Origin: Terriglobia bacterium
Lineage (GTDB): Bacteria; Acidobacteriota; Terriglobia; Bryobacterales; Bryobacteraceae
NCBI GenBank assembly: GCA_021324185.1
Contig: JAJPJN010000153.1
Span: 1-39,835, forward strand
Reading direction: 5' to 3'
Length of the DNA: 39,835 bases
Shown here: positions 1-39,835 of the stretch, in pieces
Position numbering within the stretch: the first letter of the stretch is position 1
How the letters are laid out: every line of letters starts with the position of its first letter
Translations under genes and position numbers: made by a program
The notes under the pieces: generated by a model
The model's input: only the letters and a program-made list of their open reading frames with translations
Told to the model about the DNA's origin: nothing
Databases searched by the model: none

Positions 1-270
1 CCGCGCGCGGAGACGTCGGCCGATTACATCACGATGGGCTTCGATGAAGACCTGAACAAGGCGACCGAAATTGCAGTGCGCGAGATGATCGACTTCCTTT
101 CCACCGAGAAGCACATGAGCAGAGAAGAAGCTTATATGCTGACGAGCGTTGCAGTAGATGTGGGCATTACGCAACTGGTGGACGGCAACAAGGGCGTGCA
201 TGCGCTGTGCCCGAAGGCGATCTTCACGCAAAGTAAAGATGTGCCGATGATCGGTGCGGGCAAAGAATAA
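1..270 (+). CDS. Acetamidase/formamidase family protein, C-terminal part (partial)
   Basis: The reading frame is open from the first base of the window to a TAA at 268-270 and gives the last 89 residues of a protein whose start lies outside. The text YITMGFDEDLNKA, REMIDFL, and VDGNKGVHALCPKAIF matches the C-terminal end of the FmdA_AmdA family, metal-dependent enzymes that hydrolyse formamide or acetamide to ammonia and the carboxylate. The family assignment rests on these conserved C-terminal motifs only; the metal-binding part is not in the window, so substrate cannot be judged. A promoter for the next gene follows within a few bases, so it is not obviously cotranscribed with padR. Confidence 0.85.
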   Translation, partial: PRAETSADYITMGFDEDLNKATEIAVREMIDFLSTEKHMSREEAYMLTSVAVDVGITQLVDGNKGVHALCPKAIFTQSKDVPMIGAGKE

Positions 271-273
271 GTA

Positions 274-303
274 TTGACAAGCCTAGTTATCTAGGGGTAT
301 GCT
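274..303 (+). promoter_or_regulatory. Promoter of the padR gene with embedded palindrome
   Basis: A perfect -35 TTGACA (274-279) is followed after 18 bases by a -10-like TATGCT (298-303). Between them sits a perfect inverted repeat, CCTAG-TTAT-CTAGG (282-295), and a further CCTAG lies at 307-311. A start near 310 would leave almost no leader before the ATG at 316. A palindrome inside the spacer just before a PadR gene is where an autorepressor would be expected to bind; that role is inference. Confidence 0.6.
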
Positions 304-315
304 GCTCCTAGCTGC

Positions 316-642
316 ATGCCGAAGAACGATCTCCAGGGAACCTTGGACTTGCTGGTTCTCAAAACGCTATCCCGCACGCGCGCGCTGCATGGCTACGGCA
401 TTGTGCGTCACATCCAGCACGCTTCCGATGACTTGCTGCGGGTCGAAGAAGGCTCGCTTTATCCGGCGCTGCATCGGATGGAGCAGCGTGGTTGGATCGC
501 CTCCGAATGGGGGATCACTGAGACCAATCGAAAGGCGAAGTACTACCGGTTGACAGCTTCCGGACGGAAGCAGTTGCAGGCCGCTGAGCAAGATTTTCAG
601 GAACTGGTGAAAGGCGTATCCGCGCTATTGCGCTACGCATGA
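316..642 (+). CDS. PadR family transcriptional regulator
   Basis: This 108-aa protein is a typical short PadR repressor with a winged helix and a C-terminal helix for dimerisation. Diagnostic text is LQGTLDLLVLKTL near the N-terminus, HGYGIVRHI, then EEGSLYPALHRMEQRGWI (recognition helix and wing, about residues 50-68) and KYYRLTASGRKQL. No ribosome-binding site precedes the ATG at 316 and the promoter lies only about 13 bases away, so the message is probably leaderless or nearly so. It ends at 642, eight bases before the GTG of the ADOP permease gene, and almost certainly forms an operon with it. Such PadR-permease pairs recur in Acidobacteria. The signal it senses cannot be read from the sequence. 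Confidence 0.93.
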   Translation: MPKNDLQGTLDLLVLKTLSRTRALHGYGIVRHIQHASDDLLRVEEGSLYPALHRMEQRGWIASEWGITETNRKAKYYRLTASGRKQLQAAEQDFQELVKGVSALLRYA

Positions 643-650
643 GGTAATCC

Positions 651-3284
651 GTGTCGCTATACCGGCGAGTTGCGAACCTGTTTCATCGCGCGAAGCTCGA
701 AGAGGAGATTGAGGCTGAGCTTCGCTCGCACATTGCACTCAGGACTGACGAGAACATCGCGGCGGGGATGACGGCGGAGGAGGCACGCCGCGATGCGCTG
801 CTTCGTTTCGGCAGCCGTAGCGCGTTGACAGAGGCTACGAGAGCGGCGGATACGGCGGTGGTGCTGGATGGCATCGCGCGCGATGTTCGCTATGCGGGGC
901 GGCAGTTGTGGAAGTCACCCGGGTTCGCCGCCGCGGCGATTCTGACGCTGGCGCTCTCGATTGCAGCAAACGTGGCGGTTTTCAGCGTTCTGAATGCACT
1001 GGTGCTGCGGCCGGTACACGTGGCGGGCTCAGACCGGCTGTTCCAGGTGGTGAATAAGCGACAGGGGGACATCAGCCAGTCTTACCCGGACTACCTCGAC
1101 TATCGCAGCCAGAACACGACCTTCCGCGACATGGCGATGTACCGGATTGGATTCGCAGGTATGAGCACGCGCGCGGCCGCTTATAAGTGCTGGCTATACG
1201 AGACGTCGGGCAGTTACTTTGGCCTGTTAGGCGTGAGGCCGGAGCTAGGGCGGTTCTTCGATTCGCGTGATGAGCGAGGCCCGAATTCCGCTTCTTACAT
1301 TGTCCTGAGCGATGGCTTCTGGCGGTCGCATTTCGGGGGCGATCCGCAGGTTACCGGCAAGACGGTGGAGCTGAATAAATACCCGTACACCATCATTGGC
1401 GTCGCGCCAAAAGAATTCCACGGTACGGAACAGTTTTTCTGGCCGGATCTGTATGTGCCGATCGTTAATGAAAAACAGATCGAGGGATTTGATTTTCTAA
1501 AGAACCGCGCCAGCCACGGTTCGTTCATCATCGGAATGCTGAAGCCGGGCGTGAGCGAGCCCCAGGCAAGCGACAATCTGAATGCCATTGCGCACGCCCT
1601 GGCAAAGCGCTATTGGCAGGACGACGGCCTGTATGCGCGCCTGGTAAAGCCTGGCTTGTTCGGCGATCAGATCGGCGCGCCGGCGCGCCGATTTCTGGCC
1701 GCCACAATGATCCTGGCCTTGTTGGTTCTCGTCGCAGCGTGCATGAATCTGGCGAATATTTTTGCGGCGCGCGCTTCTGACCGCGGCCGCGAGCTGGCTA
1801 TCCGGCTGGCGATCGGTTGCAGCCGGTTGCATATTTTGCGCCAGCTATTAACGGAAGCTCTCTTGATCTCGCTGATCGGCGGCGCGGCAGGCACGCTGTG
1901 CGCTGCATTTTTGCTGAGTACGCTCACGTACTGGCAGCCGTTCGCGGAATTCCCGATCCACGTTAGCGTGGCGCCGGATGTGAGGGCATACGCGGTCGCG
2001 CTGATGCTGTCGCTCCTAGGTGGAATCGTGCCCGGGCTATTTTCTGCACGGCAGATCTGGGGCATGGATGCAACGCAGGTGATGAAAGGCGGCGCCGGTG
2101 AGACAGCTTTTCGGCGCTTCCATTTGCGTGATGTTTTGCTGGGCGCGCAAATTGCAGTATGCGCGTTGTTGTTGACGGCCTCACTGGTGGCGCTTCGCGG
2201 GATGGAACGCTCGCTCCACGCTCCTTTGGGGTTTCAACCGCAAGCCGTCCTGCTTGCGTCGACAGACCTGAATATGGGCGGTTATTCAATGGATTCGAAG
2301 CGCACGGTTTACAGGCGCATCTTGCAGGAAGCAGCGCATCTTCCGGGCGTCATCGCCGTGGGAGCCATTGATGAGGCGCCTTTGGGCGCTGGCGGCAACA
2401 ATACGTCAGCGTACCGTGAAGGAACAACCGATTTTCGCCCCTCAAACAGCGTGCTGAGTGGATCAACTTACGTGATCTCGCCGGGGTACTTGCAGGCTGC
2501 GCAAACGCGGCTGCTAGCCGGCCGGGATTTCACCTGGCATGACGATACCAATGCGCCGAAGGTGGCCATCGTCAATGAGACGTTTGCGCGTGAAATGTTT
2601 GGAACGCCTCAGGCTGTGGGCCGGCGCTTCGTTCAAGGGGACGGTGCGCTGTATCAGATTGTGGGCGTGGTTGCGGACGGCAAATATAATTTTCTGACCG
2701 AGCGCCCGACTGCGGCGATGTTTTTTCCGGCGACGCAGTATCCGGACAGCGATATGACATTAGTTGTTCGTTCGCACCTGCCGGCTGGCGAAATGGCAGC
2801 CGCTTTGAATCGCACGCTCACCAAGATTGACCCCGACCTGCCGTTCACGATTGAAAGCTGGGAGGATGCGCTGGCGCTGGTGCTGTTTCCGGCGCGCGCA
2901 GCGACGCTCACGCTGGGAGTGATGGGGCTATTTGCGGCGATACTGGCCATCACTGGAATATTCGGCATGACTGCTTACGCGGTTTCAAAACGCAAAAAAG
3001 AATTCGGCATTCGCATTGCGCTGGGCACGCAGCCGGTGCAGTTGATGCGGACGGCGCTGGGCCGGCCGCTGGTGCTGCTGCTCGGGGGTTCGGCGCTCGG
3101 ACTCACCTTTGGCGTGTTAGCCAGCCGTTTGCTGGCGCAGATCGTCTATGAAGCGACACCGCGCGATCCGCTGGTGATGACGGGCGTCGTGATTGCAATG
3201 GTGGTTGTGGGAATGGCGGCTACGTGGATTCCGGCGAAGCGCGCCTTGCGAATCGATCCGGCGGCATTGCTGCGGGAAGAGTAA
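651..3284 (+). CDS. ADOP-type ABC transporter permease (MacB/FtsX-like)
   Basis: An 877-aa membrane protein starting at GTG 651, with GAGG at 641-644 as ribosome-binding site. It opens with a soluble prefix domain (about residues 15-80, ELRSHIALRTDEN and ARRDALLRFG), followed by a first transmembrane helix and a MacB-like periplasmic core, an FtsX bundle (about 343-470, including RGRELAIRLAIG), then a second core and a second FtsX bundle (about 750-877, including KEFGIRIALG). The duplicated layout in one chain and the prefix domain define the acidobacterial duplicated orphan permeases. There is no ATPase gene beside it, as is usual for this group. Substrate is unknown; antimicrobial or lipid extrusion is a family-based guess. 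It is probably controlled by the upstream PadR protein. Confidence 0.93.
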   Translation: MSLYRRVANLFHRAKLEEEIEAELRSHIALRTDENIAAGMTAEEARRDALLRFGSRSALTEATRAADTAVVLDGIARDVRYAGRQLWKSPGFAAAAILTLALSIAANVAVFSVLNALVLRPVHVAGSDRLFQVVNKRQGDISQSYPDYLDYRSQNTTFRDMAMYRIGFAGMSTRAAAYKCWLYETSGSYFGLLGVRPELGRFFDSRDERGPNSASYIVLSDGFWRSHFGGDPQVTGKTVELNKYPYTIIGVAPKEFHGTEQFFWPDLYVPIVNEKQIEGFDFLKNRASHGSFIIGMLKPGVSEPQASDNLNAIAHALAKRYWQDDGLYARLVKPGLFGDQIGAPARRFLAATMILALLVLVAACMNLANIFAARASDRGRELAIRLAIGCSRLHILRQLLTEALLISLIGGAAGTLCAAFLLSTLTYWQPFAEFPIHVSVAPDVRAYAVALMLSLLGGIVPGLFSARQIWGMDATQVMKGGAGETAFRRFHLRDVLLGAQIAVCALLLTASLVALRGMERSLHAPLGFQPQAVLLASTDLNMGGYSMDSKRTVYRRILQEAAHLPGVIAVGAIDEAPLGAGGNNTSAYREGTTDFRPSNSVLSGSTYVISPGYLQAAQTRLLAGRDFTWHDDTNAPKVAIVNETFAREMFGTPQAVGRRFVQGDGALYQIVGVVADGKYNFLTERPTAAMFFPATQYPDSDMTLVVRSHLPAGEMAAALNRTLTKIDPDLPFTIESWEDALALVLFPARAATLTLGVMGLFAAILAITGIFGMTAYAVSKRKKEFGIRIALGTQPVQLMRTALGRPLVLLLGGSALGLTFGVLASRLLAQIVYEATPRDPLVMTGVVIAMVVVGMAATWIPAKRALRIDPAALLREE

Positions 3285-3289
3285 GCGCG

Positions 3290-4210
3290 TCACAATCGTT
3301 CCCAACCGGTATGCTCCAGCGCCGGAGGGAACAGCTCGGGATGCAGTATCTCCGCGAAGATCTGAAGCGATTCCACCAGGCGCGGCCCTGGCCGGTTCAT
3401 GTACTGATTTCCATCGCAGAGGAAAACATTGCCGGTCCTTACCGCACGCATGTCGCGCCAATCCGGCCGTTCTGTGAGCCAGTGCATCTCCGAACGAGCG
3501 CGCGCCAGATCGAAGCCGCAAGGCAGAACCACGATTGCATCGGGATCAGCCTCTCGCAATTGTTCCCACGTCAGCCAGGGCGCATGCCGGCCGGCAATGC
3601 CGAAGAGATTGCGACCATTCGCCATCTGGATCAGCTCGGGAACCCAGTTCCCGGCAGCCATCAACGGCTCGAGCCATTCAATTGCAGCGACGGTGGGAGT
3701 TCGCGCCGCGCTTTTTGCTTTCTGCTGGATGGCCGCCATTCTGCCTTGTAGCGCGGAAACGAGTTGTGCTGCGGCGTCCTGACACCCACAGGCAGCGGCG
3801 ACTCGGCGGATATCGGCCCACAGATCCGCCAGCGCAAAGGGCTGGAGCGAGACTACTTGTGCGCGGGTCTGAAATTCAATTTGTAAAGCGCGCTCCACAT
3901 CGCTCAAGCTGACCGCGCAGACCTCGCATTGGGTTTGGGTGATGATGTGGGTGGGCGCCAGGCGCCTGATGAGGGCTGCGTCGACATCATAGACGCTCAA
4001 AGCGCGGCGGAGGCGATCTTTGACGAGGGCATCGATTTCGGCACTGGAGCCATTTACCGGAATCGCTGGCTTTGTGCAGATGGGAAGGGACAAGACCGAG
4101 GCAGGGAAGTCGCACTCGTGGGAGCGCCCCACCTGGAAGCTGCCGAGGCCGAGGGCATGGACGATTTCGGTAGCGCTCGAGATGAGCGGAAGCAGGCGCA
4201 GTTCGGGCAC
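3290..4210 (-). CDS. BtuF-like periplasmic-binding-fold (cobalamin-binding) protein
   Basis: A 306-aa protein starting at a GTG (4210-4208). The opening LLPLISSATEIVHALGL, GRSHECDFPASV and the later THIITQTQCEVCAVS are characteristic of the BtuF/FecB helical-backbone binding-protein fold, close to proteins annotated as cobalamin-binding. The C-terminal lobe contains PCGFDLARARSEMHWL and NVFLCDGNQYMNRPGPRLVESL. There is no signal peptide or lipobox at the start, so it may act in the cytoplasm, and no permease or ATPase gene adjoins it. Ligand is inferred from family similarity only. It converges with the ADOP gene, leaving five bases between the two stop codons. A short GAAG lies close before the start. 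Confidence 0.8.
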   Translation of the reverse strand: MPELRLLPLISSATEIVHALGLGSFQVGRSHECDFPASVLSLPICTKPAIPVNGSSAEIDALVKDRLRRALSVYDVDAALIRRLAPTHIITQTQCEVCAVSLSDVERALQIEFQTRAQVVSLQPFALADLWADIRRVAAACGCQDAAAQLVSALQGRMAAIQQKAKSAARTPTVAAIEWLEPLMAAGNWVPELIQMANGRNLFGIAGRHAPWLTWEQLREADPDAIVVLPCGFDLARARSEMHWLTERPDWRDMRAVRTGNVFLCDGNQYMNRPGPRLVESLQIFAEILHPELFPPALEHTGWERL

Positions 4211-4532
4211 GTCTTCAATATTAGGACCTGGTGAGCGCCCACTCGAGTTATAGCTCAGGGAATTCGGTTGGGTGGGCTTTGCTGTTGGGCTTTAGAAGAA
4301 TTTAACGGGTTGGGGTGTCGTGTTGCTTGTGGGTGTTAGTGGCGGAGCAACCATCGTTCCCTGAGCATATCTCTTTGATTACGCCGTACTGTATAGCACC
4401 TTTGGTGCCAAATTTGCGACTACGTATTTTCTTAGAGTTGCGGGATATCCCCGTGAGCTTGCGCACGCAGTTTTTACCTATGCAAGCAGGAAAGCATCAC
4501 AGTACCGGCGAAGAGCGGCCAGAACGGGTGAT
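4211..4532. other. 322-bp intergenic region without a convincing gene
   Basis: This stretch lies upstream of the BtuF-like gene and downstream of the TolC pair, both on the minus strand. It looks poorer in G and C than its neighbours. A 73-codon plus-strand frame (4315-4536) has no recognisable motif and runs into the TolC gene end, so I do not call it. A small GCACC-TTT-GGTGC hairpin (4394-4406 region) has no T-run on either side and is not a convincing terminator. Any promoter for the binding-protein gene should lie here, but I see no clear -35/-10 pair. Confidence 0.5.
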
Positions 4533-6533
4533 TTAATTTGACCCGGGAAGTGTCGCGGGTAGCGTGGAGGGTCGGCTGACGTGTCCGGAAAGCGCTTCCT
4601 GAAGCGTGATGTGATTGGCCTGAAGCGTGGTTCCCAGCGTCTCATCAAGCGAAACGTGCGCGTTGCTGTAGGCGACCAGCGCCGCAACCTCGCTCGATTG
4701 CGCGGCTGCCAAATCACGCTGCTGTTGGACCACGTTGTAGGTGGTGGATGCGCCTAGGGAGAACTTTTTCTGCTCGGCATCAAGCAGTTGCTGCTCCAGA
4801 ATGCGGTTGCGCACGGCTGCTTCGTATCGAGCACGCGCCTGCTGCAAAGCAACCACCTGATTGGAGACATCGACGGCAAGCTGATTGACGTCTTTTTGGA
4901 GCTGGAGCGAGTTCTGCCGGACGGTTAGTTGATCGATGGCAGCGTCTGCCAGCGCTTCTCTGTTGCGCACATTGGCAGCGATAAACGCGCCGGCACGCTC
5001 AGACGGGAAATTTCTACGAAAGACCTGGCCGAGAGCATTGCCGATTCCGCCGACAAAGTACGGATCGGGGAATTCACAAATGCTGTTGGGCGGTCCGGCC
5101 GAAGGGGGACACGGGCCGAAGCCGGGCGGAATGGTGGTCGCCCCCAACTGCTGGGAGGAACTGAAGACACGCACCGCTTTGGGCGCGCCGGAGAGGCCCT
5201 GAGCGGAAGCGCTCGCCAATCCGGCGAGTTGCGGCAAAACTCCGTTGGCCGTACCCAGGGCGGTGATTTCAGTGTTTTTCAGATTGTTTTGCTCAATGGC
5301 CAGGTCGGTTCGATTGGCGCGAGCGGTGGCAATCAGATTCTTCAGGGGCGGAAGTTCATCGTGCTCCGGAACCTCGATCCGGTCGAGAGGAATAATGTCG
5401 GCTTCGGCGAAGAGCGGGTCTGCCAAACCATTCCTGCTCAGGATGTTCTTGAGCGAGAGCTGCTGCTGTTCGAGGGTAGTCTGCGAGACGACGAGATCCT
5501 GCTGGCTGGAGGCAACCTGCGCTTCGGCAGTGGTGATATCGAGAGGAGCGAGAGTACCGATCTGCACCTGTTTCTTGTTGTTTTCAAAGAACGTCTGCGC
5601 GACATCCAATGCGGACTGCTTTGCTTTGACATCCTGGTAATCGGCAACCAGCCCGTAGTACAGATTGAGCACTTCGGAGACGATGGCGATGACCTGGCCT
5701 TTGAAGACGGTGTCAGACATGGCGAGCGTGTTTTGCGCAACCACGATGTTGCGGCTATTGACGGCGGTTCCGAACCCCTGCAAAAAGTTGTGTTGCAGCG
5801 AAATGCTGAGAGTGGTGCTGCTCGACGGGTTCAAAATATCGCTGACTGCGTTTTCGTTCAAAAAGGAATCTTTATACGAGACGCTGTATTGGCCGCCGGT
5901 GATAATGCCTTGAGTAAGCGACGTCGTATTGTTGCGTGTATCGTCGATGACGCTGTAGGTTCCCTGCGAGAGCAGCAGATTGGGCAGAAGCTGCGTGCGG
6001 TGGGAGAAGGTTTGCGTTAGCTGGAGTGTCGGGTCGAGCGATGGCGTTACCGGACCGATCTGCGAAATGGTCGCGTTCGCCGTATTGGTGTTATTCGTGC
6101 CGCCTCCGTTGATACTGACACCGGCGGCTGTCTGGGCGCCGGAAATGCCCTGGCCGCTTGCCACCGATCCGGCTTGGGATGCGCCGCTTGGAACGCCGGG
6201 TAACGCGCCGCCGGCCTGCAAACGTTCCAGACTCCAGGCATCGATCAGCGGGTTATAGCGGGCCGATTCGAGATCAATATTGTTTTCGAGCGCCAGAGCG
6301 ATGGCATCCTGCACAGTCAGGTAAACTTTGCCGGCGCGAATCAGATCGCGAATACGCAGCGAATTCGTGGTCCGCACGGGCGGGACATAGGGCGCTTCAT
6401 AGGGCCGCAGGATAACCGGGGCCTGGGGGCGGACCGGAGCAATCTGTCCCGGCCCTTGCGCCCAGCCAGGTGAAGCGCTGAGGGCGGCGAGGAGAATGAC
6501 GAACAATTGTTGCGAAAGACGGCCGCGCCTCAT
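4533..6533 (-). CDS. TolC family outer-membrane efflux protein (second of tandem pair)
   Basis: A 666-aa protein with an N-terminal signal peptide (about residues 1-25, hydrophobic FVILLAALSAS ending in WAQ). Two outer-membrane-factor repeats follow. The first contains VQDAIALALENNIDLESARY; the coiled-coil stretches carry QVQIGTLAPLDITTAEAQVASSQQ and LEQQLLDAEQKKFSLGASTTYNV, the latter a hallmark near the end of TolC proteins. Family role: trimeric beta-barrel plus helical tunnel that completes a tripartite efflux or type I secretion machine. It is longer than E. coli TolC (about 490 aa), with a low-complexity Gly/Asn/Thr-rich insert early on. Its ATG overlaps the TGA of the preceding paralogue (ATGA), so translation is coupled. 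No inner-membrane pump or adaptor gene is present in the window. Confidence 0.92.
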   Translation of the reverse strand: MRRGRLSQQLFVILLAALSASPGWAQGPGQIAPVRPQAPVILRPYEAPYVPPVRTTNSLRIRDLIRAGKVYLTVQDAIALALENNIDLESARYNPLIDAWSLERLQAGGALPGVPSGASQAGSVASGQGISGAQTAAGVSINGGGTNNTNTANATISQIGPVTPSLDPTLQLTQTFSHRTQLLPNLLLSQGTYSVIDDTRNNTTSLTQGIITGGQYSVSYKDSFLNENAVSDILNPSSSTTLSISLQHNFLQGFGTAVNSRNIVVAQNTLAMSDTVFKGQVIAIVSEVLNLYYGLVADYQDVKAKQSALDVAQTFFENNKKQVQIGTLAPLDITTAEAQVASSQQDLVVSQTTLEQQQLSLKNILSRNGLADPLFAEADIIPLDRIEVPEHDELPPLKNLIATARANRTDLAIEQNNLKNTEITALGTANGVLPQLAGLASASAQGLSGAPKAVRVFSSSQQLGATTIPPGFGPCPPSAGPPNSICEFPDPYFVGGIGNALGQVFRRNFPSERAGAFIAANVRNREALADAAIDQLTVRQNSLQLQKDVNQLAVDVSNQVVALQQARARYEAAVRNRILEQQLLDAEQKKFSLGASTTYNVVQQQRDLAAAQSSEVAALVAYSNAHVSLDETLGTTLQANHITLQEALSGHVSRPSTLPATLPGSN

Positions 6534-8428
6534 TGAATCTGCTCCGGATTGGGAAGCTGGGCCGGCAGCACGGAGGGCCGGGCCACCTGACCGGACATGG
6601 CTTCACTCAAGGAGATGTGATTGGTTTCAAGGGTGGTGCCCATGGCCTGATCAAAGGCGATGCGCGCATGGCTGTAGTTGGCCAGAGCTTGTGTTTCCTG
6701 GCTTTCCGCCGCCGCGAGCGCCTGCTCATCGGTCACGACCTGGAAAACCGTGGATGCGCCGAGGGTGTATTTTTTCTTGTCGGCGTCCAGGGTTTGCTGC
6801 TGCAGGATGCGCGCCTTGACGGCGGAGTCATAGCGCACGCGCGCCTGGCGCAGCGCAATGACGGCGTTCTGCACATCCACTCGGACCTGGTTCACCTGCT
6901 TCTGCAGAGCCAGTTCGCTCTGCCGGAGTTCCAGCGCGCTGGTCACGTAATCTGACTGCGCAGCGCGATTTCGCAGCGGGATGCTGAGCGAAAGGCCGGC
7001 CGAATAGTTGGGGAAATTGCGGCGGAAGATCTGCCCCAGCAAATTGCCGTAGCCGCCAACCAGATAGGCATCGGCGGTCTGCTTTCCCGGCAGCAGATAG
7101 TTGGAACTGCCGGTTAAGCCGTTGTTCGTCAGCTCGGCGAAAGCATTGAGCGTGGGCTTGAGGCCGTTCTTGATACCGGTCAGCAGGATCTTGTCGCTAT
7201 CAATGTTGATTTTGTCCTGTGCGACTTCGACGCGATGAGCCAGCGCGTCTTTCACCAGATCATCTATCGGCCGCAGCTCGTCGGCGGGAGGAACTTCAAA
7301 CCGATTGAGCGGAATGACGTGAACTTCTGCCAGAGTCGGGCTGGCTACACCGTTGCGGCTCAGAGCATTTTTCAGCACCGTTTCCTGCTGCAACAGGTTG
7401 GTTTGCGAAATCAGCAGGTCCTGCTGGCTGGAATAAACCTGCGCTTCGGCGCGCGTGACTTCGATGGGGGCGAGAGTCCCAATCTGCACCTGTTTTTTGT
7501 TGTCTTCATACAACGCCTGTGCGGTGGCGAGCTCGTCCTTGCGTGCTTTCAGGTCGTCGTAGAAGCTGACCAGATCCCAATAGAGATTCAGGACTGCGGA
7601 GACGGTGGTGATGACCTGCTGCTTGAAGGTCAACATAGAGATCTGCTCGTTGTTCTTTGAGACGCGAATGTTGCGGCCATTTACGGCCGGGCCAAAACCC
7701 TGCAGCAGGCTTTGGCTGACCTGCAGATCGATGTAGCCGGAAGTAAACGGGTCGAGGGCATAATCGGCGCTGTTGTATTTGTTGCGCTGGCTCAAGTAGG
7801 TCATCTGCGCGCTCATGCCCCAGACGAAATTTTGTGAATATTGTGCTTCGTAAGTGCGGCTGACGTCGATCAGGGCAGTGGTTCCGGTCAATACCAGGTT
7901 GCTTTGGGGACTGGTAGTGTGCTGGAAATTGGCGTAGAAGAACGTCTGAGGGTCCAGATTGAGCAGTGCGGGCCCGAGGTTTGTGACGATCTGGCCGCTG
8001 GAACTGACGCCCGCAGCGGCATTCGTTGTGGTGCCGCCGCTGACGAGGCTTACGCCGGTCAAGCTGACGCTTTGGGGCCCGGGCGCCACGCCCACACCCA
8101 CGCCGCGCAGCGCGCCGCCGCCTTGGGCGCGCATGGTCACTTCTTTGTTCAGCAGCGGCCCGTAACGCTGAATTTCGATATCGAGATTGTTTTCGAGCGC
8201 GAGAGCGATTACATCCTGCGCGCTCAGATATAGATTGCCGCCGCGTATGAGCGATTCGAGACGATTGGTGTTCGCCAGATTAATCGGCGGCACGGTGCGC
8301 GGCCGGTAATTCTTTGTGATCCAGCCAAAAGCGCCGCCGCTGGGGTTATCGACGCGAACAGCGCTCTGCGCTGGCAGTAGCCCGCAAAACAGAATCAACG
8401 TACACAACAGAGACAAGAATGGTTTCAT
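6530..8428 (-). CDS. TolC family outer-membrane efflux protein (first of tandem pair)
   Basis: The protein is 632 aa from the ATG at 8428; a TTG three codons earlier (8437) is an alternative. A signal peptide is clear (KPFLSLLCTLILFCGLLPAQ). The same landmarks as in its neighbour occur in the same order: AQDVIALALENNLDIEIQRY, then QVQIGTLAPIEVTRAEAQVYS and LDADKKKYTLGASTVFQVV. The two genes are paralogues, presumably from tandem duplication, that have diverged substantially. Both are probably expressed as one message from upstream of 8437. The absence of an adjoining RND, ABC or membrane-fusion gene means the partner pump is encoded elsewhere. Confidence 0.92.
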   Translation of the reverse strand: MKPFLSLLCTLILFCGLLPAQSAVRVDNPSGGAFGWITKNYRPRTVPPINLANTNRLESLIRGGNLYLSAQDVIALALENNLDIEIQRYGPLLNKEVTMRAQGGGALRGVGVGVAPGPQSVSLTGVSLVSGGTTTNAAAGVSSSGQIVTNLGPALLNLDPQTFFYANFQHTTSPQSNLVLTGTTALIDVSRTYEAQYSQNFVWGMSAQMTYLSQRNKYNSADYALDPFTSGYIDLQVSQSLLQGFGPAVNGRNIRVSKNNEQISMLTFKQQVITTVSAVLNLYWDLVSFYDDLKARKDELATAQALYEDNKKQVQIGTLAPIEVTRAEAQVYSSQQDLLISQTNLLQQETVLKNALSRNGVASPTLAEVHVIPLNRFEVPPADELRPIDDLVKDALAHRVEVAQDKINIDSDKILLTGIKNGLKPTLNAFAELTNNGLTGSSNYLLPGKQTADAYLVGGYGNLLGQIFRRNFPNYSAGLSLSIPLRNRAAQSDYVTSALELRQSELALQKQVNQVRVDVQNAVIALRQARVRYDSAVKARILQQQTLDADKKKYTLGASTVFQVVTDEQALAAAESQETQALANYSHARIAFDQAMGTTLETNHISLSEAMSGQVARPSVLPAQLPNPEQIQ

Positions 8429-8588
8429 CAATTCCAAAAAGGCTGTCCTTTACAAGAACGAGAGGCACGCAAGCCTGGTTCCCTGATCGTTTGCGTGATT
8501 TTTCATGGTATCGCAGCAAAGGCTGCCGGCGAGGCTACGCCCAAGATTGCGACTGAGGTGTTCGGATGTGGGACGACATTGGTGCATC

Positions 8589-9263
8589 ATGGGCTGTTAT
8601 GCTTGCGGCTTGAGCGATCCTTTATCCAAACGCGGTTCTTCCTCGCAAGACGAACAACGGGCGCCAAACGACCTGCGCGCGGCTTCCCTTCTCGATTTGT
8701 TCGTGGAAACAGGCGCTTATTTACGCGGCCATTTCCGGCTTACAAGCGGCCTTCACAGCCAAGAGTACCTGCAGTGCGCGAAAGTTCTCGCGATTCCGCG
8801 GTACGCTGAGCGCTTGGGCCGAGAACTAGCTAGCAAGCTAAGGACCAAGACCGGCGATACGAGGGTGGATGTCGTGATTTCGCCCGCTATGGGAGGAATC
8901 ATTATCGGTTATGAAGTGGCGCGCGCGTTCGATGTTCCGGCATTGTTTACTGAACGCGACGGCGCTTCAAATGAAATGGTCCTGCGCCGGGGTTTCGAAA
9001 TACAGCCCGGCCAGCGGGCCGTTGTCATCGAGGACGTGATCACGACCGGGGGAAGTACCCGCGAAGTAGTAGAAGTAGTGCAGAGAGCGGGAGCGCAGGT
9101 GTTAGCCGCCGGTTCGATTATTGACCGCAGCGGCGGCGAAGCGGATGTGGGTGTGCCGCGAGCGGCTCTCGAAACCATGAAGCCTGTTACGTACGATCCA
9201 TCCGAGTGCCCGCTCTGCCGTCAGGGAGTACCGGTGGTGAAACCGGGGTCGCGCCCGACATAA
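8589..9263 (+). CDS. pyrE: Orotate phosphoribosyltransferase
   Basis: This enzyme joins orotate to PRPP to form OMP in pyrimidine synthesis. The substrate loop text VISPAMGGIIIGYEVARAF, the catalytic-loop region FTERDG, and the PRPP-binding motif VVIEDVITTGGST are all present. The end SECPLCRQGVPVVKPGSR resembles the Cys-containing tail common in PyrE of many phyla. The frame stays open to 8505, but residues upstream of GCYACG look like random translation; I take ATG 8589 (224 aa), with TTG 8610 also possible, since no good ribosome-binding site settles it. It is followed after five bases by truA, so the two are likely cotranscribed. Confidence 0.92.
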   Translation: MGCYACGLSDPLSKRGSSSQDEQRAPNDLRAASLLDLFVETGAYLRGHFRLTSGLHSQEYLQCAKVLAIPRYAERLGRELASKLRTKTGDTRVDVVISPAMGGIIIGYEVARAFDVPALFTERDGASNEMVLRRGFEIQPGQRAVVIEDVITTGGSTREVVEVVQRAGAQVLAAGSIIDRSGGEADVGVPRAALETMKPVTYDPSECPLCRQGVPVVKPGSRPT

Positions 9264-9268
9264 ATCTG

Positions 9269-10015
9269 ATGCGCAGGTTGCGCTTTGAAGTTGCCTATGA
9301 CGGCACGGACTTTCATGGCTGGCAGGTGCAACCCGGATTGCCCACAGTGCAGGGCGTTCTCGAAGAAGTGATCGGGACGATTGAGGGCAAGCCGGTGCAT
9401 GTTGCCGGTTCCGGACGAACGGACGCGGGAGTGCATGCATTGGCGCAAGTAGCGGCGGTGAGCCTGACGAATCCGATTCCGCCGGATAACTTCCGGCGAG
9501 CAGTAAACCGGCTGCTGCCTGCGGCGATTCGAATCAATCACGTGCGTGAGGCGGGACTCGATTTCCATCCGCGCTTCCATGCGCGCCGGAAGACGTATGA
9601 GTACCGCATCTACCGGGATGAGGTGTGTTCGCCGTTTGAGAGGCGGTATGTGTACCACCATCCGTATCCACTCGACGAAGCGAGTATGGCGGCAGCCGCG
9701 CCTCTATTCGAAGGCGAGCATGACTTTTCGGCTTTTGCGTCGGCAGATGAACGGGATCGCCTGGAGCCGTGCAAAGTGCGCATCATTTACCGCTCTGCTA
9801 TTACGCGAACGGACGCGATTATGAGCTTTCAAGTGACTGGATCGGGTTTTTTGAAACATATGGTGCGAAACCTGACGGGTGCATTGCTGGAAGTGGGAAA
9901 GAGAAACCTGGCGAAGGAAGATTTGCAGGCGCGTTTGCGGCCGGGAAGCGGGTTTCGCCCCGGCTTGACCGTGCCGGCCAGCGGGCTATTTCTCGTTTCA
10001 GTGGATTATGACTGA
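9269..10015 (+). CDS. truA: tRNA pseudouridine(38-40) synthase TruA
   Basis: A 248-aa enzyme that converts uridines 38-40 in the tRNA anticodon stem-loop to pseudouridine. The N-terminal RFEVAYDGTDFHGWQVQPG, the catalytic-aspartate motif GSGRTDAGVHALAQVA, the C-terminal repeat RKTYEYRIY and the FLKHMVRNLTGALLEVG segment are all typical. Start chosen at ATG 9269, five bases after the pyrE stop; the frame extends to GTG 9206 but that would overlap pyrE and adds residues absent from the family. Its last ten bases overlap the end of the convergent membrane-protein gene. Confidence 0.95.
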   Translation: MRRLRFEVAYDGTDFHGWQVQPGLPTVQGVLEEVIGTIEGKPVHVAGSGRTDAGVHALAQVAAVSLTNPIPPDNFRRAVNRLLPAAIRINHVREAGLDFHPRFHARRKTYEYRIYRDEVCSPFERRYVYHHPYPLDEASMAAAAPLFEGEHDFSAFASADERDRLEPCKVRIIYRSAITRTDAIMSFQVTGSGFLKHMVRNLTGALLEVGKRNLAKEDLQARLRPGSGFRPGLTVPASGLFLVSVDYD

Positions 10016-11259
10016 GGCAAATCCTCTGCGGCAGTGTGGGCTTCCGGGCTCCGGTTGCGTCCCACATGCTCGCGCCATGTTTCGATGAACTTCGCAATCG
10101 CCTGAGGTGGACGGCGGCGGGTAATCATCATGAGGATTTGTAGCGCAGCCCAGGCCAGGAAGGCGTAACTGATGGAGTTTCGCTCTCCGGCAGGAATGGC
10201 AAACTGCAGGCCGAAGAGAACAAACATCGTTAAAGCCTCCCACCAGCAGAAGCTCATGTTGGCGAGGAACAGCAGCGCTACCAGGCTTTGGGCAATGGTC
10301 AGCAACAGCTCCGATTCCTGCTCAGCGTCGAACGGTATCGCTGAAACGGTTCCGCGGCTGAGCGAGAACACGATGGGCAGCATGGCAAAGAGCAGCGTCC
10401 ACTGGTTGATGTTGCTGGAGGTGATGTTCATCAGCGCAACGGATGCATTCCCGGTTTGGCGCGCGAAGTAGAAGGTGGAAGCGAATTCCGGGAATTCCGA
10501 AATTACAGGTGCGAGCCACTGAATGACAACAAAACTCGGGAGACCGATCGCTCCGGCAAGCGCCACCAGGCTTCCGAGAAACGGTTCAGCGGTGAAATAG
10601 ATGAGCACTCCTCCGGCTACGAAACAGGCGGAGATAGCTGCTATGCGCTTCCAGCGCGACGCTTGCACGATGTAGCGGGGGACCGCTTCCAGATCCTCGA
10701 TGGCTTCGTGCTCCTCCGGTGGAAGTTTCGTTAACAGGAACAGGTACGCGAGATAGAACAGGATCAGGACGCAGGCATCGGCGACATGTAGGGATGCTTT
10801 CCACCAAATGAAGAAGGCGTAGCCTAGCGGTAGAAGCAATGCAATGACTTCGACACTGTGATGCGGGTCGAGTTGAATCCTCCGGAGCGGCCGGCCCGTG
10901 CGGCGCCTGTGAACGGTAGCTGCGGTCAGGTAGATCATCGGCCAGCCAAGGCCCGTCAGGAGCCGGAGCGCGCCGGTTAAGTTGGCGAGCAACAAAGCGG
11001 TTTGTTGTTTCCAGGCGAGAACTGCCTCTACTGCGAATTCCGGAAGCGTCTGCATCCAGGCGAGAATGGCGAGCGCGAAACCCTGTGCAACAAAAAACTG
11101 CGCGGATTCGGCGCCCCATGTGATCAGAATGGAGGCGAGCAGTATGCAGGGCGTGGTCCAGAGAACGGACCATGGGCTGAATTGGCGCAGCGGCTCTGCT
11201 GACAACCACAGCAGCAGAAAAACGGCCGGAGTCGAGTCAGAGGAAACGAATTTGCGCAT
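10006..11259 (-). CDS. CaCA-superfamily (Na+/Ca2+ exchanger-like) membrane protein
   Basis: A 417-aa polytopic membrane protein with roughly 10-11 hydrophobic segments. Two related motifs face each other in the two halves: LAWMQTLPEFAVEAVL (Glu near residue 74) and LAPVISEFPEFASTFYFA (about residue 256), each followed by a Gly/Asn/Ser-rich helix (ANLTGALRLL and NITSSNINQW). These correspond to the alpha-1 and alpha-2 repeats that bind ions in cation/Ca2+ exchangers. A hydrophilic acidic loop (LPPEEHEAIEDLEAVP) separates the halves. The ion transported is not certain. ATG 11259 is preferred over a TTG one codon earlier. It overlaps the end of nadB by 23 bases and so is probably translated from the nadB message. 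Confidence 0.78.
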   Translation of the reverse strand: MRKFVSSDSTPAVFLLLWLSAEPLRQFSPWSVLWTTPCILLASILITWGAESAQFFVAQGFALAILAWMQTLPEFAVEAVLAWKQQTALLLANLTGALRLLTGLGWPMIYLTAATVHRRRTGRPLRRIQLDPHHSVEVIALLLPLGYAFFIWWKASLHVADACVLILFYLAYLFLLTKLPPEEHEAIEDLEAVPRYIVQASRWKRIAAISACFVAGGVLIYFTAEPFLGSLVALAGAIGLPSFVVIQWLAPVISEFPEFASTFYFARQTGNASVALMNITSSNINQWTLLFAMLPIVFSLSRGTVSAIPFDAEQESELLLTIAQSLVALLFLANMSFCWWEALTMFVLFGLQFAIPAGERNSISYAFLAWAALQILMMITRRRPPQAIAKFIETWREHVGRNRSPEAHTAAEDLPQS

Positions 11260-12829
11260 CAAGGCCGCTGCCGGAATTATTCAGGATGGAGTGCTTCTGG
11301 AAGTGAGGCGATTTTTTAGGGAAATCGCTGCGGTAATGAGCGCCACGGCTTTCTCCGCGCGCCAATGCGGCCGCTGCGATCAGATAAGCGGTCTGGTGCA
11401 TATTGCGCAATTCAAAATCGGCCCGCACGGGTGAAGGCAGGGCGCGACGCGGCGTAGCTTTGAGCATCGAGCAAGCCTCGCTGAGATCGCTGCGGTTCCG
11501 AACGATGCCGCAATTGCGCCAGGTGAGCGAACGAAGCTCGTGCTCCGCGATCTGCGGGAATGCCGGATTGGTCTGAGTAGGCTCAGCGGTGGAATTTGCC
11601 GGCGAGAGTTCAGCCATCGCACTGCCAGCGCGTGCTCCGAATACGACACCTTCGAGCAGCGAGTTGCTTGCAAGGCGGTTAGCGCCATGCACGCCGGTAC
11701 AGGCGGCCTCACCCGCCGCATACAGCCGAGCTAAATTCGTACGGCCGAAAAGATCGGTTCGGATGCCGCCCATGGCATAGTGAGCGGCAGGACTGACGGG
11801 TGCCTGCATACTGGAGAGATCGATTCCGTAACGCAAACATGTCTCATAAATTCGTGGGAAGCGCTTTTGAACGAAGCCGGGAGCGAAATGCGTGACGTCG
11901 AGAAAGACATGGCGAGTACCGAGGCGCTGCATTTCCGCCGTGATAGCGCGGGCCACAACATCGCGCGGCGCTAATTCTTTCAGCGGATGGTAGCGCTCCA
12001 TGAAGCGCTCCCCCGATGCATTGCGCAAATAGGCGCCTTCGCCGCGCAAGGCTTCACTCAGCAGAAAACGCGGCGCGCCGGGTACGTAAAGCGCGGTTGG
12101 ATGGAACTGAACAAATTCGATATCGGCGATTTCTGCTCCTGCGCGCCAGGCGCAAGCCAGACCGTCGCCAGTGGCGACGTCCGGATTGGTCGTGTTTTCA
12201 AAGACGCGGCCAAGGCCACCGGTTGCGAGCAAAACGCCTCTGGCTTCGAAAAAAACCGTGGAGCCGCTGTGTTCGTCAAGCGCCAATACGCCGGCAACTT
12301 CATTGCTACCGTTTTGCACAAGATCAATAAGGGATGTGAAGCTTTGGAATGTGATATCCGGCCGCTGCCCGGCCTGATGCCTTAGCGTTCGTACGATCTC
12401 ATGACCGGTGGAATCGCCGCCTGCGTGAAGAACGCGGTTGCGGCTGTGCGCTCCTTCGCGGGCAAACAGCAGCTTCGATCCCTGGCGATCAAATGCCGCG
12501 CCCCATTCGATGAGCTGCTCGATGGCGGCCGGCCCCTCTTCGACCAAGGTCCTGACTGCTTCAAGATTGCAGAGCCCATCGCCTGCCACCAGCGTGTCCT
12601 GCTCGTGTAGTTCAATCTCGTCGTCATCGCTGAGCGCGGCGGCGATTCCGCCTTGCGCATATTCGGAAGACGATTCGCGCAAACTATCTTTGGCGATGAC
12701 CAGCACACGGCCATGCGATACCAGTTCTATGGCTGCCCGCAGGCCCGAAACACCTGCTCCCACAACGATGAAATCAGTGGACAAACGCGTCAAGGGGAGG
12801 GTGATGACCTCATGGTACAACGGGATCAC
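11237..12829 (-). CDS. nadB: L-aspartate oxidase
   Basis: This FAD enzyme oxidises L-aspartate to iminoaspartate, the first step of de novo NAD synthesis. The dinucleotide-binding IVVGAGVSGLRAAIEL, the SSSEYAQGGIAAAL segment, GGDSTGHEIVRTL, the substrate-loop HPTALYVP, RGEGAYLRN, and GVHGANRLASNSLLEG near the FAD ribityl site are all present. A helical C-terminal domain follows. The frame is open to 12973, but that would bury the aroB start; GTG 12829 gives 530 aa, the usual length. TTG codons at 12820 and 12793 are alternatives and none has a strong ribosome-binding site. No nadA or nadC gene lies in the window. It is divergent from, and overlaps at the 5' end with, aroB. Confidence 0.92.
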   Translation of the reverse strand: MIPLYHEVITLPLTRLSTDFIVVGAGVSGLRAAIELVSHGRVLVIAKDSLRESSSEYAQGGIAAALSDDDEIELHEQDTLVAGDGLCNLEAVRTLVEEGPAAIEQLIEWGAAFDRQGSKLLFAREGAHSRNRVLHAGGDSTGHEIVRTLRHQAGQRPDITFQSFTSLIDLVQNGSNEVAGVLALDEHSGSTVFFEARGVLLATGGLGRVFENTTNPDVATGDGLACAWRAGAEIADIEFVQFHPTALYVPGAPRFLLSEALRGEGAYLRNASGERFMERYHPLKELAPRDVVARAITAEMQRLGTRHVFLDVTHFAPGFVQKRFPRIYETCLRYGIDLSSMQAPVSPAAHYAMGGIRTDLFGRTNLARLYAAGEAACTGVHGANRLASNSLLEGVVFGARAGSAMAELSPANSTAEPTQTNPAFPQIAEHELRSLTWRNCGIVRNRSDLSEACSMLKATPRRALPSPVRADFELRNMHQTAYLIAAAALARGESRGAHYRSDFPKKSPHFQKHSILNNSGSGLDAQIRFL

Positions 12830-13900
12830 ATGCCGGCATTTGCGGTGCGCACCGGACAGCACACGTATCAAAATGTTGTCGAACGCGGCCTGCTGCAGCG
12901 TGTATCCGAACACATTCCGGCGAGTGCTGGCAAGCGATTCGTAGTCACGACTGAAGACGTCTGGCGGCTGCATGGGCCGGTGCTGGCGGCGCAGTTTGAC
13001 GGCAATGTAGAAGTGCTTTTTTTCCCCGGTGGTGAGGCAAATAAGCGCCTGAGCGTAGTAGAAGCACTGGCGGAGCAGATGGTTGCGCGAGGCGCGGACC
13101 GGAGCAGTTACGTGATCGGATTCGGCGGAGGCATTGTCACCGATGTGAGCGGTTTTCTGGCCGCGATTTTTATGCGCGGAATTCCGATCGTGCAGGTTCC
13201 GACTACGTTATTGGCGCAGGTGGACGCGGCTACCGGCGGAAAAAACGGCGTCAATCTGGTAAGCGGAAAAAATCTAATCGGCAGTTTCCATCAGCCGGAA
13301 GCAGTGCTGATCGATCCGGAGGTGCTTTCTACTCTGCCCGATCGTGAATACCGCGCGGGTCTATTCGAAGTGATCAAATGTGGCGTCATTCGCGACGCCG
13401 CGTTATTTGAAATGATGGAACGCGAGGCCGGCCGGGTACTGGCAAAAGATGCAGACTGCGTAGATCGACTGATTGCGGCGGCCGTGCGCATCAAAGCGGA
13501 AGTCGTGAGCGCCGACGAGCGCGAGAGCGATCTGCGGAGAATTCTCAATTTTGGGCACACGATCGGGCACGCGATCGAAGCCGAAACGGAATACGTGCGT
13601 TTTCTTCATGGCGAGGCGATTGCTTGGGGAATGCTCGCGGCAACCAAATTAGCCGAGTTGACGGGCGTGCTGGCGCCGGCTGAGGCCGTACGGATTCAGA
13701 AGACGATATGCCGTTACGGCTCGCTTCCGCCAGCCAAAGATTTGCAACCTGATCGTTTGATGGCGCGATTGAGCAGCGATAAGAAGACAGTGCAAGGCAA
13801 GGTGCATTTTGTGTTGCCAACGCGGATAGGTGCTGTGACGGTGATGAGCGGAATCCCAAACGAGGCAATACGGCAGGCGATTCTGGAAAGTCTGACATGA
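12812..13900 (+). CDS. aroB: 3-dehydroquinate synthase
   Basis: Second enzyme of the shikimate pathway, converting DAHP to 3-dehydroquinate with NAD+ and a divalent metal. Motifs in order: GFGGGIVTDVSGFLAA (NAD loop), QVPTTLLAQVDAATGGKNGVN, LFEVIKCGVI, and the metal-binding Glu/His signatures NFGHTIGHAIEAE and FLHGEAIAWGM. The open frame reaches back to 12653, but the ATG at 12812 has GGGAGG at 12795-12800 (11-base gap) and gives 362 aa, normal for AroB. Its stop overlaps the next ATG (ATGA, 13897-13900), so the methyltransferase is translationally coupled. Confidence 0.94.
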   Translation: MVQRDHMPAFAVRTGQHTYQNVVERGLLQRVSEHIPASAGKRFVVTTEDVWRLHGPVLAAQFDGNVEVLFFPGGEANKRLSVVEALAEQMVARGADRSSYVIGFGGGIVTDVSGFLAAIFMRGIPIVQVPTTLLAQVDAATGGKNGVNLVSGKNLIGSFHQPEAVLIDPEVLSTLPDREYRAGLFEVIKCGVIRDAALFEMMEREAGRVLAKDADCVDRLIAAAVRIKAEVVSADERESDLRRILNFGHTIGHAIEAETEYVRFLHGEAIAWGMLAATKLAELTGVLAPAEAVRIQKTICRYGSLPPAKDLQPDRLMARLSSDKKTVQGKVHFVLPTRIGAVTVMSGIPNEAIRQAILESLT

Positions 13901-14661
13901 CGCCGGCGAGCGCCGGAACCACGCCGCCGGGTACATCGGACGAGCGGCAGGCAGCAGCCTGGGTGCAGCAGATGTTTGCCGGCATCGCGCCCAAATACGA
14001 TCTCCTCAACCATCTGCTCTCGTTCAATGTGGACCGGCGCTGGCGCAAAGTGCTGATGCACCATCTGCGTCCGGTGCTGCAGCGGCCGCAGGCAATTATT
14101 CTGGACCTTTGCTGTGGCACCGGCGATGTTTTAATTGACCTGAAGAATGGCGGGGTTGCGCACGTGTTGGGCGCCGATTTCTGCCATCCCATGCTTGTGT
14201 CTGCGAAAAAGAAACTCGCGCGGAAAAGTTTACAGGCGCTGCTCATCGAGGGAGATGCTTTGCAGTTGCCGTTTGCCGAAGATTCGTTGGACGCCATTTC
14301 GATTGCATTCGGATTTCGCAATCTGGCGAATTATGATGCCGGCCTGCAAGAACTTTATCGAGTATTGAAAGTGGGCGGGATGCTCGCGATTCTGGAATTC
14401 TCGCACCCGCCGGGAGCACTCATCAGGAGAGCCTACGGGTTCTACTCAAAGGTTTTGCTGCCGGTGGTAGGTGGGGCTGTTTCAGGCTCGCGGAAGGCGT
14501 ACACCTATTTGCCTGATTCGATTCGCAAGTTTCCGAATGCTGCGGGGTTGCGGCAGAAGATGGAAGCCGCAGGGTTCAGTGAAACACGGTTCGAATTGCT
14601 GACAGGCGGCATCGCCGCTTCACATGTGGGCTGGAAGTTAACGCCCCGCAGCGCTGGCTAA
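13897..14661 (+). CDS. menG: Demethylmenaquinone/ubiquinone-type C-methyltransferase (MenG/UbiE)
   Basis: A 254-aa SAM-dependent methyltransferase for the last step of menaquinone synthesis. [28 protein letters not shown], the SAM-binding [12 protein letters not shown], and the signature [19 protein letters not shown] are diagnostic of the UbiE/MenG/COQ5 family. The ending [13 protein letters not shown] is also typical. Whether the quinone is menaquinone is inferred from phylum; no other men or ubi gene is present. It is coupled to aroB, a pathway that supplies chorismate, the precursor of menaquinone. The last 24 bases overlap the convergent sigma-54 activator gene. Confidence 0.92.
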
Positions 14662-16416
14662 CGTGCGATTGATCTCCTCACGTAATCCCAGATTTCGCAC
14701 CAGGCGCAGCAGATAGTTGGGGTGGAGGCCGAGTACTTTCGCAGCCTGCTTGTAATCGCCGCCGCCTTGAATATAGGCATCCAGGATGGCTTCGCGCTTG
14801 GCTTGCCCGACCGAAAGGTGATAACGGGCGCTGGCTTCACGCGGGGCCGTTTCAAGCAGCGCCTCAGGCAGATCTTCCGGAAGCACCCACTCCGACACGC
14901 CGAGCACCACGGCGCGCTCCATGGCATTTTCAAGCTCGCGCACATTGCCCGGCCAGTTGTACTGCATAATCATCTCTTCGGCTTCGCGCGATAGGCCTTT
15001 GACGTGGCGCTTGCAGCGTTCGGCAGAACGCTGCAGGAAGTATTGCGCGAGCAGCGGAATGTCCTCTTTGCGCTCGCGCAACGGAGGCGAATCAATATTG
15101 ACGACGTTCAAACGATGATAGAGATCTTCGCGAAATTTCCCCTCATGCACGTCCTCGGCTAGATCGCGATTGGTGGCGGCAATCACACGGATATCGAGAT
15201 CGTGGCTCTGCGTGCCGCCCACGCGCTCAAACGTACGCTCCTGCAAAATGCGCAACAGTTTCGCTTGCAGCGGCGGTTTCAACTCGCCTACTTCATCAAG
15301 GAAGATAGTACCTCCTTGCGCAAGTTCAAAGCGGCCGCGTTTGAGGGAAATGGCGCCAGTGAAGGCGCCCTTTTCATGACCGAAGAGCTCGCTTTCGAAC
15401 AAGTTTTCGCTGAGCGCGGCGCAGTTCACCGCAATGAAAGGCCGGTCGCGGCGGCTGCTGCGCTGATGAAGCGCGCGCGCGATCAGTTCTTTTCCGGTTC
15501 CGCTTTCGCCGGTGATGAGCACGGTGGTGTCGCGGGGCGCGACGCGCTCAACCAGCTCGAGCATGCGGCGAATCGCCGGGCTGGCGCCGACGATACCTGT
15601 GTTGGTGGCAATCTGCGCCTGGAGCAAAGCGTTTTCGGCTTTGAGTGTTTCTACTTCCTGATTGGCCTCGAATCCGATGGACGCAAGAGAAGCAATCGCG
15701 GTGAGTGTCTCCAGGTGAGCGGTCAGCCGTGAAATTTCCTGATCCTGGACGCGCACGACGAGAGCGCCGCCCAGAACGCCGGAGAGATAGAGGGGAACTC
15801 CGATGATTCCGAGATCCTGATCTTCCAACGCGCCCTCTTCACAGACGCGCACCAGTACCCGTTCGAAATCGATGCTGCTTTGCGACGGGCGCTCCTCTGC
15901 GTAGCGGGCCAGAAGATCCGAACAGGAATTGCCCAGCAGCAGAATGCCTTCCTGCATGGGGATCAGATCGGAAACCAGGCCGAGGATCTGTTTCTGCAGA
16001 ATCTTGTTTTGGGCTTCGCCAATGCTGGCAGCGAGAGCTCGGAAGAGAAACACGAGTGAACAGGCGGCGAGTAGAACGGGCTTTGTATCGGCGGGCGCAG
16101 CAACAACCGCTTCTTCCGGAGCGGCTTCGCCGGAGCGGAACATCAAAATCGTGCGGCCGATGCCGATTTGATCTTTATCTTCCAGCCAGCGTTCGGCGGA
16201 ACGCATGCCGTTGACATAAGTTCCGGCAGAGGTTTTCAGATCGCTCACCAGGAAGCGGCCGCCCTGCTGCCGCACGACACAATGCCGCCAGCCAACTTCG
16301 GGCTCACTGAGAGCGACGTTTGCATTGGTTGCCCGGCCGATCACAAGTTCGCCTTTGTCGAGGCGATAGCGAGTGCCTGCCTTAGGACCGTTGACAACAA
16401 TGAGCTCTGCACTCAT
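14638..16416 (-). CDS. FHA-GAF-AAA+ sigma-54-dependent transcriptional activator
   Basis: A 592-aa enhancer-binding protein. Residues 1 to about 95 form an FHA phosphothreonine-binding domain ([18 protein letters not shown], then TSAGTYVNG). A GAF-like sensory segment follows (about 110-250). The AAA+ core has Walker [30 protein letters not shown] with an intact GAFTGA loop for sigma-54 contact, a Walker B region [12 protein letters not shown], and a sensor segment [12 protein letters not shown]. The C-terminus carries a Fis-type helix-turn-helix ([20 protein letters not shown]). FHA at the front suggests control by Ser/Thr kinase signalling instead of a two-component receiver. Targets are unknown. 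It may be cotranscribed with the upstream TtcA-like gene (32-base gap). Confidence 0.93.
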
Positions 16417-16448
16417 AGGGGAACGTATCTTAAGTTATCAGGCCGGGA

Positions 16449-17258
16449 CTACGGATTAATGGAAATCAATGGGAAATCGGCGCTGTCGACGTCTGTGGGC
16501 GGTTGCGCGGGTGCGGCCTCGCCGTCCAGATCGAGAAAGCGCGTATCGAGCAGGCGCGAGGTGTCCACTTTGCCCATCGCGGCCAAAAGAGTTTCTTTCA
16601 GGAACGGATGTTCTTTTTCGAGCTCAGCGAAGATGTCGCGCAACGTGCGCCGGACCGTGCCGGTCTTCTGCGAACAGCCGCAGGGAATTACAGGCGCGCC
16701 GGCGCGGCTAGCGTAAGCGCGAGTAAGCTCTTCAGTCACATAGACCAGCGGGCGGATCAGGCGGAATTCTCGCTTGCTGGACCAGGCGACAGGCGGAAGC
16801 GCGCTTATGCGCCCGGTAAACATTGCATTGCGGAGGAAGGACTCACAGAAATCGTCAGCGGTATGGCCGAAGGCGATGACATTAGCGCCCAACCGGCGCG
16901 CAATCTCGTAAACAGCGCGGCGGCGGTACCGGCTGCAGAGATCGCAGCCGTGGTCAGGCTGATCAGTTAACAGATTGAGCGAGGGCGTGTCCTGAACGTA
17001 AGTCCAATCGATGCCGCGGGCGCGCAGATATTCACCGACGGGCTGAATCGGCGCGAGAAATTTGCCTTGCTCAATCGTGAAGGCGCAGACGGTGAAGTCG
17101 ATGGGCGCGCGCTGTTCGAGAATCAGCAAGGATTCGAGCAAAGTCATGGAGTCTTTGCCGCCCGAAACGGCGACGGCGACGCGATCGCCGCCGCGAATCA
17201 TGCGGAACCTGCCGACGGCTTCGCCGACTTTACGCAGGATTGTTTTTTCCAGGTCCAA
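16449..17258 (-). CDS. TtcA-like tRNA 2-thiocytidine synthetase (PP-loop ATPase)
   Basis: A 269-aa PP-loop protein. SGGKDS lies at residues 32-37 and binds ATP. Cysteines C105 and C108 (CDLC, followed by SRYRRR) plus C193/C195 in PCGCSQKTGTVRR correspond to the Fe-S ligands of TtcA, which thiolates C32 of certain tRNAs. The pattern GHTADDFCESFLRNAMFTGRI is strongly family-typical. The C-terminal 40 residues are acidic and proline-rich and carry no recognised motif. The ATG at 17258 lies only six bases after the stop of the DUF4097 gene, so it probably rides on the ECF operon message. TtcA is the best match; the TtuA-like branch is less likely because the N-terminal zinc fingers are missing. 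Confidence 0.82.
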   Translation of the reverse strand: MDLEKTILRKVGEAVGRFRMIRGGDRVAVAVSGGKDSMTLLESLLILEQRAPIDFTVCAFTIEQGKFLAPIQPVGEYLRARGIDWTYVQDTPSLNLLTDQPDHGCDLCSRYRRRAVYEIARRLGANVIAFGHTADDFCESFLRNAMFTGRISALPPVAWSSKREFRLIRPLVYVTEELTRAYASRAGAPVIPCGCSQKTGTVRRTLRDIFAELEKEHPFLKETLLAAMGKVDTSRLLDTRFLDLDGEAAPAQPPTDVDSADFPLISINP

Positions 17259-17264
17259 CTAGCT

Positions 17265-18671
17265 TTAGCGTACCGGATACAGCAGCATCGCCGCTTTGGC
17301 AGCAGGCACGGGCTCCGCATTGGCTTTGCGAACGGTGATGGTTCCACGGCCGGTGGTAAGGACCACCTCCGGGCCGTTGCCGATGGTACCTTGCAGGCGG
17401 GCTCCGTGGCCCTGTGTCTCTTCGCGCAACTGATCGCCGAACTCGTTATCGATTTCACCGCGCTCGGTGTAGGCATTCAGTGCAAACCCGGCGCTCTCCG
17501 GCAATGCGACTTCGATATTGCCGGATCGGGTATGGATGGTCATCTTGCCTAACGGCAGATGGGCGGGCCGGAGTTCGATATCGCCTTTGTCGACATCCAT
17601 GCTCACTTCATTCGATACGCCGTTCAGTTCCACATCTGTTGCATGGGTAGTCAGTTGCAGCGGACCCACGATGTTCTGCAGGCTGAGGCTGCCGCGCTCC
17701 AGCCGCACTTCCCCCGGAACCTGCTGGATTTCGAGCTGCGTCCGAATATCAGAAACACGCACGGGCTTAGCTAACTGGCGAAGCGAGACCGTTCCGGTGT
17801 AATCGCCATTGATAGTCACCGGGCCGGTGATGTTTGTCAGCTCGACATCTTCGCCGTGCCCGCGGAGGTCTACCGCGCCTTTTACGTTGACGCAACGGAT
17901 TAGATCGCTGCGGCGCGTCTCCACCTTCGCGCTGCCGCCCAGATCCTCGAAACGCACGCCTGCGTTTTCGCTGCTCACGTCGACATCGCCGCTGATGCCG
18001 GAGATGTCGAAATCGCCATAGGTTCCAGTGGCCTCGACGCTCGCTCCTTTGGGAACGGTGATGTCGAGATACGTAGTGACGGGCGTACGCGCATCCGCTC
18101 TGTCCTGGTTGCACCGAATGATAACGGTAGTTCCCTGCTGGACAACCTCTACCGGCGTTTGATCATTGGCTTTATTTGCGTCGCCATCACCGAAAGCCCG
18201 AATTTCCTTATGACCGCTAACGCTGACCTCGTTTGAATCAGAGCTTGTGATTTTCGCGTCGCCGCGGAAGCGCTCGATGACCAGATGCGGCGCCGGCCCT
18301 ACACTTTTTTGCTGCGGTGTGACAGAGAAGTCGTGCTCCTGGCCAAAGGCCGCGAAGCCGCGCTCAAATCCAACGTTGTGCCACCAGGTTCCGGGGCGCA
18401 TCACCTCGTAGGAGGTCAAGCCGGCAATGCAGATCAGCACGACAATGACCCAGCCTCCGCCGGAAATTCCACTCAGGGGAAGTGGCGAACCCATGGCAAA
18501 GCGGATAATCACTTCAAAAAGCGCCAGTACTCCCCAGGCGATCAACAGGTAAGGCCAATACAGCCGGAACATTTCTCCGATATGAAAGTCGGGCAGCAGC
18601 GAGCGCAACAGGAAGAGCACGCCGATGAGGATCAGCACCAGCGGCCCGACAAGGGAACCTCTCGGCCTCAT
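17265..18671 (-). CDS. LiaI/LiaF-type membrane protein with DUF4097 beta-repeat domain
   Basis: A 468-aa protein from ATG 18671, which overlaps the TGA of the preceding 70-aa gene (ATGA). The frame continues to 18998 but the extra part is antisense-like text overlapping two other genes. Residues 1-60 hold a LiaI-type hairpin (GPLVLILIGVLFLLRSLLP, then a second helix), followed by a third helix (GGWVIVVLICIAGL). From about residue 130 on there are repeating short beta strands rich in Asp, Gly, Val and Thr (GDFDISGISGDVDVSSENAGVRF and similar), the DUF4097 putative adhesin fold. LiaF-like proteins monitor envelope stress in other phyla; that role here is inference. It is the last gene of the overlapping ECF-led series. 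Confidence 0.8.
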   Translation of the reverse strand: MRPRGSLVGPLVLILIGVLFLLRSLLPDFHIGEMFRLYWPYLLIAWGVLALFEVIIRFAMGSPLPLSGISGGGWVIVVLICIAGLTSYEVMRPGTWWHNVGFERGFAAFGQEHDFSVTPQQKSVGPAPHLVIERFRGDAKITSSDSNEVSVSGHKEIRAFGDGDANKANDQTPVEVVQQGTTVIIRCNQDRADARTPVTTYLDITVPKGASVEATGTYGDFDISGISGDVDVSSENAGVRFEDLGGSAKVETRRSDLIRCVNVKGAVDLRGHGEDVELTNITGPVTINGDYTGTVSLRQLAKPVRVSDIRTQLEIQQVPGEVRLERGSLSLQNIVGPLQLTTHATDVELNGVSNEVSMDVDKGDIELRPAHLPLGKMTIHTRSGNIEVALPESAGFALNAYTERGEIDNEFGDQLREETQGHGARLQGTIGNGPEVVLTTGRGTITVRKANAEPVPAAKAAMLLYPVR

Positions 18672-18880
18672 ACGTAAGGTCCTCCGGGCGGCGAAACGCG
18701 CGGGGGTCTCGCGGCCAGGCGTTCGAAAAGCTTCAATAGGCCGAGGACTATGAGAAGCAGCGGCCAGGTCCGCCAGAATGAGAGCACGCCCGCCTGGTGG
18801 ACGGCAAACAAGGCGCCCAGGGTGATCAGCAAAATCGGCGCGCGAATCGCCTGAACAAACAATGCGAGTCTGGTGTTCAC
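18668..18880 (-). CDS. Small LiaI/LiaF-like membrane protein
   Basis: A 70-aa protein consisting of almost nothing but a LiaI-type transmembrane hairpin: IRAPILLITLGALFAVH, a short polar turn with a Trp (FWRTWP), then LLLIVLGLLKLFERL and a proline-rich tail. The pattern matches the C-terminal part of the preceding gene product and the N-terminal part of the following one. ATG 18880 is two bases past the stop of the upstream gene and its TGA overlaps the next ATG. Size and packing indicate a real gene. It probably forms a membrane complex with its neighbours. Confidence 0.78.
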   Translation of the reverse strand: MNTRLALFVQAIRAPILLITLGALFAVHQAGVLSFWRTWPLLLIVLGLLKLFERLAARPPRVSPPGGPYV

Positions 18881-18882
18881 GG

Positions 18883-19620
18883 CTAGCTCCTGACGGCCGG
18901 ATCGGCTGGATTGTTAGCTGGCGGCGTGCTGGCGTACTCCTGATCGCGGGTGCGGGCGCGAAGCCCGGCGACTCTGCCATAGAGCATGTAAACGCCAACG
19001 ACGATCAGCAGCACCGGCCAGAAGCGGCCGATTTCGCGGAACTGGATCAGGTTCAAGGTATCCAGCAAGAACAACACGCCAATGGCTATCAGGACGATGG
19101 GCCCGATGGGCGCCCGGTTGGCGTAACGGCTACTACCGGTGAGACTCGACCACTCATCTACCGGCACACCCAACTGCCGTTTCTTCGCGGTATGGTATGC
19201 CTCAAACGGCATGTAAAAAATAAATCCCACCAAGGTCATCGCCAGAAACGGCTCGCTCGCGGTTCCATCGGTGCTGCTAATCAGGCTAATTAGCAGGCCG
19301 AAGATGATGGCGTGCACTAAGCCCTTCAGATACTGGCCGTTGTAGATGGCGCCGACGCCGGGAATCCAGCCAAGCAGGAAAGCCGCCACGGGGGAAGTAT
19401 CAACCGGCGGGAGTGCCGTTGGGGGCGGCGGCTGAACGTATGGATTGGCTCCCGAAGCCGCCGCGCCGGAGCCAGGTTGGGCCGTGTATACGGGAACAGG
19501 AACATGGTCCTGACAGTAGATGACGCCCTCCACAGTACGCTGGCACAGCGGGCAAAGCGCCCGGCCGCAGGAGCGGCAATAGGCTGTCGCAGGTGTTTCC
19601 GGATGTAAGTAGCAGTTCAT
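18883..19620 (-). CDS. B-box zinc finger / LiaI-like membrane protein
   Basis: A 245-aa protein with an N-terminal B-box-type zinc finger (C3, H6, C15, C18, C23, C26, C35, H38 in the first 40 residues). A proline-rich linker (about 45-75) leads to a membrane part beginning VAAFLLGWIPGVGAIYNGQY, with further hydrophobic segments near AIIFGLLISLI and FLAMTLVGFIFYM. A C-terminal LiaI-type hairpin (IGPIVLIAIGVLFLLDTL, then WPVLLIVVGVYMLYG) follows. The combination occurs in Acidobacteria next to ECF/zf-HC2 genes. The exact function is unknown; a membrane sensor or scaffold of the same stress regulon is plausible. The start overlaps the stop of the anti-sigma gene (ATGA). Confidence 0.78.
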   Translation of the reverse strand: MNCYLHPETPATAYCRSCGRALCPLCQRTVEGVIYCQDHVPVPVYTAQPGSGAAASGANPYVQPPPPTALPPVDTSPVAAFLLGWIPGVGAIYNGQYLKGLVHAIIFGLLISLISSTDGTASEPFLAMTLVGFIFYMPFEAYHTAKKRQLGVPVDEWSSLTGSSRYANRAPIGPIVLIAIGVLFLLDTLNLIQFREIGRFWPVLLIVVGVYMLYGRVAGLRARTRDQEYASTPPANNPADPAVRS

Positions 19621-20243
19621 TTTCTGTCCCCTCGTTCAGGCGGATTTGCGCCCGTATCGTTGTTCTTATTTCCCTTTTCGGGCTCAGCAGTTTTGTCCTG
19701 GCCTTGCTGTAAGGCCGCTTGTTGTTCTTGCAAAGCTTTCAACCTGGTTTCGATTTCGTAGACCCAGCGCAAATTCTCGTAGTACTTCACCGCGCGATCT
19801 TTCACACGGAAGGCCCTGTCCTCGACGTCGCCCCAGATACGGACCGGGTTGAAGTCGGCGGCCTGCAGATGCTGCACATGCACGCCGGTGCAGCGCTCTA
19901 ACATCGCGAAGGACAAAATCGTCATGGCCATGCCCATCGCTAATCGCGGCTGCAGAACGGGCTGCAACCACTTCGAAGTCAAACGGTTCCATAAGCTCTG
20001 GCGCTCGAACGGCATGCGAACACGCCCGATGGGCGCGCCATAGGCGATGCGGGTGATCAATTCCTGCGGCGGAATTACATCTTCGGCCCGCCGCAAAAAA
20101 CTAACTGCCGCGGAGGCGTCGTCGAGCAATGCACGGCAGCTCGTACAGCCAGAGGTGTGGCGTTCCAGCGCGGCGCGCTCATCCTGAGAGAGCGTGCCGT
20201 CCAGATAATCGGCCAGTAAAACTTCCGCCTCGCCGCAATTCAT
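19617..20243 (-). CDS. zf-HC2 anti-sigma factor
   Basis: A 208-aa single-pass membrane protein. The N-terminal zinc-binding anti-sigma domain has C3, H29, C33 and C36 (ERHTSGCTSC), the ZAS pattern that binds a cognate ECF sigma factor. A hydrophobic stretch near residues 100-116 (LAMGMAMTILSFAML) is the likely membrane anchor. The C-terminal, presumably extracytoplasmic half is helical and coiled-coil-like with a Gln-rich end (RLKALQEQQAALQQGQD). The gene starts three bases after the sigma-factor stop, the classic arrangement for a sigma/anti-sigma pair. Confidence 0.88.
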   Translation of the reverse strand: MNCGEAEVLLADYLDGTLSQDERAALERHTSGCTSCRALLDDASAAVSFLRRAEDVIPPQELITRIAYGAPIGRVRMPFERQSLWNRLTSKWLQPVLQPRLAMGMAMTILSFAMLERCTGVHVQHLQAADFNPVRIWGDVEDRAFRVKDRAVKYYENLRWVYEIETRLKALQEQQAALQQGQDKTAEPEKGNKNNDTGANPPERGDRK

Positions 20244-20246
20244 TTG

Positions 20247-20924
20247 CTACACCGTCACCTTTTTTCGCCTCAACACGCGCGCCAACTCAGCACGTCCTCT
20301 ATTCAACCGCGATTTCACCGTGCCCTCTGGAACATTCAAGACGTGCGCAATTTCGCGATATTCCATCTCCTGCAGGTCCCGCAGAATGACGGCCTCGCGC
20401 AACTCGGGCGAGAGCTTCTGCAGTGCTTCCTGCAGCAGTTCCCCGGCTTCGCGCCCGGCCAGCAGGCCATCGGTCCTTGAAAACTGCGCCCTTCTTTCTT
20501 CGAGAACCGGCAATTTATCTTCGATCGCGTCTGTTACCCGTTCATATTTGGTGCGGCGGTAATGATCGACCAGCAGGTTACGCGTCAACCGGGTCAACCA
20601 AACGGCAAAAGAACCTTCGCCCGCCCGAAAACTGGCAAGAGTCTTAAAGACGCGCAGAAAGACATCCTGCGTGAGGTCCTGCGCCTCATTTTCGCTGCCG
20701 GTAAAGCGGTAACAAAGCGCATACACACGTTTGGTATGTGCTTTGATCAGCTCGTCCCAGGCGCCCTGCTCGCCGGCAAGGCACCGCTCCACCAGATTTG
20801 TGTCTGCGTCCAACCGTTGTGCAGCTCCCCAAGCGGCCCAATCGACCCGGGTAGTACCTGCCGGCTTTGAGCTTAACGAATCCCGAGGCCCGAATGAAAC
20901 GGCTGCAACGGCTGCGGCTGACAT
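20247..20924 (-). CDS. ECF-subfamily RNA polymerase sigma factor
   Basis: A 225-aa sigma-70 family protein with only regions 2 and 4. Region 2 shows CYRFTGSENEAQDLTQDVFLRVFKTL and VWLTRLTRNLLVDHYRR; region 4 shows LQEMEYREIAHVLNVPEGTV followed by KSRLNRGRAEL, the DNA-binding helix-turn-helix. About 35 extra residues at the N-terminus are Ala/Ser-rich. GAGGG sits a few bases before the ATG at 20924. It heads a minus-strand operon with the anti-sigma gene and three membrane-protein genes, so it most likely responds to envelope conditions and may activate its own promoter. Confidence 0.92.
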   Translation of the reverse strand: MSAAAVAAVSFGPRDSLSSKPAGTTRVDWAAWGAAQRLDADTNLVERCLAGEQGAWDELIKAHTKRVYALCYRFTGSENEAQDLTQDVFLRVFKTLASFRAGEGSFAVWLTRLTRNLLVDHYRRTKYERVTDAIEDKLPVLEERRAQFSRTDGLLAGREAGELLQEALQKLSPELREAVILRDLQEMEYREIAHVLNVPEGTVKSRLNRGRAELARVLRRKKVTV

Positions 20925-20934
20925 CTCACCCTCA

Positions 20935-20961
20935 TAAACGAAATCCGGGGGTCGAAAGTTC
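20935..20961 (-). promoter_or_regulatory. Possible ECF-type autoregulated promoter
   Basis: On the minus strand GAACTT (20961-20956) is separated by 15 bases from CGTTTA (20940-20935), close to the GAAC...CGT layout used by many ECF sigma factors. A start from here would fall within a few bases of the ATG at 20924, leaving the GAGGG at the edge of the transcript, which weakens the case. Confidence 0.25.
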
Positions 20962-21002
20962 GGTCCGCGATTAGCTATCAGCTATAAGCCGTCTGCTTCC
21001 AG

Positions 21003-21506
21003 CTAAGCCGGCCAGATGTCCGTCAGCGGCAGCACGAAATGGGCCGCCCGCAGGACGCCGTCCTTTACCTGGTGGACCCCGTCCTCGTCAGCGACCCAGG
21101 CCAGCCGGTCGCTTGGTTCCAGAATCCAGCAGGTGGGTACGCCGATCTGGAGATAGTCCTGGATGCGGCGCATAATGGCCCTCATCGTGTCGTCTTTGGA
21201 CAGAATTTCGATGCAGAGCAGGGGCGCCTGACGAACGATCGGGTCCCACGGCGCATCGGCGGTCAGGACCATCAGATCGGGAATCCGGAACCGGGTCGGG
21301 GTAATTTGCAGCCGGCACTCCGTAAGAGGCCGGATATTCAACTCCTGGACCCGCAACATTAGCCACGACACGAGTTTTGCCTGTACCCAGGCATGTATCT
21401 GTTCGCCCATGTTGCGCTCGATCAGTTCGCCGTCGATGTAGTCGCAATCCGGCCGGTACGTGGTTGCGAGATATTCTTGGAGTGAAACCTGCGTTCCAGC
21501 CGCCAT
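21003..21506 (-). CDS. Uma2 family protein (DUF820, putative PD-(D/E)XK endonuclease)
   Basis: A 167-aa protein of the Uma2/DUF820 family. YIDGELIERNMGEQIHAWVQ at the front, RIPDLMVL in the middle (the Asp of the predicted nuclease core) and LCIEILSKDD (Glu of the core) define the PD-(D/E)XK-like fold. The later PTCWILEPSDRLAW is typical too. Uma2 proteins are common in cyanobacteria and Acidobacteria, often in many copies, and their biological role is unknown. It stands alone between the ECF operon and divergent nrdR. Confidence 0.88.
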   Translation of the reverse strand: MAAGTQVSLQEYLATTYRPDCDYIDGELIERNMGEQIHAWVQAKLVSWLMLRVQELNIRPLTECRLQITPTRFRIPDLMVLTADAPWDPIVRQAPLLCIEILSKDDTMRAIMRRIQDYLQIGVPTCWILEPSDRLAWVADEDGVHQVKDGVLRAAHFVLPLTDIWPA

Positions 21507-21568
21507 GAGTCAATTTTAGCCTTAGGTGAAAGCTTGAGCGCTGCACGGCTGAGAAGCGGGGGAACCGT

Positions 21569-22030
21569 ATGACCTGCCCGTTTTGCGGCCATAAAGAAGA
21601 CAAGGTAATAGATTCACGTGAGGGAAAAGAAGGCGATTCCATCCGGCGGAGGCGCCAATGTCTCGCTTGTGAGCGCCGGTTCACGACCTACGAACGATGC
21701 GACGAAGTCCCTTACATGGTCATCAAAAAAGATGGTCGCCGCGAGAAGTTTGACCGTCAGAAGGTGCTGAACGGGCTCATTCGGGCTTGCGAGAAGCGCC
21801 CCGTGAGCATGGGAAAACTGGCTGAGCTGGTAGACGACGTAGAATCGGCCCTTTTGGAGAGTCCGGAACGCGAAATCCCTACCACTGCAATAGGCGAGCG
21901 GCTGATGGAGCGCCTGCGCACGCTCGACAAGATCGCATACGTCCGCTTTGCTTCCGTTTACCGGGATTTTCAAGATATTGAAGAATTCCTGAGCGAACTG
22001 AAAAACGTTATGCGGCAGAGGAAAGTCTAA
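21569..22030 (+). CDS. nrdR: Transcriptional repressor NrdR
   Basis: A 153-aa repressor of ribonucleotide reductase genes that senses ATP/dATP. A zinc ribbon is formed by C3, C6, C31 and C34 (TCPFCGHKEDKVIDSR, QCLACERRFTTYER), followed by an ATP-cone domain (about residues 49-139, IKKDGRREKFDRQKVLNGL). Length and both domains match the family exactly. No nrd gene lies in the window. rpoD follows in the same direction after a 438-bp gap with its own promoter. Confidence 0.96.
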   Translation: MTCPFCGHKEDKVIDSREGKEGDSIRRRRQCLACERRFTTYERCDEVPYMVIKKDGRREKFDRQKVLNGLIRACEKRPVSMGKLAELVDDVESALLESPEREIPTTAIGERLMERLRTLDKIAYVRFASVYRDFQDIEEFLSELKNVMRQRKV

Positions 22031-22151
22031 CGGTGGGAGGACTGACGGTAAAATTTTCCGCCACCGGGCCAGGTGGCAGCGCAGGGTGGGGGCGAGTACA
22101 GTTAACTTTTGTGTAACCAATCACTTTCCGGTACATCTGCTTAATTAGGTG
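22031..22151 (+). promoter_or_regulatory. Alternative hairpins after nrdR and upstream GTTAAC box
   Basis: Just after the nrdR stop, CGGTGG (22031-22036) can pair with CCACCG (22061-22066), while CCACC (22061-22065) can instead pair with GGTGG (22072-22076). No T-run follows either, so this is not a standard terminator. A GTTAAC palindrome at 22101-22106 is the first of three around the rpoD promoter. No gene is seen here. Confidence 0.35.
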
Positions 22152-22180
22152 TTAACTTCCAGCCAGAAACCGGGTATAAT
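22152..22180 (+). promoter_or_regulatory. Housekeeping promoter upstream of rpoD
   Basis: A perfect -10 TATAAT (22175-22180) is preceded after 17 bases by TTAACT (22152-22157), four of six matches to the -35 consensus. Transcription from here would begin near 22187 and give a leader of about 280 bases before rpoD. GTTAAC palindromes at 22151-22156 and 22203-22208 overlap the -35 and the start of the leader. Confidence 0.7.
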
Positions 22181-22186
22181 TGGTGC

Positions 22187-22468
22187 GCGCAATAGTTACA
22201 GGGTTAACTCTTATCTCGGGCTCCGCGACCGATCCGGTGAAAAAATATCCCAAAAGAGCTAGAAAAGCCCGTAGAGGCATATTCCAGGTGGGATTTCCAG
22301 GGTCTGTTCCCTTCCCCGGCGAGCCAGTTAAAGCGGTTCTGCGCAAAAGGCATGTATTGCCCGTGGTGGGTTGTGAGGGGACGATAAGCGCGTTAGGACC
22401 TGGCTGCCGCGCTGGTCACGGTGCTCAGTTCGCCAGGTGAAGGGGCGCAGGTGAGGTGATTAAGTAAG
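22187..22468 (+). other. Long rpoD 5' leader, possibly structured
   Basis: About 280 bases without a supported gene lie between the promoter and the rpoD GTG. An 86-codon frame spans it but has no ribosome-binding site and no motif. Near the end, ACCTGGC (22398-22404) pairs perfectly with GCCAGGT (22432-22438), enclosing a GC-rich inner stem, just before the GAGG (22453-22456) upstream of rpoD. A regulatory leader or a small RNA gene is possible; I recognise no known RNA family. Confidence 0.4.
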
Positions 22469-24004
22469 GTGGATCAATTCGAGGATCAATTTCTAAGCGA
22501 GGGTAACGAGCCTTTAGCAATCCCGTTCGATGAAGATACCAACTTCTTTCATCCGGAAGAAGTTCAGGACGAAGATTTTCATGGCGCCCAACAGGTCGAA
22601 GAGTCAATTTATACCGACGACCCGGTACGCGTGTACCTGCGCGAGATGGGTTCGGTGCCGCTGCTTACCCGCGAAGGCGAAGTCAACCTGGCGCGGAAAA
22701 TGGAGCGCGGCAAGCTGCGGATGCAGAAGGCAATCAGCCGTTCTCCACTCATTCAGAGCATTGTTAGCGAATTTGCCGAACTGGTCCGTAAAGGCGCCGA
22801 GGACGTCGATAGCTACGTAGATTTTCCGCCCTCGGACATCGAAGAGGGAAGCGCGGCCGACATCAAGCGCCGCAACGAGATCAGCGAGTTGTTTGGGGCT
22901 TATTTAGCCGCTTACAAAAAGCTGCAGCAGACGATTGATAAGCATGCAACCGTGCCCCCCGCAAACAAAAAGCTGCGGAAGAAATGGGCCGGAAAAATTG
23001 CGCGCGCCAAAGTAGAGTTGTCGCGAGCGCTGCGAGCCATTCCGTTCAACCTGGCTCGTTGGAAGGAATTCGTCCGGGCTGTCGAGAAGACAGCCGACGA
23101 AATGTCGCTTCTCGAGGTCGAGATTCGCAAACTGGAGACGCGCAACTCTGCTTCTGCCCAACTGCGGGTCAAAGAACTTAAGCGCGATCTGAAGAAAAAA
23201 GAGAGCGAGGCGGGCGCTTCGCTGCCCGACCTGCGCCACAGCCTGTCGGTTATCCGGCACGGCGAAGTGGAAGCTGAACGAGCCAAGAAGGATCTGGTTG
23301 AGGCCAATCTTCGGCTGGTGGTTTCGGTCGCCAAGAAGTATGTCAACCGCGGCCTGCACCTTTTGGATCTGATCCAGGAGGGCAATATCGGGCTTATGCG
23401 CGCTGCCGATAAATTTGAGTACCGGCGCGGCTACAAATTTTCGACCTACGCCACATGGTGGATTCGACAGGCGATCACGCGTGCAATTGCCGATCAATCC
23501 AGGACGATTCGCATTCCTGTTCATATGAACGAGAGTATGAACAAGTTTCTGCGTGCGACGCGCGAGCTCGAAAAAGAGCTGGGCCGCGTTCCGACCAATG
23601 AAGAGATCAGCCGGCGCATGGATATTCCGGTTGAAAAGGTCCAGAAGCTGAAGACGATTTCGCGTGACCCGGTTTCACTCGAGACGCCAGTGGGCCGCGA
23701 CGGCGAATCTGCGCTGGGCGATCTGATCGAGGACCGCTGGGTGGGCTCGCCCGTGGATGCTGTCATCGATTCGAACGTCCGTGACGAGACTGCGAACATT
23801 CTGAAGACTCTTTCGCCTAAGGAAGAGAAGGTGATTCGTCTGCGGTTCGGCATCGGCTGCGAACGCGAGCACACGCTCGAGGAGATCGGACAAGAGTTCG
23901 ATGTGACGCGAGAGCGTATTCGTCAAATCGAAGCCAAAGCATTGCGGCAGCTACGATCACCCGAACGCGCGCGGCACCTGCGGGCTTTACTGGCAGCACG
24001 TTAG
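22469..24004 (+). CDS. rpoD: Primary RNA polymerase sigma factor (sigma-70)
   Basis: A 511-aa housekeeping sigma factor from GTG 22469. Region 1.2 ([18 protein letters not shown]), a charged non-conserved region (about residues 95-270), region 2 ([59 protein letters not shown]), region 3 ([19 protein letters not shown]) and region 4 ([17 protein letters not shown], then the helix-turn-helix [20 protein letters not shown]) are all complete. It lacks the acidic region 1.1 of the E. coli protein, having only a short acidic N-terminus. It is transcribed alone from the promoter at 22152; the usual dnaG partner is absent upstream. Confidence 0.97.
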
Positions 24005-24022
24005 CCACCGGCCGGCGACCAT

Positions 24023-24598
24023 TCAATAACGCTGCGCAACGATCTCGGCGACCGGCCGGCGATGCGCCGGATCACGGGACGGGCCTTCGTAATAATGCAG
24101 AATCTTCCATCCTTCAAACGTGCGACGTAGTTCGCCGGGCGCCGCGCGTTTGTAGTCCGTTGGTTCACCTTTCTCTGGTGTGTGCACGATTGCCAGCACC
24201 ATGCCATCCGGCTTGAGCGCAGGTTCCACTTTCGCGAACAGGCTGCGCTGCAAATAATAGGCGATTACGATCAGATCGAACGAATGCAGCGGCAGCGCGA
24301 AATCGGGCGCGGTCAGGTCCGCGACTTCCGTACCAATGACAAGGCCGCGTTCCTTTGCCCGCCTTTTCAGAATCTCAATCGCGGCTGGAGATCCATCCAC
24401 GGCTGTCACGGTCCATCCCAGCCCGGCTAAAAACAAGGCATTCCTTCCGGCTCCGCAGGCGAGGTCAATAGCGGTTCCGGGGCTCAGGTTAGCGGCGGTT
24501 TCAACCAACAGGCGCGTGGGCGCGTCTTCCGAACCGCGCTCGCCCGAGCGGTACATCTGCTCCCAACCGGCAATATCCATCTCCTGATCATGAGCCAT
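24023..24598 (-). CDS. Class I SAM-dependent methyltransferase
   Basis: A 191-aa protein from ATG 24598. The SAM-binding motif I is TAIDLACGAGRNALFLA, with acidic motif II VTAVDGSPAAIEIL and post-motif ADLTAPDFALP. The layout resembles TehB-like and other small Methyltransf_25 enzymes. The substrate is unknown. The frame extends to 24670, but those residues are not family-like and would cover the upstream control region of the divergent cassette. It converges with rpoD (18-base gap). Confidence 0.85.
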   Translation of the reverse strand: MAHDQEMDIAGWEQMYRSGERGSEDAPTRLLVETAANLSPGTAIDLACGAGRNALFLAGLGWTVTAVDGSPAAIEILKRRAKERGLVIGTEVADLTAPDFALPLHSFDLIVIAYYLQRSLFAKVEPALKPDGMVLAIVHTPEKGEPTDYKRAAPGELRRTFEGWKILHYYEGPSRDPAHRRPVAEIVAQRY

Positions 24599-24756
24599 CG
24601 GCAAACAGGTGATGTTGCAATCCAATGGGGTTGAAGATTCGTGACGTAAAATAACCCAAGCACATGCCATTGGTTCTGGGCGATGTCAGCCTCTGCCGCG
24701 GGGAGGAGTGCGCAAACAAGGACAGCGGGTTCGATTGTTCTCAACTGGACGGCAGA

Positions 24757-25191
24757 ATGAGGGCGGACTGGCTGCTGCGGTCGATCAGCCGGGACCCGGT
24801 ATTCATGTCGCGGCTCAGAGCTTTTCTTTTGCGTGAAGGATTCGGAATGGGAGCGCACCTCAGCGACGCGGCTGTTGCCAATTTCATCGATTTTCAGCTT
24901 AGATCGGGACGTTTGCGCTTTTGCCGAAGAGCGACCGAAAGAACGTCCGCACCGGCTGGAGATCCGGCGCCCACTTCCGGCGCAAGTGCAGCGACTGTAA
25001 AAACAGAAAAGCCGTTTCCGCTGGCTGCCCGATCCCGCACGGAACCGCAGTCGTCCGGGCCCGCGGCAGGCGATTTATCCTTGTTTCCCGCAGACGTTAA
25101 GCTCAGCGCTCTCGCGGACATGTTAAAGGAGGCCAGCATCCAGGGCGTCCCGTTCTGCGAAGAGTGTTTGGCGAAGCAATCCCGCGCATGA
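24757..25191 (+). CDS. T6SS cargo-cassette accessory protein with C-terminal CEEC motif
   Basis: A 144-aa protein from ATG 24757; an in-frame ATG at 24664 would add 31 residues without recognisable features. A helical N-terminal part (LLRSISRDPVFMSRLRAFLL, then LSDAAVANFIDFQLRSGRLR) is followed by a low-complexity Ala/Pro/Ser/Thr linker and a C-terminus with ADMLKEASIQGVPFCEEC, ending eight residues later. The pairing of a short SGRLRFCR-type helix region with a terminal PFCEEC is, to my recollection, seen in proteins encoded beside DUF4123 genes in type VI effector islands; I cannot verify it here. The stop overlaps the DUF4123 start (ATGA at 25188), which supports shared function. No enzymatic residues are evident. 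Confidence 0.65.
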   Translation: MRADWLLRSISRDPVFMSRLRAFLLREGFGMGAHLSDAAVANFIDFQLRSGRLRFCRRATERTSAPAGDPAPTSGASAATVKTEKPFPLAARSRTEPQSSGPAAGDLSLFPADVKLSALADMLKEASIQGVPFCEECLAKQSRA

Positions 25192-25727
25192 ATCGACGCC
25201 TGCGCGAAACAATTTTGGACGCCATCTGGCCGGACAACTTGCCGCCGGATCTTAGGGTTTTCGCTGCTCTGGACGGCGCCCAAGATCCGCGCATCTTCTA
25301 TGAAATGCAGAGCACGTTTTGTGAACACGATTGCCTGTACGCCGGTAGTCTTCCCATGGATTTGCAGCGCGCCGCTCCTTATCTGGTGCAACTCGAGCGA
25401 GAGGACCGGTTAACGCGCTTCCTACTCGAAAACGGCTGGGGCAGGAACTGGGGCATATTTTTGAGGACTGACATCCGGTTCAAAGATCTGCGAAACCATT
25501 TGCGCAGTTTCCTGCGTGTGAAAGATGAGAAGGGTTCCCGCCTGATTTTTCGATACTATGATCCTCGCGTGTTCAGGGCGTACCTGCCCACGTGCACGCC
25601 CTCGGAGCTGCAGAAAACCTTTGGGCCAATTCAATCGTTCGTGATGGAGGGAGACGACTTCGAGGACATCCTGGAAATGAAGTTCGATCAGCGAGAACTT
25701 CAAACCAACAGGCGGCGGGCTGAGTAA
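25188..25727 (+). CDS. DUF4123 protein, effector chaperone/adaptor for contractile secretion
   Basis: A 179-aa protein; GTG 25164 is an alternative start eight codons upstream. The DUF4123 pattern is clear in order: VFAALDGAQDPRIFYEM, CLYAGSLPMDL, APYLVQLERED, LLENGWGRNWGIFL, LRNHLRSFLRV, and RLIFRYYDPRVFRAYLPTC followed by FGPI. DUF4123 proteins (Tap-1/TEC) bind type VI effectors and load them onto the VgrG spike. The gene is coupled to the preceding one and is followed after three bases by the next. Its presence is the main evidence that the genes around it are a secretion cargo cassette. Confidence 0.88.
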   Translation: MNRRLRETILDAIWPDNLPPDLRVFAALDGAQDPRIFYEMQSTFCEHDCLYAGSLPMDLQRAAPYLVQLEREDRLTRFLLENGWGRNWGIFLRTDIRFKDLRNHLRSFLRVKDEKGSRLIFRYYDPRVFRAYLPTCTPSELQKTFGPIQSFVMEGDDFEDILEMKFDQRELQTNRRRAE

Positions 25728-25730
25728 TAC

Positions 25731-26474
25731 ATGCTGACGATTCGTGAATCACAAATGCAGATCCTGGCAGCGGAACCTGCCAGGCAGTTCGAAGGGCAAC
25801 TCGAACGGCATTTGGAGAAGTATTTCCCGCATGAATGCCGGAGCGGGAATACGCGCGAATTTGTCCGCCTAGGAATCGAGCGCGCATCCCTGCACGGCAT
25901 CGATACACAAAAGGATGTTGCACTTTATCTTAACCTGATGGCGATGCTGGGCTGTATGTTTGACGTCGATCCCCAGATCCCCTGGGCGGGCGAGCAGCTC
26001 GACAGTCCAGCCGCGGCTCCTGTTTCGGCCAGAGTTTCGGGTGTGTATGAGTGGGCGCTTGCTTATCTGGATAACATCGGTGGAAAGAAATGCGCTTACC
26101 TCCTGCGCGCAAAACTTCGGCTGCGAAAACAGAATCTGAATGTTTTGAACGAATGCCAGCCCAATATGTTGCCGGCGGAGTTACTCGCCTTTCTGGAACT
26201 AATTTACCCGCAAAAGGCACAATATCAGGGCGAGGCAGCAATGAAACAACTCGCCATGCGTGCGATCACTTCCTGCCAGAGCCGTGGAGCCGCGGTGAAC
26301 CGCTCTATCGCCATTCATGCGATTCACATGTTTTTTATCGGAATTGCCTACGATCAGGACCCGCTCTATCCGTGGGCGATGATTCTGGAGGATACAACCG
26401 AGCCATCCGTTGATGCGCGTTTCGAAAAGATGTTCGCGCAATCCTTGGATTTCATCGAAAGCACCCTTGTGTAG
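25731..26474 (+). CDS. Internally duplicated helical protein of DUF4123 cassette
   Basis: A 247-aa, mostly helical protein starting LTIRESQMQIL, with an acidic and aromatic-rich composition. It appears to contain the same unit twice: a first copy with LMAMLGCMFDVDPQIPWAGEQL (about residues 67-88), and a second with FFIGIAYDQDPLYPWAMIL (about residues 203-221), each preceded by a helix with a conserved I/A-rich face. Proteins beginning with a similar LTIR...Q motif and carrying a DxDPxxPWA segment accompany DUF4123 genes in proteobacterial type VI islands as far as I recall; their function is not established. No catalytic residues or membrane segments are seen. It starts three bases after DUF4123. 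Confidence 0.7.
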   Translation: MLTIRESQMQILAAEPARQFEGQLERHLEKYFPHECRSGNTREFVRLGIERASLHGIDTQKDVALYLNLMAMLGCMFDVDPQIPWAGEQLDSPAAAPVSARVSGVYEWALAYLDNIGGKKCAYLLRAKLRLRKQNLNVLNECQPNMLPAELLAFLELIYPQKAQYQGEAAMKQLAMRAITSCQSRGAAVNRSIAIHAIHMFFIGIAYDQDPLYPWAMILEDTTEPSVDARFEKMFAQSLDFIESTLV

Positions 26475-26491
26475 CGAATCCATACTTCAAC

Positions 26492-26806
26492 ATGAGCGCG
26501 AAAGATTCTAAAAAAGCAAAAGAGGCCAAAACCGGCGCGGAAGATGGCTTCGGAGCCGGCCCGGTGCCGAGCAGCGACCCGCCGGTATTGCCATGCGAGA
26601 AGAAACATTGGTTCGGCGTCCGTTTAGTGGACGACGCAGGGAAGCCGGTGGCGCTCGAAAAAGTGAAAATCAAACTCAGCGATGGCACGGTTCAGAACGT
26701 GAGACTCGATAAAGCGGGTAACTTCAAAACCAAGAAGATTCTACCCGCCGGTTCGTGCCAGGTCTGGTTTCCGGATCTTTTCGATGTCGAATGGAAGAGT
26801 AGTTAG
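26492..26806 (+). CDS. Small beta-domain protein (carboxypeptidase-regulatory-like)
   Basis: A 104-aa protein with a Lys/Ala-rich 30-residue tail, then a compact beta domain: CEKKHWFGVRLVDDAGKPVA, VKIKLSDGTVQNVRLDKAGN and AGSCQVWFPDLFDVEW. This matches the Ig/carboxypeptidase-regulatory type domains (VRLVDD.GKPV...LSDG) that decorate VgrG tips or stand alone in type VI cargo clusters; the resemblance is from memory of the family. No signal peptide. It lies 17 bases after the previous gene and 11 before the next. Confidence 0.65.
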   Translation: MSAKDSKKAKEAKTGAEDGFGAGPVPSSDPPVLPCEKKHWFGVRLVDDAGKPVALEKVKIKLSDGTVQNVRLDKAGNFKTKKILPAGSCQVWFPDLFDVEWKSS

Positions 26807-26817
26807 AGGAGAATCGA

Positions 26818-27579
26818 ATGCCTACGGTTGCCGATGGCGATTGCATTGTTAGTATCGCGGACCAACTAGGTTTTCGCGATTACCATTCTGTGTGGGATTA
26901 CGCGCCCAATGCCGCGCTGAAGCAGGCGACTAACAGGCCCAACCCAAATCAACTGGCCATCAACGATAACGTTCAGGTGCCGGCGGACAAAACCAAAAGC
27001 TTCATGAAAGCTGTGGACCAGACATGGATATTTGCCGTGAAGGCCCGCAAGCTGCCGAAGCTTCGAATTATTATTCTTGGCGGACGTGGTTCACCACTTG
27101 CGGGCAAAAAGTGGAAACTAACGGGCGCGGCAACTGCTTCGGGCACCACGAAAGATGATGGGCTGATCGACATTTCGGATCTCGATCCACAGGTCAAGGA
27201 TGGCACGTTGACAGTGGAATGGCACAAAAGCAAGAGATCCGCGACTAAGAAACCCAAACCCGCGAAAATCGACCGCCCGACTTATCCGCGCCCAATTGAC
27301 GCAACCGAGTTTGAGGACGATGCGCCGGTACTGCCGGACAAGGCCGACGACACCATTGTTTGGACACTCAAGATCGGCAGCTCGCAATCGTTCAACGTTC
27401 TGGCCGGTCTGCAGGGTCGGCTTCACAATCTTGGCTCCAGGTGCGATACCTCGAGTGACGCGACAGCTACAGCGAAATGCGTGAAGGCTTACCAGCGCAG
27501 CAAGTTAGACGATACTAACCCAAACGGCACGTGGAGCGATATACAGGGCGACTTGCGCAACCGGCATGACAACCCTTAA
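26818..27579 (+). CDS. LysM-like plus peptidoglycan-binding-like protein
   Basis: A 253-aa soluble protein from ATG 26818 with a good ribosome-binding site (AGAGGAG seven bases upstream). Residues 1-58 form a LysM-like module (VADGDCIVSIADQLGFRDYH, then NPNQLAINDNVQVPADK). A middle beta domain carries PLAGKKWKLTGAATASGTTK and DDGLIDISDL. After a Lys/Pro linker, the C-terminus (about 190-253) looks like a divergent PG_binding_1 helix bundle (FNVLAGLQGRLHNLGSRCD, AKCVKAYQRS). This three-part order is found in secretion-linked accessory proteins and suggests cell-wall contact. No export signal, consistent with delivery by a contractile machine. The gene ends six bases before the protease gene. 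Confidence 0.7.
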   Translation: MPTVADGDCIVSIADQLGFRDYHSVWDYAPNAALKQATNRPNPNQLAINDNVQVPADKTKSFMKAVDQTWIFAVKARKLPKLRIIILGGRGSPLAGKKWKLTGAATASGTTKDDGLIDISDLDPQVKDGTLTVEWHKSKRSATKKPKPAKIDRPTYPRPIDATEFEDDAPVLPDKADDTIVWTLKIGSSQSFNVLAGLQGRLHNLGSRCDTSSDATATAKCVKAYQRSKLDDTNPNGTWSDIQGDLRNRHDNP

Positions 27580-27585
27580 AAAATA

Positions 27586-29664
27586 ATGGACCGCACCGTC
27601 TACGTAGCACGCACTGCGTACGATCTCACTCACGTAAACCGCCTGGCAATTCCTCAATTGGGGGTGATCAGCTTATATCTGGAAATCGGCGGAAAACGAA
27701 GCAAGCCGTACCTCATAGACACTGCTCCGCCGCAACCGGCGCTCCCCAACAGCAGCGATGATTTTCATTTTGTTCCCGAACTGGAAACTCCCAAAATCAA
27801 ATATGAGATCGACGACCCCGGCGCGTTGATTACTGAAGCCAAGCTACAGTTATTTCACCGCGGCAAAAGCGAATTCATTTGGGAAAAAGTACTTACAGAA
27901 GATGAGTATACTCATGGAGAGCACGAATTAGACTGGAACGGAAAGATCACCCGCGATACCGATTTTCCGGAAGAGCTCATCACGGTAGAGCATTCTCCCT
28001 ATAAGCTCAAGCTGACCATCAAAGGCGATGGGTATAACTATTCGCCCGCTGCCTGGACTTATCTGCATGTGCTTGTGCATTCTCTGGAATTGGAGCTTGG
28101 ACCCAAAAGCTGCTTATCTGCGGCGCGAGACAAACAAATCTGGGATCAACTGAAGGGTACAGGTACAGAAAAGGCTGCCATTCCGAGTGGAACAGTTAAG
28201 AAAGTTGTTTTGCTGAGCAATATCTTCAGCACGGGCGCCGATAAGGCCGATAATACGCTATACAACGAATATCAGGCGCTCTGGGACAACGGCCCTAATA
28301 TACCGATTTTTGCCAACATTTACGTCAAGGCCTCGGATGATACTAAGAAGGACAACCCTAAGGCGATCGGAAAAGTGCGCCTGCTATGGGATTGGGAAGG
28401 AATCGACGAAGACGTTTCTATTCATTTCAACAAAGCTCGCGAATACATTGCCGACTCGATCAATTATAAGAAAGATAAGACGAAACCGAAGAGCGACAAC
28501 TGCCATCTGGATCGCGGCGGGAAAAGGGGAGATGATAGCAATTCTGTGTTTCCGGCGCAAGCAGGCTATGGTTCGGCACCTTCTCTAACCCCCGACTCAT
28601 TTCCATTCAAAGTAGAACGTTGCAGCCAGCGAACCTGGGCTTCGTATAGTGAAACATGGCGCGACGGGGTGTTGAAGGGAAAGACCGGCGTGATTTTTAA
28701 ACCCAGCCGCATGGCCGGCGATCGCTATAAGATCGCGGCTTACTTTCCACACTTACGCAAGCCCGACGGCACCGATGATCTGGACACCAAGGAAGACAAA
28801 ATCGTACATGCAATCCAGGTCTCGGCAGAATCATTTCAGGTCTGGCGCGAATTGCACTTGGTTACTTATTGCAAAAAGAAGTCCACTATTCCTTCGCTTA
28901 ATTTCGTGACAGTAGGTAATTACTATTCGAAGGCATACATTTCTGTGGAGGACAAGACAGGCGGACCCGTAAGCCCCATGGCCGCCTATGACACCAATTT
29001 GCGCGCTGCACTAGCCGGTTCTGTCGATAAAACTGCTGCGCTGGCAGCCGGCGATCAGGGCGCGATTACAGAGGCTGGCGCAAAATTCCGTAGCTATGCC
29101 GATTTCAAAACCGAATATCAGACACGCACGGGGCTTTCGGATGATGATTTGAGGGATTGGCTTAACGCCAACAACGTAGCGAATGTTGCGGCTTATAGAG
29201 GTTATCTGGAGGCCATTGCCGATGATGCAGTAGTAAAAGCCTGCAGTAACTATTTCTCCGCTAACTCCGGTATAAACATTTTTCAGTTCAACTTGTATTG
29301 GGAAGCCGGCGGCGGCCTTGAAAGCGGCACAAACGGCTTCGCGTCAACAGATTTTGCCAATACGACCAGGAATAAGGCCGGCTTTATTCAATGCCGGGTG
29401 AACTATGGGGCCGGCTCTCAAAACAACATGCAGCAAACGATGTCGCACGAAATGGGGCATATTTGCTTTTTACCGCATGCGCCCGGCGCTCCTGCCGGAG
29501 GTATTGTGGCGGAATTGCATGACCAGGTGTCGCACTGGGATAGCTGCATCATGTCTTATAACTATGTGCGCGAGCGCCAGTTCTGCGGGCTCTGCCTGCT
29601 ACGTATGCGGGGTTGGGATCAGAACGGCCTCAATTCCGACAGCTCAAAAAACAAAAAGACATGA
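27586..29664 (+). CDS. Putative zinc metalloprotease effector with metzincin-type site
   Basis: A 692-aa protein without a signal peptide or membrane segments. Near its C-terminus it carries H621-E-M-G-H625-I-C-F-L-P-H631, which has the HExxHxxxxxH zinc-ligand spacing of metzincins, and a Met-turn-like C-I-M656-S-Y 25 residues later. The glycine that normally follows the second His at +3 is Phe here, so it is a divergent member. The front (about 1-200) is beta-rich (ISLYLEIGGK, HGEHELDWNGKI, EHSPYKLKLTIKGD) and reads as a delivery or recognition domain. A CGLC pair follows the active site. It belongs to the DUF4123 cassette. Base composition looks more A/T-rich than the flanks. Peptidase activity and secretion are inferred. 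Confidence 0.72.
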   Translation: MDRTVYVARTAYDLTHVNRLAIPQLGVISLYLEIGGKRSKPYLIDTAPPQPALPNSSDDFHFVPELETPKIKYEIDDPGALITEAKLQLFHRGKSEFIWEKVLTEDEYTHGEHELDWNGKITRDTDFPEELITVEHSPYKLKLTIKGDGYNYSPAAWTYLHVLVHSLELELGPKSCLSAARDKQIWDQLKGTGTEKAAIPSGTVKKVVLLSNIFSTGADKADNTLYNEYQALWDNGPNIPIFANIYVKASDDTKKDNPKAIGKVRLLWDWEGIDEDVSIHFNKAREYIADSINYKKDKTKPKSDNCHLDRGGKRGDDSNSVFPAQAGYGSAPSLTPDSFPFKVERCSQRTWASYSETWRDGVLKGKTGVIFKPSRMAGDRYKIAAYFPHLRKPDGTDDLDTKEDKIVHAIQVSAESFQVWRELHLVTYCKKKSTIPSLNFVTVGNYYSKAYISVEDKTGGPVSPMAAYDTNLRAALAGSVDKTAALAAGDQGAITEAGAKFRSYADFKTEYQTRTGLSDDDLRDWLNANNVANVAAYRGYLEAIADDAVVKACSNYFSANSGINIFQFNLYWEAGGGLESGTNGFASTDFANTTRNKAGFIQCRVNYGAGSQNNMQQTMSHEMGHICFLPHAPGAPAGGIVAELHDQVSHWDSCIMSYNYVRERQFCGLCLLRMRGWDQNGLNSDSSKNKKT

Positions 29665-31202
29665 TGCGGATCGGCCGCCGCACAGCTCTTTTCTGCTTTG
29701 CAGGCGGACTGCTATCGCCGGCGGCTTGGAATGTGGCTTATGGCCGGGCTCGCGACCGGCGGGGCGAAGGGAACAACGTGAAGCTCGAACTACATCTGCC
29801 GAGAACGAAATTTCTAGCAGGAGAAAAGATCAGTGTGGATGTCCGGCTGACGAACACCAGCTCTGCGCCTGTGCAGGTGGCCAATCTGGATAGCCGAACG
29901 AATCCACAGCCAACTTATACGTTGAAATCATCCGCGCATTCGGAAGCGATCTCGTTTTCCGCTCATCCGGCCTCTGAAACGAATGCGAACGTGGAACTTC
30001 GCAGTTTGGCGCCCGGCGACTACCTGGAAACTGGTTTTTATCTCAATAACCGAACGCCTGTTACAAGTCCCGGCAAGTATGTTTTGTCGGCACGCATCGA
30101 AGGTGTAGGTTGGGAAGCGGCCGCCGAGCCTGTATCCTTCACAGTGGAGAAAGCTTTCTACCAGAGCGCTGGCATGGGATTGGATCTGGCCTGCTCTACC
30201 ACGCGCAAGCTGCGAGTCCCATGGCTGAGCCGCGGGGCAGATGGGCAGACCCTCGGTGAGACGTTCTTCTACGAAAAGCGGCCTGATCTGGGCGAGATCA
30301 ACGTAACCGGCTCGCGCATTATTCGCACCGTCGCGGCTCAGGCCACGGACCCGTTTTGTCCCTGGACTAATTTCGACCGCGCGAGCATCCTGCCGTCCTG
30401 GGACGGCTGGCGCGAAGCATCGCGTATCTTTGCCGTTGAAAGCAGTCGTGCCGAGCCGCAATCATTCGATGCCGGCTCGGAAACGATCCGATTGATCCGC
30501 CCGGCGCTGATGTTGCAAAATGGCGAACTGGACGTGTTCTTGCTTTCGGAAGAAGCGGGCGCTGTTCGCGCGGCTCGCTTCGTCTCTCACCGGAAAGGCG
30601 TCGCGAAAGCCCCCGAACTAGCGTGGTCCGTCGCAATCCCCGGTGTTGTGAGCGCGCGCGCCATTATCGCCCCGGCTTCAGCGGGCGGGGCACGCAAACT
30701 ATGTGCCATCGCAAATGAGCACGGTAGCGTCGCCATCCACTTGCTGGACATTCAGGACAACAGCGCACAGCTTGCCGCGCCTATCCAAATCGACAACGCT
30801 ATTGCCGTTGCCGCCTACGAGCCCGGGTTGACAGTCGCAGCCAATGGCGCGGTGCGTTTTTCAGTGATTGTCAGGACGAAAGATCCGGATGGAAGAATCG
30901 ATATTGTGGATGGAATAGTTCCTGCCAGCGGCCAACCCAACGTACAACGTTCCACGATCGCGCAACGCGAACAAGGTGTCACTGCGGCCACGATTGCCTA
31001 TACGGCAACGGAAACCTCTTCCCCCGTGCGTGTTTGGGCGATTCGCTTACATGATGGAACGGTGCATTTCGCTAGCCCCAATGCACATCCGGTCGAATCG
31101 GGCTCCAACCTGCCCATAAGTCTGCTGCGAATGTCGGGAGCGACTTACTTCCTTACGCTAAATCCCGAAACGGGTCCAGCCTTCCTGCCGGTCGCCCATT
31201 AG
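29661..31202 (+). CDS. Tat-type exported protein coupled to protease gene; candidate immunity protein
   Basis: A 513-aa protein from ATG 29661 (or the adjacent ATG 29664), overlapping the TGA of the protease gene, so translation is coupled. A twin-arginine-like signal lies at the start (GRRTALFCFAGGLL, then an A-x-A-like region near residue 25). After it comes an immunoglobulin-like beta domain (VKLELHLPRTKFLAGEKISV, VRLTNTSSAPVQV, through about residue 160), and then a long beta-rich part with repeating strands (RIFAVESSRAE, ARKLCAIANEHGSVAIHLLD, SPVRVWAIRLHDGTVHF) that resembles a beta-propeller. I recognise no enzyme family. Location in the periplasm downstream of a presumed periplasm-acting toxin suggests immunity, but a second effector or unrelated protein is possible. 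Confidence 0.62.
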   Translation: MMRIGRRTALFCFAGGLLSPAAWNVAYGRARDRRGEGNNVKLELHLPRTKFLAGEKISVDVRLTNTSSAPVQVANLDSRTNPQPTYTLKSSAHSEAISFSAHPASETNANVELRSLAPGDYLETGFYLNNRTPVTSPGKYVLSARIEGVGWEAAAEPVSFTVEKAFYQSAGMGLDLACSTTRKLRVPWLSRGADGQTLGETFFYEKRPDLGEINVTGSRIIRTVAAQATDPFCPWTNFDRASILPSWDGWREASRIFAVESSRAEPQSFDAGSETIRLIRPALMLQNGELDVFLLSEEAGAVRAARFVSHRKGVAKAPELAWSVAIPGVVSARAIIAPASAGGARKLCAIANEHGSVAIHLLDIQDNSAQLAAPIQIDNAIAVAAYEPGLTVAANGAVRFSVIVRTKDPDGRIDIVDGIVPASGQPNVQRSTIAQREQGVTAATIAYTATETSSPVRVWAIRLHDGTVHFASPNAHPVESGSNLPISLLRMSGATYFLTLNPETGPAFLPVAH

Positions 31203-31212
31203 CCAGCAGTTT

Positions 31213-31246
31213 GCCGTGCTACGGCACCAACTAATGAACGGTGCCG
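31213..31246. terminator. Possible bidirectional stem-loop between convergent genes
   Basis: CGGCACC (31222-31228) and GGTGCCG (31240-31246) form a 7-bp stem around an 11-base loop; an alternative shorter hairpin, GCCGT-GCT-ACGGC, spans 31213-31225. It sits at the meeting point of the cassette's last gene and lepB and includes the last lepB codons. No T-run follows, so intrinsic termination is uncertain. Confidence 0.35.
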
Positions 31247-31824
31247 AGCCGGCTTGGTGGCCAGAACACGAAGACCGCTTTGCCATAGATGTAGCTGCGC
31301 GGGACAAATCCCCAGGCCCGGCTGTCATTGGAAGAATTGCGATGGTCGCCCAGCACGAAATATTCGTCGGGAGGAACAACGCGCGGCGGATAGCTGCGAT
31401 CGTCGCGGTACTCCGGTGGCACATAATTTTCCACGAGCTTCTTCCCATTGACAATCACGTAGCCGTCTTGGACCGCAACCGTATCGCCCGGCAGACCGAT
31501 GACGCGCTTGATGTATGACTCGCGAATGTCTTCCGGCGCCCAAAACACAACCGTATCACCGCGTTCAATTTTCCCGAGGCCGAATTTGTAGCTGAACTGA
31601 TTGATGAACAGCCGCTCGTGATCGTAGAGCGTCGGCATCATGCTTGTGCCTTCTACTTTTACCGGCCGGTAGAGAAATAGAATCACCAGCACGGCAACTA
31701 AAACCGACAACATCAAATCGCGGAACCAGGCAAGCGTCGTTAAAAAGACAGACCTCGGCTGTTCCGTTTTCACCGCTGCAGGACTAGGCGCCTGCAGGGC
31801 AGCTTCCGGCACCGGTTCGTTCAT
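31231..31824 (-). CDS. lepB: Signal peptidase I
   Basis: A 197-aa type I signal peptidase that cleaves signal peptides of exported proteins on the outer face of the inner membrane. One N-terminal transmembrane segment (about residues 37-52, LMLSVLVAVLVILFLY) is followed by the catalytic serine S61 in VEGTSMMPTL and the catalytic lysine K106 in SYIKRVIGLPGD. The later box is YFVLGDHRNSSNDSRAWGFVP. ATG 31824 has GGAG only one base upstream; no clearer start exists. It is transcribed toward the effector cassette and converges with it. Confidence 0.96.
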   Translation of the reverse strand: MNEPVPEAALQAPSPAAVKTEQPRSVFLTTLAWFRDLMLSVLVAVLVILFLYRPVKVEGTSMMPTLYDHERLFINQFSYKFGLGKIERGDTVVFWAPEDIRESYIKRVIGLPGDTVAVQDGYVIVNGKKLVENYVPPEYRDDRSYPPRVVPPDEYFVLGDHRNSSNDSRAWGFVPRSYIYGKAVFVFWPPSRLGTVH

Positions 31825-31887
31825 ACTCCGAAGCTATGTACAGCTATATCTATAGATTACAAACCGCGGAACGGGACGGGCAGAGTA

Positions 31888-31905
31888 CGCAAACATCTGT
31901 TTGCG
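31888..31905. repeat. Perfect 8-bp inverted repeat upstream of lepB
   Basis: CGCAAACA-TC-TGTTTGCG is a perfect palindrome with a two-base centre, located 64 bases before the lepB ATG in the gap behind the DUF2934 gene. A shorter palindrome ATCTATAGAT lies at 31848-31857. Either could be an operator for lepB; as a terminator the first lacks a T-run. Confidence 0.5.
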
Positions 31906-31988
31906 CCCGAACTACGGAATGCCAGCGAAGAACGCTTCTCAGAGTTGGACGATGTAGTCGAAAATTCGGTTGCCCGATTGGCGGCGGT

Positions 31989-32426
31989 CTACAGTTTCGC
32001 TTTCAATTCGCGTTCTGCTCGCAGCCAATCCTGTTCCGGTGAACCCGGTGCGTACCCACGCGCCGCCCAATAGGAATACGCCAGGCGTGCAATCTGTTCG
32101 TGGGTAACAGCGGGCTTGTTTTTCTCACTCAATCCAGTCTGCGCTACGGGTGCGGATTCAGTTTCGTACGACGCGTTGCTTGTGGAAGCGGCTGCCGCAG
32201 CAGCTACCGCTTTTTCAGGAACAGGCGCGGCCTGCTCGACAGCGAGCGCTTTAGTGGCTGGCTTGTGATGCTTCATAGAATTAGTTTCCGGTGATTCAGT
32301 GCTCTTCGACTTGGAAGACCTCGTGGTGCGCGGCTTGGAACCTTCGCTTTGCGTAGATGCTTCAGGTAAAGCGGCAGTTTCTTCCGCCGTCTTGTGTGTC
32401 TTTTTCGAAGTTTTACTAAACTGCAT
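31989..32426 (-). CDS. DUF2934 domain protein
   Basis: A 145-aa protein whose last 40 residues (THEQIARLAYSYWAARGYAP, then GSPEQDWLRAERELKAKL) are a complete DUF2934 module, a short helical domain frequent in Acidobacteria and rhizobia and of unknown function. The first two-thirds is low-complexity, rich in Lys, Ser, Thr and Ala, resembling a basic nucleic-acid-binding tail, though that is speculation. ATG 32426 is preferred; ATG 32480 would add 18 hydrophobic residues. It lies divergent from the Cys/His small protein gene and is the only gene between it and lepB. Confidence 0.78.
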   Translation of the reverse strand: MQFSKTSKKTHKTAEETAALPEASTQSEGSKPRTTRSSKSKSTESPETNSMKHHKPATKALAVEQAAPVPEKAVAAAAAASTSNASYETESAPVAQTGLSEKNKPAVTHEQIARLAYSYWAARGYAPGSPEQDWLRAERELKAKL

Positions 32427-32520
32427 GCCAAATATTAAACCACACCAAAACATGTTTTGCAGTAACTGTTTTAACGACATTCTGCCGGACTGAAAGCGTA
32501 ATCACCACCATCCCAATAGC

Positions 32521-32526
32521 TATAAT
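32521..32526 (+). promoter_or_regulatory. -10 element before the Cys/His small protein gene
   Basis: A perfect TATAAT lies ten bases before the GTG at 32536, so any transcript would be leaderless. I find no good -35 about 17 bases upstream. The surrounding ATAGCTAT is self-complementary and could also serve the divergent DUF2934 gene. Confidence 0.35.
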
Positions 32527-32535
32527 TCAAATTGA

Positions 32536-32841
32536 GTGCCTTTCCGACGCCGCCGAGCCTTGTTTGCTACCCGCTCCCTGGCAATTTTTGCGCTCATCAT
32601 GCTGCTGCTGGTCACGTTTACCGGCCAGATACACAAGCATAGTGCGAACCAGCAAGATACTTGCCTGATTTGTCACGTTACCGATCGCGCCAGCGTTGTC
32701 CACATCGATACGAATGTCGGCAAACCTGTTGCGACTACGCGAACCCCGTGCTGCCGCGTCGAACACACCACGCACGTGCCCGAATTTCAGCCCTGTTCGC
32801 GCACGCCGCGCGCGCCTCCATCTCCTCTCTTTTTCGTTTGA
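32536..32841 (+). CDS. Small Cys/His-rich membrane protein (DUF2946-like)
   Basis: A 101-aa protein starting at GTG 32536. A basic N-terminus (RRRR) leads into one hydrophobic segment (LAIFALIMLLLVTFTG), then HKHSANQQDTCLICHV, with paired Cys and several His, and later TPCCRVEHTTH. Such short proteins with a membrane anchor and a Cys/His tail occur before TonB-receptor genes and are thought to be linked to metal ions, often copper; the metal is inference. It ends 62 bases before the receptor start and is probably cotranscribed. Confidence 0.65.
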   Translation: MPFRRRRALFATRSLAIFALIMLLLVTFTGQIHKHSANQQDTCLICHVTDRASVVHIDTNVGKPVATTRTPCCRVEHTTHVPEFQPCSRTPRAPPSPLFFV

Positions 32842-32893
32842 GCTTGAGCCCGCCTTACCAGCGGACTGATCGTCTTGTCCAGAAGAATTTGAA

Positions 32894-32899
32894 GAGGAG
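32894..32899 (+). promoter_or_regulatory. Ribosome-binding site fixing the TonB receptor start
   Basis: GAGGAG stands four bases before ATG 32904 and ten before ATG 32910. It rules out the long upstream frame extension to 32661 that overlaps the small protein gene in another frame. Confidence 0.75.
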
Positions 32900-32903
32900 T
32901 AGT

Positions 32904-35495
32904 ATGTTGATGCGTTTTGTACTGGCAGCAGCATGGGCGGCCTTATTCGCGCTCGGGTTGGGTGCGTCGAGCGCGCGACCCGACGGCTCGCAAGCGACCG
33001 GTAACGGCGGAACGGTGCAGGGAGTTGTGACGGATCCGACCGGGGCAGTGGTTCCGGGCGCCGAAGTTACTCTGAGTAACGCCGTCACAAATTACAAGCA
33101 GACCGTCAAGTCTGGTGCTGACGGCACTTTCCGCTTCAACAATATTCCGATGAACTCCTACCGCCTGGAGGTCTCCGCACCCGGATTTCAGGCGTACACG
33201 CAGCAACTCGACGTGCGCACGCAAGTGCCGATTCAAGTTAAAGCGGCGCTCGCGCTTGCGGGAGCTTCGGAAACGATTAACGTATCCGCCTCCGCCGAGG
33301 TTTTGGAGAACGTACCAGCCGCGCACACCGATGTCAGCCAGCATCTGATTTCCGATCTCCCGATCGCCAACACAGGCCAAGGCTTGAGTGATGCCATCAC
33401 GTTGACATCCGGCGGCGTAGTCGCGGATTCCAACGGTTTCTTTCACCCGCAAGGCGACCATGGAGAAACAACCTACGTCGTTGACGGCCAGCCGATCAGT
33501 GATCAGCAGAACAAGGTTTTCTCAACCCAGCTTCCGGCCAATGCATTTCAATCGATGGAATTGGACAGCACGGCGCCCGGAGCGGAGTATGGCGACAAGA
33601 CCGGCCTTATTGTCAACGCAGTGACACGCTCAGGTCTCGGGCAAAAGCCGACTGCGAGTTTCGAAGCGAATTACGGTTCTTTCGGAGCGATTGGCGAAGA
33701 GGCAACGTTCGGCATCGGAGGGAGCCAGTGGGGCAATTTTCTGGTGGTCGATAGCAGTCGCTCAGGCCGGTTTTTGGACAGTCCCGAATTTCAGCCGTTT
33801 CACGACATCGGAAACGGCGAGACGATTTTCGACCGCATCGATTATCAGCCCGGCAGCAAGGATTCGTTTCATCTGGATTTGTTCGGCGCACGCAACTGGT
33901 TCCAGATTCCGGACACGTACGATCAGCTCTCGCAAGATCAGCGCCAACAAGCCAGGACGCAGAGCTATTCGCTCGGTTATCAGCACACGTTCTCCCCGAG
34001 CACGCTGCTGACCGTTAATCCGTTTGTGCGGCAGGATCGCGTGAACTATTATCCAAGCCGCGATCCATTCGATGACACGCCTGCCACCGTGGGACAGGAC
34101 CGGCATCTCACCAACTGGGGAACCCGCGTCGATTTGTCTTATGCGAATTCGACGCACAACCTGAAAGTGGGCACCCAGATCACACAGGAGCGTTTAGTGG
34201 AAAATGATTTCCTGGCGATTACTGACCCGGCATTCAATCCCGTTTGCCTTACCTCGAGCGGGAATCCCGTTACCGACCCGGCCATACGAAATCCGAATGC
34301 GTGCGTGCCTCTCGGCTATCAGATTAACCCCAACCTTGCGCCTGGCTTGATCCCTTACGACCTGACACGCGGCGGGACTTATTTCAGATTTCACGGCCGC
34401 GGAAATATTAATGAGCAGGCCGTTTACGCACAAGATCAGATCACACTCAAGGACTTGACGATCAGTTTGAGCGTGCGCTTCGATCATTACGACGGCCTCT
34501 CGAAAGATCACTTGGTTGAACCGCGCGTCGGCCTGTCTTACGCATTTAAGTCCACCGGCACCGTTTTGCGTGCTTCTTACACGCGCTCGCTTGAAACTCC
34601 GTACAACGAAAATCTTCTGATTTCGGACGCCACCGGAGCAGGCGGGTTGGCTTCCAATTTCGGGGCCTACGCTGCGCAACCGCTTCGCCCCGGCCACCGC
34701 AATCAATACTCAGCCGGCTTCCAACAGGCCATCAAACGCTACGTCCAGATCGATGCAAGCTATTTTTGGAAGTTCACCAAGAATGCCTTCGACTTTGACA
34801 CTTTATTCAACACGTCGCTAGCCTTTCCAATTTCCTGGCGCCTCTCTAAAATCGATGGCGTTTCCGTGCGCCTTTCTACTTCGAATCTGCACGGGTTCCA
34901 GGCTTACACGACTTTGGGACACACGCGCGCCCGCTTCTTCGGTCCCGAAGTTGGCGGCCTGATTTTCAACTCGCCGCTCGATGTGGGCGCATTCCGCATC
35001 GATCACGACCAAGCTTTTCAGCAGACCGCATTCATTCGCTATCAATATGGCAAAGATGGCCCGTGGGCGGCATTCACCTGGCGCTACGACAGCGGAGAAG
35101 TAGCCGGCGCGGTAACCGGCCTGGATGCGGCGCTAGCCCTTGATGCCGACCAGCAAGCCGCGATCGGCTTTTATTGCGGGAATCAGATCGCAACCGTTGT
35201 GAATCCGATCAGTTCCTGCACCAGTTCCCATTACGGTGCTACCCGTCTGGTGATCCCTGCTCCGGGCACCTACAATCCAGATCACAATCCACCACGCATT
35301 GCTCCACGCAATTTGTTTGATGCCTCCGTTGGCATTGACAATCTTTTTCACAAAGAAAAAGTCAAGACCACTCTTAAGTTCACGGCCATGAATATCACGA
35401 ATAAGGAGGCTCTTTACAATTTTCTCTCCACGTTCAGCGGCACGCATTTCGTGACGCCGCGTTCGTACCAAGTTTCGCTGGGGTGGAATTACTAG
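32904..35495 (+). CDS. TonB-dependent receptor with N-terminal carboxypeptidase-regulatory domain
   Basis: An 863-aa outer-membrane receptor. Signal peptide (residues 1 to about 25, FVLAAAWAALFALGLGASSA) is followed by a CarboxypepD_reg-like domain (about 38-115; VQGVVTDPTGAVVPGAEVTL, DGTFRFNNIPMNSYRLEV), a plug domain (about 130-240, including TTYVVDGQPISDQ and EYGDKTGLIVNAVTRSG) and a long beta-barrel ending in aromatic YQVSLGWNY, suited to the Bam machinery. The Oar-like layout is abundant in Acidobacteria, where such proteins import glycans or metals. The small Cys/His protein upstream hints at a metal. No TonB/ExbBD genes are nearby. Confidence 0.9.
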   Translation: MLMRFVLAAAWAALFALGLGASSARPDGSQATGNGGTVQGVVTDPTGAVVPGAEVTLSNAVTNYKQTVKSGADGTFRFNNIPMNSYRLEVSAPGFQAYTQQLDVRTQVPIQVKAALALAGASETINVSASAEVLENVPAAHTDVSQHLISDLPIANTGQGLSDAITLTSGGVVADSNGFFHPQGDHGETTYVVDGQPISDQQNKVFSTQLPANAFQSMELDSTAPGAEYGDKTGLIVNAVTRSGLGQKPTASFEANYGSFGAIGEEATFGIGGSQWGNFLVVDSSRSGRFLDSPEFQPFHDIGNGETIFDRIDYQPGSKDSFHLDLFGARNWFQIPDTYDQLSQDQRQQARTQSYSLGYQHTFSPSTLLTVNPFVRQDRVNYYPSRDPFDDTPATVGQDRHLTNWGTRVDLSYANSTHNLKVGTQITQERLVENDFLAITDPAFNPVCLTSSGNPVTDPAIRNPNACVPLGYQINPNLAPGLIPYDLTRGGTYFRFHGRGNINEQAVYAQDQITLKDLTISLSVRFDHYDGLSKDHLVEPRVGLSYAFKSTGTVLRASYTRSLETPYNENLLISDATGAGGLASNFGAYAAQPLRPGHRNQYSAGFQQAIKRYVQIDASYFWKFTKNAFDFDTLFNTSLAFPISWRLSKIDGVSVRLSTSNLHGFQAYTTLGHTRARFFGPEVGGLIFNSPLDVGAFRIDHDQAFQQTAFIRYQYGKDGPWAAFTWRYDSGEVAGAVTGLDAALALDADQQAAIGFYCGNQIATVVNPISSCTSSHYGATRLVIPAPGTYNPDHNPPRIAPRNLFDASVGIDNLFHKEKVKTTLKFTAMNITNKEALYNFLSTFSGTHFVTPRSYQVSLGWNY

Positions 35496-35530
35496 GGCTT
35501 TTTATTAGAGCAGCAATTTGAACCTTAAAC

Positions 35531-35571
35531 ACGCCTAACGGCGTCAGAAGAGCAGTAAGCTTCATGACGCC
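35531..35571 (+). promoter_or_regulatory. Mutually exclusive hairpins at the radical SAM gene start
   Basis: ACGCC (35531-35535) can pair with GGCGT (35540-35544), or GGCGTCA (35540-35546) can pair with TGACGCC (35565-35571), which includes two bases of the ATG (35564-35566). The second form would hide the start codon and enclose its upstream region. It is a candidate translational switch, seen by eye only. Confidence 0.4.
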
Positions 35572-36607
35572 TTTCAACGTTTTGCAGTCGTGGGGAAAAG
35601 TGTTGTCGGGAAACATCCCCATGCTGTCGATCGAAATCACGCGCGAGTGCCCGCTGCATTGCCCCGGTTGTTACGCCTACGGCGATTCGCATCTGGGCGA
35701 AGGCGGCCCGAACCTTCGCAGCGTAGCGGATTATCGCGGTGACGATTTAGTGAGCGGAATTTTGCGGCTTGTGGAACAGCATCGCCCGCTGCAAGTGTCG
35801 CTGGTGGGCGGCGAGCCGCTTATGCGCCATCGCGAATTGAGCCGTGTTCTTCCCGAGCTAAGCAATCGTGGGATTTACACGCTGATTGTTACGAGCGGCG
35901 TTATTCCCATTCCGCAAGGCTGGACGAATCTACCGCGCGTCACAGTCGCCATTTCAGTCGACGGCAACCCGGAGGATCACGATGTGCGGCGCAAGCCCGC
36001 CACATACGACCGTATCCTCAGGAACATTTCCGCCTCGAGGGTTAATGTTCACTGGACGGTGGTCCGCAACAACGTGGAGCAGCCCGGTTATCTCGATCGC
36101 TATCTTCAGTTCTGGAATGCGCGGGCGGAGGTCAATCGCATTTGGGTCAGCGTGTATACGCCGCAGGCCGGCGAGCAATCCGCAGAACGGCTCACAGCGG
36201 AAAATCGGCGCGCGCTCTACGATTACTTCCGTTCCACCGGAAACCGCTATCCCAAGCTGACGATGCACAAAGGACTGCTGGACGCCTTTATTGCTCCTCC
36301 GCAAAATCCTGCCGGGTGCCTGTTTTCCAAACTGTCTGTCAATTACACGGCAGATCTTCGGACACGAGTAGAGCCTTGCGTTTTCGGCGGCTCTCCCGAT
36401 TGCGCTGAGTGCGGCTGCTCTATGAGCATGGGCATGCATTGGCTTGGCCAAATAAAAATCGCGGGCGGAATTCGTGCTCACCATCTGATCGAACACTCGC
36501 TGGCTATTGGACGAACCGTCAACCAGATACGCGGCGCCGGCTCGGGGCTGCGCTGGGATGTTCCACCGCAGTCCGGATCTAACGATCTGGTTCAAATTGA
36601 ACGGTAG
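35564..36607 (+). CDS. Radical SAM protein with C-terminal cysteine cluster
   Basis: A 347-aa radical SAM enzyme. The 4Fe-4S cysteines C29, C33 and C36 lie in RECPLHCPGCYAYGDS, and VSLVGGEPLMRHRELSRVL supplies the GGEP SAM-binding motif. After the barrel, C252, C272, C280, C283 and C285 (CVFGGSPDCAECGCSM) form a cysteine set resembling the auxiliary-cluster region of SPASM/MoaA-like proteins. The substrate is unknown; nothing in the sequence names it. It is followed by a sugar-isomerase-like and a Gfo/Idh/MocA gene on the same strand, suggesting a common pathway. The start codon sits in a predicted hairpin. Confidence 0.85.
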   Translation: MTPFNVLQSWGKVLSGNIPMLSIEITRECPLHCPGCYAYGDSHLGEGGPNLRSVADYRGDDLVSGILRLVEQHRPLQVSLVGGEPLMRHRELSRVLPELSNRGIYTLIVTSGVIPIPQGWTNLPRVTVAISVDGNPEDHDVRRKPATYDRILRNISASRVNVHWTVVRNNVEQPGYLDRYLQFWNARAEVNRIWVSVYTPQAGEQSAERLTAENRRALYDYFRSTGNRYPKLTMHKGLLDAFIAPPQNPAGCLFSKLSVNYTADLRTRVEPCVFGGSPDCAECGCSMSMGMHWLGQIKIAGGIRAHHLIEHSLAIGRTVNQIRGAGSGLRWDVPPQSGSNDLVQIER

Positions 36608-36657
36608 CCGCTGGACACTCGCCTGGCGCCCCAGCGGCGCCGTGTTTGCAAGAATAA

Positions 36658-38259
36658 ATGGCGATGCCTGCTCCGGTCATTCTGATTGCAAACGGCGATC
36701 TGCGGCTTTCTGCAAATCAAGTTTGTTGGCCCGCGCAAGAAAAGGTCGAGCAAGCCGTTACTAAGGCAATTCGAAGCTTCGGTTTCGACGTGCAACACGG
36801 CCATCCTGTTGACCCGGTCAAAAAACATGGGTTCATCGATTCGCAGAAATACGGCATGCAGGTTTTCCGGGAGATCCCGGCAGACGCGCCTCTTATGGTT
36901 GTGGAAGCGGTTTGGCAATACAGCCATCATGTGTTGCACGGCCTGATATCGCACAAGGGCCCGATTCTAACGATTGCTAACTGGAGCGGCCAGTGGCCCG
37001 GGCTCGTCGGAATGCTCAACCTGAACGGCTCTCTGACGAAAGCCGGGGTCTCCTATTCCACGCTCTGGTCCGAAGATTTTCGTGACGAATATTTTCGTTC
37101 ACGCCTGGAAGACTGGCTGCGGGGGCGGCCGGTCCGGCACAACACAGACCACGTGCGCCCGCTTAAAACTTTGCGTTTGCCTGCCAAAGCGCGTGAGCTG
37201 GGATCGAAACTGGCGCAGCAGCTCAAGCGCGAAAAGGCCATTCTCGGAGTGTTCGACGAGGGCTGCATGGGCATGTTCAATGCGATTGTTCCGGATCATC
37301 TGCTGAACCCCACCGGTGTCTACAAAGAGCGTCTGAGTCAATCAGCCCTATATGCCGCCATGCGTGAGGTGCCTCATGAGGAGGCGCAGGCCGTGCGCGA
37401 TTGGCTGGATGATCGAGGGCTAAAGTTCGAGACGGGGCCAAATCCGGAAACGGATCTGACAGACGAGCAAATTTTGGACCAATGCCGCATGTACATCGCC
37501 GCTTTGCGAATTGCCGACGATTTTGGCTGCGCAGCCATCGGCATTCAATATCAGCAGGGGCTAAAAGATCTCACCCCCGCGTCCGATCTCGCCGAAGGAT
37601 TGCTAAACAATTGCGATCGTCCGCCGGTGCGTGCAAAAGACGGGCGCGTCCTTTACGAGGGACAGCCTCTCCCGCATTTCAACGAAGTGGATGAATGCGC
37701 GGGGCTCGATGCGCTGGTGACCAATCGCGTATGGAATGCGCTTGGACTACCGCCCGAAACCACGCTGCACGATTTGAGATATGGCGAGCCGTATGGCGAA
37801 GAATTCGTCTGGGTCTTCGAGATTTCCGGCGCTGTTCCTCCGGCCCACAACGTGGGCGGTTATGCGGGCAGCGTCAGCCAGCGCCAGCCGCCCATGTATT
37901 TCCGTCTGGGTGGCGGATCGCTGAAAGGCGTCAGCAAGCCCGGCGAAATTGTCTGGAGCCGCGTTTTCATTGAAGACGGCAAGCTCAAGGCCGATCTCGG
38001 CCGGGCGCGCGCTATTCAATTACCGCAAGAAGAAACGGAGCGCCGGTGGGCAATCACGACGCCGCAATGGCCGATTATGCATGCGGTCCTTTACGGCATC
38101 TCGCGCGATCAGATGATGGCGCGGCATAAAGCGAATCACATTCAGGTGGCTTACGGCAACGATGCGGAAAGCGCCAATCAGGCGCTAGCTGCGAAAGCGG
38201 CCTTCTTCCAGGAATCGGGGCTGGAGGTCAGTATCTGCGGGACGGACACAGGGCTGTAA
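36658..38259 (+). CDS. L-fucose/L-arabinose isomerase family protein
   Basis: A 533-aa protein of the FucI/AraA fold. The N-terminal nucleotide-like domain includes [20 protein letters not shown] and [19 protein letters not shown]. The middle contains [17 protein letters not shown], with a conserved acidic residue of the metal centre, and the C-terminal part has [20 protein letters not shown] and [20 protein letters not shown]. Classic FucI is about 590 aa and AraA about 500. The family isomerises aldose and ketose sugars with Mn2+; the actual sugar is not determined. The gene is 50 bases after the radical SAM gene and three before the oxidoreductase, with no strong ribosome-binding site visible before ATG 36658. 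Confidence 0.85.
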
Positions 38260-38262
38260 GGT

Positions 38263-39303
38263 ATGAAAGTCGGCATCCTGGGCACCGGCGCGATCGCCAC
38301 TAAACACGCGCAAGCTTACCGGAACATCGGGTTCCAAATTGTTGCCTGCTCAAATCGGACGGAGGCGCGCGGTCGTGAATTTGCAAGCCGCTGGGGTGCC
38401 GAGTTCGTTCCGAATTACCACGATCTTTGCCGTTACCCTGGCCTCGATTTCATCGATGTCACGGCCTTCCCGAACTTTCATCCGGAGCCTGTTCGCATTT
38501 GCGCCGAAATCGGGCGGCCCATCCTGGTGCAGAAGCCGATTGCTACGAATCTCGACGATGCACGCCGTATGATCGACCTGGCGCACGCAGCGGGCATCCC
38601 CTTCGGCGTCGTCAGCCAGCATCGTTTTGACGATTCCACCATTTTTCTCAAACGTGCTTTGGCGGCCGGGCGTTTGGGAAAACTGCTCGAGGCCGACGCT
38701 TACGTGAAGTGGTTTCGAAGCGACGAATATTATTCGCGTCCCATCAAAGGTAGCTGGGAAACCGAGGGCGGCGGCGCACTCATCAATCAGGCCATTCACC
38801 AGGTTGACATTTTGCTCTACCTGATCGGCCCGGTGGCAACTGTTTCCGGCACATGGCAGATCGGCGCGCGCCACAAAATTGAAAGCGAGGACATCGTCAA
38901 CGCGCTGCTCAATTACGAGTGCGGCGCAACCGGTGTGATTCAGGCCGCCACAGCACTCTGGCCGGGCTATCCGGAGCGCATCGAGATTCATGGCACCAAA
39001 GGCTCTGCTATCATCACCGGCGATCGCCTTACCAGGTGGGACGTTCTGGGTGACGAAGAGGCGAATCGTACCGACCCGGCTCCGGTCGCCTCCGATGTCG
39101 CATCCGGGTCGTCGGATCCCATGGCGATCAGCCTCGTGTCCTTTGAGCGGCAGTTCGAAGATTTCGCGCAGGCAATCCGTGAAAGACGCAACCCGCTGGT
39201 GGATGGTATCGAGGGTTATCGCGCGCTGGCAGTCGTACTCGGCATTTACCAGTCGTGCCGCGAAAAAAAGGCGATCGGCCTACGAGAGGAGAAAACAGTG
39301 TGA
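38263..39303 (+). CDS. Gfo/Idh/MocA family NAD(P)-dependent oxidoreductase
   Basis: A 346-aa protein. The Rossmann dinucleotide loop is KVGILGTGAIATKHAQAY; LVQKPIATNLDDARRMIDLA carries the conserved Lys-Pro, and the C-terminal domain has GGGALINQAIHQVDILLYL, the Gfo/Idh/MocA signature with an active-site His. These enzymes oxidise or reduce sugars, inositols or glycosides. Three bases separate it from the isomerase gene and its stop overlaps the glnE start (GTGA). Context indicates a role in carbohydrate metabolism along with the two genes upstream. Substrate unknown. Confidence 0.92.
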   Translation: MKVGILGTGAIATKHAQAYRNIGFQIVACSNRTEARGREFASRWGAEFVPNYHDLCRYPGLDFIDVTAFPNFHPEPVRICAEIGRPILVQKPIATNLDDARRMIDLAHAAGIPFGVVSQHRFDDSTIFLKRALAAGRLGKLLEADAYVKWFRSDEYYSRPIKGSWETEGGGALINQAIHQVDILLYLIGPVATVSGTWQIGARHKIESEDIVNALLNYECGATGVIQAATALWPGYPERIEIHGTKGSAIITGDRLTRWDVLGDEEANRTDPAPVASDVASGSSDPMAISLVSFERQFEDFAQAIRERRNPLVDGIEGYRALAVVLGIYQSCREKKAIGLREEKTV

Positions 39304-39835
39304 CGGTCACAGAAACAGTTCCGGACCCGCAACAACTCTCGCGCCGCATCGAGGAGTTCTCCACCCGCCATCCGGCCATCTGGCATGAGCTGGAGCATGA
39401 TGTCGAGCGAATGCGCTGGTTGACAACGATTTTCAGCTTCAGCCATTTTCTAGCCGAAGAGCTGATCCGCCACCCGAAATGGATCTGGAGCATCGGCGAT
39501 GTACACCGCGCGCGTTCGTTTTCAGACTACAAAGAGAACCTCACTCTCTTTCTGCGGCAGCGTGGCGTCGAGAAGCCGACTGCATTCGAACTCGCGCTAT
39601 TCCGGCGTAAGGAGCTATTGCGCCTGGTAGTGCGTGACGCGCTGAGTCTTGCGCCGTTGGCGGAGATCACGCAAGAGCTTTCCGGGCTTGCGGACGCCCT
39701 GCTCGACTGCGCCTTGACTTCGGTTTCTGCCGAACTGGAATCGCGCTATGGACGGCCTACTGCCGAATCTGATCCTGACGGCAAGCGTCAGGCCACATTC
39801 ACAGTGCTTGCCTTAGGCAAACTCGGCGGCCGCGA
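39300..39835 (+). CDS. glnE: Glutamine synthetase adenylyltransferase (partial, N-terminal part)
   Basis: An open frame from GTG 39300 runs to the window end (178 complete codons). AGAGGAG about nine bases upstream is the ribosome-binding site. The text FSFSHFLAEELIRHPKWIW, RRKELLRLVVRDALSL, then DALLDCALTSVSAELESRYG and the last residues FTVLALGKLGGR match the N-terminal adenylyltransferase domain of GlnE, which controls glutamine synthetase by adding and removing AMP on a tyrosine. The GKLGGRE motif of the nucleotidyltransferase core is cut at the edge. The GTGA overlap with the Gfo/Idh gene suggests it is cotranscribed, although function differs. Confidence 0.92.
   Translation, partial: MTVTETVPDPQQLSRRIEEFSTRHPAIWHELEHDVERMRWLTTIFSFSHFLAEELIRHPKWIWSIGDVHRARSFSDYKENLTLFLRQRGVEKPTAFELALFRRKELLRLVVRDALSLAPLAEITQELSGLADALLDCALTSVSAELESRYGRPTAESDPDGKRQATFTVLALGKLGGR

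What the first reader, a model, noticed from the sequence alone, without database searches (positions are those of the whole stretch)
17265..20924. Three consecutive genes with homologous LiaI-type hairpins under an ECF sigma factor
The B-box protein (C-terminus), the 70-aa protein and the DUF4097 protein (N-terminus) each hold the same two-helix unit with a polar turn and conserved P(L/V)L(L/I)IVxG second helix. All five genes are chained by overlaps or gaps of two to three bases. This looks like one hairpin copied three times and linked to a zinc finger or a beta-repeat domain: an envelope-stress module analogous to, but different from, Bacillus LiaFSR.
Basis: partly seen in the sequence, partly recalled or inferred. 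Interest (0 to 1): 0.52.

Follow-up and report, generated by a model that had tools for sequence, protein, structure and literature searches.

The report
Self-switching envelope-stress operon of Acidobacteria
Five neighbouring genes in a soil Acidobacterium form an old, self-activating switch that probably senses damage to the cell envelope; three of the proteins share the same small membrane hairpin, related to one known from Bacillus.

Summary
Five minus-strand genes (17265-20924) are chained as described: ECF sigma, zf-HC2 anti-sigma, B-box membrane protein, 70-aa protein, Toastrack DUF4097. All three hairpins pass Pfam's cut-off for PF18917, LiaI-LiaF-like_TM1, and resemble each other beyond chance: 0 of 2000 shuffles in each of six comparisons. 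They are homologs of the LiaI/LiaF hairpin, not mere analogs.

The operon is widespread in the phylum and keeps three position-specific hairpin classes (108 of 113 assigned correctly when left out). The middle hairpin is fused to the B-box protein in 11 genomes of two genera and to the Toastrack protein in others.

A promoter GAACTT-N15-CGTTTA precedes the sigma gene; GAACT-N16-CGT recurs in all 17 places examined. The genome has only three strict sites, so the sigma factor seems mainly to drive its own operon. Helix counts and signal peptides of sister proteins point to a Toastrack domain outside the cytoplasm, against the published inference.

Toastrack, LiaI-LiaF-TM, B-box variants and a linked sigma factor are in print in general terms (Ravi 2024): a new variant of a known kind. 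Inducer and protein contacts are inferred.

The parts
20935..20961 (-). ECF-type promoter GAACTT-N15-CGTTTA, 10 bases before the sigma start codon
   Evidence: GAACT-N16-CGT upstream of the sigma gene in 17 of 17 places examined, exactly GAACTT-N15-CGTTTA in 8 of them (no shuffle control there); coordinates; 13 of 20 strict sites in the 40 genomes lie directly before this sigma gene
20247..20924 (-). ECF sigma factor, 225 aa
   Evidence: PF04542 and PF08281; closest solved relatives SigE and SigW
19617..20243 (-). zf-HC2 (ZAS-type) anti-sigma factor, 208 aa, with a short, highly conserved hydrophobic stretch (residues ~101-115) and a conserved region after it
   Evidence: PF13490; profile matches RsiW 5wuq, E 1.2e-9; conservation by region
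18883..19620 (-). B-box zinc finger + TM segment with IPGVGAIYNGQY motif + LiaI-type hairpin, 245 aa
   Evidence: PF00643 25.0 bits (cut-off 24.1), PF18917 48.0 (cut-off 27); alignment A1
18982..19107 (-). hairpin, class b
   Evidence: PF18917 match
18668..18880 (-). 70-aa stand-alone hairpin protein (GTG start)
   Evidence: PF18917 32.1 bits; orthologs in alignment A4
18731..18838 (-). hairpin, class s
   Evidence: PF18917 match
17265..18671 (-). hairpin + third TM helix + Toastrack DUF4097 protein, 468 aa
   Evidence: PF13349 52.3 bits, PF18917 27.6 bits; model pLDDT mostly above 90 over 111-450, low before it
18525..18653 (-). hairpin, class t
   Evidence: PF18917 match
17331..18206 (-). 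Toastrack (DUF4097) domain
   Evidence: PF13349 match; fold matches 4qrk, 3lyc_A and 4ygu_C by Foldseek at E<=0.001, 3lyc_A Z 13.4, rmsd 3.5, 215 aligned

Best explanation
This is a self-contained, positively autoregulated ECF envelope-stress operon. SHOWN by sequence: an ECF sigma factor and a ZAS anti-sigma factor, both nearest to the SigE/SigW-RsiW kind among solved proteins, are chained with three membrane proteins that carry homologous LiaI/LiaF-type hairpins, behind a conserved ECF-type promoter whose strict form is otherwise almost absent from the genome. INFERRED: in the resting cell the anti-sigma factor holds the sigma factor at the inner membrane, where the B-box protein, the small hairpin protein and the Toastrack protein assemble with it through their hairpins, as LiaF is thought to do with LiaS. 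The Toastrack domain faces the periplasm. When the membrane or wall is disturbed, the hairpin/Toastrack complex changes or the anti-sigma factor is cleaved, the sigma factor is freed and transcribes its own operon. The membrane proteins that are made then both stabilise the envelope and, once in excess, capture the anti-sigma/sigma pair again and switch the response off.
For: Gene order is the same in L007-L020 (14 loci, some cut at contig ends); in L021 the small hairpin is fused to the Toastrack protein and in L022 the Toastrack gene lies 1.9 kb away. In 40 loci of 40 phylum genomes, chosen by the B-box-protein profile, an ECF sigma gene lies nearby in 37; the 3 misses end at a contig edge. 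Promoter GAACT-N16-CGT in 17 of 17 near places and above shuffles across the phylum: 17 of 36 at score 9.5 or more, against 1.4% of shuffles. Three strict sites in the own genome, the other two inside coding frames; 13 of 20 strict sites in 40 genomes precede this sigma gene. Fusions of the small hairpin with either neighbour suggest that the parts meet. ZAS closest to RsiW, ECF closest to SigE and SigW. An nrdR-like gene stands divergently nearby in 23 of 57 loci, which speaks for vertical descent. The Toastrack side rests.
Against: No contact between the proteins and no inducer was tested. The helix in the anti-sigma factor is marginal: simple hydropathy found it in 7 of 18 orthologs and not in the window's own. 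Toastrack is missing in 13 of 40 loci and the B-box in others, so neither is essential to the switch. The total of strict promoter sites (20) does not exceed its reversed-pattern control (23 by my hand sum), so only the position before the sigma gene, not the number of sites, carries the argument; a looser regulon would be missed. In one search, 19 of 36 loci score below 9.5, several no better than shuffles. For the three-helix Toastrack proteins, the window's included, basic residues around the last helix do not decide the side (window 1 before, 1 after). Ravi et al. 2024 infer Toastrack to be intracellular.
Confidence: 0.6

Rival explanations
1. The hairpin and Toastrack proteins are only the output (membrane-protective effectors, LiaI/LiaG-like) and take no part in sensing; the anti-sigma factor alone senses the stress.
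For: The operon is nearly the only strict target of its own promoter, so its products should include the response; Toastrack and the small gene are missing in part of the phylum, as accessory effectors might be.
Against: Wherever the TM/hairpin protein was found and the contig runs on, an ECF gene is nearby (37 of 37), as expected of a regulator; the reverse, ECF without it, was not tested. Small-hairpin fusions to the B-box protein bring it next to a zinc domain.
Confidence: 0.25
2. The hairpins are just convenient membrane anchors; their shared ancestry has no functional meaning and the three proteins do not meet.
For: PF18917 hairpins occur in other contexts, including a second locus of this genome; in several families the Toastrack protein has no recognised hairpin and a single anchor helix instead.
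Against: Position-specific classes kept apart over the sampled phylum (108 of 113) and fusions in both directions are not expected of mere anchors.
Confidence: 0.12
3. The operon is not an envelope-stress system but a redox or metal responder that uses the two zinc domains (ZAS and B-box) as sensors.
For: Two cysteine-rich zinc modules, with C3, H6, C15, C18, C23 and C36 of the B-box invariant or nearly so in alignment A1; zinc anti-sigma factors such as RsrA sense thiol stress (recalled).
Against: The ZAS profile matches the membrane anti-sigma RsiW best among solved proteins; the B-box is not found in many of the orthologous proteins; LiaI/LiaF and Toastrack families are tied to the envelope in print (passages).
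Confidence: 0.08

Closest known systems
LiaI-LiaF-TM / Toastrack contexts of the extended PSP system (Ravi et al. 2024, PMC11237479; passages seen)
   Same: Same hairpin family and Toastrack domain; the text mentions variants with B-box and an operonically linked sigma factor, and proposes membrane-stress signalling.
   Different: The printed four-gene context centres on a DUF2089-like ZnR-HTH-SHOCT protein; the main text has 0 hits for 'anti-sigma' and 0 for 'Acidobacteri'; it places Toastrack in the cytoplasm. Figures and supplements could not be seen, so this layout may be in them.
Bacillus LiaIHGFSR
   Same: LiaI, LiaF and LiaG have counterparts here (hairpin protein, hairpin + Toastrack; NCBIfam LiaG matches at 43.1 bits, far under its cut-off of 285).
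   Different: No LiaS/LiaR or LiaH among the five genes; an ECF/anti-sigma pair takes the regulator's place. PspA-family genes exist elsewhere in the genome.
SigW/RsiW of Bacillus subtilis
   Same: ECF + zf-HC2 anti-sigma; RsiW is the best solved match of the anti-sigma, SigE and SigW the best of the sigma factor.
   Different: The RsiW match covers positions 1-77 of the profile only (the solved RsiW chain is itself just 80 residues); three further membrane genes are chained to the pair here; the strict promoter is found almost only at the operon itself.
LytTR regulatory systems with LiaF-like membrane inhibitors (Zou et al. 2018, PMC6193735; passages seen)
   Same: A LiaF-like membrane protein next to a transcription regulator; a locus of a similar kind lies on contig C85 of this genome.
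   Different: LytTR regulator instead of a sigma factor; the C85 locus also has a histidine kinase and receiver domain; the authors report finding no anti-sigma factor with DUF3021 or DUF2154.

Membership tests
LiaI-LiaF-like hairpin family (PF18917) | Score above Pfam's cut-off of 27 bits | tested here: met
   48.0, 32.1 and 27.6 bits; the third only just
LiaF-TM (PF22570) | Score above 27 bits over the tandem two-hairpin domain | tested here: inconclusive
   B-box protein 36.9 and small protein 28.4 pass but cover only the first half (up to position 45 of 98); Toastrack protein 25.7 over 2-87 fails. The fused protein of L063 covers 2-95 with 34.3 bits
Toastrack / DUF4097 (PF13349) | Pfam score and Toastrack beta-helix fold | tested here: met
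   52.3 bits, cut-off 22.9; Foldseek 4qrk E 5.6e-6; 3lyc_A Z 13.4, rmsd 3.5, 215 aligned
ECF sigma factor | Regions 2 and 4 without region 3 | tested here: met
   Region-2 and region-4 families over their cut-offs, no region-3 family listed; TIGR02937 111.1 bits, cut-off 42.9. ECF group number not tested
ZAS anti-sigma factor | zf-HC2 domain with H-x3-C-x2-C and adjacent sigma gene | tested here: met
   PF13490 39.7 bits, cut-off 22.2; C3, H29, C33, C36 invariant in A3; RsiW match
ZAS anti-sigma factor | Binds and inhibits its sigma factor | not testable with these tools
   Inferred from family and gene order
Membrane-anchored anti-sigma factor | Transmembrane helix after the ZAS domain | tested here: inconclusive
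   Hydropathy finds a helix in 7 of 18 orthologs, not in the window's own
LiaFSR system | LiaS/LiaR two-component pair in the operon | tested here: not met
   No kinase or response regulator among the five genes
PSP system proper | PspA in the operon | tested here: not met
   Not among the five genes; two PspA_IM30 matches over the cut-off elsewhere in the genome

The most novel reading that the evidence does not exclude
An ECF-sigma arm of the Lia world: a LiaI/LiaF hairpin set acts directly on a zinc anti-sigma factor inside the membrane, with the hairpin as a movable docking unit that hops between partner proteins, and with a Toastrack domain that reads the periplasm rather than the cytoplasm. 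The loop is closed: the sigma factor's main target is its own sensor/effector operon, which stays near nrdR in lineages far apart in the phylum.
Probability: 0.35. Interest if true: 0.55.

Novelty: new variant of a known kind. Interest (0 to 1): 0.42.

Why it matters
It ties the LiaI/LiaF hairpin, known from two-component systems of Gram-positive bacteria, to an ECF sigma/anti-sigma switch that is widespread in a major soil phylum, and supplies a precise promoter and a set of natural fusions that make the complex testable. It also gives a sequence-based argument that Toastrack domains can lie outside the cytoplasm, an open point for LiaG/LiaX-type proteins.

Tried and rejected
Chance similarity of hydrophobic helices: rejected. 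Recent triple copying within the operon: rejected by position-specific classes; five of 113 were misassigned (s to b 2, s to t 2, t to s 1), and since only one locus is left out at a time, near relatives stay in the training set. The fusion test is not perfect: of four two-hairpin Toastrack proteins, the first hairpin is class s in 3 (L080 is scored b; L081 only 26.1 against 23.8) and the second class t in 3 (L069 is scored s). Wide regulon: no support at strict stringency; looser patterns were not searched in genomes because chance sites would swamp them. The tRNA-modification-type gene directly downstream (16449-17258) as a sixth member: no match at E<=1e-15 in any of 57 loci. B-box model: Foldseek gave nothing at E<=0.001 and only weak zinc-domain (LIM) rows, inconclusive. 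Complex prediction: no tool for it. Distribution outside the phylum: not searched beyond, which finds close relatives only. In print: the listings showed no paper on this operon apart from the general text of Ravi et al.; the library holds only open-licence papers, I judged most from title and abstract start, and figures and supplements were not open.

L014 was left out of the promoter count because its sigma gene is cut. The 40 loci are my pick from the 148 matching genomes, mostly one per family, so their shares are not phylum frequencies. In one search four loci (L024, L069, L082, L098) were left out by the script; 4 of 44 frames gave an even helix count (L021, L061, L081, L085), which I read by eye as a missed helix or a stretch before the true start.
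Full report
WHAT IS THERE. The window is contig C142 of a 4.7-Mb genome whose nearest named relatives are Acidobacteria, mostly MAGs, labelled Bryobacteraceae, Bryobacterales or Acidobacteriaceae. Five genes run on the minus strand from 20924 to 17265 with gaps or overlaps of 3, -4, 2 and -4 bases. Pfam: ECF sigma factor; zf-HC2 anti-sigma factor; B-box zinc finger plus PF18917 hairpin; a 70-aa protein that is little more than the hairpin; and a Toastrack (DUF4097) protein with the hairpin at its N-terminus. All three hairpins pass the curated cut-off of PF18917, the Toastrack one narrowly (27.6 against 27).

CHANCE. With profiles from 14 sequences per position, each window hairpin is recognised by the other two profiles at 22.6-39.4 bits; 2000 composition-preserving shuffles per comparison reach at most 14.3. 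Of 176 real two-helix segments from the window and related loci, 82 scored 15 bits or more with the family model and were set aside; the remaining 94 reach at most 14.9. Among the orthologs the lowest cross-score is 12.8 (all). The likeness is homology.

AGE AND LAYOUT. One search gave 17 relatives; in L007-L020 the five genes are in the same order (L014's sigma gene and the Toastrack genes of L007 and L008 are cut by contig ends), and the small>Toastrack junction is the same 4-base overlap in 12 of those 14. In L021 the small hairpin is part of the Toastrack protein; in L022 the Toastrack gene lies 1.9 kb further on. A profile of the B-box protein finds a match in 148 of 199 genomes of the phylum at E<=0.001; many of these are weak or hairpin-only, and by my hand count 102 have a best E of 1e-15 or less. 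I took 40 loci from 40 of these genomes: ECF gene nearby in 37 (the other three, L076, L085 and L091, stop at a contig edge), anti-sigma recognised in 34, hairpin on the B-box/TM protein recognised in 34, Toastrack in 27, separate small hairpin gene in 19. The B-box itself is not recognised in a number of them. So in loci picked by the TM/hairpin protein the ECF gene is its steadiest companion; ECF genes without it were not surveyed. An nrdR-like gene stands divergently nearby in 23 of 57 loci and a sigA-like gene in 12, as in the window (21569-22030 and 22469-24004); these two names are my reading of the sequences, not a family scan.

THREE CLASSES AND FUSIONS. Leave-one-locus-out profiles assign 108 of 113 hairpins to their own position (b 50 of 50, s 30 of 34, t 28 of 29). 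This fits three copies that diverged before the sampled lineages split. The small hairpin is fused to the B-box protein in 11 genomes of two genera (among 29 loci), and the second hairpin of the two examples scored, L063 and L064, is class s. Two hairpins stand before the Toastrack domain in L021, L069, L080 and L081; there the first scores as s in 3 of 4 and the second as t in 3 of 4. Two hairpins in tandem make the LiaF-TM domain (L063 covers 2-95 of 98). In many families the Toastrack protein has no recognised hairpin but a single N-terminal helix that resembles the third helix of the window protein (by eye).

PROMOTER. Upstream of the sigma gene in the window and 16 relatives lies GAACT-N16-CGT, exactly GAACTT-N15-CGTTTA in 8 of the 17, with the -35 element 35-138 bases before the start (17 of 17; no shuffle control in that call). 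Across 36 phylum loci, 17 score 9.5 or more against 1.4% of shuffles, and 26 score 8.5 or more against 18%; the rest are individually no better than chance. The own genome has three strict sites: this one, and two inside coding frames, one of them 94 bases before a further gene. In the 40 genomes, own included, there are 20 strict sites; 13 lie directly before the sigma gene of this operon. The reversed-pattern control has 23 hits, so there is no sign of a broad strict regulon.

WHICH SIDE. Predicted helices before the Toastrack domain number 1, 3 or 5 in 40 of 44 proteins. Of the 11 single-helix forms, 9 have more basic residues before the helix than after it, 1 a tie and 1 the reverse, which points to an N-inside, Toastrack-outside arrangement; in the three-helix forms the charges around the last helix do not decide. 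One extra Toastrack gene in L089 has a lipobox-like LVGC, and the Toastrack proteins on contigs C51 and C90 of the own genome begin with signal-peptide-like stretches (by eye). Ravi et al. argue for an intracellular domain (passages). For this group the sequence evidence leans the other way; it is not proof.

ANTI-SIGMA. The ZAS part matches RsiW (5wuq, E 1.2e-9) and the sigma factor is nearest SigE and SigW among solved proteins. The stretch around the short hydrophobic segment is the best conserved part of the anti-sigma factor (mean majority share 0.90, against 0.69 for the ZAS domain and 0.75 after the segment, window plus L007-L020), which suggests that it binds something in or at the membrane. 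Whether it truly crosses is open (7 of 18 by hydropathy, not the window's own).

STRUCTURE. The Toastrack model is confident over 111-450 and matches known Toastrack folds. The helices before it are low confidence. In the B-box model only the N-terminal 40 residues are very confident, with no clear fold match.

SECOND LIA-LIKE LOCUS. Contig C85 carries a LiaI-like protein (PF18917 27.2, cut-off 27), a two-hairpin protein with a sub-threshold LiaF C-terminal match (25.9, cut-off 29), a His_kinase and a LytTR response regulator. Its three hairpins score best as class b. The genome thus seems to run a LytTR-linked and an ECF-linked Lia-like system in parallel.

JUDGEMENT. Shown: gene content, homology of hairpins, position classes, fusions, conserved promoter, conserved ECF neighbourhood. 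Inferred: anti-sigma function, complex formation through hairpins, envelope signal, periplasmic Toastrack, feedback. The parts and the general idea of a Toastrack context with a linked sigma factor are in print; this ECF/anti-sigma layout with its promoter and fusions I did not find in print in the searches named under Tried and rejected.

Noticed in passing
L024 (contig C85 of the same genome), 3883-6867: A second LiaI/LiaF-like pair next to a LytS-type histidine kinase and a LytTR response regulator; three PF18917 hairpins in two proteins.
   Followed up: partly
L089 2736-6278: Two Toastrack genes in tandem, the further one with a lipobox-like start, and an ECF gene directly before the B-box gene with no zf-HC2 gene recognised between them.
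   Followed up: no
B-box protein, window residues 75-150 (about 19171-19398): A strongly conserved membrane segment with the motif IPGVGAIYNGQYLKG that no Pfam family claims over its cut-off; it is also there where the B-box is missing. All 40 phylum loci have it, but they were picked with a profile that includes it.
   Followed up: partly
window 16449-17258 (-): A PP-loop (PF01171) gene of tRNA-modification type begins 6 bases after the operon but has no match at E<=1e-15 in any of 57 related loci.
   Followed up: yes
window 21003-21506 (-): A Uma2 (PF05685) gene sits between the operon and the nrdR-like gene.
   Followed up: no
anti-sigma factor, window residues ~93-175: The hydrophobic stretch and the region after it (KWLQPxLQPRLAMGMAMTILSFAML...YYENLRxVYEIETRL) are better conserved than the zinc domain itself.
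   Followed up: partly
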